A DNA stretch of 64,000 nt from Paenibacillus borealis (GTDB taxonomy: Bacteria > Bacillota > Bacilli > Paenibacillales > Paenibacillaceae), in contig NZ_CP009285.1 of assembly GCF_000758665.1 (NCBI RefSeq), forward strand, positions 6,758,001 to 6,822,000. The letters run 5' to 3'. Shown here piece by piece: positions 1-64,000 of the stretch (position 1 is the stretch's first letter; every line of letters begins with the position of its first letter). A program made the position numbers and the translations under genes. The notes beneath the pieces were generated by a model that worked only from the letters and a program-made list of their open reading frames with translations, searched no databases and had not been told where the DNA came from.

Positions 1-3000
1 GACACAGGTGTGAATTGCAAATATGCTTCTTCTCCGCTTACCTTGGATAAATCAAGTGGTATCCCGGTGTTCAGGGAGGTAAATGTAGTTTGTCCAGCTG
101 AAGTGACCAGCAGCCGTGCATACGTTTTGCCGCCATTCACTTCATCTACACGAATGTAATACGGAACACCCGCACTGAGATTCACAGTCACCTCTGAGAA
201 CACGGAGTCTGCTTTATCGTCGTTATAGCCGCCGGTAATTGTTTCTTCCATATCTACACTCGCAAATATAGAGAGATCCGTATCGTTAGCCTTCGAACTT
301 GCGCTTCCGCCATAGCGGTTAGTGTTTATTCTGAATTTACCGGTATTCGCCGGAACGAAGACGTATACATTGCTGTTACCAGCCTGTTCGTTAATATCAA
401 CTGCATGATCCTGCTGAATGTAAGGAATGCTTGAGCTGATGACATCCGCAGTAATTCTCGTACGCAAAGCGGTTGTATCAAAACCATTTACTTTGACATA
501 GTAAGTCTGTCCGCCAATCAGGCTGACTCGGATCTCCGAGAAGACCGTGTCATTCGTATCATCATTCACTGCAAGCTGCTTACCCAGCTGCAGATTATTA
601 TATATTGAAAGTTCGGTATCCACGGCAGGGCCGCTGCCTTGGTACGGACTGGTAAAAATCCGGTACACCCCGGTTGTAGCCGGCTTGAAGCTGAACAGCT
701 GAGTGCTGCGGGAGGCCTGATTTACATCCTGCGGCTGATATACAATTAGTTCCGGCAAGGTAGTAGAAGCCTGAACAGAGGCATAAGCGCTGGTACCTTC
801 CGGATATACTGCGGCTACTTCCAGGAGATAGCCTTGTGAGGATATCAAGTTTGAAAAGGTATATGAGTTGACGTTTGAGGTCCCTTTATCTACTCCGTTA
901 ATTCGAAGTTTATAGAGTACAGCCCCAGGCATCGCATCCCAGGTCAGCTTGATGCTGTTAGCATACTCTGTCTTTTCCAGACCAGTAGGAACTGCAAAAG
1001 GCTGTGCTTCAATGGCCCCTAAAATTAAAGTATACGGTGAGGAGCTGAACTGGCCGCTGAATCCGGTGACCTTAAGATAATAGACTTCATCTTTGGTTAT
1101 TTGTAAATCCACATGCTCTGCTGCACCTGTACCATTAGAAGAGCTCCATACAGGGAGTCCCGATGCGGTATAAATATCTAGTTCATAATCTACCGTCGAG
1201 GGAATGGTTAGCCCGATAGGAATTTGTCCAGTCTCCTCAGCTGTCAGCTTGTAGTAATCCACATCACTGGCTGAGGAAATATAAGAGATATAACTATTCT
1301 CCGGGAATACATTTTTGGCAGTTATAACGGTGTCATTAGGTTCAAAAGTATCTTGCCCTATGCCTGCTTCAGTCACATAAACAGTAAACTGATAATCATA
1401 TAACCCTGAAGGTACTGCAGGAAATTTGTATTTGATTTTATACGTACCGGTAGGCGTAGAGGAAGAAGTCTGCCAAGTATAGGAAATATCCTTGTCCAGT
1501 TCCACTCCGGTTATCGTTTTACTTGCAATAACTTGAAGCGGATTGGAGGCGGAAGTAACTTCCACATCAACCCGTTGATGCGGGTTCTCCCCATGCTCAT
1601 CTCCCTCCAGCTTTAGGGAGACTGTAACCGAATCCCCTGGATGGATAGAAGCGCCGTCATTCTTAGGATCATAAGAGGCAATCCCTATTTCACTATCTGG
1701 ATTAGAAGGAATGATTGTATTAAGCCCTGAGAGATTTTCTTCTGATAATGGGGCAATTGAACCTGTAATGACTCCTTGTGCTTTAGCAATATTAATAATA
1801 CCGTGACCGGCTTCATGTGATGTTTCGAGTGGTGTCGCTGTTTCATATAACTTGTCAATAACTTGCTGTCCACTGAGCGACGGATGGTGAGACCAGAATA
1901 ATGCTGCAGCTCCCGTGACATGTGCAGCTGCGTTGGACGTTCCGGAGGAAACACCGTACCCACCATTCATCATCGTGCTCATTACACCAAAGCCCGGTGC
2001 TACAAGATCAAGCTCATCGCCTGTAGCCGAGAAGTCCGTACGGTGGTGTGATGACTCTATCGCTCCGACCGCAACAACCTCAGGGTATTTAGCAGGATAT
2101 TGCACGGTGTCCTCTCCGGAACCGTTATTACCAGCCGCAGCCACAATAATGATTCCGGCAGAGCTTGCCTTTTGTATGGCTTTGTGCAGTAATTCACTAT
2201 ATTGAGCAGATACAAAACTCATATTAATGATATTGATGTCATGATCAATAGCCCACTCGATACCCTGAATGACCGAACTTGTGTATCCGTCGCCAGAAGA
2301 GTCCGCCACTTTTACCGCGTAAAGCTCGGTCTCCGGTGCAGCACCTACTACGCCGAATGAATTATCCAAAGCGGCAATTGTACCGGCAATATGTGTTCCA
2401 TGCCCCTTGTCATCTGCATAACTCGGAGAAGTATCTACATAACTAACTCCACCGGCAATGTTCAGATCTGGATGGCTAGATATTCCCGTATCAAAGACCG
2501 CCACTTTAATCCGGCTATCAACTGAACCTTCTGCTTGTCTCGTTATGTATGATCCTGTCGAATGGATGCCCCAAGGAATCGTTTGTGAGCTTTCCTTGAT
2601 CGGCTGCTCTTCCACCTGTGTGAGTGCCTTCTCTTCCGCAATTTGTATCGGTTTGTCTTCTTCAACTGCAGCAACCATTGGATTTGCAAGCAACTGGTTG
2701 ACTTCTTCCGGATGCAATTCCATATACAGTGCATTGGCACTCTCCAGGCCCTTCACATGATATAGATTAACTTTGTGTGCAAGATCCTCATTGTTTTGCT
2801 GCTTTCTCATCTCCGCGAAAGTGCTCAGATTTACAGCACTATCCGTAAAACCAGCCTCAAGTGTTTCTGCATACACACTGTAAACTACACTTGAGACACT
2901 TACAGGATAATCTTTTTTCAAGCTGACTAAATATCTTCCCCGTATACTTTTACTGTATGTATCTTGTGTTACTGTCATAGCAGACAGAATTTCACTAACT

Positions 3001-3176
3001 GCATCGTTAGTGCTCTTCGAGACCAATGGCACCAAGTCATCCGTTTCGGATGATGGCTTAGTCTCTGTGAGGAGGCCGCTTTCAACAGCTCCTGTAGCAG
3101 TAGCATAGCCCGACATCTGGCTGACATTACCAAGCAAGATAGATAAAACTAAAAATAAAGTGACTATCTTCTTCAA
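1..3176 (-). CDS. Secreted subtilisin-like serine protease (S8 family), 3' end cut by window edge
   Basis: Partial gene: the reading frame stays open to base 1, giving about 1058 residues. It starts with TTG at 3176, chosen because AGGAGG lies 8 bases upstream. Residues 1-28 look like a Sec signal peptide (KK, then a leucine-rich stretch). A propeptide-like region runs to about residue 210. The catalytic triad is readable: Asp229 in VAVFDTGI, His259 in HGTHIAGT and Ser414 in SGTSNAAAHVTG. The sequence after the serine is unusual, because most subtilisins have GTSMASPH. The C-terminal half holds beta-sandwich modules: a fibronectin-III-like stretch and several PPC-like (bacterial pre-peptidase C-terminal) repeats with VYYLKV or YYVKVNG motifs. 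It is probably an extracellular protease of the cell surface or medium. The family is sure; the C-terminal domain naming is tentative. Confidence 0.9.
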   Translation of the reverse strand, partial: MKKIVTLFLVLSILLGNVSQMSGYATATGAVESGLLTETKPSSETDDLVPLVSKSTNDAVSEILSAMTVTQDTYSKSIRGRYLVSLKKDYPVSVSSVVYSVYAETLEAGFTDSAVNLSTFAEMRKQQNNEDLAHKVNLYHVKGLESANALYMELHPEEVNQLLANPMVAAVEEDKPIQIAEEKALTQVEEQPIKESSQTIPWGIHSTGSYITRQAEGSVDSRIKVAVFDTGISSHPDLNIAGGVSYVDTSPSYADDKGHGTHIAGTIAALDNSFGVVGAAPETELYAVKVADSSGDGYTSSVIQGIEWAIDHDINIINMSFVSAQYSELLHKAIQKASSAGIIIVAAAGNNGSGEDTVQYPAKYPEVVAVGAIESSHHRTDFSATGDELDLVAPGFGVMSTMMNGGYGVSSGTSNAAAHVTGAAALFWSHHPSLSGQQVIDKLYETATPLETSHEAGHGIINIAKAQGVITGSIAPLSEENLSGLNTIIPSNPDSEIGIASYDPKNDGASIHPGDSVTVSLKLEGDEHGENPHQRVDVEVTSASNPLQVIASKTITGVELDKDISYTWQTSSSTPTGTYKIKYKFPAVPSGLYDYQFTVYVTEAGIGQDTFEPNDTVITAKNVFPENSYISYISSASDVDYYKLTAEETGQIPIGLTIPSTVDYELDIYTASGLPVWSSSNGTGAAEHVDLQITKDEVYYLKVTGFSGQFSSSPYTLILGAIEAQPFAVPTGLEKTEYANSIKLTWDAMPGAVLYKLRINGVDKGTSNVNSYTFSNLISSQGYLLEVAAVYPEGTSAYASVQASTTLPELIVYQPQDVNQASRSTQLFSFKPATTGVYRIFTSPYQGSGPAVDTELSIYNNLQLGKQLAVNDDTNDTVFSEIRVSLIGGQTYYVKVNGFDTTALRTRITADVISSSIPYIQQDHAVDINEQAGNSNVYVFVPANTGKFRINTNRYGGSASSKANDTDLSIFASVDMEETITGGYNDDKADSVFSEVTVNLSAGVPYYIRVDEVNGGKTYARLLVTSAGQTTFTSLNTGIPLDLSKVSGEEAYLQFTPV

Positions 3177-3485
3177 ACAAATTTCCTCCTATTAAATAGA
3201 TTTTCCTTCTAATACACCACTTAGAAAGGATAATCTTTCAACAAGAACCTAACAACAATTAAAATTGTATTATTATGTAATTCAATGTCGAAAAATGACG
3301 CAATTCAAAAGATACTACTAAAGACATGCGCCGCAGGCTGGTGGCTATTGTAGTTTCATGGCCCTTGAACCCTATTTTTTGTTGCTTGCTGGCAACCCGT
3401 TGTCACACAAATGCCAAAAAAGCCCTGCAACGAAATTCTGCAGAGCTGAATACACTCATACACTCATCCAGTATACTAATACCAA
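3177..3485. other. Intergenic region between protease and Imm11-like gene
   Basis: The part next to the protease start (3180-3320) is AT-rich and must hold its promoter, but no convincing -35/-10 pair stands out. Bases 3326-3412 form a GC-richer block with short inverted repeats that I cannot assign. The terminator of the upstream Imm11-like gene is at 3414-3448. Confidence 0.5.
3414..3448 (-). terminator. Rho-independent terminator of the Imm11-like gene
   Basis: Read on the minus strand, AGCTCTGCA pairs with TGCAGGGCT across a 9-base loop (one G-T pair), followed directly by a run of six T. It lies 37 bases past the stop codon of the Imm11-like gene. Confidence 0.8.
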
Positions 3486-4244
3486 CTACCAATTGAAGCT
3501 GTCAATTTCACATTTCTCCACCTCATGCCAGCTATAGCCAAGCAGAATCGGCGGGATATACACCGGCCTGCCCCACCGGTATTTCAGCTCCAATGTTAAT
3601 TCCCCCAGCCAAAACTCACCTTCCTCATCAAACTGCATTCTCCACTTCCCGCTGCCGACAGCCTGACCTTGGTCCATTCTTTGCTCTGCTTCTGTATAAG
3701 TGAACTCCGAATCGTATACGACAGAGAAGTCCAGACCTGGCAATTGATAATCTTCTATAAGCTCTCTGAATAATTCAGTAACAAACACTTTTGTTGTCGC
3801 CAGCTCTTCCGTTTTGAACAGATATGTATTTTTCGGGATTTTAGCAAAATCAAATACCAGTTTATCAAAACGCATAAAATACTTTTCATAAAGCCATTGT
3901 GCTTCCGAACGCTGCCAGTCCACACAATCCAAAATATTCGTTACATTCATCATATAAAGTTCAAACTCATTATGTAAAAGGGGAAGGAACTCAACCTCAG
4001 TAGGTGTATGAGGCTTAAGAATTTGCATAACCTTTTCGGAGACTATTGGTTTCTCGGGTATCAGATACGGAAATTCATTAAATTTTCTGCGTTTATAAGT
4101 CTGCATTTCAGCGGGCTGCCAATCTCGGGCTAGATTTTGTTCTTTAAAGTCACTTCGAATAGGATGAGACGAAAGTGCGTCACGATTTTTCATAATTAAT
4201 GTAGTTGTGTTGGAATGGTTAACCTTTAATTCATATACCTTCAT
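3486..4244 (-). CDS. Imm11/DUF1629-like immunity-type protein
   Basis: A 252-residue soluble protein without signal peptide or membrane segments. The middle of the protein matches the pattern of the Imm11 (DUF1629) family: IVSEKVMQILKPH, then EVEFLPLLHNEF, LYMMNVTNILDCVDW, FDFAKIPKNTYLFKTEEL and PGLDFSVVYDSE. Members of that family are found as immunity proteins in polymorphic toxin loci, and also as orphans. No toxin-like ORF lies beside it, so its target cannot be read from context. GAGGTG lies 5 bases before the ATG. The gene and its flanks are more AT-rich than the neighbouring housekeeping genes, which fits acquired or fast-evolving DNA. Assignment is by remembered motif pattern only. 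Confidence 0.7.
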   Translation of the reverse strand: MKVYELKVNHSNTTTLIMKNRDALSSHPIRSDFKEQNLARDWQPAEMQTYKRRKFNEFPYLIPEKPIVSEKVMQILKPHTPTEVEFLPLLHNEFELYMMNVTNILDCVDWQRSEAQWLYEKYFMRFDKLVFDFAKIPKNTYLFKTEELATTKVFVTELFRELIEDYQLPGLDFSVVYDSEFTYTEAEQRMDQGQAVGSGKWRMQFDEEGEFWLGELTLELKYRWGRPVYIPPILLGYSWHEVEKCEIDSFNW

Positions 4245-4608
4245 TCATGCACCTCAGTTTTTATTCAATAAATTATCGTCAAATAGTCAGATCCAGAATT
4301 TTACTTAACAAGAATAAACATATTATCAAATACACTCAACTACAAAATTTGTAAAATCTCAGCTGTATCTTGCCGAATTCATTCACAATCTGAAAAACAC
4401 TACTTTTGGCATATCCCAAAGGCTGGAGCAGAGAGTTATAACTTGGCACTTGTACCCTATTGATTTCAGCTTCCTATTCAGAACGTTTATGCAGACACCA
4501 AAAAAGGGAGTATCCCAAAACCACGAAATGGCTGGAACACTCCCTTTATTATCATTGATTAGACTTAGCTCAACAAAGCAAGTAGAACAGGATCGCACAA
4601 TCCCCGAG
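4245..4608. other. AT-rich intergenic region between Imm11-like gene and gpmA
   Basis: Contains the upstream region of the Imm11-like gene (4245-4380, very AT-rich, no confident promoter hexamers) and the gpmA terminator at 4500-4547. No ORF with a ribosome binding site was found. Confidence 0.5.
4500..4547 (-). terminator. Rho-independent terminator of gpmA
   Basis: On the minus strand AAGGGAGT pairs with ACTCCCTT about 30 bases later and is followed by T-rich sequence. It lies about 60 bases past the gpmA stop codon. Confidence 0.75.
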
Positions 4609-5358
4609 TCACTCCGTAATCTTACTCTGATTAGCTACCTCGCGCGCTTTCTCCTGTACCTCTTCCGGTTCGCCGAGATAGAAGCGGCTGATCGGCTTCA
4701 CATCGTCATCGAGCTTATAGACAAGCGGGACGCCGGTTGGAATATTGAGATCCAGCAGCGCCGTTTCATCAATATCCTCCATGTATTTGATCAGGGCCCG
4801 CAGCGTATTGCCATGCGCCGAGATCAGCACACGCTCCTTCTTGCGGATCAGCGGGACAATCCGGTTGCCCCAGAAATCGCCGACCCGGTGCACGGTATCC
4901 TCCAGACTCTCACCGCGCGGGATGTCGCCCGGACGCACTTCCTTATAGCGGATATCATTTCTGGCATAGCGCGGATCATCCGGCTCCAGCATCGGAGGAC
5001 GGACCGAGAGGCTGCGCCGCCAGATATGGAGCTGCTCCTCGCCGTATTTCAGTGCGGTTTCACTTTTGCTGAGGCCCTGCAGCGCCCCGTAATGACGCTC
5101 ATTCAGCTTCCACGATTTCTGCACTGGAATCCACAGCAAATCCATCTCATCCAGCACATAGTTGAGTGTCTTGATCGAACGCTTCAGCACGGAGGCGAAC
5201 GCAAGATCGAATGTGTACCCTGCATCCTTCAGCAGCTTGCCTGCTTTCTTCGCCTCTTCTACACCCTTTTCCGTCAGATCGGGATCGCTCCAGCCCGTAA
5301 ACAGGTTCTGCCGGTTGTATTCGCTCTCTCCATGCCGTATCAGTACTATTTCGTACAT
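4609..5358 (-). CDS. gpmA: 2,3-bisphosphoglycerate-dependent phosphoglycerate mutase
   Basis: 249 residues, the usual length for dPGM. It interconverts 3- and 2-phosphoglycerate in glycolysis and gluconeogenesis in the cytoplasm. The histidine-phosphatase signature LIRHGESEYN is at residues 6-15 and His9 is the phosphorylated residue. FTGWSDPDLTEKG and NERHYGALQGL follow, with SAHGNTLRAL carrying the second active-site histidine. AAGGAG lies 7 bases before the ATG. The gene stands alone between its own promoter-like sequence and terminator. Family identity is certain; many Firmicutes also carry a cofactor-independent enzyme, so it may not be the only mutase. Confidence 0.95.
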   Translation of the reverse strand: MYEIVLIRHGESEYNRQNLFTGWSDPDLTEKGVEEAKKAGKLLKDAGYTFDLAFASVLKRSIKTLNYVLDEMDLLWIPVQKSWKLNERHYGALQGLSKSETALKYGEEQLHIWRRSLSVRPPMLEPDDPRYARNDIRYKEVRPGDIPRGESLEDTVHRVGDFWGNRIVPLIRKKERVLISAHGNTLRALIKYMEDIDETALLDLNIPTGVPLVYKLDDDVKPISRFYLGEPEEVQEKAREVANQSKITE

Positions 5359-5436
5359 AAGTTCTCTCCTTCTCCCGTGTGTTTATTCAGCTGCCCTTAG
5401 CGGCAGCCTCTCAGGTCTTATGCTGTTCTTCCCTAT

Positions 5437-5465
5437 ATTCTGTCACAGACGGGTGCCCTCTTCAA
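5437..5465 (-). promoter_or_regulatory. Candidate sigma-A promoter of gpmA
   Basis: On the minus strand TTGAAG, 17 bases, CAGAAT. Four or five of six bases match each consensus hexamer. It would give a 5' leader of roughly 70 bases. Inferred from spacing only. Confidence 0.35.
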
Positions 5466-5645
5466 CTTTACCGGACCGGACGGCCGAACCGTGAACAGAT
5501 GAATCAGCTCCGCTTCACAGCGGAAGCCGTCTCCGCATGGAACTCTCTGCAATAGTATTACCCCAAAAGAATGACCCCACAAACCAGGGCGCAGCTTCGA
5601 TGATTACTCAGGTACCTGGCAGGGATCCCAAAACCATACAAATTC

Positions 5646-5675
5646 TAAAAACCCTGCCGGGGAATCCGGCAGGGC
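5646..5675 (-). terminator. Rho-independent terminator of the AraC-type regulator
   Basis: On the minus strand CCCTGCCGG pairs with CCGGCAGGG across a short loop and is followed by TTTTTA. It begins 16 bases after the stop codon. Confidence 0.85.
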
Positions 5676-5690
5676 AGTGAGCGATAAAGT

Positions 5691-6476
5691 TCAGCGTATT
5701 TCCGACGGGCTTTTGCCGGTATGCTGCTTGAACTGGCGGCTGAAGAAGAATATATCGCGGTAGCCCAGCGCATCCGCTACCTCAGTCACATTCATACCGG
5801 CGTACAGCAAGAGATGCTGGGCCCGTTCAATCCGGGTGCGGATCACATAGGACTGCACGGAAGAGCCGGTAATCTCTTTGAACTTGATCGAGAAGTAACG
5901 GGGCGACAGTCCTGCCCGTGCGGCCAGATCCTCCACCCGGTGCGCTGCACCGGGATGCTGGCTGACATAGTTAGCCACCTCATGGATCACCTCCGCCAGC
6001 TGGTTGCTGACATGGCGCTCTACCGGCACGACCTGGTCCTGCCGCAGCAGATGAATCATCAGCTGCTTCAGGATCAGGCGGCCTTCCTCCTCTGCAGCGT
6101 AAGTCTGCACCAGGAACAGGCGGACGTAACGGGCCAGCAGATGCTCGAACTCCACGGTCTCCTCCAGTTCGTGATAAGGCGCAGGAATCTCCGTTACCTC
6201 TTCGGCGACATCGAAATGAATATATGTAAGCACAAGCGGTTTCTGCGGATTATGTGTAGCACTTGTATGATCCCCCGGCCGGAACAGGAAGCAGCTTCCC
6301 TTTCCCACCTGATAAGGCACACCGCTGCGCACAACGGTTCCTTCCCCGCTCCACACATAGAACAAATCATAATTTTGCAGCGGCTTCTCTCTTTTTTGCC
6401 ACTTCCAGCCCGGTTCACAGACGATCTTCGCTAAGGCCGGGAGGATTACAAAAGAGGATGGCGATGCATGCAGCAT
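5691..6476 (-). CDS. AraC-family transcriptional regulator (cupin-type sensor)
   Basis: 261 residues. The N-terminal part (about 10-140) has the glycine- and histidine-bearing pattern of an AraC cupin ligand-binding domain (FYVWSGEGTVVRSGVPYQV, FLFRPGDHTSA). The C-terminal 100 residues are a double helix-turn-helix: LAARAGLSPRYFSIKFKEITG and VADALGYRDIFFFSRQFKQHTGKSPSEIR. It should bind DNA and respond to a small ligand, often a sugar. AGGAGG lies 7 bases before the ATG. It is divergent from the hypothetical gene at 6673 across 196 bases, so that gene or its own promoter is the first candidate target (inference). Confidence 0.9.
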   Translation of the reverse strand: MLHASPSSFVILPALAKIVCEPGWKWQKREKPLQNYDLFYVWSGEGTVVRSGVPYQVGKGSCFLFRPGDHTSATHNPQKPLVLTYIHFDVAEEVTEIPAPYHELEETVEFEHLLARYVRLFLVQTYAAEEEGRLILKQLMIHLLRQDQVVPVERHVSNQLAEVIHEVANYVSQHPGAAHRVEDLAARAGLSPRYFSIKFKEITGSSVQSYVIRTRIERAQHLLLYAGMNVTEVADALGYRDIFFFSRQFKQHTGKSPSEIR

Positions 6477-6672
6477 ATTGGTCCCTCCTAAAGTTTGGTG
6501 AGCATGTCTTCACTGTAATACTTCGAACAAAACCCGCTTTGGAAGCGTAAGCTTACTTTTCATAATACCTTGTACGGTTCCCATTTGTACATCTTCCCAT
6601 CTCTGCACTGTTCCTATCATCCCTTTATCTGTTAAAATATAGTAATATCCTCTATAGATCGGCGGGAAGCCT

Positions 6673-7215
6673 ATGGACTACCACTATCTCTTTCACTATT
6701 ATGATGAATCAACCGGCCCCTTCCGGAATCTGTCGGATCTTCCGCCTGAATCGGCGGAGACGGTGCTGCGGGATATCCGCGAGCAGAAGAAGGGCTTTGC
6801 CAGTCAGCGTTCCGCCGATTATCTGCAGATCCGCCACAGCCTTGAACAGAAGGCAAGAGATCTATTTATCGCCAAAGGAGGCCAGCCGGTCCGCCAGCAG
6901 CCGCATTATATGACCCTAGGGAGATGCCCCTGGCTGCTGGAGTGGTACCCGGAGGGGAGGGAGCTGGCCATCCCGGTTGCGGCATTCACCCCTGAGCGGA
7001 TCAGCTTCACCTACGGCGATTTATTTCCCACTATGCGCTATCCGGACAGCAAGCCTTACCGTGAACAGGTGTACACACTGCAAGAGATCCTTGAGGTAGT
7101 CCGCGAATACGGTCTTCCGCAGAAATGGAACGCCACAGGAGACCTTGGCCCCGAGCGTTACGTCGAAGCCCAGGTCTGGGAGGAGCCGCCCGGCTTATTG
7201 CAAAAGTATTTATGA
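6673..7215 (+). CDS. Hypothetical protein, 180 residues
   Basis: I do not recognise a family. The protein is soluble, rich in aromatic residues and arginine, without signal peptide or membrane helices. It reads as a compact globular domain (YLFHYYDESTGPFRNLSDL at the start, then YMTLGRCPWLLEWYPEGREL and GDLFPTMRYPDSKPYREQVY). The ATG has only a weak GGCGGGAAG ribosome site. It lies just upstream of the aminotransferase, with a promoter-like sequence between, so the two need not be one transcript. Codon use looks like that of its neighbours, which supports it being real. Confidence 0.7.
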   Translation: MDYHYLFHYYDESTGPFRNLSDLPPESAETVLRDIREQKKGFASQRSADYLQIRHSLEQKARDLFIAKGGQPVRQQPHYMTLGRCPWLLEWYPEGRELAIPVAAFTPERISFTYGDLFPTMRYPDSKPYREQVYTLQEILEVVREYGLPQKWNATGDLGPERYVEAQVWEEPPGLLQKYL

Positions 7216-7232
7216 AAACGCGGCATTCCTCA

Positions 7233-7261
7233 GTGACGGCGGCAATTCACGGTGATATAAT
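7233..7261 (+). promoter_or_regulatory. Candidate sigma-A promoter of the aminotransferase gene
   Basis: GTGACG, 17 bases, TATAAT. The -10 is perfect and the -35 matches four of six. It begins 17 bases after the stop of the preceding gene and gives a leader of about 47 bases. Confidence 0.5.
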
Positions 7262-7314
7262 GTTAGGCAATGTTAGCGTATATATCCCAGAAGAATACCG
7301 GAAGGATGAAACTG

Positions 7315-8616
7315 ATGAATCCACTGGCTGGACAATTAAATGACAGCATCAAGGCAGGCAATGAACATGTGTACGATATGCTCTCTAATCTCGGTAAGGC
7401 AATCTATTTCCCCAAAGAGGGCATCCTGAGCCAATCCGCAGAAGCGACGGCTCATGCCAAGAAGTATAATGCTACCATCGGTATTGCTACCGAGAACGGA
7501 ATGCCGATGCATCTTGGTGTGATCCAGGATAAACTCTCCGCCTACAGCCCCAAAGACCTGTACGGCTACGCGCCTCCTGCAGGCAAGCCGGAGCTGCGCA
7601 CGGTATGGCGGGAGAAGATGCTGCGTGAGAATCCGTCGCTTGAAGGCAAGTCCTTCAGCAATCCTGTCGTTACGAACGCCCTGACACACGGCCTTAGCAT
7701 AGTTGCCGACTTGTTCGCAGAACAAGGGGATGCCGTCATCTATCCGGACAAAAACTGGGAGAACTACGAGCTGACCTTCGGCATCCGCCGTCTGACCGAA
7801 ACCGTTAACTATCCGCTGTTCACCGAAGATATGAGCTTCAACAGCGAAGGGTTGCTGGACGCGCTGCTGGCCCAGAAGGACCGCGGCAAAGCGATCGTCC
7901 TGCTCAACTTCCCTAACAATCCGACAGGGTATACACCTGGCATTAAAGAAGGCGAAGCTATTGTTGCCGCCATCCTTCGTGCCGCTGAAGAAGGCATTAA
8001 TGTCGTGGTGGTCAGCGACGACGCTTATTTCGGACTCTTTTTCGAGGATTCACTGAAGGAATCGCTGTTTGGCAAGCTGGCTAACCTGCATCCGCGTGTG
8101 CTGGCAGTCAAGATCGACGGGGCAACCAAAGAGGAGTTTGTCTGGGGCTTCCGCGTCGGCTTCATCACATACGCTTCCGAGAACAAAGAGCTGCTGGCAG
8201 CCCTGGAGCAGAAGACACTCGGTATTATCCGGGCCACTATCTCCAGCGGAGCACATCCGTCACAGACCTTCGTACTGGACGCACTGAAGGCACCGGAATT
8301 CGCCGCACAAAAGGAAGAGAAGTTCCAGATCATGAAAGGCCGGGCCAACAAAGTGAAGGCGCTGCTGGACAGCGGCAAATACGGCGATGACGTATGGACT
8401 TATTATCCGTTCAACTCCGGGTACTTCATGTGCCTCAAGCTGCTCACCGTGCCGGCTGAAGCCCTACGGCTCCACCTGATCCACAATTACGGTCTGGGCA
8501 CCATCGCCCTCGGCGAAAGCGATCTGCGCATTGCCTTCTCCTGTATCGAAGAGGATCAGCTTGAGGATCTGTTCGATCTGGTCTATGCAGGCATCCGCGA
8601 TTTGGAGAAAGCCTGA
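7315..8616 (+). CDS. PLP-dependent aminotransferase, class I/II
   Basis: 433 residues with the fold-type I aminotransferase layout. NFPNNPTGYTPG is the substrate/PLP pocket motif, VVVSDDAYFGLF carries the Asp and Tyr that contact PLP, and Lys272 in GATKEEFVWGFRVGF should form the Schiff base. The last part (SDLRIAFSCIEEDQL) has the carboxylate-binding Arg region. Substrate cannot be told from sequence; an amino acid with 2-oxoglutarate or pyruvate is likely. The start at 7315 is preferred because GGAAGG lies 9 bases upstream. In-frame ATGs at 7306 and 7270 have worse spacing. Cytoplasmic. A strong terminator follows at 8639. Confidence 0.9.
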   Translation: MNPLAGQLNDSIKAGNEHVYDMLSNLGKAIYFPKEGILSQSAEATAHAKKYNATIGIATENGMPMHLGVIQDKLSAYSPKDLYGYAPPAGKPELRTVWREKMLRENPSLEGKSFSNPVVTNALTHGLSIVADLFAEQGDAVIYPDKNWENYELTFGIRRLTETVNYPLFTEDMSFNSEGLLDALLAQKDRGKAIVLLNFPNNPTGYTPGIKEGEAIVAAILRAAEEGINVVVVSDDAYFGLFFEDSLKESLFGKLANLHPRVLAVKIDGATKEEFVWGFRVGFITYASENKELLAALEQKTLGIIRATISSGAHPSQTFVLDALKAPEFAAQKEEKFQIMKGRANKVKALLDSGKYGDDVWTYYPFNSGYFMCLKLLTVPAEALRLHLIHNYGLGTIALGESDLRIAFSCIEEDQLEDLFDLVYAGIRDLEKA

Positions 8617-8638
8617 TTTCCGTCCTTTGCATACGTAA

Positions 8639-8671
8639 GTCAGCTCCGGATTTCCGGGGCTGATTTTTTTT
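8639..8671 (+). terminator. Rho-independent terminator of the aminotransferase gene
   Basis: TCAGCTCCGGA pairs with TCCGGGGCTGA (one mismatch-type pair) across a very short loop and is followed by eight T. Confidence 0.9.
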
Positions 8672-8696
8672 ACCCCGCCCTATGGCATTGGCCTAT

Positions 8697-8724
8697 ACAC
8701 GTTCTTCCCTCCGCACATACAATA
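8697..8724 (+). promoter_or_regulatory. Sporulation-type (sigma-K or sigma-E) promoter of the YjcZ-like gene
   Basis: CATACAATA fits the sigma-K -10 pattern CATANNNTA, and ACAC lies 15 bases upstream as the sigma-K-type -35. It is about 45 bases before the start of a YjcZ-like gene, a family made during sporulation. The sigma-E -10 shares CATA, so the two factors cannot be separated by eye. Confidence 0.5.
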
Positions 8725-8769
8725 CGATGTACTCAAGTACAACAACTCAAACGCGAAAGGGGAATGAAC

Positions 8770-8886
8770 ATGAGCGAAGAAGTTAGAGGCGGATACGGAT
8801 ACGGACACGGTGCATTCACAAGCACAGGCGCAATTCTGGTTCTCTTTATCCTGCTGGTTATCATCAGCCGTTCACTCTTTGTCTAA
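8770..8886 (+). CDS. YjcZ-family sporulation micropeptide, 38 residues
   Basis: A 38-residue protein that starts MSEEVRGGYGYGHGAFTS and ends in one hydrophobic helix, AILVLFILLVIISRSLFV. A short Gly/Tyr-rich head followed by a single transmembrane segment is the hallmark of the YjcZ family of small sporulation proteins (Pfam YjcZ). AAAGGGG lies 7 bases before the ATG at 8770; an in-frame ATG at 8764 is too close to it. A sporulation-type promoter lies upstream and a hairpin terminator downstream, so it is a complete single-gene unit. The protein should sit in a membrane of the mother cell or forespore; its exact role is unknown. Confidence 0.85.
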   Translation: MSEEVRGGYGYGHGAFTSTGAILVLFILLVIISRSLFV

Positions 8887-8986
8887 CCGGGAATAAGTCC
8901 CTGGAGGGAGCCCAGTGCTCTCTCCGCTCCCCGTGTTGCAGCATTCCCTGTTCCACCTGAAATTAAGAGGGCAAACCCCTCTGTAT

Positions 8987-9031
8987 AAAAATGGCCTCAC
9001 GCTCCGCTTGGCGGAGAATGAGGCCATTTTT
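8987..9031. terminator. Bidirectional terminator between the micropeptide gene and ecsB
   Basis: AAAAATGGCCTCA pairs with TGAGGCCATTTTT, and inner arms CTCCGC and GCGGAG extend the hairpin. A-runs and T-runs on both sides let it work for the plus-strand micropeptide gene and the minus-strand ecsB. Confidence 0.9.
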
Positions 9032-9064
9032 CATGTGACAATTCCTATCCAAACAACACCTGTT

Positions 9065-10285
9065 CTACAAGTCATCCTCATCCATGCGGGCTTCCTTTCG
9101 GGTCGAATAGGCTTTGAACAGATAGGCCAGCAGGAATCCGCAGGCAAATGTCCCGAGAACCGGCAGCGGACGCTCTCCCAGCTGAAGCAGAAGAGGCAAG
9201 CCGGTCAGCAGCGCCAGCACCATATGCGCCCGGAAGACAAACTGGATGGTTCCCTTGCTCTTGCTGCCTTCCGGCAGCGGATACACGGTCAGCCAGAACG
9301 ACTCGCTGTGCAGCTTGCGCAGCGCCGTCAGCTGAATCCCCATCAGGAAAAGGAAGAATACATAGATGCCGCTGCCGGTATAGCTGGCCTGATTCATCCA
9401 GACCAGGAACAGGTCCAGCACGGCGATCCGCAGGACGATCCCGAAGATGTCGCCCCGGGCGAAGCTTTTGGTCAAGAGGAACCGGTAAGCCGAATTCCGC
9501 TGCCAGGGTATGCCGCCGCCCCACCGAGACAGGTAGCGCCGGGCATAGACCCGCTGCTCACGTCCGGGGACATCAACGAACCAGCCGAGGACCATAAGCG
9601 CCCGGGTCCCCTGATTCTTCTCCATCGTAATCAGGCGTTCCCACGGAACAGAGTGCCGGCCGGGTACGGCCAGCGCTGCCGCGTAAGCTGCCCCCAGAAT
9701 TACGATGAAGATCAGAGCACGGACCGAAGGCTGCCATACCCAGGCGGCAACCATCAGGGTGCCCACTGCCCAGCGCAGCAGGTTGTAGCCTATAGCCGCC
9801 GGCCGGGAGAGCATAGCGGTCTCCCGCCATAACCCGAAGCTGGCGAGCAGCTTCACCAGGATCAGGACGAGGAGCGTAGCCAGCAGTCCCTTATGGGATT
9901 CATCCGTGCGTATGTACAGCGGCCATAATGTAATGAGGACAAAAGCCAGCCGCAGGATCTTCCACACATTCCCGCTGACCCAGGACGGGGCGAAATACTC
10001 CTTCATCCGGTGGCCCTGCGGCAGCAGGAAGATGGTATCCGGAGTCTGCAGATAGGTCCGGAAGCTGCTGTGCACCGCCGCCGGCACAAGCAGGACGAGC
10101 ATAATCCAGTGGATGGGAATGCCTGACGGAAGATCACGCAGCAGGGAAGTGTACCAGGCGGAGAAGATGATCAGCACCAGCAGGAAAACCATTGCTACAC
10201 CGCTCTGAATGATATACCCCATATAGGGGATCAGGCTTCCTGTAAACCGGCTGCGCCGCTGCCGGCGCAGCTCCTTCAAATCCAT
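9065..10285 (-). CDS. ecsB: ABC transporter permease EcsB
   Basis: 406 residues, close to the B. subtilis EcsB length. About nine or ten hydrophobic segments are visible, with the N-terminal pattern of EcsB (RRRQRRSRF-type basic start, then IQSGVAMVFLLVLIIFSAWY and PDTIFLLPQ). It forms the membrane part of the EcsAB exporter, which in B. subtilis affects protein secretion, competence and regulated intramembrane proteolysis. The start follows the ecsA stop by one base and has its own GGAGGG site 7 bases upstream, so translation is coupled. It ends in the shared terminator at 8987-9031. Confidence 0.85.
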   Translation of the reverse strand: MDLKELRRQRRSRFTGSLIPYMGYIIQSGVAMVFLLVLIIFSAWYTSLLRDLPSGIPIHWIMLVLLVPAAVHSSFRTYLQTPDTIFLLPQGHRMKEYFAPSWVSGNVWKILRLAFVLITLWPLYIRTDESHKGLLATLLVLILVKLLASFGLWRETAMLSRPAAIGYNLLRWAVGTLMVAAWVWQPSVRALIFIVILGAAYAAALAVPGRHSVPWERLITMEKNQGTRALMVLGWFVDVPGREQRVYARRYLSRWGGGIPWQRNSAYRFLLTKSFARGDIFGIVLRIAVLDLFLVWMNQASYTGSGIYVFFLFLMGIQLTALRKLHSESFWLTVYPLPEGSKSKGTIQFVFRAHMVLALLTGLPLLLQLGERPLPVLGTFACGFLLAYLFKAYSTRKEARMDEDDL

Positions 10286-10286
10286 A

Positions 10287-11033
10287 TCATTTCCCTCCCT
10301 GAACCAGCTCGTAGAACAGCTGCTCCAAATTCAAGCCCTGCAGCCCGGCCTTCGCGGTCATCTCGGCGAGCGTTCCCTCCGCGATGACCATTCCGCGGTG
10401 CAGGACAATGAACCGGTCGCAGTAGTTCTCGATGGTGGAGAGGATATGCGAGCTGAGCAGGATGGATGCCCCGGATTTCTTCAGGTCCAGCATGAAATCC
10501 AGCAGGGAGCGGATGCCGAGCGGATCGAGGCCGAGGAACGGCTCGTCAATGACATACAGTGCCGGGCGTGCTACGAATGCACACATAATCATTACCTTTT
10601 GCTTCATGCCTTTGGATAGATGGGAGGACAATGTATCCATCTTGTCCTCCATATTGAAGAGTGCGGCCAGCTGGCCGGTGCGCGATTCATAATCACTGCG
10701 CTCCACGCCGTAAGCTCTGGCAGTGAATTCAACATGCTCGCGGACTGTCATTTCCTCATAGAGCAGCGGAGATTCTGGAACGAAGGACAGTGCGCTGTGA
10801 TAGCTCTCAGGGTCGCTGCTGCGCGTCTTGCCCTGTACCGTAATCTCACCCTTATGCGGAGACATGAGTCCCAGGATATGCTTCATGGTTGTACTTTTGC
10901 CTGCGCCGTTTAAACCGATAAGCCCGACCATTTCACCGGGCTGAACCTGCAGGCCGATATCATGAAGCACCGGCTTGTTCAGGCTGTATCCTCCGCTTAA
11001 GCCCGTAATTTGCAATACGGGGGCTGTGTTCAT
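10287..11033 (-). CDS. ecsA: ABC transporter ATP-binding protein EcsA
   Basis: 248 residues, matching EcsA. Walker A GLNGAGKST is at about residues 42-50, the signature is LSKGMKQKVMI, and Walker B is YVIDEPFLGLDPLG followed by the switch histidine in LLSSHIL. It drives the EcsB permease. Its ATG overlaps the stop of the helicase gene by four bases (ATGA), so helicase, ecsA and ecsB form one translationally coupled operon. The transported substrate of EcsAB is not firmly known. Confidence 0.9.
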   Translation of the reverse strand: MNTAPVLQITGLSGGYSLNKPVLHDIGLQVQPGEMVGLIGLNGAGKSTTMKHILGLMSPHKGEITVQGKTRSSDPESYHSALSFVPESPLLYEEMTVREHVEFTARAYGVERSDYESRTGQLAALFNMEDKMDTLSSHLSKGMKQKVMIMCAFVARPALYVIDEPFLGLDPLGIRSLLDFMLDLKKSGASILLSSHILSTIENYCDRFIVLHRGMVIAEGTLAEMTAKAGLQGLNLEQLFYELVQGGK

Positions 11034-12517
11034 TGACCGTCACCTCTCGGGGTTTTGTTCTTGAGCCACTTCGGGGCTCCCTTGTTCTTGCGGTTCTTGT
11101 CCCGCTCCGCATTGCTGAGCGCCTTGCTTGCCGGTGCCGCGCCGCTGCGCGTGCTCGCGGCAATTCCCGGCCGGTGCTGCTGCTCTCGCCGCACCGCACC
11201 GGCACCACCGCTGCCGCCAGCTGCGCCCGGCTGCGCGGCCGGAGCTTCGCCGCCTGTCCCTCCGGCTGTTCCAGCCGCCGAGGTCCGCACCTGCGGCTTG
11301 CCGGTGCGCGGCGCAGCTTCGCCGCCGCGCGGGGCACTTTCGCGGCGCGTTGCACCGCCGCCGCGGAATTCACTGCGCTCGCCCTCCGTCAGCGCCTTGC
11401 CAAAGGCCATTTCCCGCTCGTCCAGCTGGATATCCAGCTCGCGGGCGAATTTGCGCATGATGAACGTCTGCTGCTCCGTAACAATCGTTACGGACAATCC
11501 GCGTTTGCCCATGCGCCCCGTCCGTCCGGCACGGTGGACATAGTGCTCGGAGTCAAAGGCCGGATCGAAGCTGACGACCAGCGTCAGATTCTCAATGTCC
11601 AGGCCTCTGGCCGCCACGTCGCTGGCGACCAGCACCTTGAACTTGCCGTCCCGGAAGCGGGCCAGCACGTTTGCGCGCGTAACCTTGTCGGCGTCGCCGT
11701 ACAGCGCTGCGGCCGGAAGTCCCAGATGGTTCAGCTTCGCAGTCACTTCAGCGATGTCATCAGTAGCATTGACGAACACAATCGCCCGCTCCGGCTTGTA
11801 GTGGCGGATCACCCGGCGCAGCATATCCACCTTGTTCCGCTCCTCGGATACCACATAGTGATGCTCCAGGCTCTGAGCCGTCATCATACCGGGATCAATG
11901 CCCACCTCTGCGATATTCTTCATCTCACGGTTAGCCAGCAGCTTGGTCTCCGGCCCGATGGTCGCGGACAGCATGACCAATTGGCGTGTGCGAAGCGCGC
12001 TGCTGACGATCTTCGTCACTTCGCCCGCGCCGCTAAGCTGGAACATCTGGTCCGCCTCATCCAGCACAATCGTCGTCACCTCATGCATCTTCAGCTTGCG
12101 CAGCCCGATCAGCTCCCGCACGCGTCCCGGTGTGCCTACCACCAGCTGGGGATGCTCGCGCAGCTTGTCAATCTGGCGTTTGATCGCCGCTCCGCCGATC
12201 AGCCCCATCGCCCGGATGCCCCGGTGTGCCCCGTAGCGCTCCGCTTCGCGGAGGATCTGCATGGCCAGCTCCTGGGTCGGAGCCAGTACCAGCTTCTGCA
12301 CCGACTTCTGGTCCGGATTAATCCCTTGCAGCAGCGGCAGCAGGTAGGCCAGCGTTTTGCCTGTCCCTGTCTGGGAAGCGGCCAGCACATCTCTTCCTTC
12401 CAGCAGAAGCGGGATCGTCTGCTCCTGTACCGGGGATGGTTCGGTGATGCCGAATTCAGACAATCGGGCAACTAGGTCTTCCTCAATGCCGATAGCTGCA
12501 AAAGAAGCTTTATTCAT
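11030..12517 (-). CDS. DEAD-box RNA helicase with Gly/Ala/Arg-rich tail
   Basis: 495 residues. The helicase core covers about 1-370 with all motifs: the Q motif FGITEPSPVQEQTIP, ASQTGTGKT, PTQELA, GTPGR, VLDEADQ, SATIG, DVAARGLDIE and HRAGRTGRMG. The last 120 residues are low-complexity and rich in G, A, R and P, ending in a basic stretch; such tails bind RNA non-specifically. It should unwind RNA in cold adaptation, ribosome assembly or mRNA decay. The tail is encoded by markedly GC-rich DNA (about 11100-11380), unlike the core. First gene of the operon with ecsA and ecsB, an arrangement that looks unusual to me. Confidence 0.92.
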   Translation of the reverse strand: MNKASFAAIGIEEDLVARLSEFGITEPSPVQEQTIPLLLEGRDVLAASQTGTGKTLAYLLPLLQGINPDQKSVQKLVLAPTQELAMQILREAERYGAHRGIRAMGLIGGAAIKRQIDKLREHPQLVVGTPGRVRELIGLRKLKMHEVTTIVLDEADQMFQLSGAGEVTKIVSSALRTRQLVMLSATIGPETKLLANREMKNIAEVGIDPGMMTAQSLEHHYVVSEERNKVDMLRRVIRHYKPERAIVFVNATDDIAEVTAKLNHLGLPAAALYGDADKVTRANVLARFRDGKFKVLVASDVAARGLDIENLTLVVSFDPAFDSEHYVHRAGRTGRMGKRGLSVTIVTEQQTFIMRKFARELDIQLDEREMAFGKALTEGERSEFRGGGATRRESAPRGGEAAPRTGKPQVRTSAAGTAGGTGGEAPAAQPGAAGGSGGAGAVRREQQHRPGIAASTRSGAAPASKALSNAERDKNRKNKGAPKWLKNKTPRGDGQ

Positions 12518-12564
12518 AATAGTAATTCATCCTTTTCGCTTAAGATAATATGTTCATTATATGC

Positions 12565-12596
12565 CAAAAAGGCCTCTCCACCAAATGGAAGGCCAT
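12565..12596 (-). terminator. Rho-independent terminator of the SDR gene
   Basis: On the minus strand GGCCTTCCA pairs with TGGAGAGGCC imperfectly and is followed by TTTTTGG. It lies about 90 bases past the SDR stop and before the helicase start. Confidence 0.7.
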
Positions 12597-12681
12597 AAGT
12601 TCCAATCTACGCCATATTTTATATATGTAATTCCATCCTGCATGCAAAAGGGGACAAGCCGTTTGCTTCATAGCTGAGTAA

Positions 12682-13458
12682 TCATTTTCTGTTCATTGCA
12701 TTATAGGTCAGCTTATCCGCCAGCCGCGGAAACAAGCCGTATAGACGAATCCCGAAGGCTGCCAGTCCGGGAAGATCCACTTCTTCCTTGCCTTTCTCCA
12801 TCAGCTTCACAATCTTCGCAGACACATGCTGCGGAGTCATCATGATCCGGCTCACGCTTTTCTCATAATTGCCTGAAGGATCAGCGGTCTTGAAGAATTC
12901 GGTGGCGATCGGTCCGGGGTTCACGGCCGAGACAATAATCCCGCTCTTGCGGAGCTCCTGGCGGAGCGCATTGGTGAAGCCGAGAACAGCATGCTTGGTA
13001 GCCGTATAGGCAACCGCGCGGGCTGTGCCGATTTTGCCGGCCATAGAAGCAACATTCACGATCTGACCGCTGCCGCGCTCCAGCATATGAGGCACTACCG
13101 CCTTGGTGCAGCGGACAATCCCCATATAGTTCACGTCCATCATAGCATCGAATTCGCCGGGCTCCATCTCCGTAAACGCTGCAAACTTGCCGTAACCGGC
13201 ATTGTTGAGCAGAATATCAATTCTGCCGTACTGGTCAAGAATCTCCCCGAAGGTACGCTCCACTGCCGCCTCATCGGTCACATCACAGACGAACAGTCCA
13301 AAAACGCCCGGTATCCCGGCCGCGGTTTCTTTCAGCTTGTCTCCCGAACGGGCCAGCAGAATGGGAACAGCCCCGCGCTGGCTGAGCATCTGTGCCGTAA
13401 GCGCACCGATTCCGCTCGAAGCTCCTGTAATAACAACAACCTTGCCTTGTAATGCCAT
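12682..13458 (-). CDS. Short-chain dehydrogenase/reductase (SDR)
   Basis: 258 residues, classical SDR. The cofactor motif TGASSGIG is at residues 11-18, LLNNAGYG follows, and the catalytic Ser and YTATK are in VNVASMAGKIGTARAVAYTATKH (split here at about residues 138-160). It uses NAD(P)H on an unknown carbonyl or alcohol. The C-terminal stretch LAAFGIRLYGLFPRLADKL is hydrophobic and may touch the membrane, as in YqjQ-like members. It lies 28 bases behind cheX and probably shares its transcript. The ribosome site GGGAG is 13 bases upstream, which is long. Confidence 0.88.
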   Translation of the reverse strand: MALQGKVVVITGASSGIGALTAQMLSQRGAVPILLARSGDKLKETAAGIPGVFGLFVCDVTDEAAVERTFGEILDQYGRIDILLNNAGYGKFAAFTEMEPGEFDAMMDVNYMGIVRCTKAVVPHMLERGSGQIVNVASMAGKIGTARAVAYTATKHAVLGFTNALRQELRKSGIIVSAVNPGPIATEFFKTADPSGNYEKSVSRIMMTPQHVSAKIVKLMEKGKEEVDLPGLAAFGIRLYGLFPRLADKLTYNAMNRK

Positions 13459-13486
13459 GGAATGTGTTCAGCTCCCGATTATCCGC

Positions 13487-13942
13487 CTAAGAGATCATAA
13501 CCTGAATATCAAGCTCCCCGATGCCTTCCATCATAAGTGGAATACTCAGCGCTCTGCGCGGCAGAATAGACATGCTCTCCGTCTTCATCAGCTTCGGCGG
13601 GGTAATGTCTACCGACACCCCCTGATTGGAGAGAATAGTACTGGCATTGCCGCTGATCATGTTGCCAAGCTCCGAAATTGCACTCTGGCCCATCTCGTCC
13701 ATTTCTGTAATCACATAGCCGCCCATCATGGCCGAGACCATCTTAAGCGCCACCTGCTCGGCGATCCCGAAGATAATATTCCCGCTGAGCTGACCTGTCA
13801 TTCCCACTTGAATCCATATATGATTATCGATCAGTTCAATGTCCTTAATACCCAGAATACCGGTAGACGGCGAGACTTGTATCACCTGTTCAATTACAAT
13901 CCGTGCAGACTCTAGAAACGGATTAATTACTTCTGCTTTCAT
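13487..13942 (-). CDS. CheX-like chemotaxis/CheY-P phosphatase-family protein
   Basis: 151 residues from the ATG at 13942, chosen because a G-rich site (GAGGGGGGA) lies just upstream; an in-frame start at 13978 is less likely. The sequence has CheC/CheX/FliY family features: an N-terminal helix NPFLESARIVIEQV, GQLSGNIIFGI, and the SELGNMISGNAST helix with the conserved Glu and Asn that dephosphorylate CheY-P. It carries a single such helix, as CheX does. It is not next to che or fli genes here, so it may act on another response regulator or work with chemotaxis proteins encoded elsewhere. Confidence 0.82.
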   Translation of the reverse strand: MKAEVINPFLESARIVIEQVIQVSPSTGILGIKDIELIDNHIWIQVGMTGQLSGNIIFGIAEQVALKMVSAMMGGYVITEMDEMGQSAISELGNMISGNASTILSNQGVSVDITPPKLMKTESMSILPRRALSIPLMMEGIGELDIQVMIS

Positions 13943-14007
13943 GAAAGTGTTGTCCCCCCTCGACCAGGCTTTAGTCATATACCAAAAGTCCTAAGCAATA
14001 ATGATTT

Positions 14008-14037
14008 ATTATACTTCATATATCGGCATTATTCACC
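14008..14037 (-). promoter_or_regulatory. Candidate promoter of the cheX-SDR operon
   Basis: On the minus strand a perfect TATAAT, with GGTGAA as a weak -35 18 bases upstream. The leader would be about 60 bases. Confidence 0.4.
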
Positions 14038-14089
14038 AAAAATTAATGGTCTTGTCGAATGAATTCACAAGATAGTTTGGACGGCGACA

Positions 14090-14118
14090 TTGCCCTGCCG
14101 GGTGTAATCTCCTATAAT
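14090..14118 (+). promoter_or_regulatory. Candidate promoter of the LysR gene at 14241
   Basis: TTGCCC, 17 bases, TATAAT. It is divergent from the cheX promoter and leaves a leader of about 115 bases before the LysR start. Confidence 0.5.
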
Positions 14119-14240
14119 TTAATCAAATGCCAACACTGAACGTAAGATTTACGGCGCATACGTCCTCTGGAAAGCACCCGCTTTCCCACAAGTTACAAAT
14201 ATACGGCGGCACCATCCGGTAGCCATTAGGGGGCAAGTCC

Positions 14241-15143
14241 ATGAATATCAGCCAGCTCGAAACACTGATTACCATCTCCAAAACCATGAGTTTCCGTAAG
14301 GCGGGCGAACTGCTCAATTTGACCCAGCCAGCGGTTTCAGCCCAGATCAAAAGTCTGGAAGAAGAGTTCAAAACCCAGCTCGTTGACCGGAATCAGCCCG
14401 TAACACTGACAGACAGGGGCAAAGTATTTCTCACGCATGCGGAGCAAATCGTAGGTATCGTTGAAGAGCTTAAGCAGCGTCTTGCGGATTTGGAAGAGAA
14501 TCCTCAAGGGCATATTATTCTCGGCACGACCACCTCCATCGCGATTCAGATTCTGCCGCGGATTCTGTCTTATTTCCAGGACCAGTTCCCGCATATCAAA
14601 ACCTCGATTTCGTCCATGTCCTCCTCACAAATCTATCAGCATGTCGAAAGCGGAATCGTGGATGTCGGCATCGGCTATCTGATCGGCCGCAGTCCCGGGA
14701 TGACCACTTCTGTCCTGTATTATGATACCTTTGAACTGGTTGTCTCGCCCCGCCATCCTCTGGCCCAGGTCAAATCAGCCGGGATTGAGGCGCTCGGCAG
14801 AACACCGCTCATTCTGCTCTCCCCGGACACCGTCGGACGGAGATTCGTGGATGATGTACTCGCCAAACACGGCATTCACCCCCAGGTCATCATGGAGCTG
14901 ACCAGCAGCGAAGAGGTGAAACGGATGGTGGAGCTGGATCTTGGGGCAGCAGTTATTTCCAAACAGTCTGTAACCGCCGAGGTCAGAAACGGCACACTCA
15001 AAATCGTCCCGATTATCGAGCTTGAGGTCACTCATCCCGTAGGTGTCATCACCAAATCCGGCAAGTATGTCAATTCTGCCATGAGACAGTTCCTGAGCGA
15101 TCTTAAGGGAATGCCCGAAACCCAATTCATCGGCTCAGAGTAA
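14241..15143 (+). CDS. LysR-family transcriptional regulator
   Basis: 300 residues, standard LTTR length. The winged helix-turn-helix is at 1-60 (MNISQLETLITISKTMSFRK, then LLNLTQPAVSAQIKSLEEEF). The effector-binding region starts near residue 88 (GHIILGTTTSIAIQILPRIL) and resembles the CysL/CbbR branch of the family. AGGGGG lies 7 bases before the ATG. The gene lies upstream of the hisJ-like gene on the same strand (62-base gap) and may be transcribed with it. Its effector and targets cannot be told from the window. Confidence 0.9.
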   Translation: MNISQLETLITISKTMSFRKAGELLNLTQPAVSAQIKSLEEEFKTQLVDRNQPVTLTDRGKVFLTHAEQIVGIVEELKQRLADLEENPQGHIILGTTTSIAIQILPRILSYFQDQFPHIKTSISSMSSSQIYQHVESGIVDVGIGYLIGRSPGMTTSVLYYDTFELVVSPRHPLAQVKSAGIEALGRTPLILLSPDTVGRRFVDDVLAKHGIHPQVIMELTSSEEVKRMVELDLGAAVISKQSVTAEVRNGTLKIVPIIELEVTHPVGVITKSGKYVNSAMRQFLSDLKGMPETQFIGSE

Positions 15144-15204
15144 CCGTTAACCATTAACCAGTAACCTATTCTGCCACATTGGCCTAAGGAGATGTGTTCC
15201 CGCT

Positions 15205-16014
15205 ATGAATTTCGACCTGCATACCCATCATTTCCGCTGCGGTCATGCTGACGGAAGCATCAGAGATTATATTGAAGCCGGTATATCTGCCGGTCTGGAT
15301 GTTATCGGTATTTCTGATCACACACCCTATTTCGGAAGTCCGTCTGAGCAGGCTTTTCCGCGTATCGCAATGGCCAAATCGGAGCTTGTCCACTACGTGG
15401 AGGAAGTCCTCTCCCTGCAAAAAGAATACGAAGGCCGCATTGATGTCCTGCTCGGCATTGAATCGGACTATTTCCCCGAGCATGCGGAGCTGTACCGCAA
15501 GACGCTTGCCGCTTATCCGTTTGACTACGTGATCGGTTCGGTGCACAGCGTAGACGGCAACAGTATTTTTAATAAAAGCCGCTGGAAGGGGCTCAGCCCC
15601 GAGCAGAAGCTGGCAGCCAAAGCCGAGTACTACCGGCTGATTGCCGAATCAGCGCGCAGCGGGATGTTCCAGATCCTCGGACATATCGATGCCATGAAAG
15701 GCAACTATCCGCAGTTCTCGGAGATCTCCGCTCCCCGCGAGATTGACGAATGCCTGCAGGTGATCAGCGAATGCGGGCTGGCCATCGAGATCAATACCTC
15801 GGGCGGCACCAAGCTGTGCGGCGGCTGGTATCCGTCGGATGAGATCCTGGAGCGGGCGCTGCATTTCGGCGTGGAGGTCAGCTTCGGCTCCGATGCCCAT
15901 AAGCCCTCCCGGGTGGCTGATCAGCGCAATAACGTTGCCGCACGGCTTAAGGAGATCGGATTCAAGCACTGGGTCTACTACAAGCGGCGCGAGAAAATTA
16001 CCGTAGCACTATAG
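15205..16014 (+). CDS. hisJ: Histidinol-phosphatase, PHP family
   Basis: 269 residues, like HisJ of B. subtilis. It should remove phosphate from L-histidinol phosphate in histidine synthesis. The PHP metal motif DLHTHHFRCGH is at residues 4-14. Further metal ligands are in GISDHTPYF, GIESDYFPEH, GSVHSV, LGHIDAMK and FGSDAHKPSRV, in the order expected for a trinuclear metal site. AAGGAG lies 13 bases upstream of the ATG. No other his genes are nearby, which is normal for hisJ. Other PHP phosphoesterase activities are possible. Confidence 0.85.
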   Translation: MNFDLHTHHFRCGHADGSIRDYIEAGISAGLDVIGISDHTPYFGSPSEQAFPRIAMAKSELVHYVEEVLSLQKEYEGRIDVLLGIESDYFPEHAELYRKTLAAYPFDYVIGSVHSVDGNSIFNKSRWKGLSPEQKLAAKAEYYRLIAESARSGMFQILGHIDAMKGNYPQFSEISAPREIDECLQVISECGLAIEINTSGGTKLCGGWYPSDEILERALHFGVEVSFGSDAHKPSRVADQRNNVAARLKEIGFKHWVYYKRREKITVAL

Positions 16015-16052
16015 CAGCAGAATAGACGCGGCAATCCCCGGTTGAACAAAAT

Positions 16053-16124
16053 AAATGCACCGCATATGGTCCGGCTGTAGACGATAATTGCTATCGTCCG
16101 CCGTTACCGCTGCGGTGCATTTTT
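16053..16124. terminator. Bidirectional terminator between hisJ and the nitroreductase gene
   Basis: AAATGCACCGC pairs with GCGGTGCATTT, enclosing a second small stem ACGATA/TATCGT. T-rich sequence follows on both strands. The two flanking genes converge here. Confidence 0.85.
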
Positions 16125-16131
16125 GTTATGG

Positions 16132-16881
16132 CTATTCCTTATTCAGATTATCGCAGGTGAAGCCCTGCTGCGGGAGCGTCCGCCCGGCGTCGCCGTACTG
16201 CGGATTCAGGGCATAGAAGCGGGCAATCGTACTGCTCCAATCCCTTTCCGTAAGCCCCTGAGCCTTAAGCGACTCGCGGTGAGTCTTATTGTATGCTTCG
16301 ATCAGGCCTTTCTGATCCTGGTTGTACACTTCCTCGTGATACACAGCCTCCATAGGAAGACGCGGCTTCTTCGGCAGCTCTTCCGCCGGGTAGCCAATGC
16401 ATAGGCCGGCTACCGGGAATACATATTCGGGCAGCTGCAGCAGCTCAATCACTTCCGCTGTGTGGCGGCGCACGCCACCGATCGGGATAATCCCCAGTCC
16501 CAGCGACTCCGCGGCAGCCACCGCATTCGATAAGGCAATGCCGACATCGGCAGCGCCGACCAGCAGCGCATCGACATCCCCGGCCGCTTCAAACGGCTGG
16601 TCTTCCAGCTCGGCCGCCAGCTTGGCCCGGTGAAAGTCCATGCAGAACACCAGGAACACCGGCGCTTCAGCCACATGCTTCTGGTTCCCGCTCAGGACCG
16701 ACAGCTGCTGCTTCCGTTCTTCGCTCCGTACCGCTATGATTGATACCTGCTGGCCGTTCACCCAGGATGGGGCTGCCTGGGCCGCCTCAATAATGGTCTT
16801 CAGCTTCTCTGGTTCTACCGCCTGCCCGGTATATTGCCGGAACGAGCGGTGGTTCGTAAGTAGTCTAATCACTTCGTTCAA
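16132..16881 (-). CDS. NADPH-dependent nitroreductase/flavin oxidoreductase (NfsA-like)
   Basis: 249 residues with the NfsA/FRP-type nitroreductase layout. The FMN phosphate motif NHRSFRQYTGQ is at about 10-20, followed by AAPSWVNGQQVSII and GLGIIPIGGVRRHTAEVIELL. The extended C-terminal part (KKPRLPMEAVYHEEVYN) is typical of NfsA-type enzymes. It should transfer two electrons from NADPH through FMN to nitro compounds, quinones or flavins. It starts with TTG, supported by AGGAGG 9 bases upstream. Single gene. Confidence 0.9.
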   Translation of the reverse strand: MNEVIRLLTNHRSFRQYTGQAVEPEKLKTIIEAAQAAPSWVNGQQVSIIAVRSEERKQQLSVLSGNQKHVAEAPVFLVFCMDFHRAKLAAELEDQPFEAAGDVDALLVGAADVGIALSNAVAAAESLGLGIIPIGGVRRHTAEVIELLQLPEYVFPVAGLCIGYPAEELPKKPRLPMEAVYHEEVYNQDQKGLIEAYNKTHRESLKAQGLTERDWSSTIARFYALNPQYGDAGRTLPQQGFTCDNLNKE

Positions 16882-16990
16882 GAGTAATGTCCTCCTCGCC
16901 TAATGCTGTTTCTGTATATCCATCATAGCCTAATGCCTCCGGAAACCGCCAGCAGAAACAGGTAAACCCCGGAATCCGGTGAGGAGAGCG

Positions 16991-17019
16991 CAAAAAAATG
17001 GACCCGAATCATCGGGTCC
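16991..17019 (-). terminator. Rho-independent terminator of the metallophosphoesterase-GNAT operon
   Basis: On the minus strand GGACCCGA pairs with TCGGGTCC across a 4-base loop, followed by a run of seven T after one A. It lies about 80 bases past the GNAT stop codon. Confidence 0.9.
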
Positions 17020-17098
17020 CAGCAGCAGTTATATTTTCAAAAGGGGGTCATGTACTTAGTTTAACCTGACACTGTTAGAGTTTGATAACGGCATTATT

Positions 17099-17641
17099 TC
17101 ATTTGTGTAACATTGTGAAGACTTTCATTACATCGCCCGAGCCGTCTGCCATCGGCAGCGTCCGCTCCAGGGTCAGACCGTTCTTGAGCATGACCTGCTC
17201 CGATCTGAGGTTGTCCCCGCGGCAGCGGCCCTCCACCTTCTGCAGCTCCAGTTCCCGGAATCCGTAGGCCAAAAGCAGCCCCAGCGCTTCTGTGGCATAG
17301 CCGCGCCCCCACCACACAGGATTCAGCATATAGCCCAGCACCGCCTTGCCCTCATGCCGGTTCCAGTTCTGCAGGGAGACTGATCCGATCAGCTCCGGCT
17401 GCCCTTTGAGATATATCCCCGCATGCAGTGCGCAAGGATCATAACCATGCAGCATCCGGTTCACCAGCTTATCCAGGACACCCAGCTGGGTCGACGATCC
17501 ATGGCGCAGCTGAATATGCGGCTGTACCTCCGGATGGGAGAGCAGCGTTCCCAGCACCGCTCTGTCACCGGCCGCCATCGTCTTCAGTTCCACTGCCGTT
17601 CCCTGCAGCGCCATGCCCATAATCGCCTCAAAAGTGCTCAT
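17099..17641 (-). CDS. GNAT-family N-acetyltransferase (RimJ/RimL type)
   Basis: 180 residues from the ATG at 17641; an in-frame GTG at 17650 lies directly on the GAGG site and is less likely. The acetyl-CoA region is GYMLNPVWWGRGYATEALGLL, followed by GFRELELQKVEGRCRGDN and SEQVMLKNGLTLERTL, the usual RimJ/RimL layout. It should acetylate an amino group on a protein or small molecule. It lies 56 bases after the metallophosphoesterase stop and likely shares its transcript and the terminator at 16991. Confidence 0.88.
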   Translation of the reverse strand: MSTFEAIMGMALQGTAVELKTMAAGDRAVLGTLLSHPEVQPHIQLRHGSSTQLGVLDKLVNRMLHGYDPCALHAGIYLKGQPELIGSVSLQNWNRHEGKAVLGYMLNPVWWGRGYATEALGLLLAYGFRELELQKVEGRCRGDNLRSEQVMLKNGLTLERTLPMADGSGDVMKVFTMLHK

Positions 17642-17697
17642 GAACTTCACCCTCTTCTGCTGCTCTCGTTAAGCTCCTACCCTCAAGCTCTGCCGTC

Positions 17698-18633
17698 TTA
17701 CCCCCGGCGCAGAGTCAGTACCGTAAGCTCCGGCCGGCACATGAAGCGCAGCGGCATCATGGTTTCGCCGAATCCTCTGTTCACATATACCGGCATCGCC
17801 TTATTCTCTGTATAATACAGGCCGTTTATGTATTTCTGCGATCCGTAGGGCGTGAACGGCGCACCCAGCAGCGGCAGACGGATCTGACCGCCGTGACTGT
17901 GACCCGAGAGCTGCAGGTGAAAAGGATATCCTTCCGCCGTATCGGCGTAATCCGGCTCATGCATCATCAGCACCGTGAATGTGCCTTCCGGAATCCCTTG
18001 GATCGCGGCCTCCGGGTCCGGCTTGCCATGCAGCATATCGTCCAGCCCAGCCACTGCCACCACAGCACCGCCCTGTCTGATCAGGTAGGACTGGTTCCGC
18101 AGCACACGGAATCCCGATTCGTTCAACAGACGGGTAAGCAGCTCCGTATTCTTGTAATCGTGGTTGCCAAGGATGGCATACTTGCCTAAGGGCGCTTCAA
18201 GCTCTGCCAGTATAGAGACCGAATCCGTCAAATCCTCGGCATAGCTGTCCACAATATCTCCGGTGAAGCAGATCAGATCCGGCTTCTCTTCCTTGATGTG
18301 TCTAGTCAGCCGGGCCAGATCATGAGCATCCTTATTGAAGCCCAGATGAACATCGCTGAAATGAACCAGCCGGGTTCCGGCAAAGGCTGAAGGGAGATCC
18401 TTCAGCGGCAGCTCCCTCCGCGTAATCTCCAGCCAGTTCGGCTCGCCCTGCCAGGCATAGCCGCCTGCGAGCAGACCGGCGCCAACTGCGGTTGCCGCCC
18501 CCCGGGCGAGGAACTGGCGGCGGGTCATTTTGCGGCCGCCGCCATTCTCCTTCTCCGGGGGAGTATAGCCGCCGGTGCTTGCAGCAGCCGGCAGGTCAGA
18601 CCTGGGAGAGCCCCCGGACGATTTGGTACTCAT
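17698..18633 (-). CDS. Tat-exported metallophosphoesterase
   Basis: 311 residues. After a Ser/Gly-rich, low-complexity head, residues about 34-60 are a twin-arginine signal: MTRRQFLARGAATAVGAGLL. The calcineurin-like core has all metal motifs: HFSDVHLGF, FTGDIVD, LGNHDYK, MMHEPDYA and LSGHSHGGQIRLP. YkuE-type proteins of this family are exported by Tat and act on cell-wall lipid-linked or other phosphoesters; the substrate here is unknown. The ribosome site GGAG is in place before the ATG. It is the first gene of a likely operon with the GNAT gene. Confidence 0.9.
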   Translation of the reverse strand: MSTKSSGGSPRSDLPAAASTGGYTPPEKENGGGRKMTRRQFLARGAATAVGAGLLAGGYAWQGEPNWLEITRRELPLKDLPSAFAGTRLVHFSDVHLGFNKDAHDLARLTRHIKEEKPDLICFTGDIVDSYAEDLTDSVSILAELEAPLGKYAILGNHDYKNTELLTRLLNESGFRVLRNQSYLIRQGGAVVAVAGLDDMLHGKPDPEAAIQGIPEGTFTVLMMHEPDYADTAEGYPFHLQLSGHSHGGQIRLPLLGAPFTPYGSQKYINGLYYTENKAMPVYVNRGFGETMMPLRFMCRPELTVLTLRRG

Positions 18634-18711
18634 AGGGAGATTCTCCTTTCTATCTTGAAATCTATTTGGTTAATGCTGCTATGTTCCTATATGGACATGC
18701 TGATGTCAGCA

Positions 18712-18735
18712 AATAACTGCACTGGAGTCCGTTAG
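18712..18735 (+). repeat. Solitary degenerate copy of the dyad unit found at 44 kb and 61 kb
   Basis: ATAACTGCACTG, then GAGTCCGTTAG, is close to the third unit of the element at 43969-44155 (TTAACTGCACTG, then AGTACAGTTAT). It lies between the K+ channel and the metallophosphoesterase genes. No second unit is obvious at the expected 50-61 base spacing, so it is either a worn copy or chance. Confidence 0.4.
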
Positions 18736-18877
18736 GATGAATCTGAATATGCCACGCCTCCAAATCAAGCGCGTTTCACCCTTTCAGGTTTACCTTAGCA
18801 TCTGATTCGGCTTAGCATCCGGTTAATCTTCTGCTTTATCGCTTCCCCCCCGCTTCGGCAGAGCACCATTATCCTGT

Positions 18878-19717
18878 TCATCGTCCATCCTTTTCTTCTC
18901 GTTTATCCTGTGCTTTTTCTTTATCCTGTGCTTCCTGTTTATCCCGTTCCATCCCGCTTTGCGGTTTCGTATTCCCGTCCGCTTCTGTTACCGCCTTATC
19001 CCGCCCGCCTTCTGCTTGCTGCTCCAGCTCCTCATGCTTATCCGTGACGGCTTCTTCCACCTTGTCATCGATGTCCACTTCTATAGACGCCTCAATCTCT
19101 TCTTCCGTTGTGCCGGGTCCGAGAATTTTGCGGAAGAGGCCCAGCATGGACAGGGCATAGGCCACAGTAATGAAGCTGAAGCTGATCTGCATGACCACGA
19201 CAAGCCGTGATGTATTGTCTACGGGAGCCACATCGCCGTAACCGACTGTCGTAAAAGTAGCTACGCTGAAGTACAGGAAGGTGATCAGCTGGCTCAGCAG
19301 GTCCTGGCCTAATCCCTTGCCCTCGAAGGAGGACTGTCCGAACAGCTTATATATGGATGTATATACGACTGTAAAAAAAATAATACACGTAAACGCAGCG
19401 ATACTGATCCGGACCAGCGTCTGCTGCATCCGGACCTCCTTGCTGTTCGATTCCTTGATTTCATGAAAAATGAACAGAATATAGAACAGGACCGAGGCCA
19501 GGACAAAAATCAGAATCAGACCGCGCAGCCCCCGGTTGCCGGGTACGATCGTTCCCAGATCAATCAGGTTCAGCAGGTCCTCTACCGAGATCAGCGCATA
19601 GATCAGGATGGGGGCCAGCAGCACTCCTTTGCCCATCCAGCTCAGCTTCATCCGGAGGAACCACAGCGCCAGCAGTATGATTACAGCAATATTGAAAGTC
19701 CATATCCACCATGCCAT
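18878..19717 (-). CDS. Two-pore-type potassium channel protein with charged C-terminal tail
   Basis: 279 residues with about five or six hydrophobic segments. The potassium selectivity filter TTVGYGDVAP is at about residues 156-165, preceded by the pore helix ITFLYFSVATF and followed by a last membrane helix. The first half (three or four helices, RMKLSWMGKGVLLAPILIYAL) is an extra membrane domain. From about residue 210 the tail is hydrophilic and highly charged with imperfect KDKAQDK-type repeats, likely a cytoplasmic coiled or disordered segment, without an RCK domain. It should conduct K+ through the cell membrane. GGAG lies 10 bases before the ATG. Confidence 0.88.
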   Translation of the reverse strand: MAWWIWTFNIAVIILLALWFLRMKLSWMGKGVLLAPILIYALISVEDLLNLIDLGTIVPGNRGLRGLILIFVLASVLFYILFIFHEIKESNSKEVRMQQTLVRISIAAFTCIIFFTVVYTSIYKLFGQSSFEGKGLGQDLLSQLITFLYFSVATFTTVGYGDVAPVDNTSRLVVVMQISFSFITVAYALSMLGLFRKILGPGTTEEEIEASIEVDIDDKVEEAVTDKHEELEQQAEGGRDKAVTEADGNTKPQSGMERDKQEAQDKEKAQDKREEKDGR

Positions 19718-19852
19718 GTCCCATATTCTCCTGTTCTATGGTCCCGGACTCCTGTCCTGTGGTTCCGGGTCCCGGCTTCCAGCCTTGTCATGAAGGCTCC
19801 GTTAACCTGCGCTCTATCGCTGCGCGCCTGATCTGTCCGCCTCTGTCCTCTG

Positions 19853-20686
19853 CTAGCTCCCGGAGCGTTCAGCTGCACCGGTCTTCACCTGTGCATCTTC
19901 TTCTGCTCCGCTAATCAGAGTGATCCGGCATTCTTCCTCCGGAGTCTCCTTGTACGCCAGGGCAATGCCTTTAGACTCGATATCCTTGCGGCTGACCCGG
20001 CGCAGCTTGAAGCTTACTCCGATCTCCTTCGTGAATGGAAACGGGGTAAGCGTCAGCGTGGAGGTGTCCTGCCACTCTGCCTGAATCGCACGTCCGGAGG
20101 TGAAGCTGAATTCCTCACTGCCCGAGAAGCCGTCTGCGAACCAGGGATGCTTCTCGGACTCGGCACTGCCCGGCTCGCTCAGCGCCAGAAACAGCGACAG
20201 GTCATCACAGAACTGCAGCAGTCTGGCGTCATAATACAGTTCACCTTCTTCGAGCGGCCGGCTCTTCTCCAGCTCACGGTGGATCCGGGCTCTGCGCTCC
20301 GCTTCATCCTGCAGATATTGCGTGAGCTCCGGGCATTCCTCGCCGGATACCTCGATCAGCCGCTCGAAATGGGAGCTGCACAGCAGCGCCCCATAAGGCG
20401 TATCTGCTTCTACCTCGTTGATGCCCCGCCGGTAGAAAGTCAGCTTCGGCACAACGGGGAAATCGATGAAGCTGTATGGCGCATCTTCCGCATCATTCCA
20501 GAACGGCGTCTCATCCAGATCGATCCAGCCCCGGTCATGATTGCTCACCGCCCGCAGCACTTCAGCCCGGCGGCCTTCCGCAGGCGTATGCTCCTCCTTG
20601 AACCACTTCGCAAATTCCCCGGCCAGCAGCCCGTGCTCATGCTGCTTCACCATCACAAATGCCCCATCCTGTTCGCGACAAATCAC
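19853..20686 (-). CDS. DUF3891-family protein
   Basis: 277 residues, cytoplasmic. The N-terminal pattern REQDGAFVMVKQHEHGLLAGEFAK and VSNHDRGWIDLD matches my memory of the DUF3891 family, with conserved His and Asp residues that could bind a metal as in HD-like hydrolases. The function is not known. The C-terminal 60 residues are more variable and acidic. The start is GTG at 20686, with GGGAGG 9 bases upstream. It stands alone, upstream of the K+ channel gene on the same strand with a 135-base gap. Confidence 0.75.
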   Translation of the reverse strand: MICREQDGAFVMVKQHEHGLLAGEFAKWFKEEHTPAEGRRAEVLRAVSNHDRGWIDLDETPFWNDAEDAPYSFIDFPVVPKLTFYRRGINEVEADTPYGALLCSSHFERLIEVSGEECPELTQYLQDEAERRARIHRELEKSRPLEEGELYYDARLLQFCDDLSLFLALSEPGSAESEKHPWFADGFSGSEEFSFTSGRAIQAEWQDTSTLTLTPFPFTKEIGVSFKLRRVSRKDIESKGIALAYKETPEEECRITLISGAEEDAQVKTGAAERSGS

Positions 20687-20803
20687 TGTAATTCCTCCCC
20701 GTTGTCCACTGCTTAACTGCTGGATTTAGCTATGTAGATTATAACATAATCACCTAATTTTATTAGAATCCGTCCGACTACAGCCACCTATGTATGTTCT
20801 TGC

Positions 20804-20840
20804 CTCAAAAAGGACTGTCTACACATGTACCCTTTTTGAG
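20804..20840. terminator. Perfect 10-bp hairpin, possible bidirectional terminator
   Basis: CTCAAAAAGG pairs with CCTTTTTGAG around a 17-base loop. The A5/T5 runs lie inside the stem rather than after it, so terminator activity is uncertain. It lies upstream of the DUF3891 gene and beyond the main terminator of the surface-protein gene. Confidence 0.4.
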
Positions 20841-20927
20841 ACCTGAAAGAAACACCCTCGGCACGGGAAATTATAACAAATATTAACATATACAACAAAT
20901 TACAGAATACAAGTGAAAACGGCTACG

Positions 20928-20945
20928 CCGTCCTTTCAAGGACGG
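20928..20945. other. GC-rich perfect hairpin, possible IS200/IS605 end relic
   Basis: CCGTCCTT-TC-AAGGACGG, flanked by GGCTACG on the left and GGGCATTTC on the right, in AT-rich DNA. Hairpins of this look occur at the right ends of IS605-type elements with tnpB. No transposase or tnpB fragment is present here, so this is only a suggestion. Confidence 0.3.
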
Positions 20946-21006
20946 GGCATTTCAGCGGGAAATAGAAGGATAAGTTATCATGCGAAGCCTATAAATTCTA
21001 ATATTT

Positions 21007-21046
21007 GAAAAACAGACCTGCCAGAAAACATCTCTGACAGGTCTGG
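21007..21046 (-). terminator. Rho-independent terminator of the SLH surface-protein gene
   Basis: On the minus strand CAGACCTG pairs with CAGGTCTG with an inner CAGA/TCTG stem, followed by TTTTTC. It starts 21 bases past the stop codon. Confidence 0.9.
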
Positions 21047-21066
21047 AGATTTACTGCAAAATCCGC

Positions 21067-24000
21067 TTATATCCCATAAATATAATTGTAAAGGTTATAG
21101 ATCAGAACCGCAGCCTCTGCGCGGGTCAGACCAAGCTGCGGATTAAGCCTGCCGCGGTCTCCCTGAAGCAGCTTGGCCTGCAGCAGCTGGCTGATGCTGT
21201 CACGGGCGTAACCCGAAACCGCCTGCGCATCGGCGAACCGGTACAGCTGCTCCGGTGCAGCCTCAAGCTTGGATGTACCGGGCTTCAGAGCCAGCGCACG
21301 CTGCACAAGCACGGCGGCATCCTGTCTGCTGACCGGCTTCTCCGGTTCAAAGCGGTTGCCGCCCGTTCCCCCGGCGATTCCCAGCGCCCGGAAGCCGCTT
21401 ACAGCCTGCGCGTAATAGGCGTCTGGCCGCACATCGGCGTAAGCATTCCCCGGCGAGGCTGCCGGTTCCGGCTTAAGCTCCAGCACCGCCGACAATAGCA
21501 TGACCAGGTCCGCTCTTGTAATCGGGGCTTTCGGATTAAAGCTCACTGCCGACTGACCGCGGATAATTCCTTTGGCTGCCAGCGCTCTAATGGCCTGCTT
21601 CGCCCAAGGGGCCAGGTTCAGATCGCCAAAGGCAGGAGCAGCAGATACAACTGCATATTCGCTGAAATGAGAGATGCGGAAGGTAATCCTGCCGGTCAAA
21701 GGATTATAATGGCCGCTTGCAACCGCAGCTGCTTCTCCGTTGTCGGCAATGTAGCGGACAGCGAGATCTTCATGTTCCTCTCCTGCGGAGAGCTGATAGG
21801 GGAGCGATACCGTCACCGGCGCATTGCTGCTTCGCCAGTCCAGCTTCCGGTTCCCGGAGGTAAGGACAATATTTACAGCCGGGCGGCCTGAACTCTGCCG
21901 CTGCAGTTCAGCGCCCCAGCCCTCACGGTCCGCTTCCCGGATGGTCACCGTCACATTGGAGCCGGCTGCCGCCAGCGTTGCCGCGTCCAGCATATTTCCC
22001 GGCAGAGTGAGCGTCCCTGTGGGGGTTATGAGTTCAATAACCCTGTCCGGACCGGCACCGCCCAGGAAAGCAGAAGGCAGCTGCAATCCATAGCCCCGTG
22101 CTCCCGGCGAGCCGGTAATCTGAACAGCTATTTTCCGCACTCCGCCGGTCTCCGCTGTCTGACCGAAGGCCTTCTCCAGCAGCTCTGCGGAGAGCGTAAC
22201 TCCGGCGGTCTGCGGGCCGGAACCCGGCACGGCCTCCGCCGTGATCATCGCTGTTCCGTCCCCGCTGACGGTAATCACAGGCACCGCCGGTGGAGAAGCT
22301 GACGGCGAGGCTGCCGACGCTGGCGCCTGCGAGGCCGGTGGCGGCGTCGGCGCTGCCGTTGCCGACGGTGTTGGCGTCGATGTTGGCGTTGGTGTTGGTG
22401 TCAGCGTCGGTGTTGGCGTCGGTGTTGGCGTCGGTGGAGTTGTGCCAGGGTCAAGCAGCGCCAAGCGGTTCTTCAGACCGTCCTTCACATTGCCTTCCGG
22501 CAGCAGGGCGACGAAATTGGCGGCGGCATCCACCGCTGTCACCGAAGCTGCGGCTTCCGCGGCGGCGACTGCCGTTTCAGCCGATGCGGCAAGAGCTTCT
22601 GCAAATGATCCCTGCAGCAGATACAAATCGCCATAGAGAGTTGCATCCTTGCTTGTGCCGATGCCCTGATTGTATTCGATGAAGCCCGCGCGGCCCGCTC
22701 CGTCATTCTCGTTCAAGAGCAGTGTGAAGCCGATGGCATCCTCCGGCGTGAACGCGGTTCCGGGACCATGAAGCTGCGCAAACGGTATGGCAAGCTCATA
22801 GAGCGTGACTCCCTCAACTTCATTACGGCTGATATCCGCCTGCACTCCAGGCAGAACTCCGGTATTCAGCCCCTGCGGCGCTCTCCAGCGCCAGGCGCTT
22901 ACAGTGCCCTGCCCGTTCAGGGCGAAACCAAGCTCACTGACATCCGGACTGGCGCTGCCCTCCTGCCGTGACAGGTCAATACCGAGCTGTAGGCTGTCGC
23001 CCTGCCAGATATCCCCGCCCGTCCAGCTCTGGGCATGAACATCGTCATGCACCGCCACCGTCACATACAGGCGGTCTTCATCCCACCGCAGCCTGGCTTC
23101 GGCGCTGAGATCACCGGTCCCCTTCCACTGGCCGCCCAGGCTGAAGTAATGCCCGGCATCAGACACGGTTACGGCGGGAGCCGCCGTATTTCCGGCACCG
23201 TCCGCACTGAAGGCGGCGAACGACTGCCCGAGCTTGACGGAGGTTACATATGCTTCCCCGTGATCCAGTGTAATCTTGAATTTGAGCGAGTCGCTGGCCA
23301 GGAAGGGCAGCGGAATATCGATGCTGCTCCCAGGCTCCACGCCCTCGAAACGCACCGGCTGCATAACGCTCTGATACACAGCAGGCTCCAGCAGCTCCAG
23401 CTTGCCCTTCAGCGGCTGCGGCAGCGAAAGATTGGAGAGGGTCAGCACAGCGTTCGGCTGTCCTCCCGCCTCATCAAACGGGGTTACCGCAAGCTGCAGC
23501 GACACAGGCACGAGATCGGTGCCTGTCACTCTGGACGGTGCGCGGTTGTCCAGCTGCAGGCCCCCGTTATACAGATTGTTGGTCAGAATGAGCCGTCCGA
23601 CTGCGGGGTCCGCATAGACATGTGTTGTCCGGGCCTGCTGGAAATACGAATCATACAGGGCGATATCCCCGCCGAGCGCCCCAAGCCCCCGTTCACCCAC
23701 AGTAGTGACATTAGCCTGCTGGATGTTTATTTTTCCACCGTGAATATCAAAGGATCTGGTCGTATCTCCCCACATGGAGGAGTTGAACAGCGTGGCCTTG
23801 GAGTTGAAATCCTCGCCTACCGTTACATAAACCTTATCGGAGGAGCTGAGGGAGACCAGCTCGGTATTGATCAGCGTCAGCCCTTCGGGTGCAGCGCTGT
23901 CGAGAACTGCACCTTTTTTGCTGCCATCCGTACCATGGCCAACTACAACCGCCTGCGGCCCCCGGCCATACTGTGCGGCAAAGTGAATGCCATACTGTGA

Positions 24001-27000
24001 GCCGTAGACGAAGGTATTGAACACGGTCTCTCCGCTGACATCGGCAATCCGGAACGCATCCAGATTGTCTTTCTGGTAGTCCCACAACTGCTGGAAGGCA
24101 GCATCGGTGTCAGGATGGTTCGGATAGGTACTTCTGCCATAATAATGCGGATTGAACTGCACATTGCGCACAAACCCTCCACTCGAGCCCCCGCCTACGA
24201 AGATGCCCTCCTTCAGCGGAGAACCGGCAACATAGTCAATATAATGCCCGCTTGTATCGTAGCTGCCGAAGTCAATGCCCTGATAAGGATTCACCAGGGT
24301 GGCATCAATGGCATATACGCCGTGGCCCTTGCCCCGGACCGTCCAGGCGTAAGGTTTGATATTGCTCCAGTCCTGTTTGTCGTAATAAACAGACAACCCG
24401 CGTATACCCGCTGAGGCCTCCAGCGTAATCAGCGCCTCCTCCTCCGGCTTGCCCTCACCGTAATTCGTGAATATCACTGTTCCGCCGCCGATGGTATGAT
24501 GCGGCACATCCCAGGAGCCTCTCAATTCCACACCAGGCGGCACCGTGAGTCTGGTGTCGATCCGGTAGGTGCCTGCCGGAAGATATACCGTCCCGCCTCC
24601 GGCCGCTCCGGCATCGTCAAGTGCCTGCTGCACTGCCGCAGAGACATCAAGCAACCCGCTCCAGTCGGCATTGTAGGGACTGGCAGTCACATCGAACAGC
24701 AGATTCGTCGCCGGCTTCGGTGCGGCCGCCCTATCTGTAACGATTCCCTCCGGCAGCACCTCAAGCGTGTAGGCTTCATCCTGATGAACATTGACTTCCG
24801 CAGCCTCGCTCTGATCGGCAATTTCAAGCTGCCCGTCATAGCCGGAGTTGATGGCGTTCACCGTGCGCGCTGCGCTTCCCAGCAGCACATGCCTGCCGGG
24901 CCGGGCGAAGGTGGACTGGCCGAGCAGCAGCGAGCCGCCATTAGCTGCAATTGCATAGCCGCCTGCCTCCCCGTTCCAGGCGGTGAAGCTGCTGTTCTCG
25001 AAGGACAGCACTCCGCTGCCGTCGTTTACCACCGCATTCAGCGGATTGCCGCCGACTGTAACCGTATTGAACTGGGCAATGGAATGGAAGCCTTGCGTAG
25101 CCTGAATGGCTACCGGAGCCTCACCGGCTCCTGCTTCAAAGCTGCTGTCCGAGACAAGCAGGCCGTAGTCATTGACCCCCTCAATCTTAAGCGCTACGTT
25201 GCAGTCCTTGATGCGGACCCGGTACAACTGCGCATTGGCCGTCTCCAGTGAATCGGTCCGTGTCGTCACCCGCAGGCCGGTCTTGAACCCTGAAATGGAC
25301 AGGTCGGACATATACTCCCAGTCCGAGCGGCCCATAACCACACCTTCGGCATGGCTGGTCATATAATCGAACAAAGCCTGTTGTTCCGCCGCACCGGGCA
25401 GACCTGAACCGGACCAGATCTCCGGAGCCAGTGTCACCCGTTCCAGCCGGCCGATATCGGTGGTGAAATCAAGGAAGATTCCTGTCTTCAGCGCTGTTCC
25501 GTATACATCCCTGATGTAGTGCAGCTCGTTCCAGACCGGACCGATCTTGATCCCGTTATAGCTGTTAACGAGAGTAACATTGCTGATCGTAGCGCTGTCC
25601 CCCGACAGCTGCTCGAAAGTCCAGGGATATGCTGCCGGAGTGTCCAGTGTCTGCTCCGGATACCAGACCGAGAGATGCGTGACTCCGCTGACCGGCTCCA
25701 TCCGGATAAGGCTGGTCCCGTTCTCCTCACCCCGCCCTTCATAAGCCGCTAGGACTGTGCCCCGCACTGTGTAATCTCCAGCCGCCGGATCTGGCCGGTC
25801 GCCGCGCAGTGTAACCCCGGTTGGAATGACAAGATGCCCGTTCAGCCGGTAGGTTCCCTCAGGCGCGAACACTACACCGCCGCCTTGGACCGAAGCCGCA
25901 TGAAGCGCGTTCTGAACAGCGGCCGTGTCATCGGTTGTCCCGTCACCTTTGGCCCCGTAATCCTTCACGTTAATATTGGCGATAACAATATCCTCTGTCC
26001 CGTATACCGTCTGCACGATACCTGTCTGTGAAGGTGCTGTGATCCGCGGTGATTTCTTCACAGTGACCCTCGCCACCTTAAGATCCGGATTGTTATCCGT
26101 CGCACCTGCCCCGCTGATGCCGATCCGGAAGTCGGAGCCGTTCGTGCGGTCTGAGAATTTCGCATCGGCAAGCTTAAATGTATGGCTTAGCCATTGCTTC
26201 GTGTCTGTATAGTTAAACAATGTGGCATCCTTGAACGGCGCAGAGACGGCATCATACTGCAGCACCATGCTGCCGCTGCCTTCGTCATAATAATCCACCG
26301 TGAGGTATACATCCTGATCCGTATTATCGTACAGGTAATCGTCCGCAACATTCATGTACAGATATAGCGTCCCGCCGTCCGGGGCGGAGCGGTTCGTCGA
26401 CCAGTACCCCCTGCCGGCCAGGGTACCCGTCAGAACGCCCGGTTCATAATCGCCTCCCCTTGCGGTGATACCCTGCGGCACCGGGGTATCGCCAAGAATA
26501 ATTCCAGCCTCATCCGATGGCAGCGGTTTCAAGGTTTTGCTTATGCTGACAGAAGCCACCTTGAGATCCCTGTTGGCCGCAGCGCTCACTCCGCCGCCCT
26601 CGATGCCGAGGCGGAAGTCTGCGCCATTCGTGCGGTTGCCGAACCAGGCATCGCTCAACTCAAACGTATGCGTTTTCCAGGTATGGGTGTCCGTATACGT
26701 GAAGAGCGGCGCATCCTTGAAGGCATTCGATTCGCTGTCATACTGCAGCACTGCCGAACCGTTGCCCTCATCGAAGTATTCCATCGTAACCGATACGTTG
26801 TAACCCGTGTTCTCATGCAGGAACAGGTCATCCGCATCCATATAGAAATATACGGTCTGCGGGCCATCCTCGGCCTTGTTCGTCTCCCAATAGGTTATGC
26901 CGTCCAGCATGCCTGTCCGCAGTCCGGCAGGGTTATCACCGGCCCGAGGGCTGATGCCGTTGATTACGGGAGTCTCACCCAGCGTAACGCTAATACCGGT

Positions 27001-27117
27001 GGCGGAATCGCTTGCTTCCGCCGAAGCAGCGGGCAAATACAGGCCCGCAGTCACTAGTGCTATAGCCAGCAGAGAAGAAGTCACACGCCGAAGCCTTTTC
27101 GTCCATCTTTGTCCCAT
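21067..27117 (-). CDS. Giant SLH-anchored surface protein with two beta-helix (pectate-lyase-superfamily) modules
   Basis: 2016 residues from the ATG at 27117 (GGAGG 11 bases upstream; an in-frame GTG at 27135 is less likely). Residues 1-35 are a signal peptide (RWTKRLRR, then a hydrophobic core and ASA/AEA). Two similar beta-sandwich modules at about 36-200 and 212-358 look like carbohydrate-binding domains. Two right-handed beta-helix modules of the pectate_lyase_3/GH55 type start near 375 (NVKDYGAKGDGTTDDTAAVQ) and 806 (AAVQQALDDAGAAGGGTVYL). A CBM9-like domain is at about 1300-1505, a Thr-Pro repeat linker at 1555-1605, then a Gly-rich beta domain. Three SLH domains (about 1830-2016) should bind the wall polymer. 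It follows the transporter genes on the same strand; a strong hairpin at 27156 separates them. Enzymatic activity is unproven. Confidence 0.88.
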   Translation of the reverse strand: MGQRWTKRLRRVTSSLLAIALVTAGLYLPAASAEASDSATGISVTLGETPVINGISPRAGDNPAGLRTGMLDGITYWETNKAEDGPQTVYFYMDADDLFLHENTGYNVSVTMEYFDEGNGSAVLQYDSESNAFKDAPLFTYTDTHTWKTHTFELSDAWFGNRTNGADFRLGIEGGGVSAAANRDLKVASVSISKTLKPLPSDEAGIILGDTPVPQGITARGGDYEPGVLTGTLAGRGYWSTNRSAPDGGTLYLYMNVADDYLYDNTDQDVYLTVDYYDEGSGSMVLQYDAVSAPFKDATLFNYTDTKQWLSHTFKLADAKFSDRTNGSDFRIGISGAGATDNNPDLKVARVTVKKSPRITAPSQTGIVQTVYGTEDIVIANINVKDYGAKGDGTTDDTAAVQNALHAASVQGGGVVFAPEGTYRLNGHLVIPTGVTLRGDRPDPAAGDYTVRGTVLAAYEGRGEENGTSLIRMEPVSGVTHLSVWYPEQTLDTPAAYPWTFEQLSGDSATISNVTLVNSYNGIKIGPVWNELHYIRDVYGTALKTGIFLDFTTDIGRLERVTLAPEIWSGSGLPGAAEQQALFDYMTSHAEGVVMGRSDWEYMSDLSISGFKTGLRVTTRTDSLETANAQLYRVRIKDCNVALKIEGVNDYGLLVSDSSFEAGAGEAPVAIQATQGFHSIAQFNTVTVGGNPLNAVVNDGSGVLSFENSSFTAWNGEAGGYAIAANGGSLLLGQSTFARPGRHVLLGSAARTVNAINSGYDGQLEIADQSEAAEVNVHQDEAYTLEVLPEGIVTDRAAAPKPATNLLFDVTASPYNADWSGLLDVSAAVQQALDDAGAAGGGTVYLPAGTYRIDTRLTVPPGVELRGSWDVPHHTIGGGTVIFTNYGEGKPEEEALITLEASAGIRGLSVYYDKQDWSNIKPYAWTVRGKGHGVYAIDATLVNPYQGIDFGSYDTSGHYIDYVAGSPLKEGIFVGGGSSGGFVRNVQFNPHYYGRSTYPNHPDTDAAFQQLWDYQKDNLDAFRIADVSGETVFNTFVYGSQYGIHFAAQYGRGPQAVVVGHGTDGSKKGAVLDSAAPEGLTLINTELVSLSSSDKVYVTVGEDFNSKATLFNSSMWGDTTRSFDIHGGKINIQQANVTTVGERGLGALGGDIALYDSYFQQARTTHVYADPAVGRLILTNNLYNGGLQLDNRAPSRVTGTDLVPVSLQLAVTPFDEAGGQPNAVLTLSNLSLPQPLKGKLELLEPAVYQSVMQPVRFEGVEPGSSIDIPLPFLASDSLKFKITLDHGEAYVTSVKLGQSFAAFSADGAGNTAAPAVTVSDAGHYFSLGGQWKGTGDLSAEARLRWDEDRLYVTVAVHDDVHAQSWTGGDIWQGDSLQLGIDLSRQEGSASPDVSELGFALNGQGTVSAWRWRAPQGLNTGVLPGVQADISRNEVEGVTLYELAIPFAQLHGPGTAFTPEDAIGFTLLLNENDGAGRAGFIEYNQGIGTSKDATLYGDLYLLQGSFAEALAASAETAVAAAEAAASVTAVDAAANFVALLPEGNVKDGLKNRLALLDPGTTPPTPTPTPTPTLTPTPTPTSTPTPSATAAPTPPPASQAPASAASPSASPPAVPVITVSGDGTAMITAEAVPGSGPQTAGVTLSAELLEKAFGQTAETGGVRKIAVQITGSPGARGYGLQLPSAFLGGAGPDRVIELITPTGTLTLPGNMLDAATLAAAGSNVTVTIREADREGWGAELQRQSSGRPAVNIVLTSGNRKLDWRSSNAPVTVSLPYQLSAGEEHEDLAVRYIADNGEAAAVASGHYNPLTGRITFRISHFSEYAVVSAAPAFGDLNLAPWAKQAIRALAAKGIIRGQSAVSFNPKAPITRADLVMLLSAVLELKPEPAASPGNAYADVRPDAYYAQAVSGFRALGIAGGTGGNRFEPEKPVSRQDAAVLVQRALALKPGTSKLEAAPEQLYRFADAQAVSGYARDSISQLLQAKLLQGDRGRLNPQLGLTRAEAAVLIYNLYNYIYGI
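22340..22445 (-). repeat. Coding tandem repeat for the Thr-Pro linker
   Basis: Short GGTGTTGGCGTC-like units (plus-strand reading) in tandem encode alternating Thr-Pro on the minus strand. It joins the CBM9-like part to the wall-anchoring part. Such tracts change length easily by slippage; units are multiples of 3 so the frame is kept. Confidence 0.8.
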
Positions 27118-27155
27118 CTGTTCACTAACCTCCACCCAATTAATATTAGCTCAAA

Positions 27156-27193
27156 GAAAAAGCGCCCATGGGCGTAAATCGCTTATGGGCGCT
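27156..27193 (-). terminator. Rho-independent terminator after the binding-protein gene
   Basis: On the minus strand GCGCCCAT pairs with ATGGGCGC across a 15-base loop, followed by TTTTTC. It lies between the binding-protein gene and the SLH surface-protein gene, so the latter is reached only by read-through or its own promoter. Confidence 0.85.
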
Positions 27194-27235
27194 CTTCGTT
27201 CAGCAAACCGTACTCCAGCTTGTTGGCGTGATGTT

Positions 27236-28783
27236 CTATTGTTGGGCGGCCAGGTAAGCATCCACCTGCTTCTGCGTTTCGGAGAGCAGCTTATCCAGCC
27301 CGTTGTTCTTCTGCATCTCGATGTAATCGCTGACGGACTTCTCGACATTCTTGACGACGCCGAATTCAATCGGACGGCTGAATTCATCGGAGGCCTGGTC
27401 GCGTTTGGCAATTTCGTTCTTCACATTGTCCTCTGCGATAAAGAGACCATCGACTGGTGAGTTCACGTTATTCGGCTCACTGGCAAATGCAGCTTCACTC
27501 TCCCAGAAGCCTGCGCCGTAGGTTTGTGTCGGACGCATGAACTGCGGCTTCCAGAAGGCCCATTGTCCGCCCCATTCCATATAGTTGCTGGTGGAAGATT
27601 CCATGCCTTCCGGATAGACGGCCATATCGCCGTCAAGCTTGTAGGTTTTGCCTTCGATTCCGTACTGCAGCAGATCATACAGCGTCTTATCCGTCTCTAC
27701 CATATCGAGGAAGCGGAGCACAAGATCCGGATGCTCGGAGTTCCGGTTGATCGCCAGCACGTTGGCCAGCGCGGTGCGGTTGACGTATTTTTTGTCCGGA
27801 TAGAGCAGCGACATTTCCTGTTTGTAGGAAGGGTCTACAAAACCGGGATCGGCGTAAGCCCATTCATGCGAAGTGATCGTAAAGAACTTCTTGCCGTTTC
27901 TCCACTGTACCTCCTCGCCTTCCTTGTCGATCATGGCATCCCGGTTGATCAGATTGTCGTCATACCAGGTTTTGGAGAGCTTGGCGGATTCCAGATAGAA
28001 CGGCTGCTGCTCCACCGGCTGGACGGTTACCTTCGGATCGCTCAGGTAGAAGCCGAGACCATGGAAATTGAGGTCCACCCACTCGTCCCGGATCATATAC
28101 ATCGACAGCGGCGTGGTGCGGGACAGCTTTTCGTTCGGATATGCTTTTTTGAACTCGCGGAGCAGCTTGTCGACATCCTCGACCGTCTTCACAGAATCCG
28201 CTGCAATCTGGATGCCCGCCTTCTCGGCAAGATCGGAGCGCCAGCCGGCGAATTTGCGTTCATTCATCTTCATGGTCCACGGCAGGCCTACGATATCCCC
28301 GTTTACCGTTGCGGCAGACAAAGTGCCCTGCTCTTCATATTTTTTGTACAGGTTCGGGGCATATTTGGGCAGCAGATCGTTCAGTGCCATGTAAGAGCCT
28401 TTAGCCGCCATCTGCTTGTAGGACAGCCAGTCGCCGTCAAAGTTCATGTCCCAGCTGTCGCCGGAAGCCGCCATGACCAGCATTTTGTCCTTGAAATCGC
28501 CGAAGGGAATCGTGTTGATGTCGAACTTCACATTCAGCCCTTTTTCCTTGACGTAATCGCTGATTTTGCTCCAGACCTCGTCTGTGGCCGCTTTTTTATC
28601 GCCTCCGAAGTAGAATTTGAGCGTCACTTCCGGTTCAGTAGCTTTGGTGCCGTTGCCTGGTTCGCCGCTGGCATTGCCGCCAGCCGCATTTCCGGAATTA
28701 TTATTGCCCCCGCAGGCCGATAATGTGAAGCTGAGCAGCAAAATGGCGGTAAGCAGGAACAACCCCGATTTCCTTGTTCGCAT
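27236..28783 (-). CDS. Extracellular solute-binding lipoprotein of a sugar ABC transporter (LplA type)
   Basis: 515 residues. Residues 1-24 are a lipoprotein signal with lipobox LSACGG, so Cys24 should be lipidated and the protein held on the outer face of the membrane. A Gly/Asn-rich spacer follows. The body has the family 1 binding-protein layout of Paenibacillus LplA-like proteins (VTLKFYFGGDKKAATDE, later AINRNSEHPDLVLRFLDMVE). The substrate is probably an oligosaccharide from the polymer handled at this locus (inference). AGGGGAGAGG lies before the ATG. It is third after lplB-like and lplC-like genes and ends in a strong terminator. Confidence 0.9.
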   Translation of the reverse strand: MRTRKSGLFLLTAILLLSFTLSACGGNNNSGNAAGGNASGEPGNGTKATEPEVTLKFYFGGDKKAATDEVWSKISDYVKEKGLNVKFDINTIPFGDFKDKMLVMAASGDSWDMNFDGDWLSYKQMAAKGSYMALNDLLPKYAPNLYKKYEEQGTLSAATVNGDIVGLPWTMKMNERKFAGWRSDLAEKAGIQIAADSVKTVEDVDKLLREFKKAYPNEKLSRTTPLSMYMIRDEWVDLNFHGLGFYLSDPKVTVQPVEQQPFYLESAKLSKTWYDDNLINRDAMIDKEGEEVQWRNGKKFFTITSHEWAYADPGFVDPSYKQEMSLLYPDKKYVNRTALANVLAINRNSEHPDLVLRFLDMVETDKTLYDLLQYGIEGKTYKLDGDMAVYPEGMESSTSNYMEWGGQWAFWKPQFMRPTQTYGAGFWESEAAFASEPNNVNSPVDGLFIAEDNVKNEIAKRDQASDEFSRPIEFGVVKNVEKSVSDYIEMQKNNGLDKLLSETQKQVDAYLAAQQ

Positions 28784-28858
28784 GTAGAACCTCTCCCCTT
28801 GATGGTTAATGTATATGCCTTTCGCGGCCGGAGCCGGTAAAGCCGGTGAACGGGTAAC

Positions 28859-29743
28859 TCAGCCCTTGACAGCGCCTACAATCAGACCCTTGACGAAATA
28901 ACGCTGCAGGAACGGATACAGGAAAACGATAGGGCCGATGGTAACGACGGTGAGCGCCATTTTCATAGACTCGGAAGGAATCTGGGCCGAAATCCGCTGC
29001 ATCGCGGCTGCGTTGCCGGAGCTTCGCAGAAAATCGACGTTGGAGATCAGTGTGCGCAGCAGCAGCTGCAGCGGCTGAAGCTCCTGCTTGTCGACGAACA
29101 TCAGGCCAAGGAACCAGTCATTCCAATAACCAAGGGCCATAAACAGCCCTACTGTGGCCAGCACGGGCAGTGCCAGCGGAGCGATCAGCCGGTAGAAGAT
29201 GCGGAATTCGCCTGCACCGTCGATTTTGGCCGATTCGTGAATCTCCTCGGGAATAGAATGCATAAAGTTGCGGATGAGGAACATATTGAACGCATTCGCC
29301 AGTGAAGGCAGGATCAAGGCCCACAGCGTATCCTTCAGATCCAGGTAGCGCACACAGATGATGTACCAGGGCACAAGGCCGCCGCTAAACAGCATCGTAA
29401 TAATGACGTATACCGACAGAACGCCGCGAAGCTTAAAGGATCTGCGCGACAGCGCATAGGCAGCCATGGCTGTGAGCAGCAGCGACAATACCGTGCCCAC
29501 GCTGGTGACAAGCAGGCTGACTCCATACGCGTTGACAATCCGGTGTGAGCCCAGCAGCAGAATGCGGTAGGAATCGAAGGTGACATGCTTGGGCAAAAGG
29601 GTGTAGCCGTAAGCGGCGATGTCCTGCTCATTGCTGAGCGAGCCTGAGATGACCATGATGAACGGGTACAGGCAGGTCAGGCTGAACACGGCTACGATAA
29701 GCATGAGGATCAGCTGACTGATCGAGAATTTTTTGGCTGTCAT
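28859..29743 (-). CDS. Carbohydrate ABC transporter permease, LplC type
   Basis: 294 residues with six membrane helices. The inner-membrane EAA loop is EEIHESAKIDGAGEFRIFYRLIAPLALPVL, given here in part: EIHESAKIDGAGEFRIF at about residues 180-196. The last segment GPIVFLYPFLQRYFVKGLIVGAVKG is the signature end of LplC/YtcP permeases. It pairs with the LplB-type permease just upstream (22-base gap) to form the channel. AGGAGG lies 10 bases before the ATG. No ATPase gene is in the locus, so a shared ATPase of the MsmX type is presumably used. Confidence 0.92.
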   Translation of the reverse strand: MTAKKFSISQLILMLIVAVFSLTCLYPFIMVISGSLSNEQDIAAYGYTLLPKHVTFDSYRILLLGSHRIVNAYGVSLLVTSVGTVLSLLLTAMAAYALSRRSFKLRGVLSVYVIITMLFSGGLVPWYIICVRYLDLKDTLWALILPSLANAFNMFLIRNFMHSIPEEIHESAKIDGAGEFRIFYRLIAPLALPVLATVGLFMALGYWNDWFLGLMFVDKQELQPLQLLLRTLISNVDFLRSSGNAAAMQRISAQIPSESMKMALTVVTIGPIVFLYPFLQRYFVKGLIVGAVKG

Positions 29744-29766
29744 GCCGGTAGAACCTCCTTGGCCGA

Positions 29767-30744
29767 TTAGAAAATGGCAGAATCCTTGTCAATTTTACGG
29801 GCGGCATAATTGCTGCTGAGCACCAGCACGAAGGCCACTGTCGACTGCAGGAACCCTGCGGCCGAGGCCATGCCGATATCTCCGGTCTTGCGCAGGCTGC
29901 GGTACACGAAGGTGTCGATAACGTCGGTGGTCGGGAACAGCAGCGAAGCGTCGCCCACCATCGCATAGAACATCCCGAAGTCCGCATTCATAATCCGCCC
30001 TACCGCCAGCAGCGTCAGGATGATCACCGTCGGCCGCAGCATCGGAAGACTGATATGCCGGATCTGCTGCCAGCGGGACGCGCCGTCGATCGCTGCCGCC
30101 TCGTAATAGGATTGGTCGATGGAGGTCAGCGCAGCCAGATAAATGATTGTGCCATAGCCTGTAACCTTCCAGCGGATGGCAATCGTCAGAATCAGCGGCC
30201 ACAGCCCGGAGCTGCTGTAAAAGTCAATGCCGGGGAAGCCCATCCATTCGATCAGCCGGTTAATGGACCCGCTTTCATAATTCAGCAGATTGTAGGAGAA
30301 AACGCCAACTACGATCCATGAGATGAAGAAGGGCAGGAAGGTAATCGACTGCGTCACCCTTTTGAAGAATTTGTGGCGGATCTCATTCAGGACCAGCGCG
30401 AAGCCCACCTCAAATACCAAGCCGACGGTTATAAAAAGAATGTTGAGCAGGACAGTATTGCGCATCGCCCGGAACGCGGCATCGGAGGAGAACAGGTATT
30501 CAAAGTTGCTGAGCAGCGGGTTCATCCACGAGCTGCCGAAAATCCCTTTGCTGAAATCAAAATCCTTGAAGGCAATGACCAGCCCGGCCATCGGCAGGTA
30601 GTTGAACAGCAGCAGCAGGACGGCAAACGGCAGAAACATCACCAGCAGTGACCGGTTCTTGTATAAATCCTTCAGCACGCCTGATTTCCTGCGGACGGCG
30701 GTGCGGCTGGGCCGCCCGCTTGAAGTCGCGGTTATCGTTTTCAT
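29767..30744 (-). CDS. Carbohydrate ABC transporter permease, LplB type
   Basis: 325 residues from the ATG at 30744, which has AAAGG at 9 bases; the ATG at 30750 is only 3 bases from it. A basic N-terminal tail (about 35 residues) precedes six membrane helices, beginning VMFLPFAVLLLLFNYLPMAG. The motif NYLPMAGLVIAFKDFDFSKG is typical for LplB/YteP permeases, and the EAA loop is EAAAIDGASRWQQIRHISLP. First gene of the transport operon; about 200 bases separate it from the histidine-kinase gene, with a hairpin between, so it probably has its own regulated promoter. Confidence 0.92.
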   Translation of the reverse strand: MKTITATSSGRPSRTAVRRKSGVLKDLYKNRSLLVMFLPFAVLLLLFNYLPMAGLVIAFKDFDFSKGIFGSSWMNPLLSNFEYLFSSDAAFRAMRNTVLLNILFITVGLVFEVGFALVLNEIRHKFFKRVTQSITFLPFFISWIVVGVFSYNLLNYESGSINRLIEWMGFPGIDFYSSSGLWPLILTIAIRWKVTGYGTIIYLAALTSIDQSYYEAAAIDGASRWQQIRHISLPMLRPTVIILTLLAVGRIMNADFGMFYAMVGDASLLFPTTDVIDTFVYRSLRKTGDIGMASAAGFLQSTVAFVLVLSSNYAARKIDKDSAIF

Positions 30745-30883
30745 TAGCATGTACCTTTCTGTTTAGGTGATGCCTTAATGATACCGCCGCACTCAGGGGG
30801 AAGACCATGAGCCTATCTTGTTCTTTGCTGGTCCAAAATTGGCTTATACCCGGCAGACTTCGCTCTGTCCCGTACACAGCAAA

Positions 30884-30908
30884 CTGCCGTCCGGCAGGCG
30901 GACGGCAG
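30884..30908 (-). terminator. Perfect 10-bp hairpin behind the two-component genes
   Basis: CTGCCGTCCG pairs with CGGACGGCAG around a 5-base loop; on the minus strand it is followed only by TTTGC. A weak terminator or attenuator separating the regulator pair from the transporter genes. The stop codon of the kinase lies 34 bases upstream of it. Confidence 0.6.
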
Positions 30909-30941
30909 GAAATGGGCAGTTCAGTTGGAGGTTCGCAGGCG

Positions 30942-32762
30942 TCACCGGTCTGCCCCGGCTGCAGGTGCGCCCCCGCCTTCAGGGCCCGGTTCCTCCTTCT
31001 TCATGACGGGATGGCGCAGCGCAATCTTCGTGCCGTAAGCCGGATCAGATTCGATCTGCAGCCGGTAGGCATCCCCGAAATACAGCCGCAGACGTTCGTT
31101 GACATTCCGGAGACCTACCCCCTTGCTGCCGGTGGACTGGCTCGGCTCCTCCTGAATATCCCGGTTCAGCTTGTCCAGGATCTCCTGCGGAATGCCCTTG
31201 CCGTTGTCAATGATATCGATGACGATATCCTCCCTCTCGCGGCGGGCGGACACAAGAATCTTGCCCTGCTCGAAATTGTCGCGGATGCTGTGCTGGATGG
31301 CATTCTCCACAAGCGGCTGCAGCAGCAGGCGCATGAAGGGCAGCGGCAGCAGCTCCGGTTCGATGGCATACAGAATCCGGATGGTCTGGCCCATCCGGGC
31401 CTGCTCAATCTGCACATAGGCCTGAAGCTGCTCGATCTCGCGCCGCAGTGTCGTAATTTCCTTGCCCTGGTTCAGGCTGAGCCGCAGCAGATTGCCAAGC
31501 GCCGCCACCATCTCGCTGATATCGCTGCGGCCGTGAGTTTCTGCCTTCCAGCGGATGGATTCCAGCGTGTTGTACAGGAAATGGGGATTAATCTGGTGGC
31601 TCAGCACCTGAAATTCCAGCTCCTTCTTTTTCCATTCCGAACGTGAGGCTTCTTCAATCAAGGTTTCGATCTGGGTAGTCAGACTGGTGAAGCCGCGGTA
31701 CAGCCAGCCGACCTCATCATTGCGCTTCGACCACACGGAGTGGTAGCGGAAATGCCCCTTCTCCGCCTTGCGCATCAGCTGAACAAGCCGGACAACAGGC
31801 TGGGTGAAATGCACGGTGAAATAAATGACTACACCTAAGCTGCACAGCAGATAGATCACCAGGAAAATCAGCATGACCCTGTTGATCTCGTCAATCGTTC
31901 CGGTTAACTCACTCAGCGGCGACAGGCTGACCAGATACCAGGAACGGCTGTCCAGCTTCAGGCTGGAAGCCAGATACTTCTGGCCTCCTATCATGACCGT
32001 CCGTGAAATTTCCGGGCCGCTCGTCAGATTGTGGAACCGGCCCGCCATTTCCGGCTGCCCCGTCCATTCATTGGCGGACGAATCGTACAGCACACTCCCA
32101 TCCCCGTCCAGGAGCAGCAGCTTCTGCCCGGCGATATTCCCCGACGGGGAGATATAGCGCGCGAGCTGGTCCTCGGATACATCTGCGGCAATAATCCCCC
32201 GCGGCTGGCGGTCATACAGGCCGGTGAACCGCTTGGTATAGGTCAAGAGGGGCTTGGCATAACGTCCGCTGCTCGGCATCGACAAATGCCAGGCCGGACT
32301 GATTGAAGAGCGGGCCTTCTGGAACCATTCCCCCCTGGCGGCAAGGTCCGGCTCACCGATCGTATTCATATAGTCTGTGTAGGCGGCGGGATCGATGGGG
32401 TAAATATGCACCCGGAAGGCATCGATCGCCAGCGCCTGATTGTTAAGCAGGGTCAGCATGTTGACCGTAAACAGCTCCTCCTCTTCCCAGCCTGCCGGTG
32501 CAGTCTTCAGCAGATCCTGCAATTGCTTGTTCCCGATCAAATCGTTCATTTGGCTGTTCAGCTGCGACAGATAGACCTCGAAGCCTTTGCGCGCCTGGAT
32601 AAGAAAGCTATGGGAAACCGATGTATTGGCATTGGAGATCCCCTCTATCGCTTTGACATGGGTGTAATAGGCGAACAGGAGAAACGGAACAATCAGAATG
32701 GCAAAAAAAATCAGGATGACCTTATTCCGGAGCGAGCCCAGCGCAATCCGTGCCTTACTCAT
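30942..32762 (-). CDS. Sensor histidine kinase, LytS/YesM type
   Basis: 606 residues. One membrane helix at about 13-35 and a second at about 295-318 enclose an extracellular Cache-like sensor region. HAMP follows (QPVVRLVQLMRKAEKGHF), then His_kinase with SHQINPHFLYNTLES (His394 is the likely phosphorylation site), and HATPase_c with QPLVENAIQHSI, IDNGKGIP and GVGLRNVNERL. It should sense an external sugar or binding-protein complex and phosphorylate the partner regulator. The ATG at 32762 overlaps the regulator stop (8-base overlap), with AGGG 8 bases upstream; an in-frame TTG at 32768 is less likely. Confidence 0.92.
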   Translation of the reverse strand: MSKARIALGSLRNKVILIFFAILIVPFLLFAYYTHVKAIEGISNANTSVSHSFLIQARKGFEVYLSQLNSQMNDLIGNKQLQDLLKTAPAGWEEEELFTVNMLTLLNNQALAIDAFRVHIYPIDPAAYTDYMNTIGEPDLAARGEWFQKARSSISPAWHLSMPSSGRYAKPLLTYTKRFTGLYDRQPRGIIAADVSEDQLARYISPSGNIAGQKLLLLDGDGSVLYDSSANEWTGQPEMAGRFHNLTSGPEISRTVMIGGQKYLASSLKLDSRSWYLVSLSPLSELTGTIDEINRVMLIFLVIYLLCSLGVVIYFTVHFTQPVVRLVQLMRKAEKGHFRYHSVWSKRNDEVGWLYRGFTSLTTQIETLIEEASRSEWKKKELEFQVLSHQINPHFLYNTLESIRWKAETHGRSDISEMVAALGNLLRLSLNQGKEITTLRREIEQLQAYVQIEQARMGQTIRILYAIEPELLPLPFMRLLLQPLVENAIQHSIRDNFEQGKILVSARREREDIVIDIIDNGKGIPQEILDKLNRDIQEEPSQSTGSKGVGLRNVNERLRLYFGDAYRLQIESDPAYGTKIALRHPVMKKEEPGPEGGGAPAAGADR

Positions 32763-34389
32763 CCGCAATGCCCTGCAGCTTGCGGAATTCCTTGGGTGTA
32801 CAGCCCGTCTGTTTTTTGAACAGCTTGGTAAAATGAACAGGGTCCTTATAGCCTACCAGCGAGGAAATCTGGTAAATCTTATATTTCACTTCCCCGAGCA
32901 TCTTCCTGGCATTGTCCATACGCACCTCGGTCAGATACTCCAGGAAGGTCTGGTGCTTCTCTTTCTTGAACAGCTTGCTGAGCCATACCGGCGTTACATG
33001 CACCTCAGACGCCACGCTCTGCAGGGTCAGGTTGTCTGCATAATGCATCAGAATGTATTTCTCCGCCTCTTGAATGATCTGACCGGGTGAAGCGGCCAGC
33101 TCGGCAAAATCACGCGCCATCTCCAGCAGGCAGAGCTCCGCCTGTCCGCGCAGCGATTCGAGCGTATCATAGCGCTCCAGCCGGTCCCAGAGAATCATCG
33201 GATTGCGCTGCCAGCCCTGCTCACTCCAGCCCAGCTGGGCAGCCTTCTTGAAGATGCCGAGCAGCCATTCGAAAATATGCTGCTGGATATCCTTGATCTG
33301 GCAGAGCGACCAGGATTGGACCAGCTCGTAGAACCGGTTCATGGCGGCCTGGATGTCAGCCTCGGTACCGTAACGGATGAGATCGAGCACTTCATCGGGG
33401 TTCGTAATCGGCGGAATATCAAGCTCGGATTCCTGCTCCCAGCCGCGGCTGGTCAGGAGGCGCTGCCCCCCGTATATCGCCTTCTGCTCCAGAATCTCCT
33501 CCGCTTCGGCATATCTGGCATGCAGCTCGGACATCGCCCCGGGAAGGGTGCACAGCGCAGCGCTGGCCTTCACCTTCACAAAGGCATGGATGCGCTCAAT
33601 GCACAGATTGCCCAGCTCTTCGATCCGTGCTGTGCCCTCTCCCTTGGCGCATCTCAGCACGGCGACCCAGCGCTGCTTCGAATCCTCGTACAGGATGAAG
33701 GGCTCGGGATAATCCTCCTCCAGCGTCTGCTTCACCACATTGCCGATGCCGAACAGAATCAGCTCCTTCTCACGGCGGAGGCCTTCCCGGTTCTCCACCG
33801 ATTTCAGATCGTCGGCCTCCAGCAGCAGAACCACGGAAGGCCCGCAGGCAATCCAGTCGGCCTGGAGTGTCCGCAGCCGGTGGAGCAGCCGCGTCTCCCG
33901 GTAGGGATCATAGTCATGCTCCAGAATCTCCCGCAGCAGCTCACCGCGGATTTTGGGCAGCGCGCTGTGCACCTGGTCATTGAGCAGCTGCCGGTTCTTC
34001 CGGTCCATCCGCTCCTGCTCCAGCTGTGAAATCGCGCGTCCCAGCACCTCGCCCAGCTCAGTTATGTTAATCGGTTTCAGGATATAGTCCATCGCCCCCA
34101 GCTTCATCGCCTGCCGGACCATATCGAAATCATCATAGCCGCTGATAACGATGGCCTTCCAGCCGTCCGGCCGTTCCCGGCCGAGCGTCCCGATCAGCTC
34201 AAGCCCGGACATGCGCTTCATCCGGATGTCGGTCACAATCAGATCGGGCCTCCGGGCCCGCGCCAGCTCGAGTGCCGTATCGCCATCATCGGCGGTTAAA
34301 ACGTTTTCAATTCCATAAGCCGACCAGGGAAAACCAGTGCGCAGCCCCTCCCTGATCTCCATTTCATCATCCACTATAAGTGCCAGCAA
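32755..34389 (-). CDS. Response regulator with AraC-type DNA-binding domain (YesN type)
   Basis: 544 residues. The receiver domain is at 1-120 with DD at 7-8 and the phospho-acceptor Asp54 in IVTDIRMKRMSG, plus the conserved Thr/Ser and Lys (YILKPINI). A long middle region (about 130-430) of unknown fold follows, as usual in YesN-type regulators. The double AraC helix-turn-helix is at about 435-544 (VASEVHVTPVWLSKLFKKEK and ISSLVGYKDPVHFTKLFKKQTG). It probably activates the transporter operon and perhaps the divergent GH38 operon. The ribosome site is not strong. A cre-like sequence lies inside its 5' coding part. Confidence 0.92.
   Translation of the reverse strand: MLALIVDDEMEIREGLRTGFPWSAYGIENVLTADDGDTALELARARRPDLIVTDIRMKRMSGLELIGTLGRERPDGWKAIVISGYDDFDMVRQAMKLGAMDYILKPINITELGEVLGRAISQLEQERMDRKNRQLLNDQVHSALPKIRGELLREILEHDYDPYRETRLLHRLRTLQADWIACGPSVVLLLEADDLKSVENREGLRREKELILFGIGNVVKQTLEEDYPEPFILYEDSKQRWVAVLRCAKGEGTARIEELGNLCIERIHAFVKVKASAALCTLPGAMSELHARYAEAEEILEQKAIYGGQRLLTSRGWEQESELDIPPITNPDEVLDLIRYGTEADIQAAMNRFYELVQSWSLCQIKDIQQHIFEWLLGIFKKAAQLGWSEQGWQRNPMILWDRLERYDTLESLRGQAELCLLEMARDFAELAASPGQIIQEAEKYILMHYADNLTLQSVASEVHVTPVWLSKLFKKEKHQTFLEYLTEVRMDNARKMLGEVKYKIYQISSLVGYKDPVHFTKLFKKQTGCTPKEFRKLQGIADE
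34296..34309 (-). promoter_or_regulatory. cre-like (CcpA) site inside the response-regulator gene
   Basis: On the minus strand TGAAAACGTTTTAA fits the catabolite-responsive pattern TGWAARCGYTWWCW except near the 3' end. It lies about 80 bases inside the coding region, where CcpA could act as a roadblock. Not tested; a single chance match is possible. Confidence 0.4.
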
Positions 34390-34622
34390 TTACGCCACCA
34401 TCCCATGCTGCATATTTCATTGATTTATATCCTTGTATACCGTAGGCATCCGGCAGAAGCCGGTGCCCTTATTTTAGCCTCCAGCTCCCGGAGTGAACAA
34501 GCGATCCGCCGCGATAAGCCAATAATTCCCGCTAAAGTTTGCGATTGTCTCCTTGTCCGCCTCCCCTCCCCTTTCTACAATGAGGGGTGTATAATCGAAA
34601 CCCAAAGAAAAGAGGCTCCTCC
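34390..34622. promoter_or_regulatory. Divergent control region between the regulator and GH38 operons
   Basis: A perfect TATAAT at 34590-34595 (plus strand) is 28 bases upstream of the GH38 start and lacks a good -35, as expected for an activator-dependent promoter. A G/C-run pair CCCCT and AGGGG around TTTCTACAATG (34575-34588) may be part of an operator. No clear minus-strand promoter was found. Confidence 0.4.
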
Positions 34623-37385
34623 ATGAAAGCAAAACAAACGGTTCATGTCGTTTCGCACACACATTGGGACCGGGAATGGTATATGCCTTATGAAGCCCAT
34701 CATGTCCGCCTGATTGAAACGATGAATTCACTGCTGGACACCTTCGAACGTGATCCGGAATTCCGCAGCTTCTACCTGGACGGGCAAACGATCGTATTTG
34801 AAGATTACCTGCAGGTGCATCCCGAGAAAAAAGAATTGCTGCAGCGGCTCAGCCGCGAAGGCAAGCTGGCCGCCGGCCCCTGGTATGTGCTGCAGGACGA
34901 ATTCCTGACCAGCAGTGAGGCCAATGTCCGCAACCTGCAGATCGGCCTGCGCGATGCGCGGGAGATTGGCACGGTCTCCCGGCTCGGGTATTTCCCTGAT
35001 TCCTTCGGCAACATGGGACAGGCGGCGCAGATTCTCCGCCAGGCCGGAATCGGGACTGCCGTATTCGGACGGGGCGTGAAGGCGACCGGATTCAATAATC
35101 AGACCTTGGATAGCGGACACCTGGAGTCTCCATTCTCGGAGCTCATCTGGGAATCACCGGACGGCTCCGAGGTGCTTGGCATCCTCTTTGCCAACTGGTA
35201 CAACAACGGCATGGAGATCCCGGTGGACCCCGCAGAAGCCAGGGTCTACTGGGATCAGCGGCTGGAGCAGGCCTCGCGCTACGCGTCCACCCCGCATCTG
35301 CTGCTGCTGAACGGCTGCGACCACCAGCCCGTTCAGCAGAATCTGTCCGCCGCGCTGCGCACCGCCCGGGAGCTGTATCCGGAGACCGAGTTCCTCCACT
35401 CGGACTATGACAGCTACATCCGCAGCCTGCGCGCGGAGCTGCCGGAGGAGCTGACCCGCATCCGCGGTGAGTTGCGCGGCCAGCGCACGGACGGCTGGTA
35501 CTCGCTCGTCAACACAGCTTCGGCACGCGTGTGGATCAAACAGCGGAACCAGCAGGCGCAGACGCTGCTGGAGAAGACCGCTGAACCGCTGGCCGCCCTG
35601 GCGCATACGCTGGGCTCCCCTTATCCGCATGCGCTCTTCCGCTATGCCTGGAAGACGCTGATGCAGAACCATCCGCATGACAGCATCTGCGGCTGCAGCG
35701 TAGACGAGGTGTACCGGGAGATGGACATCCGGTTCGCCAAAAGCACGGAGGTCGGGCGGAATCTCGCCCGGGCAAGTGCGGACTACATCAGCTCGCGCAT
35801 TGATACCTCAGGCTTCTCGGCCTATGGGGCAGATGCCGTGCCGTTCACCGTGTACAATACCAGCGGCTACGGAGAATCGCGGGTGGTGACGCTGGAGCTG
35901 GAGTGGAGCCGCCGCTATTTCAGTCAAAGCGAGAATCCGGTTGAAATCGCCGGCGAGGTAGAGCGGCGCTCCCATGCGGCAGGAATCCTTGTGGATTCGC
36001 ACGGCAGGCAGCTCGCTGCGGAGATCACCGATCTGGGCGTGCGCTTCGGCTATGATCTGCCGGACGACAGGTTCAGACAGCCTTACATGGCACGGGCACT
36101 GCGGATCACCTTCGAAGCAGACGATCTGCCTGGCATGGGCTACCGCTCCTTCGCCTGGATTCCCGTTACCGGTGAAGTGTCTTCTGAAGCGCATAAAGCT
36201 GCGGCTGCGGATGAAGGCAACAGCGTGTCCTTGGCTGTATCAGCAAATACGCTGGAGAATCCCCTGCTGCGGGTAAGCGTGGAACCGGACGGGAGCCTGA
36301 CGCTCCTGGACAAGAAGACCGGCGTGACTTATGCAGGCCTGGGAGTATATGAGGATGCCGGGGATATCGGCAATGAATATATCTTCTATCAGCCACCGGG
36401 CGAGGCTCCAATCACTACGGCAGGACTTAAGGCGGAAATCACACTCGTGGAGGATATGCCATGGCGGGCCACGATTGAGATTATGCATCAGCTGGAGATC
36501 CCGGCTGCGGCAGACGAACGGCTTGCAGAGGAAATACGTACAATGGTGCTCTTTAACGAGCGTCTGTCCGGGCGCTCCGCGAGCACCGTGCCGCTCCGCA
36601 TCGTCACCCGGGTCAGCCTGGAGCGCTCAGGCGCAGGAGTTAAGGTATCCGCCTCCTTCGATAATCAGGCGTGTGACCACCGGCTGCGTGCGCTGTTCCC
36701 CGCCGGCATCGATGCTGCCGTGCATTACGCCGATTCGGTCTTCGAGGTGGCGGAGCGCCAGACCGTCCCGGCACCGGAGTGGAAGAATCCCAGCTATTGC
36801 CACCACATGCAGACGTTTGTCGATGTGCATGGTCCAGATCGCGGACTGGTGATTGCCGGCAAGGGGCTGAATGAATATGAAGTGCTGCAGGACGGGAAGG
36901 GCACAATTGCCGTTACGCTGCTCCGTGCTGTGGGCGAGCTGGGCGATTGGGGGGTATTTCCGACACCGGAAGCCCAGTGCCTTGGCCCTTGTGAAGCCGA
37001 ATGGATGATCATTCCCCACGGCGGCGCAGCTGACCGCTACGCAGCCTACCGGGAAGCTTACGCCTTCCCCGTCCCGGCATTCACAGCTGACACGCGGTTA
37101 CACGGCGGAGAGCTGCCGCCGGATGCCGGATGGCTGCACTGGTCAGGGGAGCGGCTCGCCTTCTCCAGCCTGAAGATTGCCGAAGACAGCGGAGATGCCA
37201 TTGCCCGCTGGTACAATCTCTCGGGTGAGGACACCGGACTCAAGCTGGAGACGGAAGCTGCAGCCTATGAGACTACTATTCTCGAAGAGGCCGCCGGGGC
37301 TCCTGTAGGAGCTGTTCTGGCTGTTCAAGGCTTCAAGATTGTTACTGTAGGGATTCCCGGCACTCTCCGCCAGAAAGGAAGATAA
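34623..37385 (+). CDS. GH38 alpha-mannosidase
   Basis: 920 residues from the ATG at 34623 (AAGAGG just upstream). No signal peptide, so cytoplasmic. The GH38 N-terminal motif VVSHTHWDREWY gives metal ligands His14 and Asp16. YFPDSFGN gives nucleophile Asp126, and NHPHDSICGCS (His350/His352) gives the late metal histidine. A beta-sandwich C-terminal half follows. The overall layout resembles bacterial MngB/YbgG-like enzymes that remove terminal alpha-linked mannose from short imported glycans. First gene of a plus-strand operon, with only 4 bases to the next gene, facing away from the transporter regulators. Mannose is the likely released sugar; linkage is unknown. Confidence 0.93.
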   Translation: MKAKQTVHVVSHTHWDREWYMPYEAHHVRLIETMNSLLDTFERDPEFRSFYLDGQTIVFEDYLQVHPEKKELLQRLSREGKLAAGPWYVLQDEFLTSSEANVRNLQIGLRDAREIGTVSRLGYFPDSFGNMGQAAQILRQAGIGTAVFGRGVKATGFNNQTLDSGHLESPFSELIWESPDGSEVLGILFANWYNNGMEIPVDPAEARVYWDQRLEQASRYASTPHLLLLNGCDHQPVQQNLSAALRTARELYPETEFLHSDYDSYIRSLRAELPEELTRIRGELRGQRTDGWYSLVNTASARVWIKQRNQQAQTLLEKTAEPLAALAHTLGSPYPHALFRYAWKTLMQNHPHDSICGCSVDEVYREMDIRFAKSTEVGRNLARASADYISSRIDTSGFSAYGADAVPFTVYNTSGYGESRVVTLELEWSRRYFSQSENPVEIAGEVERRSHAAGILVDSHGRQLAAEITDLGVRFGYDLPDDRFRQPYMARALRITFEADDLPGMGYRSFAWIPVTGEVSSEAHKAAAADEGNSVSLAVSANTLENPLLRVSVEPDGSLTLLDKKTGVTYAGLGVYEDAGDIGNEYIFYQPPGEAPITTAGLKAEITLVEDMPWRATIEIMHQLEIPAAADERLAEEIRTMVLFNERLSGRSASTVPLRIVTRVSLERSGAGVKVSASFDNQACDHRLRALFPAGIDAAVHYADSVFEVAERQTVPAPEWKNPSYCHHMQTFVDVHGPDRGLVIAGKGLNEYEVLQDGKGTIAVTLLRAVGELGDWGVFPTPEAQCLGPCEAEWMIIPHGGAADRYAAYREAYAFPVPAFTADTRLHGGELPPDAGWLHWSGERLAFSSLKIAEDSGDAIARWYNLSGEDTGLKLETEAAAYETTILEEAAGAPVGAVLAVQGFKIVTVGIPGTLRQKGR

Positions 37386-37389
37386 TCAC

Positions 37390-38613
37390 ATGGCCACAAT
37401 CAAAGCCATCCGCTGCATCCGCACCAGAATAGACGGAAGCTGGACCATCGTTCAGGTCCTTACGGACTGCGACGGGCTGTACGGCCTCGGCTCCGCTTCC
37501 GATCTGTATAACCCGGAAGCGGTCGTGCAGGTCATTGAGCAGCTGTTCGCCCCGCTGCTGATTGGCCGGGATACCGCCTATATCGAGGAGCTGTGGCAGA
37601 CCATGCAGCACAGCGCCTACTGGCGGAACGGCTCGGTTACGCAGACGGCGATCAGCGGCATTGATATGGCGCTGTGGGATATTCTCGGCAAGGAAGCCGG
37701 AATGCCCGTATACCGCCTGCTCGGCGGGGCAGTCCGGTCTGCGGTCCCCTGCTACGGGCATGCCACAGGGGATTCCGTCGCCGAACTGAAGGAAGATGTT
37801 CAGCGTTATCTGGAAGAAGGCTACTCAGTCATCCGCTGCCAGCTCGGAGGCTACGGCGGAGGCGGCTTCCTGCAAGGCGGGCGGAACCGCCTGCCGGAGC
37901 CTTCCTGGATCCAAGACCGGGCCTTTGATGAACAGGCCTATCTGCAGGCTGTGCCCGCCATGTTCGAGCAGCTCCGGGCTGAATTCGGCGGCGGGATCGG
38001 ATTCACGCATGATGTGCATGAGCATCTGTCGCCGATTGCCGCGATCCAGCTGGCCAAGTCGCTGGAGCCGTATGCGCTGTTCTATCTGGAGGATGCCCTA
38101 CCGCCGGAGCAGCTGGGCTGGTACCGCCAGCTGCGCGCCCAGAGCTCAACCCCGCAGGCGGTCGGCGAGCTGTTCACGAATCCGCAGGAATGGCTGCCGC
38201 TGGTGCAGGAGCGGCTGATCGATTTCCTGCGCGTCCGGGTATCCAAGGCGGGAGGCATCAGCGCCTGCCGCAAAATCTCCGCCGTCTGCGAAGCCTTCGG
38301 CGTACGGACAGCCTGGCAGGAAGGCGGGGAGAACGACCCCGTCAACCAGGCTGCCGCCGTTCATCTGGACCTCTCCGCCTGGAACTTCGGTATCCAGGAA
38401 ATCAACCATTTCCGTGAAGAGGAGCTGGAGGCCTTCCCGGGACATATCCGGCGCTCCGGCGGGTATCTGTATCCCGCCGAGAAGCCGGGGCTCGGCATTG
38501 AGCTTGACGAGGTGAAAGCGAAGGGACTGATCGGCACCGGCTGGAAATCAGCGGCCTATTATCATCCCTACCCGCTGGACCGCAAGGCGGACGGAACTCT
38601 GGTCCGTCCTTGA
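37390..38613 (+). CDS. Enolase-superfamily sugar-acid dehydratase (RspA/ManD-like)
   Basis: 407 residues with the mandelate-racemase/enolase fold. The N-terminal capping domain ends near residue 120. The barrel carries the RspA/ManD pattern: THDVHEHLSPIAAIQLAKSL, FYLEDALPPEQ, AVGELFTNPQEW, RVRVSKAGGISACRK and AWQEGGENDPVNQAAA. Acidic residues in FTHDVH, YLEDA and VGELF should bind Mg. ManD enzymes dehydrate D-mannonate, but relatives have weak or other activity, so the substrate is open. It begins 4 bases after the mannosidase stop, and GGAAG is 9 bases before its ATG, so the two genes are coupled. Confidence 0.85.
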   Translation: MATIKAIRCIRTRIDGSWTIVQVLTDCDGLYGLGSASDLYNPEAVVQVIEQLFAPLLIGRDTAYIEELWQTMQHSAYWRNGSVTQTAISGIDMALWDILGKEAGMPVYRLLGGAVRSAVPCYGHATGDSVAELKEDVQRYLEEGYSVIRCQLGGYGGGGFLQGGRNRLPEPSWIQDRAFDEQAYLQAVPAMFEQLRAEFGGGIGFTHDVHEHLSPIAAIQLAKSLEPYALFYLEDALPPEQLGWYRQLRAQSSTPQAVGELFTNPQEWLPLVQERLIDFLRVRVSKAGGISACRKISAVCEAFGVRTAWQEGGENDPVNQAAAVHLDLSAWNFGIQEINHFREEELEAFPGHIRRSGGYLYPAEKPGLGIELDEVKAKGLIGTGWKSAAYYHPYPLDRKADGTLVRP

Positions 38614-38655
38614 ATGCACAGCTTATCCCAACCAATCTGAAGGAGGTTCAGCTTT

Positions 38656-39492
38656 ATGGAAACCATAGCCGTCACTGGCGGCAGCGGCAAGCTCGGCTCG
38701 GCCGTCATCCGGGCACTTCAGCTGTCCGGATACGGAGTCATGTCTCTTGATCAGCGTAAATCCGGGGAGCTGTCCTGCCGCCAGCTGATCGTCGATCTCA
38801 GCGATCTGGGCCAGCTCGCAGGTGCGCTGCAGGGTGCCGATGCGGTTGTGCATTTGGCCGCAATCCCTGCGCCGCTGCTGTACCCGCCGGCCCATATTTT
38901 TGCCAATAATGTACTCTCCGGCTATAACGTTCTGGAAGCGGCAGGACTGCTGGGCATCCGCAGGGCCGTGCTGGGCTCCAGCGAATCCTCCTACGGCTTC
39001 GCCTGGGCACCGCTGCCCTTTCCCCCGGAATATGTACCGGTGGATGAGCAGCATCCGCAGCAGCCCCGGGAATGCTACGGCTTGTCCAAGGTGGTCAATG
39101 AGGCCACAGCCGCCATGTTCAACCGCAGAGGCGGAATGAAGGCGGTATCCCTGCGGTTCTCCACGGTGATGACCGAAGCCGAATATGCCCATATCCGGCC
39201 TGAGCAGCCCGAAAGATTCAAGAAAACATTATGGAGCTATATCGACATCCGGGATGCCGCCGATGCCTGCCTTGCGGCCCTGAAGCATGGAGAGGATGCC
39301 GCAGCTCATCTCAATATTACGGCGGATGATACGCTGAGCGACTGGCCCACTGAACGTCTGCTGAATGAGTTTTACCCTGAAGTGCACGACCGCCGCAGCC
39401 GGTTCCAGGGCCGGGAAGCGCTTGTCAGCAACCGGATGGCGAAGGAGACCCTTCATTGGCAGCCCCGGTATTCCTGGATAGAGAGACACTGA
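38656..39492 (+). CDS. NAD-dependent epimerase/dehydratase (extended SDR)
   Basis: 278 residues. The Rossmann motif VTGGSGKLGSAVI is at residues 5-17, with HLAAIPAP, then GSSESSYGF and YGLSKVVNE carrying the catalytic Ser, Tyr and Lys. It should oxidise, reduce or epimerise a sugar or sugar acid. Its place behind the ManD-like enzyme suggests work on the same sugar-acid route. GGAGG lies 9 bases before the ATG. Last gene of the operon; the terminator is at 39547. It could instead be a uronate dehydrogenase-like enzyme, which belongs to the same family. Confidence 0.87.
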   Translation: METIAVTGGSGKLGSAVIRALQLSGYGVMSLDQRKSGELSCRQLIVDLSDLGQLAGALQGADAVVHLAAIPAPLLYPPAHIFANNVLSGYNVLEAAGLLGIRRAVLGSSESSYGFAWAPLPFPPEYVPVDEQHPQQPRECYGLSKVVNEATAAMFNRRGGMKAVSLRFSTVMTEAEYAHIRPEQPERFKKTLWSYIDIRDAADACLAALKHGEDAAAHLNITADDTLSDWPTERLLNEFYPEVHDRRSRFQGREALVSNRMAKETLHWQPRYSWIERH

Positions 39493-39546
39493 ACGTCCTA
39501 GTACCGAAGCTGGCATACGCCTACATCTGTATAGCTGCAAACAAAG

Positions 39547-39599
39547 AACCCGTGAAAAGAGCGCCGCTGCTTGGCCGCTTCTCCTCACGGGTTTTTTTT
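39547..39599 (+). terminator. Rho-independent terminator of the GH38 operon
   Basis: AACCCGTGA pairs with TCACGGGTT, with a long loop that has its own weak stem, and is followed by eight T. Confidence 0.9.
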
Positions 39600-39638
39600 G
39601 CTTCCGCCGGTGCCTTTAGATAACAGCCGCAGAAGGCT

Positions 39639-40964
39639 TCAATCCCCCAGCGGACTGACCGTCATCCCGCTGATCCGGACATCCCCTTTACCGCCTGTCC
39701 AGGTAATGAGGTTGCCGCTGCCCGGTTCCAGCTGAACGGTCAGGCCGGTGCAGCCGGTAAATGCCGTAGACCCGCCGGTTGAAGGCGCATTAATCAGCGA
39801 GTAGTCCTTGCCGTTCACCATTAGCCGCAGCTTGGCGAGAGGCTCTGCCGTTGCATATAGAATCCGGGCCTCTGCCCGTCCGCCATTCACACCGCCGTCC
39901 ACATTATGGAACCGGCAGCAGGCGTCTGCGCCATCCAGACCTGCGATAACACTCCGCCCCTCGTCCGAAGCTTCGATGACCGCACCGCTGCCAGCCGTGC
40001 TGTCCCCCGCTTCATAGCTCTTCATTAACGGATTCGGAAGCGGCGCTTCCCCCGCCGGCTTAACGCCCTCCCGGGTCTGTACCACCCTCCGGATCGTTCC
40101 GTCTTCATTGAAATAGAGCTCGTCGATGCACACGCTCCGCAGCGTTCCTTCTCCCGACAGCTCCTGGTTATGGTAGAACAAGTACCACTGGCCCTTGAAT
40201 TCTGCCACGGAGCCATGGGTCGTCGAACAGCCGGTTGGCTCAAGAAAGATCCCCCGGTACATCCACGGACCCAGCGGCTGGTCACTGGTGGCATACCGCA
40301 TACGGTTGTTATTCTCCAGATTATCCGCATACGTCAGGTAGTACACGCCGTTTCTTTTAAACACCCAGGCTGCTTCATGAAAGTCCTCAAGGCCTTCCAT
40401 TTCCCGCATGCCGCCCTTGATTGACATCATATCCTCGTCCAATTCACCGGCTTCGCATTTTCCGCCGCCCCCGTAGTACATATAGGCACGGTTATCTTCA
40501 TCTACGAACACAGCCGGATCAATCATGGCAAAACCGCCAAGTCCCGGAATATAGCCTTGATCGGTGAATCCCCGGGACGGCTCAGGGCTTGCGGCCACAC
40601 CGATTTTCCAGGTGCTGTTCCAGTCCGAGCCGCTGGGATGCGGATAATAGAAATAATAGGTGCCGTTCTTATAGGCGCAGTCAGGGGCCCACATGAAGCC
40701 GCCTTCGGGTCTGCCCCATGGCACATCCGCCGAGCCCAGAATCTCCCCTTCGTCCCGCCAGTTCACCATATCTGCGGACGAGAACACATGATATCTGTCC
40801 ATCAGATCACAGCCTCTCGCCGGATCAACATCATGGGAGGCATAAATGTACACTCTGCCGTCTTCCCATACATGCGCCGAAGGGTCGGCGGTATAAATAC
40901 TTGTAATCACCGGGTTCATTGATGTGGTTTTACGGCAGTCTGCCGGAATGCTTTGATTTCTCAT
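39639..40964 (-). CDS. GH43-family glycoside hydrolase with CBM6-like C-terminus
   Basis: 441 residues from the ATG at 40964, where AGGAGG lies 11 bases upstream; the frame is open further upstream but without a ribosome site. No signal peptide, so intracellular. The five-bladed GH43 pattern is clear: general base Asp27 in YTADPSAH, Asp149 in MIDPAVFVDED, and acid Glu197 in DFHEAAWVFKRNG, plus HGSVAEFKGQWYLFYHNQ. The C-terminal 130 residues form a beta-sandwich with an IEASDEG and GRAEARIL pattern like CBM6. GH43 enzymes mostly cleave arabinose, xylose or galactose bonds. It follows the GH71/GH99-like gene on the same strand with a 108-base gap. Confidence 0.88.
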   Translation of the reverse strand: MRNQSIPADCRKTTSMNPVITSIYTADPSAHVWEDGRVYIYASHDVDPARGCDLMDRYHVFSSADMVNWRDEGEILGSADVPWGRPEGGFMWAPDCAYKNGTYYFYYPHPSGSDWNSTWKIGVAASPEPSRGFTDQGYIPGLGGFAMIDPAVFVDEDNRAYMYYGGGGKCEAGELDEDMMSIKGGMREMEGLEDFHEAAWVFKRNGVYYLTYADNLENNNRMRYATSDQPLGPWMYRGIFLEPTGCSTTHGSVAEFKGQWYLFYHNQELSGEGTLRSVCIDELYFNEDGTIRRVVQTREGVKPAGEAPLPNPLMKSYEAGDSTAGSGAVIEASDEGRSVIAGLDGADACCRFHNVDGGVNGGRAEARILYATAEPLAKLRLMVNGKDYSLINAPSTGGSTAFTGCTGLTVQLEPGSGNLITWTGGKGDVRISGMTVSPLGD

Positions 40965-41072
40965 GTCTATAAGATCCTCCTGCGGTATTTGGAATTCATT
41001 TAAGATTAGATCTGTTTCCCAGGCAAAACCGGCTATACCATTCTCCATCAAGAATGGAAGCCGGCAACAGTC

Positions 41073-42767
41073 CTACTGATGGCTCGTGGGATGATTTACC
41101 GTCAGCGGAATCTGGTCTTTAAACAGCCGGTTGATATCTCCAGCCAGACGCAGATAAAAGTCTGAGGATACCGTAACGCCATCCGCATTCAAGGTCAGGA
41201 AATACTGATTGGCTGGAATCATCGAGCTGTTCTCCGCTCCCTTGGCTATAGCTGTTCCTTCGTCGTATTCATCGAACATGGCGATATAACCGGTACTTAT
41301 GCCGGAGCTCTTGATATTATAGGCCTGCCGCCACATGAAATCGCCATGTGCGCGGGGAATTTGATTCTGCGGGCCGCCGGTCATGTTAGACCAGGAGAAT
41401 CCCGGAAAGAGCACCGGCTGATAGGCGATGCCGTTCTGCTCCGTCATGGCAAAGTCCGGCTGCAGCAGATTCGTCTTGAAGCTGTCAGCCTCCGCCAGAG
41501 TTCCAAAGCGCCCTACATACCACGGAGAAATCATATCCAGCGATTTGTAGACGTTGAGGAAGCCGGATTTGGAATCGTTGATGCCCTCTCTCCAATAGGT
41601 GGGCACGCCGCCGATTACGTAAATGCCCTGATTCTTGAACCAGCTGATCAGTTCCGCAGATTCTGCTGCGGTGCCTGGACGGTCAGTGAAGCCGATGCCC
41701 CAGATGCAGACCACCGTCTTGCCGTTCTGCTTCGCATAGGCTGAAGAAGAAGGCAGATGCATGGCATTCACAACGTTCGTCGTCCAGTCATGCTTGACCG
41801 CGTTCACCCAGTTGCCTGCATTCATGCCGGTAATGTCGTACATGACATAAAATTTGCGGTTGTAGGCTTCGGCGGCGCTCTTTACCTTGACGGCCACACT
41901 GTCGCGGTTCGTCTTCCAGCCGCTCGGCGCATCACTTTCATCAGCACCGAACCGCTGCAGTGCAGCCCCGTCAATATTGTAGGTCTGCATCCATTCAAAG
42001 TGCTTGTTCACCGTCTCCTGATCATACGAGGAAAACAGCTTGGCCGGAGAACCGTTACCGAGATTGGCCAGGCTGGTCTGGTATAGCTTGGAATATTCCC
42101 GCAGATCGGGGTACAGCTCGAAATTCACGCTGCTGTTCGCCGCAGGCGCGCTGCTGTTCTTGGACCAGTGCACCCAGCCCCCGTTCGGCGAGCCGTCTCC
42201 GGCAGCATTGAACCAGCCCTGATAGCCTGCGAACAGCTTACCGGCTACATCCCCGCCGGTACCGGAGGACGGGGCATTGAATTTGAACCAGAGCACATTG
42301 AACAAATTTCCCGCCCCTCCGGTGAATTTAAGATAAAGCGTATGCGCTCCGCTTACCGTGCCGACCGGAGCGGACTTGGTCTGCCACGACTGCCAGCCCC
42401 CGGTTCCCGGAACGGCCACCGTTCCCAGAAGTGTTCCGGCAGCGCTGTCCAGACGCACTTCAATATTGCCTCCGCTGTTATTGCTCGCCACCCTCACGTC
42501 AATCGTGGCTGCGCCGCTGCCAAATTCCACGTTGTTAAAGGCAATATAATCCCCGTTGTCAATGAATGCGACGTTCTGCCCGCCTTCGCTGGACGCCTCA
42601 AGCTGGATTCCGGATTGGCTGCTGTAGCCGGAAGCGGCCGTCTGATTAAATGCCGGGGCAGCCGACACAACGGCGGGAGACAACGGTAGGCTGACCGCCA
42701 GAGTCAATACAGCCACACCCATCCACATGATAAAACGCTGTCTTATATTACTTGCGGATCTGATCAT
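41073..42767 (-). CDS. Secreted GH71/GH99-like glycosidase with N-terminal CBM
   Basis: 564 residues from the ATG at 42767 (GGAGG, 7 bases). A signal peptide ends near residue 38 (VVSAAPA). Residues about 45-170 are a CBM6-like beta-sandwich (VAFIDNGDYIAFNNVEFG, then ATIDVRVAS). From about 180 the sequence has the GH71/GH99-like pattern: KLFAGYQGWFNAAGDGSPNG, FYVMYDITGM, VCIWGIGFTDRPG and YIAMFDEYDEGTAI near residue 500, whose acidic residues are the likely catalytic pair. GH99 enzymes are endo-acting on alpha-mannans; other relatives act on other sugars. A secreted endo-enzyme plus imported oligosaccharides plus GH38 would make a coherent pathway (inference). Confidence 0.82.
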   Translation of the reverse strand: MIRSASNIRQRFIMWMGVAVLTLAVSLPLSPAVVSAAPAFNQTAASGYSSQSGIQLEASSEGGQNVAFIDNGDYIAFNNVEFGSGAATIDVRVASNNSGGNIEVRLDSAAGTLLGTVAVPGTGGWQSWQTKSAPVGTVSGAHTLYLKFTGGAGNLFNVLWFKFNAPSSGTGGDVAGKLFAGYQGWFNAAGDGSPNGGWVHWSKNSSAPAANSSVNFELYPDLREYSKLYQTSLANLGNGSPAKLFSSYDQETVNKHFEWMQTYNIDGAALQRFGADESDAPSGWKTNRDSVAVKVKSAAEAYNRKFYVMYDITGMNAGNWVNAVKHDWTTNVVNAMHLPSSSAYAKQNGKTVVCIWGIGFTDRPGTAAESAELISWFKNQGIYVIGGVPTYWREGINDSKSGFLNVYKSLDMISPWYVGRFGTLAEADSFKTNLLQPDFAMTEQNGIAYQPVLFPGFSWSNMTGGPQNQIPRAHGDFMWRQAYNIKSSGISTGYIAMFDEYDEGTAIAKGAENSSMIPANQYFLTLNADGVTVSSDFYLRLAGDINRLFKDQIPLTVNHPTSHQ

Positions 42768-43084
42768 GATACCCTCCAATTCGTATTTCGCCACTGCTGC
42801 AGACCGGCCGGAAGGAGACTGGACATTGTACAATGTGAGACTGGCATCATGATGTTATCCGCCCGCTTGCGGCCCCGGCTCCACCTCTCTTCCCGCCGCT
42901 TTGGCGATATGGACTTCCTTTAGCATACCTCCCGGGGGCGATGGGTCACCATGAGGCGATGTTAAACAAAACAGGGCATTGCAAAAGCAAATCCGGCGCA
43001 CACAAATAAAAAAACCATCCCCGGCCTGGCTGAAAGCCCAGTCCGCGGGATGGTTCTCCGGGAATTCTATGAAGTTCTGCCGGT
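42768..43084. other. Intergenic region between sdhB and the GH71/GH99-like gene
   Basis: Carries the sdhCAB terminator (43007-43055) and, 57 bases above the GH71/GH99-like start, the perfect 12-bp palindrome CATTGTACAATG (42824-42835), which could be an operator. No confident promoter hexamers and no ORF. Confidence 0.45.
43007..43055 (-). terminator. Rho-independent terminator of sdhCAB
   Basis: On the minus strand AACCATCCC pairs with GGGATGGTT, with an inner imperfect stem of CTGGGC and GCCAGG, followed by seven T. It lies about 30 bases past the sdhB stop. Confidence 0.92.
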
Positions 43085-43849
43085 TTACACGCCCAGCCAG
43101 CGCTTGAACATATGCTTCGTCGTCTGCTTGTTGATCTCGGCAATCGAGGTGGTCAGCGGAATGCCCTTAGGACAGGCGCGTACACAGTTCTGCGAGTTAC
43201 CGCAGCCGTCGATGCCGCCGTCTTCCATCAGCGCCTCCAGGCGCTCGTCAGAGTTCATCTCGCCTGTAGGGTGGGCGTTGAACAGGCGCACCTGCGAAAT
43301 GGCGGCAGGACCGATGAAATTGGTCTTCTCGTTGACATTCGGGCAAGCCTCCAGGCAGACACCGCAGGTCATGCACTTGGACAGCTCATAAGCCCATTGG
43401 CGCTTCTTCTCCGGCATCCGGGGTCCCGGACCCAGATCATAGGTGCCGTCAATCGGAATCCAGGCCTTAACCCGCTTCAGGGCATTGAACATCCGGCTGC
43501 GGTCTATCACCAGGTCGCGCACGACCGGGAAGGTCTTCATCGGTTCAATGCGTACCGGCTGCTCGAGATTATCGATCAGTGCTGCGCAGGCCTGCCGCGG
43601 CTTGCCGTTAATCACCATGGAGCAGGCGCCGCATACTTCCTCCAGACAGTTGGATTCCCAGCAGACCGGAACCGTATTGTCACCCTTCGCGTTCACCGGA
43701 TTGCGCTGGATTTCCATAAGCGCGCTGATCACATTCATTCCCGGACGGTAGGCAAGCTCGAACTCTTCTGTATACGGGCTCGTTTCCGGTTCATCCTGGC
43801 GGGTAATGATAAATTTCACGTTTTTGGGAGCTGCTGCAGTTTCCGCCAT
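43085..43849 (-). CDS. sdhB: Succinate dehydrogenase iron-sulfur subunit
   Basis: 254 residues. It carries electrons from FAD in SdhA to quinone at the SdhC membrane part (complex II, inner face of the membrane). The plant-type ferredoxin cluster motif CWESNCLEEVCGACSM is at about residues 65-80. The [4Fe-4S] and [3Fe-4S] ligands are CMTCGVCLEACP and CGNSQNCVRACPKGIPL. AGGAGG lies 8 bases before the ATG. It is separated from sdhA by 374 bases, while sdhA and sdhB usually lie almost side by side in Bacillus-type operons. The gap holds the four-dyad element. Confidence 0.95.
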   Translation of the reverse strand: MAETAAAPKNVKFIITRQDEPETSPYTEEFELAYRPGMNVISALMEIQRNPVNAKGDNTVPVCWESNCLEEVCGACSMVINGKPRQACAALIDNLEQPVRIEPMKTFPVVRDLVIDRSRMFNALKRVKAWIPIDGTYDLGPGPRMPEKKRQWAYELSKCMTCGVCLEACPNVNEKTNFIGPAAISQVRLFNAHPTGEMNSDERLEALMEDGGIDGCGNSQNCVRACPKGIPLTTSIAEINKQTTKHMFKRWLGV

Positions 43850-43968
43850 ATCGGTTACCTCCTAAAGGTTTGGATAGCATAGCCTTCTCCGAAACCAGTT
43901 CGCCAAACTCGCTCCGGAAGCACACGCTTTAAGCTTTTAACGTATTGATGATCTTTCGATTCCGGCGC

Positions 43969-44155
43969 TAACTGCACTTTGTACAATTAAAACCAGGGGT
44001 TCCAGCCTAATTTACGATTTAACTGCACTTTATACATTTATATTTCATAAAAAGGCTCATTCCAGCCAGTCCGGAAGATTTTAACTGCACTGAGTACAGT
44101 TATTCGTCTCCCGTGCGGCAGCGGTGCAGGAATAGCTGCATGAAATACAGTTAAA
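43969..44155. repeat. 187-bp element with four dyad units (copy A), inside the sdh operon
   Basis: Four imperfect palindromes of about 23 bases: 43969-43992, 44018-44041, 44079-44104 and 44131-44155. Each has a left half like TTAACTGCA and a right half like TGTACAGTTAA or its variant TACAATTAA. Start-to-start spacing is 49, 61 and 52 bases. The copy at 61330-61516 has the same length and almost the same spacing, and the DNA between units 2 and 3 is about two-thirds identical (18 of 27 bases near its end, by eye). GATTCC lies 5 bases outside each end (43958-43963 and 44161-44166), which could be a target duplication. No ORF. Not a CRISPR: units are dyads, too short and not identical. Confidence 0.75.
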
Positions 44156-44223
44156 CTGCAGATTCCCCGCGGCCAGGACATGCGAGCCATTCAGCGTCCC
44201 TACTGTACTGCCGCTTCGTCCTA

Positions 44224-45966
44224 TCAGTCCTTCGAGTAATCCCGCACCCGCGGAGGAATCAGCGATACATCCACTTCCTCGTACGAGATTTGCGGGCCGT
44301 CGGCACTCCAGGTAGCTTTGGTCGTCTTGAGGAATTCCTCATCATTGCGCTTCGGGAAGTCCGGCTTGTAATGGGCGCCGCGGCTTTCATTGCGCAGGAG
44401 TGCTCCAAGAGTCATTGCTTCGGACAGCTCCAGCATATTCCACAGCTGGCGGGTGAAGGCTACGCCCTGGTTGCTCCAGCGTGAAGTGTCGCTCATGTTG
44501 ATGTTGCGGTAGCGTTCCTTCAGCTCTTTGATTTTGCCGATGGTTGCCTCAAGCTTCTTATTCTCGCGTACCACGGTCATGTTCGCCGTCATCCATTCGC
44601 CAAGCTCCTTGTGGATCACGTAAGCATTCTCCGTACCTGTCATCCCCAGCAGAGACTCATATTTATCCGTCTGTGTCTTATGGAAGCTGTCGAATACCGT
44701 GGAGGAGATATCCTGCACCGATTTCTTGAGGCCCTTGATATATTCCACAGCCTTCGGCCCGGAGACCATACCGCCATAAATGGCCGATACCAGCGAGTTC
44801 GCGCCAAGGCGGTTTGCCCCGTGGTACTGATATTCACATTCCCCTGCGGCGAACAGGCCGGGAATATTCGTCATCTGGTTATAGTCAACCCACATGCCGC
44901 CCATCGAATAATGCACAGCGGGGAAGATTTTCATCGGTATTTTGCGGGGATCATCCCCCATGAACTTCTCGTAGATCTCGATAATACCGCCCAGCTTGAC
45001 GTCGAGCTCCTTCGGGTCCTTATGCGAAAGATCCAGGTACACCATGTTCTCGCCGTTAATGCCCAGTCCCTGATCCACACATACATTGAAAATCTCACGT
45101 GTAGCGATATCGCGCGGCACCAGATTACCGTAGGAAGGATATTTCTCTTCGAGGAAATACCACGGCTTGCCGTCCTTGTAGGTCCAGATGCGCCCGCCTT
45201 CGCCGCGCGCCGATTCTGACATCAGCCGCAGCTTGTCATCACCCGGGATCGCTGTCGGGTGGATCTGAATGAATTCCCCGTTCGCATAATGCACACCCTG
45301 CTGATATACAGCGCTTGCAGCGGTTCCTGTATTGATGACCGAGTTCGTCGTTTTGCCGAAAATAATCCCCGGACCGCCGCTTGCCAGAATGACCGCATCC
45401 GCCGGGAAGGTCTGAATCTCCATCGTCTTCAGATTCTGGGCGCTGATGCCGCGGCATACACGCTCGTCATCGAGAATGACGGAGAGGAACTCCCAGTTCT
45501 CGCTTTTGGTTACCAGGCCTTCAGCTTCCCAGCGGCGCACCTGCTCATCCAGCGCATACAGCAGCTGCTGGCCGGTTGTCGCCCCCGCGAACGCTGTACG
45601 GTGGCGCTTCGTTCCGCCGAACCGGCGGAAATCGAGCAGCCCCTCCGGCGTACGGTTGAACATAACGCCCATCCGGTCCATCAGGTGGATAATGCCCGGT
45701 GCGGCTTCGCACATCGCTTTGACCGGAGGCTGGTTGGCCAGGAAGTCGCCGCCGTAGACGGTATCATCGAAATGCTCCCAGGGCGAGTCTCCCTCGCCCT
45801 TTGTATTTACTGCGCCGTTGATGCCGCCTTGCGCGCAGACCGAATGTGATCTTTTGACAGGGACCAGTGAGAATAGATGTACATGCGCGCCGGATTCGGC
45901 GGCCTTAATGGTAGCCATCAGGCCGGCCAGACCGCCGCCCACGATGATAATATCGGCTGATGCCAT
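44224..45966 (-). CDS. sdhA: Succinate dehydrogenase flavoprotein subunit
   Basis: 580 residues. It oxidises succinate to fumarate in the TCA cycle on the cytoplasmic face of the membrane. The FAD fold starts IIIVGGGLAGL, and His41 in KRSHSVCAQGG is the FAD-linked residue. Catalytic regions include HPTAIPGDDKLRLMSESARG-type sequence with SARGEGG, and HYSMGGMWVDYN. ANRLGANSLVSAIYGG is the second FAD contact. AGGAGGGG lies before the ATG. It lies 35 bases after sdhC, as in other Bacillus-type operons. Confidence 0.97.
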   Translation of the reverse strand: MASADIIIVGGGLAGLMATIKAAESGAHVHLFSLVPVKRSHSVCAQGGINGAVNTKGEGDSPWEHFDDTVYGGDFLANQPPVKAMCEAAPGIIHLMDRMGVMFNRTPEGLLDFRRFGGTKRHRTAFAGATTGQQLLYALDEQVRRWEAEGLVTKSENWEFLSVILDDERVCRGISAQNLKTMEIQTFPADAVILASGGPGIIFGKTTNSVINTGTAASAVYQQGVHYANGEFIQIHPTAIPGDDKLRLMSESARGEGGRIWTYKDGKPWYFLEEKYPSYGNLVPRDIATREIFNVCVDQGLGINGENMVYLDLSHKDPKELDVKLGGIIEIYEKFMGDDPRKIPMKIFPAVHYSMGGMWVDYNQMTNIPGLFAAGECEYQYHGANRLGANSLVSAIYGGMVSGPKAVEYIKGLKKSVQDISSTVFDSFHKTQTDKYESLLGMTGTENAYVIHKELGEWMTANMTVVRENKKLEATIGKIKELKERYRNINMSDTSRWSNQGVAFTRQLWNMLELSEAMTLGALLRNESRGAHYKPDFPKRNDEEFLKTTKATWSADGPQISYEEVDVSLIPPRVRDYSKD

Positions 45967-46001
45967 GATTGTTCCCCTCCTATATTAAAATCTGTATATT
46001 C

Positions 46002-46667
46002 CTAAATAAAGCTGCGCAGCGACTGCATCGCCGTGGCCGCGGTTTGGAATTCATCATCACGGAAAGTCACCAGTGACAGTACGAACATGAAGGTAACAAG
46101 TACGAACACACCGAGACAGAGGATAGAGGACACCCGCTGCGAACGCGGCCCCACAGTAATACCCCAGCTGATCAGGAAGGACCACAGGCCATTGGAGAAA
46201 TGGAAGCAGGCTGCTACAATACCGATGATATAGAAGGTCATCAGCAGCGGATTAGTCACAATATTGTGCATGACACCGCCCAGTTCTTCATGCTCTACAT
46301 TTCCAAGCGCCACCTGGACACGGGTATCGTACAGATGCCAGACAATGAAGATGAAGGTGACAATTCCACTGATGCGCTGCAGCGTATAACGCCAGTTTCT
46401 TTCCAGATTGTAGCGGTTCAGGTTCGGCTTCGACTGATACGCAATGTACAGGCCGTACACTCCGTGGTACAGCAGCGGCAGCCAGATGCCGAACAATTCC
46501 AGGAAGAAGACGAGCGGCAGGCTGTTCAGCCACAGCACACTGTCTGTGAAACCGGAAGCACCACCCTCTACTGCTGCGAAGTTCGTCAGCATGTGCTCAA
46601 GGAAAAAGGCCCCAAGCGGGATAATGCCGAGCAAGGAATGAATCTTTCTGGAATAAAATCCTCTCAT
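46002..46667 (-). CDS. sdhC: Succinate dehydrogenase cytochrome b558 subunit
   Basis: 221 residues with five membrane helices, the Bacillus-type single anchor that carries two hemes and the quinone site. HSLLGIIPLGAFFLEHMLTN includes heme-ligand histidines; further histidines are in LLYHGVYGLYIAYQ, FIFIVWHLYDTRV and CFHFSNGLWSFLI. AAGGGG lies 9 bases before the ATG. First gene of sdhCAB, downstream of a 456-bp control region shared with a divergent LysR gene. Confidence 0.95.
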   Translation of the reverse strand: MRGFYSRKIHSLLGIIPLGAFFLEHMLTNFAAVEGGASGFTDSVLWLNSLPLVFFLELFGIWLPLLYHGVYGLYIAYQSKPNLNRYNLERNWRYTLQRISGIVTFIFIVWHLYDTRVQVALGNVEHEELGGVMHNIVTNPLLMTFYIIGIVAACFHFSNGLWSFLISWGITVGPRSQRVSSILCLGVFVLVTFMFVLSLVTFRDDEFQTAATAMQSLRSFI

Positions 46668-46690
46668 GCAAAGTGTCCCCTTTCCAATTA

Positions 46691-46704
46691 AAACAGCGTT
46701 TTCA
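46691..46704 (-). promoter_or_regulatory. cre-like (CcpA) site before sdhC
   Basis: On the minus strand TGAAAACGCTGTTT, close to TGWAARCGYTWWCW. It lies between 24 and 37 bases above the sdhC start, so a bound CcpA would block leaving RNA polymerase. Repression of TCA-cycle genes by glucose is common in Bacilli. Confidence 0.45.
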
Positions 46705-46828
46705 AATTATCTTTTTAAAGAGCATACACCGCCGGGAGTACAGTTGAAACAGGGCAGCGGCAGGCTGCAGCAAGCAGCAAAATGTCTATTTGCACCACTT
46801 TTCATTGTTTTCCCGGACTTTGCTTTAT

Positions 46829-46847
46829 TATTCACAATATGTGAATA
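46829..46847. promoter_or_regulatory. 19-bp perfect palindrome upstream of sdhCAB
   Basis: TATTCACA-ATA-TGTGAATA. The half-sites resemble the TGTGA of CRP/FNR and Rex boxes, but in the opposite order (TCACA first). It is likely an operator of an unidentified dimeric regulator, possibly the divergent LysR protein. Confidence 0.6.
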
Positions 46848-46946
46848 TCCTGTGTCACTTTTCATGTTACTCTTTTTTCGCTTATAAGGGAATTGCAATC
46901 TAATTATTAATCGTTATACAATAAACGCATAAGAATATTTTTAATA

Positions 46947-46961
46947 TGATAATAATTCTCA
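46947..46961. promoter_or_regulatory. Fur box upstream of sdhCAB and the LysR gene
   Basis: TGATAATAATTCTCA matches the 7-1-7 Bacillus Fur consensus TGATAATNATTATCA at all but one position. It is 280 bases above sdhC and about 160 bases above the LysR start. SdhCAB holds three Fe-S clusters and heme, so repression under iron limitation would fit. PerR and Zur consensus fit less well. Confidence 0.65.
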
Positions 46962-47123
46962 TTTAGATTGGGAATTCACTTCATTTTCAGATGAATACTC
47001 ATATATATCAAGGTTTCTTCCGTCTCCCGGCTATGCTTTTTATCACTAATTCATCGAAATCTTTAACTATCCATTATCTAATTTAATCCGCTGTTTACAG
47101 ATTGGGACAAAGGAGTGCTTGTA

Positions 47124-48023
47124 ATGTACGATGATTTAGATGCTTTTGCTGCGGTTGTGGAGCATTCCAGCCTGAACCGGGCCTCCCGCCAGCTTAACCT
47201 GTCCCAACCCGCCCTGTCCCGCAAAATCTCCAAGCTGGAGGAACGGCTCGGCGTCGCCCTGTTTCACCGTTTCGGCAAACGGCTGGAGCTTACCGAGGTA
47301 GGACGGCTTACTTATACCTATGCGCTGGAGCAGCGGCAGCAGCGGTCCAAATTCCTGGAAGCGTTATCTAAGTTCAAGGAAGGCGAACCGCAGCTGGTTA
47401 CACTGGGGGCCAGCCTGACCACGCTGCAGACCACATTGCCTCCGCTGGTGAACGCCTACATGGAGAAATACCCGGCGGCCGAGCTGAAGCTGATCACCGG
47501 GAAGACGCATGAGATGGTTACCGCAGTCAGCGAGGGCAAATGCGATGTCGGCATCATCGCCTCCCAGGTTCAGGAGCCGGGCCTGCGCTGCATCCCGCTG
47601 TTCGAGGACCAGCTCCGGCTGGTCGTCGCCGAACATCATCCGCTGGCCCAGTCTCCGCGGCTCACGATGGAGCATCTCTCACGGCTGCCGATGATTCTCT
47701 TCTCCAAGGGCACCTGGTACCGCCGGACAACAGATGATCTGTTCCAGCGCTGCGGCGTTGATCCTGATGTGCGGATGGAGATCGACTCCTTCGAAGCGAT
47801 CGTCCGGCTGCTGCCGACCATCAAGGCCGCCGCCCTGCTGCCGAAGTCCTATCTCCGCCCGGAGCTGCTGAACGGCGGCGGACTTGTCTCCCTGCACATC
47901 AAGGAGCTGGAGCAGACACAGCGGACCACCTGCCTGATCTACCAGGGCAGCGGAGGACTCAGCACAGCGGCGCGCTGTCTCGTCCAGGTGACCGAGGAGG
48001 TCTTTCTGTCCGGACGCGAATAA
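47124..48023 (+). CDS. LysR-family regulator divergent from sdhCAB
   Basis: 299 residues from the ATG at 47124, where AAAGGAG lies 8 bases upstream; the GTG at 47115 is too close. The helix-turn-helix covers 1-60 (FAAVVEHSSLNRASRQLNLS, then PALSRKISKLEERLG). The co-inducer domain begins near residue 88 (QLVTLGASLTTLQTTLPPLV). Its place back-to-back with sdhCAB makes that operon the first candidate target; LysR proteins such as CcpC control other TCA-cycle genes in Bacilli. The effector is unknown. Confidence 0.9.
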   Translation: MYDDLDAFAAVVEHSSLNRASRQLNLSQPALSRKISKLEERLGVALFHRFGKRLELTEVGRLTYTYALEQRQQRSKFLEALSKFKEGEPQLVTLGASLTTLQTTLPPLVNAYMEKYPAAELKLITGKTHEMVTAVSEGKCDVGIIASQVQEPGLRCIPLFEDQLRLVVAEHHPLAQSPRLTMEHLSRLPMILFSKGTWYRRTTDDLFQRCGVDPDVRMEIDSFEAIVRLLPTIKAAALLPKSYLRPELLNGGGLVSLHIKELEQTQRTTCLIYQGSGGLSTAARCLVQVTEEVFLSGRE

Positions 48024-48030
48024 CCTAAAT

Positions 48031-48075
48031 CACCCGGCAGGCCTCCATATCGCTATGGATTAGCCTGCCGGGTGA
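48031..48075. terminator. Hairpin between the converging LysR and binding-protein genes
   Basis: CACCCGGCAGGC pairs with GCCTGCCGGGTG (12 bp), with a small inner ATAGC/GCTAT stem. No clean T-run follows on either strand, so termination strength is uncertain, but its position between two converging genes fits. Confidence 0.6.
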
Positions 48076-48103
48076 TCGTGTAACAGGGTTTTATTTAATT
48101 GAA

Positions 48104-49759
48104 TTAGCGGAACTTGCCTGCATCAATGGCTGCTTGCTTCTCATCCAGAACTTCCTGGTAGCCTGCATCCAGGTAAGTCTTCTTGGCTGCTTCATACGTA
48201 GCGTCGAATTCAGCTTCCGGAGCCAGCACGACCTTCACGTACAGTTCCTGGAACAGCGTATTCAGGTCCGCTTTATATTCGTTCACCTTCTCAAGTACAA
48301 CGTTGAACAGGGCATCCGGTGTACGGAATTCGGCAACTTCATCATAGTACTTCACTAGATCATCAGCAAGCGTCTCATAGCCGGCCGGTGCCCAGTTGCG
48401 GAGATTAGCGGTACGGGTTTTGGCTGCATCCGGATATTGGGCAATTTCGGTCACAAGGCCCCAGTAGTCTTTGTTATTGTTCTGTGACAGGACAGATTCG
48501 CCTTTGTAATCAGGATTCTTCAGCGCGATACCGTCTGCATCAAGCGTATAGTTCTCGCCTTCAATACCGTTCTGGAATTTGAACAGGTTCTCCGGCTGGC
48601 TGAGCCATTCCAGATACATCCAGACTGCGGCGCGTTCTTCAGGGGTGGATTCATAGTTAATCCCCATAATGAAGCCGAATGGCCAGTAAGCGCGCCCTTG
48701 TGGCTTTTTGCCTTCCGGAACACCTGCATAAGGAGGAACTACGGCAAATTCAGCCTCCGGGTTATTCTGCAGGGTAGCCGCAAAGACATCCGTATTGTTT
48801 GCCAGATAGAAGCCGAAGTTACCTGTTTTGCCGGCTACAAATTCAGCTTTGACCTTGGGCTCGTCGTTGCGCAGGTAGAATTCTTTATCAACGAGGCCGT
48901 TATTGTACTGATAGTTCAGGTTACGCAGGTAAGCCTCTGTATCAGCGGTGGTCAGATCTGCCACGCTAAGGTCGGAGTACAGCGCACGGTATTTCGCGTC
49001 GACCGGCCATTCACGGAAGGCATAGTTAAAGTTGAAGAAGTTCTGCAGCAGATTTCCGCTGGTCACACCTAGTCCTGCTTCCTTCCATTTGACCAGCATT
49101 TCGTTGTATTTCTCAAGCGAGGTCAAGTCCTCAACCTTCATGCCGACCTTTTCAACCCAGTCCTTGCGGATAATGTTGACGAAGTTGTCGGCTTCAGGAC
49201 GGGCGGCGAAGAAGAAGGTTTTCTGATCATCCACTGTACCGTACTGCTCGATGGTGGAGCCCATGTTCTTCCAGTAAGTTGGTGCGTAATTTTCGATTTC
49301 AGCATAGTCCAGCGGCTGCATAACATCCTCACCATAATAGGTAAGCGCTTGCGGCATATCGTAGTGGAAGATAATATCAGGAGCTTTATGCGAAGCCAGC
49401 AGCTGTTCGTAATCCGTTACCTCTTTGGCGCGGGTAATCGGCACATAATTGACTTCGATATTATACTTGTCGCCGAATTCAGCTTGTACCCAGCGGGTAT
49501 AATAGTTGTCGGACACATTCCAGCCCTCATACGCCCGTTCGTAGACCGGAATATCCAGCGAGACCTTCTTCTCGAAGCCTTTGGAGTAATCCGGGAAACT
49601 TCCTTCGGTCTGGTTCGTGGCTGCGGCTGATTCTGCCGGGGCAGTGGTAGGCTCAGTGTTGCCATTCTTAGCGTTGTTATTTCCGCCGGAGCATCCGGCC
49701 AGCATACCGGCCGTCATCACAGACGCCATCATTAATGATACGAAACCTTTTTTGTTCAT
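48104..49759 (-). CDS. Extracellular solute-binding lipoprotein of a second sugar ABC transporter
   Basis: 551 residues from the ATG at 49759 (GGGGG 7 bases upstream; upstream in-frame ATG without a site). Lipoprotein signal with lipobox MLAGCSG at about residue 22, then an Asn/Thr-rich spacer. The body resembles LplA-like family 1 binding proteins of Paenibacillus (VYERAYEGWNVSDNYYTRW, PALYWKNMGS-type region, GRAYWPFGFIMGI). It should deliver an unknown saccharide to the two permeases encoded upstream. Last gene of the unit; the preceding gap is 62 bases. Confidence 0.9.
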   Translation of the reverse strand: MNKKGFVSLMMASVMTAGMLAGCSGGNNNAKNGNTEPTTAPAESAAATNQTEGSFPDYSKGFEKKVSLDIPVYERAYEGWNVSDNYYTRWVQAEFGDKYNIEVNYVPITRAKEVTDYEQLLASHKAPDIIFHYDMPQALTYYGEDVMQPLDYAEIENYAPTYWKNMGSTIEQYGTVDDQKTFFFAARPEADNFVNIIRKDWVEKVGMKVEDLTSLEKYNEMLVKWKEAGLGVTSGNLLQNFFNFNYAFREWPVDAKYRALYSDLSVADLTTADTEAYLRNLNYQYNNGLVDKEFYLRNDEPKVKAEFVAGKTGNFGFYLANNTDVFAATLQNNPEAEFAVVPPYAGVPEGKKPQGRAYWPFGFIMGINYESTPEERAAVWMYLEWLSQPENLFKFQNGIEGENYTLDADGIALKNPDYKGESVLSQNNNKDYWGLVTEIAQYPDAAKTRTANLRNWAPAGYETLADDLVKYYDEVAEFRTPDALFNVVLEKVNEYKADLNTLFQELYVKVVLAPEAEFDATYEAAKKTYLDAGYQEVLDEKQAAIDAGKFR

Positions 49760-49821
49760 CGCAATTCCCCCATTTGTCATTTTCGGATTCAAAAGATTTA
49801 CTTATATACTAGGGCGCTGGA

Positions 49822-50721
49822 CTACTCCTTGACTGCCCCGAGCATAACACCTTGAACGAAGTATTTCTGGACGAACGGATACACACAGAGAATAGGCAGA
49901 GTAGCAAATACTACAACGGATGCCTTAAGGACCTCAGGATTACTGAGCTGTACCTGGGTGGCTTCCAGCTGGAAGCTTTCACTCGCCTGGATAACCAGAT
50001 AATAGAGCTTGAGCTGCAGCGGCCGCAGGGAGATCTCATGCTTAATATAGAACAGGGCATCCTGGTAAGCATTCCAGCGGCCGACTGCGTAGAAGAGGGC
50101 AAGTGTCGCCATAATCGGCTTGGACAGCGGCAGGACAATGCTGAACAGGATACGGAAATGCCCGGCACCGTCGATCCGCGCCGATTCTTCCAGACTTACC
50201 GGTATACCGTGCGTTAGCGAAGTCTTCATAATCAGCAGATTGAAGGCACTGAACGAGAGCGGCAGAACCAGTGACCAGATCGTATCCATCAGTCCCAGAT
50301 TGTTAATATTCATATAGTCCGGAATGATGCCTCCACTGAAGTACATCGTGAACAGGAAGATGAAGGTGATGACCCGGCGGCCCTTGAACTGGGCTCTCGA
50401 CAGCGGGTAAGCGGCACAGATGGTCAGAATCATTCCCAGAATCGTGAATAGTACAGTCACGATAACCGTGATATACAATGAACGGAGGATACTGGCATCC
50501 GCGAAGATTTTTTTGTACGCTTCGATGGTGAAGCCCTGCGGCCACAGAAAGACCTTATTGGCAATGACAAAGGAGTCAGAGCTCAGGGATTTCGATACGA
50601 CATGAATAAACGGCAGCAGGCATATTAGCGAGACTAAGATGATTGCCAAGCGGATCAGAAATTCCCAGATATCTATACGTGCTTTATGGGGTACGGCAGA
50701 GCCCCCGGCTGTTGCTTTCAT
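49822..50721 (-). CDS. Carbohydrate ABC transporter permease, LplC type (second system)
   Basis: 299 residues, six membrane helices. The EAA loop is SLEESARIDGAGHFRILFSI, and the end VYPFVQKYFVQGVMLGAVKE is the typical LplC C-terminus. GGAGAGG lies before the ATG. It begins 14 bases after the LplB-type gene and forms the channel with it. Like the first system, no ATPase is encoded nearby. Confidence 0.92.
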   Translation of the reverse strand: MKATAGGSAVPHKARIDIWEFLIRLAIILVSLICLLPFIHVVSKSLSSDSFVIANKVFLWPQGFTIEAYKKIFADASILRSLYITVIVTVLFTILGMILTICAAYPLSRAQFKGRRVITFIFLFTMYFSGGIIPDYMNINNLGLMDTIWSLVLPLSFSAFNLLIMKTSLTHGIPVSLEESARIDGAGHFRILFSIVLPLSKPIMATLALFYAVGRWNAYQDALFYIKHEISLRPLQLKLYYLVIQASESFQLEATQVQLSNPEVLKASVVVFATLPILCVYPFVQKYFVQGVMLGAVKE

Positions 50722-50735
50722 GGTTCCTCTCCTTT

Positions 50736-51692
50736 CTACAATATTCCATCCTCGCCAAGTTTCTTGGCTACACGGTCCGCTGAAATTACCAGAATAATAC
50801 CGATGACGGACTGGAATAATCCGATGGCTGTCGCCCGGCTGAAGTTGCCGCTCTCGATCCCCCAGCGGTACACCAGCACCGGAATGGTCGTGGTGAACTC
50901 TGTGGTGGCCTTATTCTGCAGAGCATAAATACGCTCGAATGAGCCATCCATCACTTTCCCCAGAGCCATGATCAGCAAGGTCACAATAGTCGCACGGATG
51001 GAAGGCAGCGTGATATTCCACACTTTTCTCCAGCGTCCTGCTCCATCGACCGTAGCCGCTTCATACATCTCCGGATTAATCCCGCTCATCGCCGCCAGGT
51101 AGATAATGGTGCCCCAGCCCATACTCTGCCACACACCGATGGCCAGATAGCTGATCAGCCAGTTATTATCTTCCTGCAGGAACGGAATACGGGTACCGCC
51201 CATGAGTTCAATCAGATTGTTAACAACACCGCCGCCTTCACTAAGAAGCTGATAAGCGATGGCCCCGATAATGACCCAGGACAGGAAGTGAGGCAAGTAC
51301 AATATCGTCTGATTAATACGCTTGAAGCGTATGCTTTTGACCTCATTCAGCAGCAGCGCCAGCACAATCGGCATCGTGAAGCTGAAGCAGAGGTCAAGCA
51401 CGTTGAGCAGCAGCGTATTCCGGACGGCCTTAATGAAATCAGCCTTGGCGAAAAGCTCCTGGAAGACCTCCATCCCGACCCACTCACTGCCCCAGAAGCC
51501 TCTGGCAATCTTATAATCCTTAAAAGCGATTACAAGTCCGGTCATCGGCAAATATTTGAATACGATTACAAATGCCAGCGGAAGCATTACGAGCAGATAA
51601 AGCTGCCAGTCACGCTGTAGATAATAGGCGAATCCCTGTTTTCTTCTTAATAAAGGACTTTGATTTGTTTTTGAAGCGCTTGCAATTTTCAA
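50736..51692 (-). CDS. Carbohydrate ABC transporter permease, LplB type (second system)
   Basis: 318 residues. The start is TTG at 51692, supported by AGGAGG 7 bases upstream. A short basic head precedes six membrane helices; FKYLPMTGLVIAFKDYKIAR is the LplB-type motif and EAATVDGAGRWRKVWNITLP the EAA loop. First gene of the second transport operon, 240 bases downstream of the membrane-bound AraC-type regulator gene. A cre-like site lies in that gap. Confidence 0.92.
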   Translation of the reverse strand: MKIASASKTNQSPLLRRKQGFAYYLQRDWQLYLLVMLPLAFVIVFKYLPMTGLVIAFKDYKIARGFWGSEWVGMEVFQELFAKADFIKAVRNTLLLNVLDLCFSFTMPIVLALLLNEVKSIRFKRINQTILYLPHFLSWVIIGAIAYQLLSEGGGVVNNLIELMGGTRIPFLQEDNNWLISYLAIGVWQSMGWGTIIYLAAMSGINPEMYEAATVDGAGRWRKVWNITLPSIRATIVTLLIMALGKVMDGSFERIYALQNKATTEFTTTIPVLVYRWGIESGNFSRATAIGLFQSVIGIILVISADRVAKKLGEDGIL

Positions 51693-51882
51693 ATTTCCAC
51701 CTCCTGCCTTCAGCGTTTTCCATGCCGGCTCATGTTCTCCGGCTCTGAGTCCAATGCTATCCCCTTTCCCCGTTCTTGAAAATCATGAGTATTGATGATC
51801 ACCATCAAATTTGATTGAAGTGCCGTTCTAAAGGCCTTTGCAGCACAATTATGATCAAATGTGATAGGCATTCCCAAAAGTA

Positions 51883-51896
51883 ATAAAGCGCTTTCA
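51883..51896 (-). promoter_or_regulatory. cre-like (CcpA) site before the second transport operon
   Basis: On the minus strand TGAAAGCGCTTTAT, one base off the CcpA consensus in the last positions. It lies about 190 bases above the LplB-type start. Carbon-catabolite control of a sugar transporter would be expected. Confidence 0.5.
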
Positions 51897-51905
51897 TATG
51901 TGAAC

Positions 51906-51957
51906 AAAAAAAATCCGGCCAGGAGAAGGCTCCTAGGAGCTCTTACTCTTGGCCGAT
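51906..51957 (-). terminator. Terminator overlapping the end of the AraC-type gene
   Basis: On the minus strand the arms ATCGGCC and GGCCGGAT frame inner arms GAGCTCC/GGAGC-type sequence, and a run of eight T follows. The upstream arm lies inside the last codons of the AraC-type gene (stop at 51933), so the coding end and the hairpin are shared. Confidence 0.8.
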
Positions 51958-54200
51958 TTAAAGCTGCTTGGGGGCATGCCTTCGTATTTGCGGAAAAAAC
52001 GGTTGAAGCTCTGAACATTATAATAGCCAACCTCTGCTGCAATCTGCTTAATCGACAGTTCAGTATCCAGCAGCAGCTCTTTAGCCTTCTCTATCCGCAG
52101 CTGGTTCACAAAATCAATCATGCTATTGCCGGTCTGCTCATAGACAATCTTGCGCATATAAGAGTAGCTGATGCCAATTTCCTTAGCCATATCCTCGAAC
52201 ACTATCTCTTCGCGGAAATTTTTCTTCAAATATTGAATGATCCGCTCAGCGTGATTGGTTTCACTCGTGCTGCGGTCCAGACTCTGTACGATTTCAGTGA
52301 AGAAGCCATGCAGATATTCCTCCAGCTCGTCCAGTGTATCCATGGCGGCGAGAATGGAGTATACATTCCCTCTGCCCATAATCATCCGGCCTGTGCTGAT
52401 ATGATTCTCACGGAGGTGCTTGATCGTCGCCCCCATCAGCTGATAGTAGATGAACATAATATTATCATAGGAAATATTGTCTTCCGAAGAGATCTGGCTG
52501 CGGATGCACTGAAGCTCTTTGAATATCCCGGCCAGATCACCGGCATCCAGGAAGTTGAGAATCCTCCGCTCCCCGCTCTCGGAATCGAGATATTTACGGC
52601 TGCCTTCCTCTTCATCATGCCAGAACATAATGCTTCCAGCCCCGTTAATCATCCGGCTTTTGATGACTTCCATCGCTTCAAACAGCCGCAGGGCAATCAT
52701 TTCGGGTGCATCAGCCCAATCACTTACTCCGATTGTGACTGAATGCTCCAGCAATTCGAGCGATTGATCCCGGATCTGCTCCAGCGCCTGACGGATCAGA
52801 GCTTCCTTCTCCCCGGAGTCATCCGGAGCAAAGTTCAGTACAATCACTATGCAGCCATCATTATGATAGACGCTGCGGGCGAGTATCCCCTCCGGGAAGA
52901 AGCTCTCATACTTCGCATTGAGCAGATACCGGTGATAGCTGCGTGTCTCTAAATTGGTATTGCCCACATACCGCCGGTACTGGTCGATAGAGACAACGAC
53001 TACCCTGTAGCATACCTCCGGAAACGCCTCCGTGATCCGGGGCGGAATCTCACCGCGCAGAAGCCGGTGAACAGCGAGACTGCGGGTATCCTGCTCACGC
53101 TCCTGCAGCAGCTGGAACAGACTTTCCTCTTCCTCCTGCATGCGTTTGAACGCCATGTTCAGGAAGGCAAGCTCATTCTTATTCACCACACCCAGATCGC
53201 TCTTTGAGCGTATCGTCCGCACCAGCTGCCGGAGGGGCCTGGACAACCATGTTGCAAGAAAGATGGCAAGCAGTGTCCCGAGTAAAATGATAGCACCGGT
53301 AAGCAGAATGATATTCCCCTGCATATCCCGTGATTTGATCATCAGCTCATCCATGGAGCTCCAGCTTACATTCCACCATCCGGACAATGACGAGCGGCTC
53401 CATGCGTAGATCATCCGCTTGCCGTCCAGATCGTGGAAGGTATAGCCTTCACTGGATTCCTGGTTCAGTATTTCCTGAAGGAAAGGCAGCTTCTGACCGT
53501 CGGAGAGCAGCAGTGACTGATCATTGAAGGAGATGACTGTACCGTCCGAGTCGAGCAGCAGGTAGTTGCTGTCACCGATCTCCGTAGCATGCAGATATTT
53601 GCCGATCTGGCTCTCTTTCATGTTGACTACGATAATCCCGCTGGTGGTGGAGGACAGGCGGTTGAGGGGATATACATATGACACAACATTCTCGCCCGAC
53701 TCCAGTTTACGGGGAACCCACACCCCGCTGATGCCTCTGCGTCCCTCAAGCGCATCATCCATCCATTCGATCGATTCATAACGCTCCAGTGTCGTGATGC
53801 TATTGTCTGTAGAGAATACATAATCCGAACCATTCAAATAAAAATACGAAGAGTGCACACCCTCTACCCGGCGGTTCAAGTTCAGCAGCTCTTTCGTCAC
53901 GGACAGCGCCAGGCTCACGTTATTGTAATTGGCGTTAATTTCATCGTACGTCTCAAAGCTGCGGATGCGGTCAAAAATATTCGTCGCCGCGAGCCGCGAC
54001 GTGTCCTGTGCCAGATTGGCAAGCGCATTCTCATTTAACTTGCGGTTGGCATTCAGCCCGGCAAGCGTGGATTCTCCGATGGCTGCTTCGGAGTTCTGTA
54101 TTATCTGTGACCCGCTGTACCACGTCAGGATGGCTGTGGGAATGGCCATGATGCAGAATAGAATCAATGCCAGCTGCAGGATCATCGGTGTTTTTTTCAT
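51933..54200 (-). CDS. Membrane-bound AraC-family regulator with extracellular sensor
   Basis: 755 residues from the ATG at 54200 (GGGGG 7 bases upstream). Membrane helices lie at about 8-30 and 295-318 and enclose a Cache-like extracellular region (SYVYPLNRLSSTTSGIIVVNM). A HAMP-like segment (SRPLRQLVRTIRSK) follows, then a long middle region. The C-terminal AraC domain (about 650-755) has DMAKEIGISYSYMRKIVYEQ and IAAEVGYYNVQSFNRFFRKYEG. Sensing and DNA binding are thus in one chain, without phospho-transfer. It should control the LplB/LplC/binding-protein operon just downstream. In sugar transporters of Paenibacillus this regulator type replaces a YesMN pair. Confidence 0.9.
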   Translation of the reverse strand: MKKTPMILQLALILFCIMAIPTAILTWYSGSQIIQNSEAAIGESTLAGLNANRKLNENALANLAQDTSRLAATNIFDRIRSFETYDEINANYNNVSLALSVTKELLNLNRRVEGVHSSYFYLNGSDYVFSTDNSITTLERYESIEWMDDALEGRRGISGVWVPRKLESGENVVSYVYPLNRLSSTTSGIIVVNMKESQIGKYLHATEIGDSNYLLLDSDGTVISFNDQSLLLSDGQKLPFLQEILNQESSEGYTFHDLDGKRMIYAWSRSSLSGWWNVSWSSMDELMIKSRDMQGNIILLTGAIILLGTLLAIFLATWLSRPLRQLVRTIRSKSDLGVVNKNELAFLNMAFKRMQEEEESLFQLLQEREQDTRSLAVHRLLRGEIPPRITEAFPEVCYRVVVVSIDQYRRYVGNTNLETRSYHRYLLNAKYESFFPEGILARSVYHNDGCIVIVLNFAPDDSGEKEALIRQALEQIRDQSLELLEHSVTIGVSDWADAPEMIALRLFEAMEVIKSRMINGAGSIMFWHDEEEGSRKYLDSESGERRILNFLDAGDLAGIFKELQCIRSQISSEDNISYDNIMFIYYQLMGATIKHLRENHISTGRMIMGRGNVYSILAAMDTLDELEEYLHGFFTEIVQSLDRSTSETNHAERIIQYLKKNFREEIVFEDMAKEIGISYSYMRKIVYEQTGNSMIDFVNQLRIEKAKELLLDTELSIKQIAAEVGYYNVQSFNRFFRKYEGMPPSSFKSAKSKSS

Positions 54201-54506
54201 TTTATATCCCCCTAAGGATTTCTCTATATATGTGCCTTGAATTACCTTATGTCCATACATCAGCTGGCTGTATCATCATGTTACCGCTTACATTTAGTTT
54301 TTCCAAGCCCCCTGCTCCAATTATTCGGTTCCATGCGGCATTTGTGTCTGCCCGTATCACTTCAATATTTTTATTTTATCATTTCAGGTTACATTTTACA
54401 TATATGTATAGGAAATTTTTTTTAAAACAAATCCGAAAATGCATAGGCGGCCCGCCTTAATATTCCATCGCTCAAGCCTAATTGTATCGTTTGCAGCTGC
54501 TGCCAC

Positions 54507-54535
54507 TTGACACCGGATCAATTTTCAAATAATGT
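54507..54535 (+). promoter_or_regulatory. Sigma-A promoter of the GntR-ABC operon
   Basis: TTGACA, 17 bases, TAATGT. The -35 is perfect and the -10 matches four of six. Start site expected near 54542, giving a leader of about 30 bases. Confidence 0.75.
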
Positions 54536-54555
54536 TAGTTACATAAGTAATTAAC
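54534..54555. promoter_or_regulatory. Operator-like inverted repeat over the GntR-ABC promoter start
   Basis: GTTAGTTAC-ATAA-GTAATTAAC, arms of 9 bases with one mismatch. It overlaps the end of the -10 and the start site, the place where YtrA-type GntR proteins repress their own operons. Confidence 0.6.
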
Positions 54556-54573
54556 CAGTTAGGTGGTGAAGCG

Positions 54574-54945
54574 GTGGGTATCCAGATGGATGACAGCCGG
54601 CCGATTTTCGTGCAGATTGCGGAGCTGATCGAGAACGATATTATCGATGGAACCGTGCCTGAGGAGACACAGGTGCCTTCCACGAACCAGTTTGCAGCGT
54701 TCTACAGCATCAATCCGGCAACGGCGGCCAAAGGCGTGAATCTGCTCGTAGAGCAGGGAATCTTGTACAAGAAGCGGGGGATCGGAATGTTTGTTGCAGC
54801 GGGAGCACGCTCAGAGTTAACGAATAAGCGCAGGCAGCAGTTCTATGAGCAGTATGTGGTGGCGATGATCCGCGAGGCCGCGAAGCTGGGCATTACAACG
54901 GAGCAATTGTCCGAAATGATCACCAAGGGGGATGAGAACCGATGA
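54574..54945 (+). CDS. GntR-family repressor, YtrA subfamily
   Basis: 123 residues. The GTG start has AGGTGG 7 bases upstream. Winged helix-turn-helix at 1-75 (PIFVQIAELIENDIIDGTVP, TNQFAAFYSINPATAAKGVN, LVEQGILYKKRGIGMFVA). The C-terminal tail is only about 45 residues, the mark of the YtrA subfamily that controls ABC transporter operons. It should bind the inverted repeat at 54534-54555 and repress its own operon, often released by cell-envelope stress or antibiotics in this subfamily. Overlaps the next gene by 4 bases. Confidence 0.92.
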   Translation: MGIQMDDSRPIFVQIAELIENDIIDGTVPEETQVPSTNQFAAFYSINPATAAKGVNLLVEQGILYKKRGIGMFVAAGARSELTNKRRQQFYEQYVVAMIREAAKLGITTEQLSEMITKGDENR

Positions 54946-55883
54946 TGAGCACCGGGGAAAAGAATACAGCTGCTGCAGCTCCGCCAGAGGCCAGGCTCGA
55001 GTTAAGCCATGTCAGCAAGGTATTCCGCGGAGGCCAGGGTGTACATGATCTCTCTCTTACATTAGAGCCGCAGATGATTCATGGACTGATCGGAGCCAAC
55101 GGCAGCGGGAAAAGTACCCTTCTCTCCCTCATTGCCGGCCAAAGATTCCCGGACAGCGGACGGATCTCATACGGCGGCCAGCCGGTGAATGAGCATGCAG
55201 CGGCACTGAATCAGATCTGTCTGGTCAAGACCTACGAACGGGCCTGGGATAACTACTCATTGAAGGAAATCTTCAAATTTGCTTCCATCTTCTATCCTCA
55301 TTGGGACGATAAGCTGGCCAAGGAGCTGATGGGCAGGTTTCAGCTGGAGGGCAGAAAGAACTACCAGCAGCTGTCGCGCGGCGGACAATCGATGGCAGGA
55401 ATTATCATGGGGCTGGCGAGCCGGGCTCCGCTCACGCTATTGGATGAGCCGGTGACCGGCCTCGATGCTTCGATGCGCGAAATCTTTTACCGGACCCTGC
55501 TTGAGGATTACGGCAACTTCCCCCGCACCTTCGTAGTAACTACCCACCTGATTGAGGAAGCGGAGAATCTGTTTGAACGGATGGTCTATATCAAAAGAGG
55601 ACGCATCGCATTCCAGGGCCCTGTAGAGGATTTTGCCGCAAATGCAGTCTATGCCTCCGGACCGGCCACGGTGCTGGAGAAGCTGCTGGGGGATGCCCGG
55701 AACCTGCACAGTGAACGCCTGGGGGGCAAACTCCTGCTCGCGCTTGAGGATCTCTCAGACCCTGCCGAACGCAGAATGCTACAGGATCAGGGTATAGAGC
55801 TGTCTCCGGTTCCTCTGCAGAAGCTGTTCGTATATCTGACGCTGCGCGATGCAGAGAATTCGCAAGGAGGGGGGAAACGATGA
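54942..55883 (+). CDS. ABC transporter ATP-binding protein (YtrB-like)
   Basis: 313 residues. Walker A GANGSGKST is at about residues 50-58, Walker B TLLDEPVTGLDASM, and the switch histidine is in VVTTHLIEEAE. The signature reads LSRGGQS instead of the usual LSGGQ. About 80 residues past the core (from 230) form an extra C-terminal domain. It energises the permease encoded next. Coupled by 4-base overlaps on both sides, so all three proteins are made from one message. Confidence 0.9.
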   Translation: MMSTGEKNTAAAAPPEARLELSHVSKVFRGGQGVHDLSLTLEPQMIHGLIGANGSGKSTLLSLIAGQRFPDSGRISYGGQPVNEHAAALNQICLVKTYERAWDNYSLKEIFKFASIFYPHWDDKLAKELMGRFQLEGRKNYQQLSRGGQSMAGIIMGLASRAPLTLLDEPVTGLDASMREIFYRTLLEDYGNFPRTFVVTTHLIEEAENLFERMVYIKRGRIAFQGPVEDFAANAVYASGPATVLEKLLGDARNLHSERLGGKLLLALEDLSDPAERRMLQDQGIELSPVPLQKLFVYLTLRDAENSQGGGKR

Positions 55884-56572
55884 GCTACCGGAGTTTAATG
55901 AAGTTCCACCTGAAGGATTACCGCAGAGGCGCCTTGATTCTGATGAGTATATTCGTTTGTGTGGACATCGCCCTGGTACTGCTGATGAAGTATCTGCCCG
56001 CCTGGGATATGGGAACAGCGGACAGCATCTTCAGCGTAAACCGGAATATTATGTCTATCTTTATGATCGTCAGTATGATCGTTACGGTGGCCATCACCTT
56101 CCCGCTGATGAGCAGCTTCAGTGTGACCCGCCGCAATTTCTACGTCAGCTCGCTGCTGGCCCTGCTGGCCTTCTGTGTATCAGCTGCACTGGCGGAGACC
56201 CTAGTGTATCTGATCGGCCGGGCAGTTCTTCCTTCTATCGGGCTCCCGGTTGATGCGGACCGGCCGCTTCTGCTCTCTGCGTATGTGTTCATGCTGACCC
56301 TGCTCGATGTTTCGATAGCAACGTTCCTGATCGGCGCCTGCTTTTACCGGTTCAAGGTTCTGATTGGAACCCTCCTGGCCATCCTGTATTTCGGTGCTGT
56401 CGCCCTCATCTCCCCAGTGTTCCCTTCCATGGAGTACGTGGAAAATTTCGCATCCTACTCGGCTGAACCCGGAATGCTTGAGCCTGGAACTACGCTTCTC
56501 ATGTGGGGGATCATTACCCTCTGTGCAATAGCGGGCTGGCTGGTGTACCGCCGTACGGATGTACGGATGTAG
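55880..56572 (+). CDS. ABC transporter permease of the GntR operon
   Basis: 230 residues with about six membrane helices (GALILMSIFVCVDIALVLLM, MSIFMIVSMIVTVAITFPLM, LLALLAFCVSAALAETLVYL and others). It has no recognisable solute-binding partner, which points to export or membrane/antibiotic-stress function, as in Ytr-type systems. It starts inside the stop codon of the ATPase gene (4-base overlap). The terminator follows at 56588. Confidence 0.85.
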   Translation: MSYRSLMKFHLKDYRRGALILMSIFVCVDIALVLLMKYLPAWDMGTADSIFSVNRNIMSIFMIVSMIVTVAITFPLMSSFSVTRRNFYVSSLLALLAFCVSAALAETLVYLIGRAVLPSIGLPVDADRPLLLSAYVFMLTLLDVSIATFLIGACFYRFKVLIGTLLAILYFGAVALISPVFPSMEYVENFASYSAEPGMLEPGTTLLMWGIITLCAIAGWLVYRRTDVRM

Positions 56573-56587
56573 CCGTCCTTCTGCAGA

Positions 56588-56630
56588 GCAAAAAAACGCC
56601 CGGTTACGCATCAGCCGGACGTTTTTTTGC
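56588..56630. terminator. Bidirectional terminator between the GntR-ABC operon and the ktr genes
   Basis: GCAAAAAAACG pairs with CGTTTTTTTGC, with an inner CCGG/CCGG stem and an 11-base loop. It suits both the plus-strand ABC operon and the minus-strand TrkA-type gene. Confidence 0.9.
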
Positions 56631-56653
56631 ATTCTTTTATAGAGATACAGCCC

Positions 56654-57322
56654 CTACTCCGCATTCACCGCTTCATCCTCGAACTCCCCGATGCTGTCAT
56701 TGGAGCCGATTACCACCATAATATCCCCTTGATGCACATGGTCATGCGCAGTCGGGGCAACGATGATGCCATCCTCGCGGTTCAGGGCAATAATGCTGCA
56801 GCCGTACTTAGCGCGTGTGTTCAGCTCCGAGAGACTTTTACCGTCCATGCAGGCAGGTACCGTCAGCTCAACAACCTTGTAATCCTTCGAGATCTCGATA
56901 TAATCCAGCAGATTCGGGGTCACCAGCTGATGGGCCACACGGATTCCCATATCACGCTCCGGAAAAATAACCCGGTCCACGCCCAGCTTCGACAACGCGC
57001 GTCCATGAAGAATGGAGATGGCTTTGCCGACCACCTGCTTAACGCCAAGCTCCTTGAGCAGAATTGCAGCCAGAATACTCCGCTCCATATTATCACCGAT
57101 CGCCACAATCCCGCAGTCGAAATTACGCACCCCAAGGGAGCGCATAATCCCCTCATCCGTAGCATCCGCCATCACCGCATGGGTCAGCCGGCCGGTCATT
57201 TCCTCCACCCGTTCTTCCTGATGGTCAATCCCCAGCACCTCATAACCCATGGACATCAGCTCAAGCGCCAGACTTGAACCGAAGCGGCCCAGGCCGATTA
57301 CAACAAACTGCTGTGCTTTCAT
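56654..57322 (-). CDS. Ktr/Trk potassium-uptake regulatory subunit (TrkA-N/TrkA-C)
   Basis: 222 residues. RCK-type protein: an NAD/ATP-binding Rossmann domain at 1-130 (VIGLGRFGSSLALELMSMG) and a TrkA_C domain at 135-222 (VVELTVPACMDGKSLSELN). In B. subtilis KtrA/KtrC, ATP on the first domain and c-di-AMP on the second gate potassium flow. It forms a ring under the TrkH-type subunit encoded 14 bases upstream. AAGGGG lies before the ATG. KtrA and KtrC cannot be told apart by eye. Confidence 0.93.
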   Translation of the reverse strand: MKAQQFVVIGLGRFGSSLALELMSMGYEVLGIDHQEERVEEMTGRLTHAVMADATDEGIMRSLGVRNFDCGIVAIGDNMERSILAAILLKELGVKQVVGKAISILHGRALSKLGVDRVIFPERDMGIRVAHQLVTPNLLDYIEISKDYKVVELTVPACMDGKSLSELNTRAKYGCSIIALNREDGIIVAPTAHDHVHQGDIMVVIGSNDSIGEFEDEAVNAE

Positions 57323-57336
57323 GTCTTTATTTCCCC

Positions 57337-58707
57337 TTATCCAATTATCATTTTGCCTTCCGGATACTTATACAAAGGTTTACCCTGTTTCGGACCCAGT
57401 GCATAGGCCAGCGTCAGGAGTCCAAGCCGTCCGGCGAACATCGTCAGGCAGATCAGGATTTTGCCGAGCTGCGTCAGCTCCGGCGTCAGCCCCAGACTTA
57501 GTCCTACATTCGCGAAGGCCGAGGTAGTCTCGAACAGGATCATCAGAAAAGGCAGACCCTCGGTGGTTGAGAGCATCATGGATACCGTAACGATCAGCAG
57601 CAGAGCCAGCAGAGTAATGGTCAGCGCCTTGAACACGCGCTCCTGGGCCAGCCGGTACCGGAAGAGTACAATGTCTCCGCGGCCGCGCAGCATGGAGATT
57701 ACAGCTCCAACCATCAGCGTGAAGGTCGTAGTCTTGACTCCGCCGCCGGTTGAACCCGGGGAAGCGCCAATAAACATCAGAATGACGATGAAAAATTGGG
57801 TCGCCTGACGCAGTCCCGTTATATCCAGCGTATTGGCTCCCGCTGTACGCGGGGCCACGGACTGGAATAAGGACGCCCATATTTTGCTTCCGAGATTCAG
57901 CGGTCCAAGGGTCCGCGGGTTGGTGAACTCGAAGATGAAGATCACGGCCATTCCCGTAAGGATCAGCCCGAATGTCATCGACAGCACAACCTTGCTGTGC
58001 AGTGTCAGCCGGCGCTTGCGGCGGAACTCCGCCAGATCGGACATTACGATGAAGCCGATACCGCCGGAGATGATCAGGAACATCACGACCAAGTTGATCA
58101 CAGGATCACCGACATATGCTGTCAGGCTGTTATCATGGCCGCCAAACAGATCAAACCCGGCATTGTTAAACATCGACACTGCATGAAACAGGCCATAATA
58201 TAGGGCACGCGGGAGCGGCATATCAAAGGCAAAGCGGACGGACAGCAGGATGGCTCCGGCCGCCTCAATAACCAGCGAGTAGATCAGCACCTTGCGGATC
58301 AGCCGCACAATCCCCTCCATCGAGCTCTGATTCATTGCTTCCTGGAGAATCAGCCGGTCCCGAAGCGAGATTCTGCGTTTAAGCACAAGCGCAAACAGCG
58401 TGGCCATCGTCATGAAGCCGAGTCCGCCGATCTGAATCAGCACCAGCACGACTGATTGTCCGAACCCGGTGAAATAGGTACCGGTGTCCACCACGGCCAG
58501 TCCGGTCACACAAGCGGCAGAGGTAGCCGTAAACAGCGCGTCCATAAAGTTAAGATGCTCACCGGATACACTGGATACCGGAAGCATGAGCAGCAAAGTT
58601 CCTATAATGATGACTGCGGCGAAACCAAGCACCAGGATTTGCGGAGGAGCAAGCTTCAGGAATTTGAAGCCTGTTTTCTTGGGAAACGATGAAACCAATC
58701 TCCTCAT
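57337..58707 (-). CDS. Ktr/Trk potassium transporter membrane subunit (TrkH family)
   Basis: 456 residues with the fourfold membrane-pore-membrane layout. Pore-loop glycines are in SAACVTGLAVVD, SMFNNAGFDLFGG, APRTAGANTLD and SAFANVGLSLGL. It should carry K+ driven by Na+ or the membrane potential, as KtrB or KtrD does. The ribosome site AAAGG touches the ATG at 58707, so the true start could differ. No ydaO-type riboswitch is visible upstream. Transcribed with the TrkA-type gene. Confidence 0.92.
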   Translation of the reverse strand: MRRLVSSFPKKTGFKFLKLAPPQILVLGFAAVIIIGTLLLMLPVSSVSGEHLNFMDALFTATSAACVTGLAVVDTGTYFTGFGQSVVLVLIQIGGLGFMTMATLFALVLKRRISLRDRLILQEAMNQSSMEGIVRLIRKVLIYSLVIEAAGAILLSVRFAFDMPLPRALYYGLFHAVSMFNNAGFDLFGGHDNSLTAYVGDPVINLVVMFLIISGGIGFIVMSDLAEFRRKRRLTLHSKVVLSMTFGLILTGMAVIFIFEFTNPRTLGPLNLGSKIWASLFQSVAPRTAGANTLDITGLRQATQFFIVILMFIGASPGSTGGGVKTTTFTLMVGAVISMLRGRGDIVLFRYRLAQERVFKALTITLLALLLIVTVSMMLSTTEGLPFLMILFETTSAFANVGLSLGLTPELTQLGKILICLTMFAGRLGLLTLAYALGPKQGKPLYKYPEGKMIIG

Positions 58708-58823
58708 CCTTTCACATATTCATATTGGTTGGTGCTAAATGATGAATTCAGATAAACATACAAAATTATATACGTTATTGCCTAACTTCACAAAGAATCA
58801 TTTTCAAATTAGAAATAACACTC

Positions 58824-58853
58824 TTGAAATTGTATGGTCCCAGGTAGTACACT
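58824..58853 (+). promoter_or_regulatory. Candidate promoter of the second GntR gene
   Basis: TTGAAA, 18 bases, TACACT. Its -10 is the first six bases of the operator dyad at 58848, so repressor and polymerase would compete. Confidence 0.5.
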
Positions 58854-58887
58854 TTCAATGTAAAGTGTATGGTCAGTATCCATACAC
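58848..58887. promoter_or_regulatory. Two overlapping operator dyads before the second GntR gene
   Basis: Dyad 1 is TACACTTT-CAATGT-AAAGTGTA (58848-58869). Dyad 2 is GTGTATGG-TCAGTAT-CCATACAC (58865-58887). Both are perfect with 8-bp arms, and they share the five bases GTGTA. Their centres are 17-18 bases apart. Confidence 0.7.
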
Positions 58888-58921
58888 ACCATAAAGCGAA
58901 TGACAGGAAGGGAGGATACAG

Positions 58922-59302
58922 GTGGATTCTACCTTTGATCTGTTACCGGAGCAATTCCTGATTAACCCCTCACTGCCGATCTATGAACAGTTTGCCTGGG
59001 CCATCCGGGAACGGATTGTCAGCGGCCTCATTCCCCCAGGCTCACGCCTGCCCTCTGTACGGGATCTGGCAGCAGGCAGAGGCGTCAACCCCACCACTGC
59101 CGCCCGGACGTACCAGGAGCTGGAGCGGATGGGGCTGATCGTGACCTACCGGGGCCAGGGAACCTTCGTGACCCGGGAAGAGAGTGTTATCAGTGAAGCT
59201 CGCAAGACTATCATTATCCAGGCTGTCCGGCAGTTCAAAGACACGGCCGCTTCCCTTGGACTGACTGCAGAACAAATGCTGCAAATCGATAAGGAGGATT
59301 GA
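58922..59302 (+). CDS. GntR-family regulator, YtrA-like, without a following transporter
   Basis: 126 residues. GTG start with AGGGAGG 6 bases upstream. Helix-turn-helix at 10-80 (PIYEQFAWAIRERIVSGLIP, PSVRDLAAGRGVNPTTAART, ELERMGLIVTYRGQGTFVTR) and a short C-terminal helix region (QFKDTAASLGLTAEQMLQI). YtrA-like regulators usually lead an ABC operon, but here only a 9-codon ORF and then an unrelated CPBP gene follow. It should bind the dyads at 58848-58887 and repress itself; other targets must lie elsewhere, or the operon has been lost. Confidence 0.9.
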   Translation: MDSTFDLLPEQFLINPSLPIYEQFAWAIRERIVSGLIPPGSRLPSVRDLAAGRGVNPTTAARTYQELERMGLIVTYRGQGTFVTREESVISEARKTIIIQAVRQFKDTAASLGLTAEQMLQIDKED

Positions 59303-59303
59303 A

Positions 59304-59333
59304 ATGATGGAAACCGATTGCTGCAGGTGCTAA
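59304..59333 (+). CDS. 9-codon ORF directly behind the GntR gene, Cys-rich
   Basis: Encodes MMETDCCRC and stop. A perfect AAGGAGG ends 6 bases before the ATG, and the GntR stop is immediately in front. Either a true micropeptide with three cysteines or the remains of a deleted transporter gene that kept its ribosome site. No hydrophobic segment. Existence as a protein is unproven. Confidence 0.3.
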   Translation: MMETDCCRC

Positions 59334-59431
59334 GTATTTTCACCTTGCTCTGGGTACAAATAAAGAACAACCTGCAAATAAACAAGCATAAGCCTGGACC
59401 TCTTCACGTAAAAGGATAGTACGGCAATTTT

Positions 59432-59461
59432 TTGTAACTGCCGGGCAAGTAATACTATAAT
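59432..59461 (+). promoter_or_regulatory. Sigma-A promoter of the CPBP gene
   Basis: TTGTAA, 18 bases, TATAAT. It gives a leader of about 32 bases before the ATG at 59500, which has AAGGAGG. A small inverted repeat CGGCA/TGCCG (59422-59443) overlaps the -35. Confidence 0.6.
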
Positions 59462-59499
59462 GGAATTTACAAGAGTATTTCATTTCAAGGAGGCGTTTC

Positions 59500-61206
59500 A
59501 TGAATTCCGTCGGCCAGCCCCTACAGCAGCGGCCCCTCACCACCAAACTTATCCTTGCTGGAATTCTTGGACTTATTGTGTTTGTCATGTTCCAGGTCGC
59601 CCCCCAGCTCTTCTCGGGCTCCGGTGAGGACACAGCAATTATCAGCAAAAGCGAAGTACAAGGCAAAGCCGCCGCATTCGCAGCACAGCAGCTCGGCCAC
59701 GAAGCGGGAGTGAAGGATGAATGGACTATCCTCTATAAGACAGACTCCTCTTTCTACGGCTATATGTCCCGGGAGAAGCTGCTTGAGGATTATACCAAGA
59801 ACAAGCTGGACCAGCGTTATCCGTTTGATGTCTACCATGCAGTGCTCTATACTTCCGGTGAAGCGGATGCCCTGCTCTCCGTGGATGTCAATATGTATAC
59901 CGGTGAAGTAGTCGCTTTTGCCCACGGAGCCGATGCCGATGCCGCAGGACTCGATTACGGGGAAAGGCCGGCCAAGGCTGTAGCGGGCCCTGCCGGCACT
60001 GCACAAACGGCAAGCAGTGAAGCGGGTCTCACCCTTGAGAAGAAAGAAAATCTGGCCCGCCCGTGGCTGCAGTTATGGGGGGCAAACCCGTCGAAGCTCC
60101 AGATCGAGACGGGCAGCGGTGAATACGGGCTTGTCTATACGGAAAGCTCGGTTAAGGTCGGAGAATCGCTGCTGCATTATAACTTTAACTTCTCCGGTGA
60201 CCAGGTCTCCTATTTCCGTGCCGGATTCACTGCACCGGCCTGGCATGACAGCTATGTCGAAGACCAGACTGCTCTTGCCAAGAAGCTCACCTTGTTCGGC
60301 TATGGTCTGCCTACCTTGCTGCTGGGCATTCTGGCGCTGATCTACAGCATTCTGCGCCGGGGTCATACATCTTTCAAGCGCGGGATCTTCCTTAGCTCCG
60401 CCCACTTCCTGATTATGATGGTCAGCAGCTACAATGTGCTTCCCGAAACCGGCGGAGACAGTGCCGAAGCGCGGGTTACCGCTGTAGTGATGTTCATCAT
60501 CTATGTTCTGTACAGTCTGCTAATGTCCTCGCTGCTCTATTTCTCCCTGGTTGGAGGCGACGGCCTGTGGCGCGCAGAAGAGAAGCTTAACCCTTGGCCC
60601 CGTGCCAAAGAGCCCGGTTACGGCCAGTATGTACTGGACAGTATCCGCGCCGGATATGTATGGGCATTCGTCCTGCTCGGCGTGCAGACCCTCATGTTCA
60701 TTATTCTGTCCTTCGCCTTGGATAACTGGTCCACCACGGATGCCAGCCAGTCTCCTTACAATATGAAGTATGCCTGGCTGCTGCCGGTTGTCGCCTGGCT
60801 GGCCGGCCTCTCCGAAGAGGCTGTCTACCGCCTTTTCGGCATCCGGATGCTGAAGAAGCTCGTCAGGAATACCTTTATCGCCTCACTGATCACTACGCTG
60901 ATCTGGGCGCTCGGGCATACGCTCTACCCGATCTACCCGGTCAGCTCACGGCCGATTGAGCTGACCGTAATCGGTTTGCTGTTCAGTTATATTTTCCTGC
61001 GTTACGGCTTCATCGCTGTGATGTTCAGCCACGTGGTATTTGACAGCATCCTGATGGGTGCCACGCTGATCTTCATGCAGGATAAGGTAAATATAGGCGC
61101 GGGTATTGTCACGATCATTCTGCCGTTCATCGTCGGCTATATCGTGTACCGCTTCAACCCTCCGCGCAAGCCGGATCTGGCGGAGCCGGTCCAGCCTCTG
61201 ACTTAG
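59500..61206 (+). CDS. CPBP-family intramembrane protease with large N-terminal domain
   Basis: 568 residues. One membrane helix near 16-36 is followed by an extracytoplasmic domain to about 265 with a repeated PepSY-like feel (KDEWTILYKTDSSFYGYMSR, LLSVDVNMYTGEVVAFAHG). About eight membrane helices follow. The CPBP/Abi signature is present: Glu439-Glu440 in LSEEAVYRLFGI, then WALGHTLYP and MFSHVVFDSILMG with the metal-binding histidines. CPBP proteins are Rce1-like membrane endopeptidases, some acting in bacteriocin self-protection or signalling. The N-terminal domain makes this one much longer than the usual 200-300 residues. Single gene with its own promoter and terminator. Confidence 0.88.
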   Translation: MNSVGQPLQQRPLTTKLILAGILGLIVFVMFQVAPQLFSGSGEDTAIISKSEVQGKAAAFAAQQLGHEAGVKDEWTILYKTDSSFYGYMSREKLLEDYTKNKLDQRYPFDVYHAVLYTSGEADALLSVDVNMYTGEVVAFAHGADADAAGLDYGERPAKAVAGPAGTAQTASSEAGLTLEKKENLARPWLQLWGANPSKLQIETGSGEYGLVYTESSVKVGESLLHYNFNFSGDQVSYFRAGFTAPAWHDSYVEDQTALAKKLTLFGYGLPTLLLGILALIYSILRRGHTSFKRGIFLSSAHFLIMMVSSYNVLPETGGDSAEARVTAVVMFIIYVLYSLLMSSLLYFSLVGGDGLWRAEEKLNPWPRAKEPGYGQYVLDSIRAGYVWAFVLLGVQTLMFIILSFALDNWSTTDASQSPYNMKYAWLLPVVAWLAGLSEEAVYRLFGIRMLKKLVRNTFIASLITTLIWALGHTLYPIYPVSSRPIELTVIGLLFSYIFLRYGFIAVMFSHVVFDSILMGATLIFMQDKVNIGAGIVTIILPFIVGYIVYRFNPPRKPDLAEPVQPLT

Positions 61207-61237
61207 ACGGAACCATATCGATCGGCCATGCCAAAAA

Positions 61238-61302
61238 AAAGAAATCGTTTCTTTTGGTAAAGTGGAGGTACCCCCTCCCTTTTCAAAAGGAGCGATTTCT
61301 TT
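61238..61302. terminator. Long hairpin terminator behind the CPBP gene
   Basis: AAAGAAATCG pairs with CGATTTCTTT; further arms CTTTTGG and CAAAAGG and an inner GGAGG/CCTCC stem extend it. T-rich ends on both strands. Confidence 0.75.
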
Positions 61303-61329
61303 GTATGCGGTATGCGGTATGCGGTTTGC

Positions 61330-61516
61330 TTAATTGCACTTCGTACAACTAAATCGTCTGATTTATAACCGATTCTCCGTTTAGTTGTATTTCGTACAAT
61401 TAAATGGCCATTTGAACCTTCATTTTCACCATTCAGGCAGATTTAGTTGTACAGACTACAGTTATAAGAGGCAAGCCTGCCTTTTCGCAGTTTTTAATTG
61501 CACAGTATACAACTAT
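61330..61516. repeat. 187-bp element with four dyad units (copy B)
   Basis: Units at 61330-61354, 61380-61404, 61441-61466 and 61494-61516, spaced 50, 61 and 53 bases start to start. Half-sites read TTAATTGCA or TTTAGTTGTA on the left and TACAACTAAA or TACAATTAAA on the right. Same length, order and orientation as copy A at 43969-44155. The stretch before unit 3 (CATTTTCACCATTC, then AGGCAGATTT) aligns with copy A (CATTCCAGCCAGTC, then CGGAAGATTT). It lies between converging genes, so it is not a promoter for either. Confidence 0.75.
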
Positions 61517-61600
61517 CAGTGAATGCCCACTTGGAACGGAATACATCAATTGCTGCAGAAGCCCAAAGATAAACCGCTGGGAGCCCGAAACAGGTGTCTC

Positions 61601-61641
61601 AAGCAGAAGAAATTCTACTTATGGGACAGCCCCTTCTGCTT
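61601..61641 (-). terminator. Hairpin terminator of the histidine-kinase gene
   Basis: AAGCAGAAG pairs with CTTCTGCTT around a 23-base loop. It lies 25 bases past the kinase stop; T content after the stem is low, so strength is uncertain. Confidence 0.55.
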
Positions 61642-61665
61642 ATAATCCGGTAGAAATCCCCGTTT

Positions 61666-63426
61666 CTATAACTCTTCCTGCACAGATTGATACCGGCGGC
61701 AGGGAAACCGGAGCCGGATCAGCGTCCCTTCACCAAGCGAGCTGTGAATAGCTACGCCATACTGCCTGCCGTACTGCAGCTGGATCCGCTGGTCAACATT
61801 GCGGATGCCATAGCCGATTCCCTGGCCTGTGGGCTCCAGTATCTGCCCGATCAGCTCTTCCTTCATCCCAAGCCCGTTATCCTCCACTTCAAAGACCATG
61901 TCCGCTCCTTCCGGATAAGCACGGATGATCAGCGAGATCTCATCATCGTACCAGGCATGCTCCAGCGCATTCTCCACAAACGGCTGCAGAATAAATTTCA
62001 CGCTCTCATTCTCCAGCACCTCCGGTGCAATATCGTAGGCCACATGGATACGGTCCACATTCTTAATCCGCTGAATATCCAGATACGACTCGGCAATCTG
62101 CAGTTCCTGCTCCACCGGAATAATCATCTCCCCGCGGTGCAGCGTCAGCCGGTAGAACCTGGCCAGCGAACGGATGACCTCATGCAGCTTATCGATCTCC
62201 CCCAGCTTGGCCATCCGGCTGATCGAAGAGAAGGTGTTATACAGGAAATGCGGGTTCATCTGGGAATGCAGCACCTGCAGCTCAGTCTCTTTCTTCTCCA
62301 GGTTGACAACATAGACCTCGTCGATTAACCGCTGAATCGTTGAAGCCATGTCGTTAAAAGCACTGCCGATCTCCGCAAACTCATCATTGCCCTGCACCGG
62401 CATCCGCTTGTGGAAATCTCCTTCCTTAAAAGACTTCAGGGAGGCAATCAGCTTCTGGAAGCTCCGTGCGAAATACTGGGACATCACCAGACTGATCAGA
62501 AAGAGCAGGATCAGAGTGATTAGGCAGATGCCGATGGTCACATTACGGACCTGCTGTGAATTCTTTTGCAGTGAAGAATACGGAATCCAGGCCACTACGC
62601 TGGCGGGCATATTCGTCACCGGCTGTTTAATTTGCATATAGGAATCCGGCTGCTGAATATAGCCTGAAGCAGCGGAGGGCAGCAAATCCGGTTTAACCTT
62701 GTTGCGGGAGCTTATGAAGAGCAGGCGGTTGTCGTTACCCACGATGAACAGGATACTGTCCTCGCCCAGCTGCCCCGAACCGGCATCAGAGAAGATGTAC
62801 TTCATATTCGCCGTCATCTTGATCAGACCGTTCAGCTGCAGTGTATCGTAGTTGATCAAGGGGCGCAGGTAAGAGATGCTCGCGTTCGCCCTGTCATTGC
62901 CCACCTGCCGCCATTCATAGGAGCCGTAATGCAGTTTCAGCCTTCTATACCAGTCTTCGTTCTCTATACGGTCCATGTGGAATAAGGAATACTTACGGAC
63001 ATCGCCCGCTGCACTCTCATTGTAATAGAATTCTCCGACATTAGGGTTGCTGACATACACGGAAAGCTTGACTTCCGGGTCCGGCAGATTCGCAGCATTC
63101 TCCAGCCTCGGAAGAATATACTGCGACATGATGCTGTATTTCTCCCAGCCGGAATGATAACCTGTCAAATAACGCGAGAGGGTCTGATCTGCGTACAGCT
63201 CGTCGGTGCTGCGGACAACATCCTTCAGCCGGTAATCCACGTTACTGGCAATTTGCCTGACAGCCACCTCCAGATTGCTTCTTGTATGCTCCTCCGTGGA
63301 ACGCACGGAGGAGACATAGGCGTAGCTTCCGATGCCGATAACCGGTGTCAGTACCAGCAGCAGATAGGAAATAAGCAGCTTGTAGCCCAAGGGCAGGTAT
63401 ACGGGTTTCGCACGCTTCATCTGCAT
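61666..63426 (-). CDS. Sensor histidine kinase, LytS/YesM type (third regulator set)
   Basis: 586 residues. Membrane helices at about 16-38 and 300-322 enclose a Cache-like external sensor (SVYVSNPNVGEFYYNESAAG). HAMP follows (FQKLIASLKSFKEGDFHKRM), then HSQMNPHFLYNTFSS with likely phospho-His393, and an ATPase part (QPFVENALEHAWYDDE, VEDNGLGMKEEL, GIGYGIRNVDQR). It pairs with the response regulator at 63433, whose stop is 6 bases upstream. ATG at 63426 used; an in-frame ATG at 63420 has slightly better spacing to AGG. Signal unknown; this class usually serves sugar transporters, which would lie beyond the window. Confidence 0.92.
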   Translation of the reverse strand: MQMKRAKPVYLPLGYKLLISYLLLVLTPVIGIGSYAYVSSVRSTEEHTRSNLEVAVRQIASNVDYRLKDVVRSTDELYADQTLSRYLTGYHSGWEKYSIMSQYILPRLENAANLPDPEVKLSVYVSNPNVGEFYYNESAAGDVRKYSLFHMDRIENEDWYRRLKLHYGSYEWRQVGNDRANASISYLRPLINYDTLQLNGLIKMTANMKYIFSDAGSGQLGEDSILFIVGNDNRLLFISSRNKVKPDLLPSAASGYIQQPDSYMQIKQPVTNMPASVVAWIPYSSLQKNSQQVRNVTIGICLITLILLFLISLVMSQYFARSFQKLIASLKSFKEGDFHKRMPVQGNDEFAEIGSAFNDMASTIQRLIDEVYVVNLEKKETELQVLHSQMNPHFLYNTFSSISRMAKLGEIDKLHEVIRSLARFYRLTLHRGEMIIPVEQELQIAESYLDIQRIKNVDRIHVAYDIAPEVLENESVKFILQPFVENALEHAWYDDEISLIIRAYPEGADMVFEVEDNGLGMKEELIGQILEPTGQGIGYGIRNVDQRIQLQYGRQYGVAIHSSLGEGTLIRLRFPCRRYQSVQEEL

Positions 63427-63432
63427 GCCTGA

Positions 63433-64000
63433 TCAGCTCTGCTTTCTGTAATCGGCTGCGGTGATATTGAAATATTCCCGGAATTGCCTGCTGAAATAAG
63501 CGATATTCTTGTAGCCCACCTTATCAGCTACTTCATAGATTTTGTATTGATGCTGATCGAGCAGGAGAATCGCTTTCTCCATCCGGATCCGCACAAGATA
63601 TTCATTGAAGCTCTCACCTGTGTGCTCCTTGAACAGAACCCCGAGATGGTTCGGCGAGTAGGCGAAATGGCTGGCCACCAGCCGTAAGGTAAGATTCTCC
63701 GTCAGCCGCTCCTGAATATAGGCCTCGATTTGCTCCATCAGCCGGCGGTTCTTATGCTGCTTCTTCATGAACAGGAGCTCGGAAATCTGGAACAGAGTAT
63801 TCCGCAGCCAGCGCTTAATATCATCCACCGTCTCCAGATGATGAATGGCATCCATCTGCTGCAGACTCTCATAGGTTTCGTTCAGCGTCCCCAGATATGC
63901 CTCAAGCCGGGTGACGATATGAATGGAGAAATGATAGACCTTCACCGGATGCTCAAACAGGGCCGCCATTTCGAACAACGCATCGATGCAGTCGCAAATA
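63433..64000 (-). CDS. Response regulator with AraC domain, N-terminus cut by window edge
   Basis: About 188 C-terminal residues are visible; the frame is open to base 64000. The double AraC helix-turn-helix covers the last 100: LRLVASHFAYSPNHLGVLFK and EVADKVGYKNIAYFSRQFRE, ending ITAADYRKQS. The neighbouring kinase and the family layout mean the missing part should hold a receiver domain. It is the partner of the kinase at 61666. The target operon is outside the window or not marked. Confidence 0.88.
   Translation of the reverse strand, partial: ICDCIDALFEMAALFEHPVKVYHFSIHIVTRLEAYLGTLNETYESLQQMDAIHHLETVDDIKRWLRNTLFQISELLFMKKQHKNRRLMEQIEAYIQERLTENLTLRLVASHFAYSPNHLGVLFKEHTGESFNEYLVRIRMEKAILLLDQHQYKIYEVADKVGYKNIAYFSRQFREYFNITAADYRKQS

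What the first reader, a model, noticed from the sequence alone, without database searches (positions are those of the whole stretch)
43969..44155. A 187-bp element built of four spaced dyad units occurs twice in the window
Seen: copies at 43969-44155 and 61330-61516 are the same length. Both hold four imperfect palindromes of about 23 bp at spacings 49/61/52 and 50/61/53, in the same orientation, with partly conserved DNA between units. The half-sites differ (TTAACTGCA against TTAATTGCA or TTTAGTTGTA) while dyad symmetry and spacing stay. Conserved architecture with diverged sequence suggests selection or an old dispersed family. I do not recognise a named family. It could be a non-autonomous mobile element, a multi-site protein-binding array or a structured RNA.
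Basis: partly seen in the sequence, partly recalled or inferred. Interest (0 to 1): 0.8.

Follow-up and report, generated by a model that had tools for sequence, protein, structure and literature searches.

The report
Four-dyad DNA repeats and their nuclease
Paenibacillus genomes carry dozens of short intergenic DNA elements made of four palindromes at fixed distances (51, 62 and 51 bases), and these go together with an unstudied resident gene for a likely nuclease that has the same kind of array beside it, which looks like a repeat-plus-enzyme partnership of a new sort.

Summary
Both window copies are four 25-bp dyads (TTTARYTGYA-N5-TRCARYTAAA) spaced exactly 51/62/51. The host genome holds 237 such dyads, 17 in the reversed-pattern control. 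Following tandem copies led to a candidate partner: a 222-aa protein with a DUF559/Vsr-like nuclease domain and a C-terminal winged helix (weak matches). An array lies 18-336 bp 3' of the gene in 27 of 30 clade-A loci, upstream in 1 of 30. All 30 genomes with clade A are dyad-rich, against 4 of 31 without (relatedness not corrected). Other nuclease clades have arrays with other half-sites but the same ~51-bp step; centre spacings fall at 51-53, 60-62 or 72, near whole helical turns (55 of 90 loci). Variable arm positions do not covary as base pairs, so these look like duplex protein sites, not hairpins. The gene is under purifying selection and, in clades A and C, syntenic. It works like REP/RAYT but fails that family's defining tests. 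Binding, cleavage and mobilisation are inferred; no precise insertion site was found.

The parts
43967..44155 (.). Copy 1: four-dyad element in the sdhB-sdhA gap
   Evidence: 51/62/51, score 72 of 80; of 30 genomes measured, G009 shares it at the same place, G015 has a different element in the same gap, 27 have none
43967..43991 (.). copy 1 dyad 1
44018..44042 (.). copy 1 dyad 2
44080..44104 (.). copy 1 dyad 3
44131..44155 (.). copy 1 dyad 4
61329..61517 (.). Copy 2: four-dyad element between the 3' ends of a gene read by eye as a CPBP-type membrane protease (59500-61206 +) and a sensor kinase gene (61666-63426 -)
   Evidence: 51/62/51, score 76 of 80; belongs to the expanded host subfamily; G018 has both neighbours with no element between
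61329..61353 (.). copy 2 dyad 1
61380..61404 (.). copy 2 dyad 2
61442..61466 (.). copy 2 dyad 3
61493..61517 (.). copy 2 dyad 4
61303..61557 (.). widest stretch over which copy 2 stays similar to other host copies (about 25 bp left and 40 bp right of the core)
   Evidence: eight other host matches lie within query 604-858, with varying ends; flank conservation

Best explanation
The element is a duplex-DNA nucleoprotein site: four palindromic sites on one helical face (pairs 51 bp apart, pairs separated by about a whole number of helical turns). It is bound by a resident protein (DUF559/Vsr-type PD-(D/E)XK nuclease domain plus C-terminal winged helix) whose own gene has such an array beside it, mostly just 3' of its stop codon. 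Each nuclease clade reads its own half-site. The dispersed copies are non-autonomous elements that spread in trans, probably because the nuclease nicks or cuts at or near an assembled four-site complex and repair copies or inserts the element elsewhere; they settle in gene gaps away from promoters. Shown: architecture, dispersal, linkage, clade-specific half-sites, lack of hairpin covariation, purifying selection on the gene. Inferred: nuclease fold and activity, binding by the winged helix, role in spreading.
For: Array 3' of 27 of 30 clade-A genes, upstream 1 of 30; highest shuffled score 50 over the loci that reached. Clade B 10 of 11 downstream, the 11th upstream, with a half-site read from these loci. 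Clade C: another half-site, same spacing, 10 of 17 loci on one side or the other, and its dyad is dispersed in the four genomes of subclade L106/L107/L113/L117 (81, 79, 48, 8; controls 0-3) against 0-2 in six others. Dyad-rich genomes: 30 of 30 with clade A, 4 of 31 without. Centre spacings only 51-53, 60-62, 72 in a free 45-90 scan (55 of 90 loci reached the threshold). Variable positions show no pairing covariation. dN/dS 0.03-0.14 in 17 pairs from five clades. Shared upstream neighbours in 25 of 26 clade-A and 11 of 11 clade-C loci. D69, E83 and H90 invariant over 18 diverse members. Gains in two lineages in the sdhB-sdhA gap.
Against: No precise insertion site or target duplication. The closest pair examined (G028/G034, about 97%) showed two internal deletions, one insertion, one unclear replacement and one shared element, no clean insertion. 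Linkage and co-occurrence do not prove binding; relatedness of the genomes was not corrected. Four dyad-rich genomes lack a clade-A match. The host's own clade-A gene (G000:C1:3544798-3545463) has no intact array (L078). The half-site-free scan saw nothing beside clade B (48-54 downstream). Three clade-C loci have the array only upstream. Clades D and E have 51/52-bp tandem arrays, some without a clear dyad, and no shared upstream neighbours. The third motif residue is Met in clade E and Gln in L140/L143. Arm positions 3 and 4, nearly invariant, pair slightly more than shuffled. No structure could be predicted.
Confidence: 0.6

Rival explanations
1. The nuclease-like protein is mainly a DNA-architecture or regulatory protein: it binds the arrays to loop or insulate DNA between genes, and the elements are kept for host use; spread is slow and incidental (recombination, slippage).
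For: Helically phased sites; fewer substitutions at the five most conserved dyad letters than in spacers in G028/G034 (2 of 320 against 23 of 708); avoidance of divergent promoter gaps (2 of 47 elements against 16 of 46 element-free gaps); purifying selection on the gene.
Against: Catalytic-type residues D69, E83, H90 are conserved; elements in one gap are lineage-specific, with two gains; expansion of one subfamily in the host.
Confidence: 0.25
2. The dispersed units are ordinary MITEs moved by an unrelated transposase through terminal inverted repeats; the dyad core is a passenger or a captured binding site.
For: Part of the host subfamily shares up to about 95 bp left and 80 bp right of the core, with inverted ends (21 of 26 letters between the two end consensuses, which were read from these copies): of 48 host copies 10 match the left end at 21 or more of 26, 5 the right end, 4 both.
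Against: Seven distinct related cores (70-81% identical) in five other genomes lack these ends (best 12-16 of 26, shuffled 11-14); the end pattern has no excess in the host genome (22 hits against 27 reversed); no target duplication seen at the four copies with both ends.
Confidence: 0.1
3. The unit is a structured RNA or single-strand hairpin element like REPs or IS200/IS605 ends.
For: Palindromes; location near terminator-like hairpins and 3' ends; arm positions 3 and 4 pair slightly above shuffled (0.975 against 0.965, 0.973 against 0.959), which a few dyads of the sister type TTCT would explain.
Against: The variable positions 1, 2, 5, 6 and 9 all pair less than shuffled; no Rfam match at gathering scores; spacings follow the helical repeat.
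Confidence: 0.03

Closest known systems
REP/REPIN elements with RAYT genes (PMC2817692, PMC3116915; passages seen)
   Same: Dispersed extragenic palindromes in high copy; a resident gene with the same repeat beside it; several flavours, each with its own gene; gene phylogeny largely follows the species.
   Different: Partner is a likely PD-(D/E)XK nuclease with a winged helix, not an HUH/Tyr transposase; four phased dyads instead of REP doublets; no GTAG/GTGG head; variable arm positions not kept complementary; array mostly on one side of the gene.
TnsA of Tn7 (PMC1189080 passages; other details recalled)
   Same: PD-(D/E)XK nuclease fused to a winged helix; multi-site transposon ends (recalled).
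   Different: No TnsB-type partner was looked for; in clades A and C the gene sits at a conserved chromosomal place beside its repeat, not inside a recognised transposon; DUF559/Vsr-like type.
DUF559 / MTES_1575 Vsr-like endonucleases (Pfam PF04480, PF18741; PMC3710099 passages)
   Same: Nuclease domain matches at E 0.001 or better in 17 and 16 of 52 members, best 1.1e-6 and 9.3e-6.
   Different: The first member scores below Pfam's cut-off (26.1 against 38.2 bits); three weak NCBIfam matches, all below cut-off; a repeat partner is not mentioned in the passages seen.
Bacterial MITEs (recalled; PMC10969869 seen in listing only)
   Same: Short, non-coding, dispersed, intergenic.
   Different: Terminal inverted repeats on only part of one host subfamily; target duplication not seen.

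Membership tests
REP/RAYT | partner gene is an HUH/tyrosine (Y1) transposase | tested here: not met
   Pfam scans give DUF559/MTES_1575 and winged-helix families, no Y1 transposase
REP/RAYT | palindrome arms kept complementary | tested here: not met
   variable positions 1, 2, 5, 6, 9 pair below shuffled; near-invariant 3 and 4 slightly above
REP/RAYT | GTAG/GTGG-type head next to palindrome | tested here: not met
   480 dyads give TTTARYTGYA half-sites and no conserved head showed in host flanks; head described in PMC2817692
REP/RAYT | dispersed, extragenic, high copy | tested here: met
   237 dyads in host; 47 of 48 recovered elements outside ORFs of 300 nt or more, 42 of 48 with ORFs of 240 nt or more
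REP/RAYT | resident partner gene with the repeat beside it | tested here: met
   27 of 30 clade-A loci; synteny in clades A and C
REP/RAYT | gene flanked on both sides by inverted repeats | tested here: not met
   mostly one side; four-dyad arrays on both sides in L062, L115, L273; tandem arrays on both sides in L133, L135, L144
MITE | terminal inverted repeats | tested here: inconclusive
   both ends in 4 of 48 host copies, absent around seven related cores in five genomes
MITE | target-site duplication | tested here: not met
   none apparent at the four copies with both ends
structured RNA family | Rfam match or base-pair covariation | tested here: not met
PD-(D/E)XK (DUF559/Vsr-like) nuclease | D...E-x-(K/D) core with downstream H | tested here: met
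   D69, E83, H90 invariant in 18 members; third residue Asp (A, B, L146), Lys (C, D), but Met (E) and Gln (L140, L143)
PD-(D/E)XK (DUF559/Vsr-like) nuclease | fold and DNA cleavage | not testable with these tools
   structure job failed, then tool switched off; the profile search of solved structures gave winged-helix relatives and no convincing match for the nuclease domain
TnsA/Tn7-like transposon | TnsB and partner genes, element ends around the gene | not tested
   only shared synteny of neighbours was examined

The most novel reading that the evidence does not exclude
A class of genomic replicator spread through the class Bacilli: resident PD-(D/E)XK-winged-helix nucleases that have co-evolved, clade by clade, with helically phased multi-dyad arrays and that copy these arrays around the chromosome (dispersed four-dyad elements) or amplify them in place (51/52-bp tandem arrays), a second, unrelated invention of the REP/RAYT way of life.
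Probability: 0.4. Interest if true: 0.92.

Novelty: categorically new. Interest (0 to 1): 0.84.

Why it matters
REP/RAYT has stood as the example of dispersed bacterial palindromes tied to one resident enzyme. A second case with a different enzyme type, duplex sites and several enzyme-site pairs in one bacterial order would make the general question testable: what keeps such a partnership alive for so long, selfish spread or host use. Matched clades with diverged half-sites also give a natural data set for decoding winged-helix specificity, and the family accounts for a conspicuous set of intergenic repeats in Paenibacillus.

Tried and rejected
Structured RNA: rejected. MITE-only reading: inverted ends exist on part of the host subfamily, but related cores in other genomes lack them. 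Precise empty site: tried at the sdhB-sdhA gap (presence and absence only). Copy 2: of 22 relatives' loci with the upstream gene none has an element in the stretch held; only G018 also keeps the kinase neighbour, with the two gene ends directly adjacent, so no insertion ends can be read. G028/G034: two internal deletions, one insertion, one replacement without clear ends, one shared element. Phage or plasmid carriage: 0 of 50,697 phage records, 1 of 72,556 plasmid records, a 2.7-Mb replicon. Defence-system reading: scattered weak matches in PADLOC, E 1.9e-5 at best. The half-site-free scan found nothing beside clade B because its centre spacing is 52-53; a half-site read from those loci showed it. 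No report was found in the open-access library held; subscription papers are not searched.

Full report
OBSERVATION. The two copies are real. Each has four 25-bp dyads, start-to-start 51/62/51, scoring 72 and 76 of 80 against a best of 45 in 20 shuffled windows. Between the two copies the spacers are at chance identity (24 of 89), so only dyads and spacing are shared.

DISPERSAL. The host genome (8.16 Mb, one contig) has 237 dyads at up to 3 mismatches on one strand, 17 in the reversed control. From the loci I fetched I recovered 48 distinct host elements, 39 exactly 51/62/51; this is not the full set. Nineteen other host copies are 77-86% identical to copy 2 (ungapped), one more 70%.

PLACE. 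By an ORF heuristic (300 nt or more) 47 of 48 host elements lie outside ORFs: 27 between tandem genes, 18 convergent, 2 divergent. Element-free gaps of 100 bp or more in the same loci are 24 tandem, 6 convergent, 16 divergent (Fisher on divergent against convergent, p 4.5e-5). With ORFs of 240 nt or more, 42 of 48 lie outside. The heuristic errs at times: one search called copy 1 convergent although it lies between sdhB and sdhA, both on the minus strand.

GAIN. The sdhB-sdhA gap was measured in the 30 loci given by a search of 40 genomes. The host and G009 share an element at the same position; G015 has a different element at another position in the gap; the other 27 have none, with gaps of 8-187 bp. 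This suggests gain in two lineages, not a defined insertion. At copy 2, G018 keeps both neighbours with the gene ends directly adjacent and no element; in 21 other relatives' loci with the upstream gene neither the kinase nor an element was found in the stretch held.

THE NUCLEASE. Tandem elements in G001 (five copies) and two elements around one gene in G016 pointed to one protein family. The 222-aa protein has a DUF559/MTES_1575-like domain and a C-terminal winged helix, all weak by Pfam. It has matches in 51 of 61 Paenibacillus genomes and 113 of 149 genomes, 32 of 38 genera, of the order. In the class, 56 of 250 match: 16 in the host's family, 40 outside the order, of which 12 have E below 1e-40 and 28 are weak. 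Sources call it hypothetical protein, DUF559 or endonuclease-domain protein, BlaI/MecI-family regulator, AbiEi-type antitoxin or very-short-patch-repair endonuclease.

LINKAGE. I scored arrays without assuming a half-site: conservation over eight half-sites, maximum 80; one shuffle per locus gave at most 50 over L061-L141. Clade A (L063-L092): downstream 60 or more in 27 of 30, 18-336 bp from the stop; upstream in 1 of 30 (L090). L078 has none; L089 has none downstream and its upstream part is masked. Clade B: nothing at this test (48-54 downstream); with a half-site read from these loci (WATNYTGYA) and free centre, 51-52/52-53/51 at 57-61 of 64 downstream in 10 of 11 (upstream 38-43), and 64 upstream in the other. 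Clade C, half-site ..GGGA: 10 of 17 loci L106-L122 at 60 or more, six downstream only, three upstream only, one both. Clade D: 51-bp tandem arrays in 7 of 11; clade E: 51/52-bp in 7 of 9, three of these on both sides. In 21 of the 30 loci from the order search (nine from genomes already used were left out; five of the 21 are the same genus), 13 reach 55 or more and 8 reach 60 or more on one side, one shuffle each at most 50; in L261, L264 and L275 contig ends shift the assumed gene place, so the side is unsure. In four loci from other orders of the class, three reach 58 or more, shuffles for these at most 49; in the short contig L335 the side is unsure. Clades are identity bands, broadly matched by the tree.

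CO-OCCURRENCE. Counts of the TTTA dyad are bimodal: 34 of 61 genomes lie above the largest control (29). All 30 with a clade-A protein (70% identity or more) are rich; 4 of 31 without are (G016, G023, G025, G031, each with a more distant relative). Fisher p 2e-13, but genomes are related and this was not corrected; the match list was cut. The sister half-site TTCT reaches 12 or more in 29 genomes, all among the 34 (controls 0-3). Its share is larger where the array beside the gene is TTCT (10 against 17 genomes, two of the ten by an ambiguous consensus; three of the 30 left out for lack of a clear downstream array; one-sided p 0.003, with overlap). The clade-C dyad was counted in 10 chosen genomes: 81, 79, 48, 8 in the four with that subclade, 0-2 in the six others.

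DUPLEX, NOT HAIRPIN. In 480 dyads, arm positions 5, 6 and 9 vary (A/G, mostly C/T, C/T) and pair less often than when partners are shuffled: 0.654 against 0.758, 0.531 against 0.582, 0.758 against 0.794; positions 1 and 2 likewise. Positions 3 and 4, nearly invariant, pair slightly more than shuffled (0.975 against 0.965, 0.973 against 0.959), which a few TTCT-type dyads would explain. With the centre spacing left free from 45 to 90, 55 of 90 loci reached 60 downstream and gave only 51-53, 60-62 or 72, near five, six and seven helical turns. L283 appears to hold six dyads, 51/62/51/61/51 (two overlapping frames).

SELECTION. dN/dS 0.03-0.14 in 17 pairs of close relatives from all five clades. 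Upstream neighbours link 25 of 26 clade-A loci and 11 of 11 clade-C loci; in clade B the largest group is 6 of 11 upstream and 7 of 11 downstream; clades D and E share almost nothing upstream, and their downstream links may be the arrays themselves (by chained matches). In 8 G028/G034 element pairs (two overlap) the five most conserved dyad letters changed at 2 of 320 sites, spacers 23 of 708, flanks 151 of 3912; in one G058/G060 pair 2 of 40 against 12 of 89. Elements were chosen by their dyads in one genome, which favours low dyad change.

MECHANISM. Best reading: the winged helix binds dyads, the bound sites assemble on one face, and the nuclease acts at or near the complex; dispersed copies spread in trans. 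Binding, cleavage and copying are inferred. Part of the host subfamily has extra outer DNA with inverted ends (both ends in 4 of 48 copies), absent around seven related cores in five other genomes. The G028/G034 pair shows two internal deletions within elements, which fits either breakage or slippage.

KNOWN SYSTEMS. The REPIN paper describes, in P. fluorescens SBW25, a distinct cluster beside each RAYT, with single distinctive RAYTs per genome and a phylogeny largely congruent with species (PMC3116915, passages); [quoted passage not shown] The present system matches the way of life and fails the enzyme, hairpin, head and two-sided tests. I found no description of it in the open library.

Noticed in passing
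window 43843-43930: A second repeated segment in the sdhB leader; it matches single scattered places in several Paenibacillus genomes (query 284-371).
   Followed up: no
window about 61232-61306: Terminator-like hairpin left of copy 2 that recurs in other genomes (query 533-607).
   Followed up: no
L317 about 13230-13330: About 98-bp insert inside a four-dyad element in G034, with an end reminiscent (recalled) of IS200/IS605-type elements.
   Followed up: partly
L123, L124, L125, L127-L129, L132, L133, L135-L139, L144 beside the nuclease gene: Tandem arrays of 51/52-bp units, up to about 17 copies, in clades D and E; possible strain-typing loci.
   Followed up: partly
L146 downstream of its nuclease gene: Array with 51/72/51 spacing, one helical turn longer in the centre.
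   Followed up: yes
G000:C1:3544798-3549200 (L221): The host's own clade-A nuclease gene lacks an intact array although dyads lie about 0.15 and 1.7 kb downstream.
   Followed up: partly
L125 upstream of its clade-D gene (G001): A TTTA-type four-dyad array (score 67) lies upstream of a clade-D nuclease gene that has its own 51-bp tandem array downstream.
   Followed up: no
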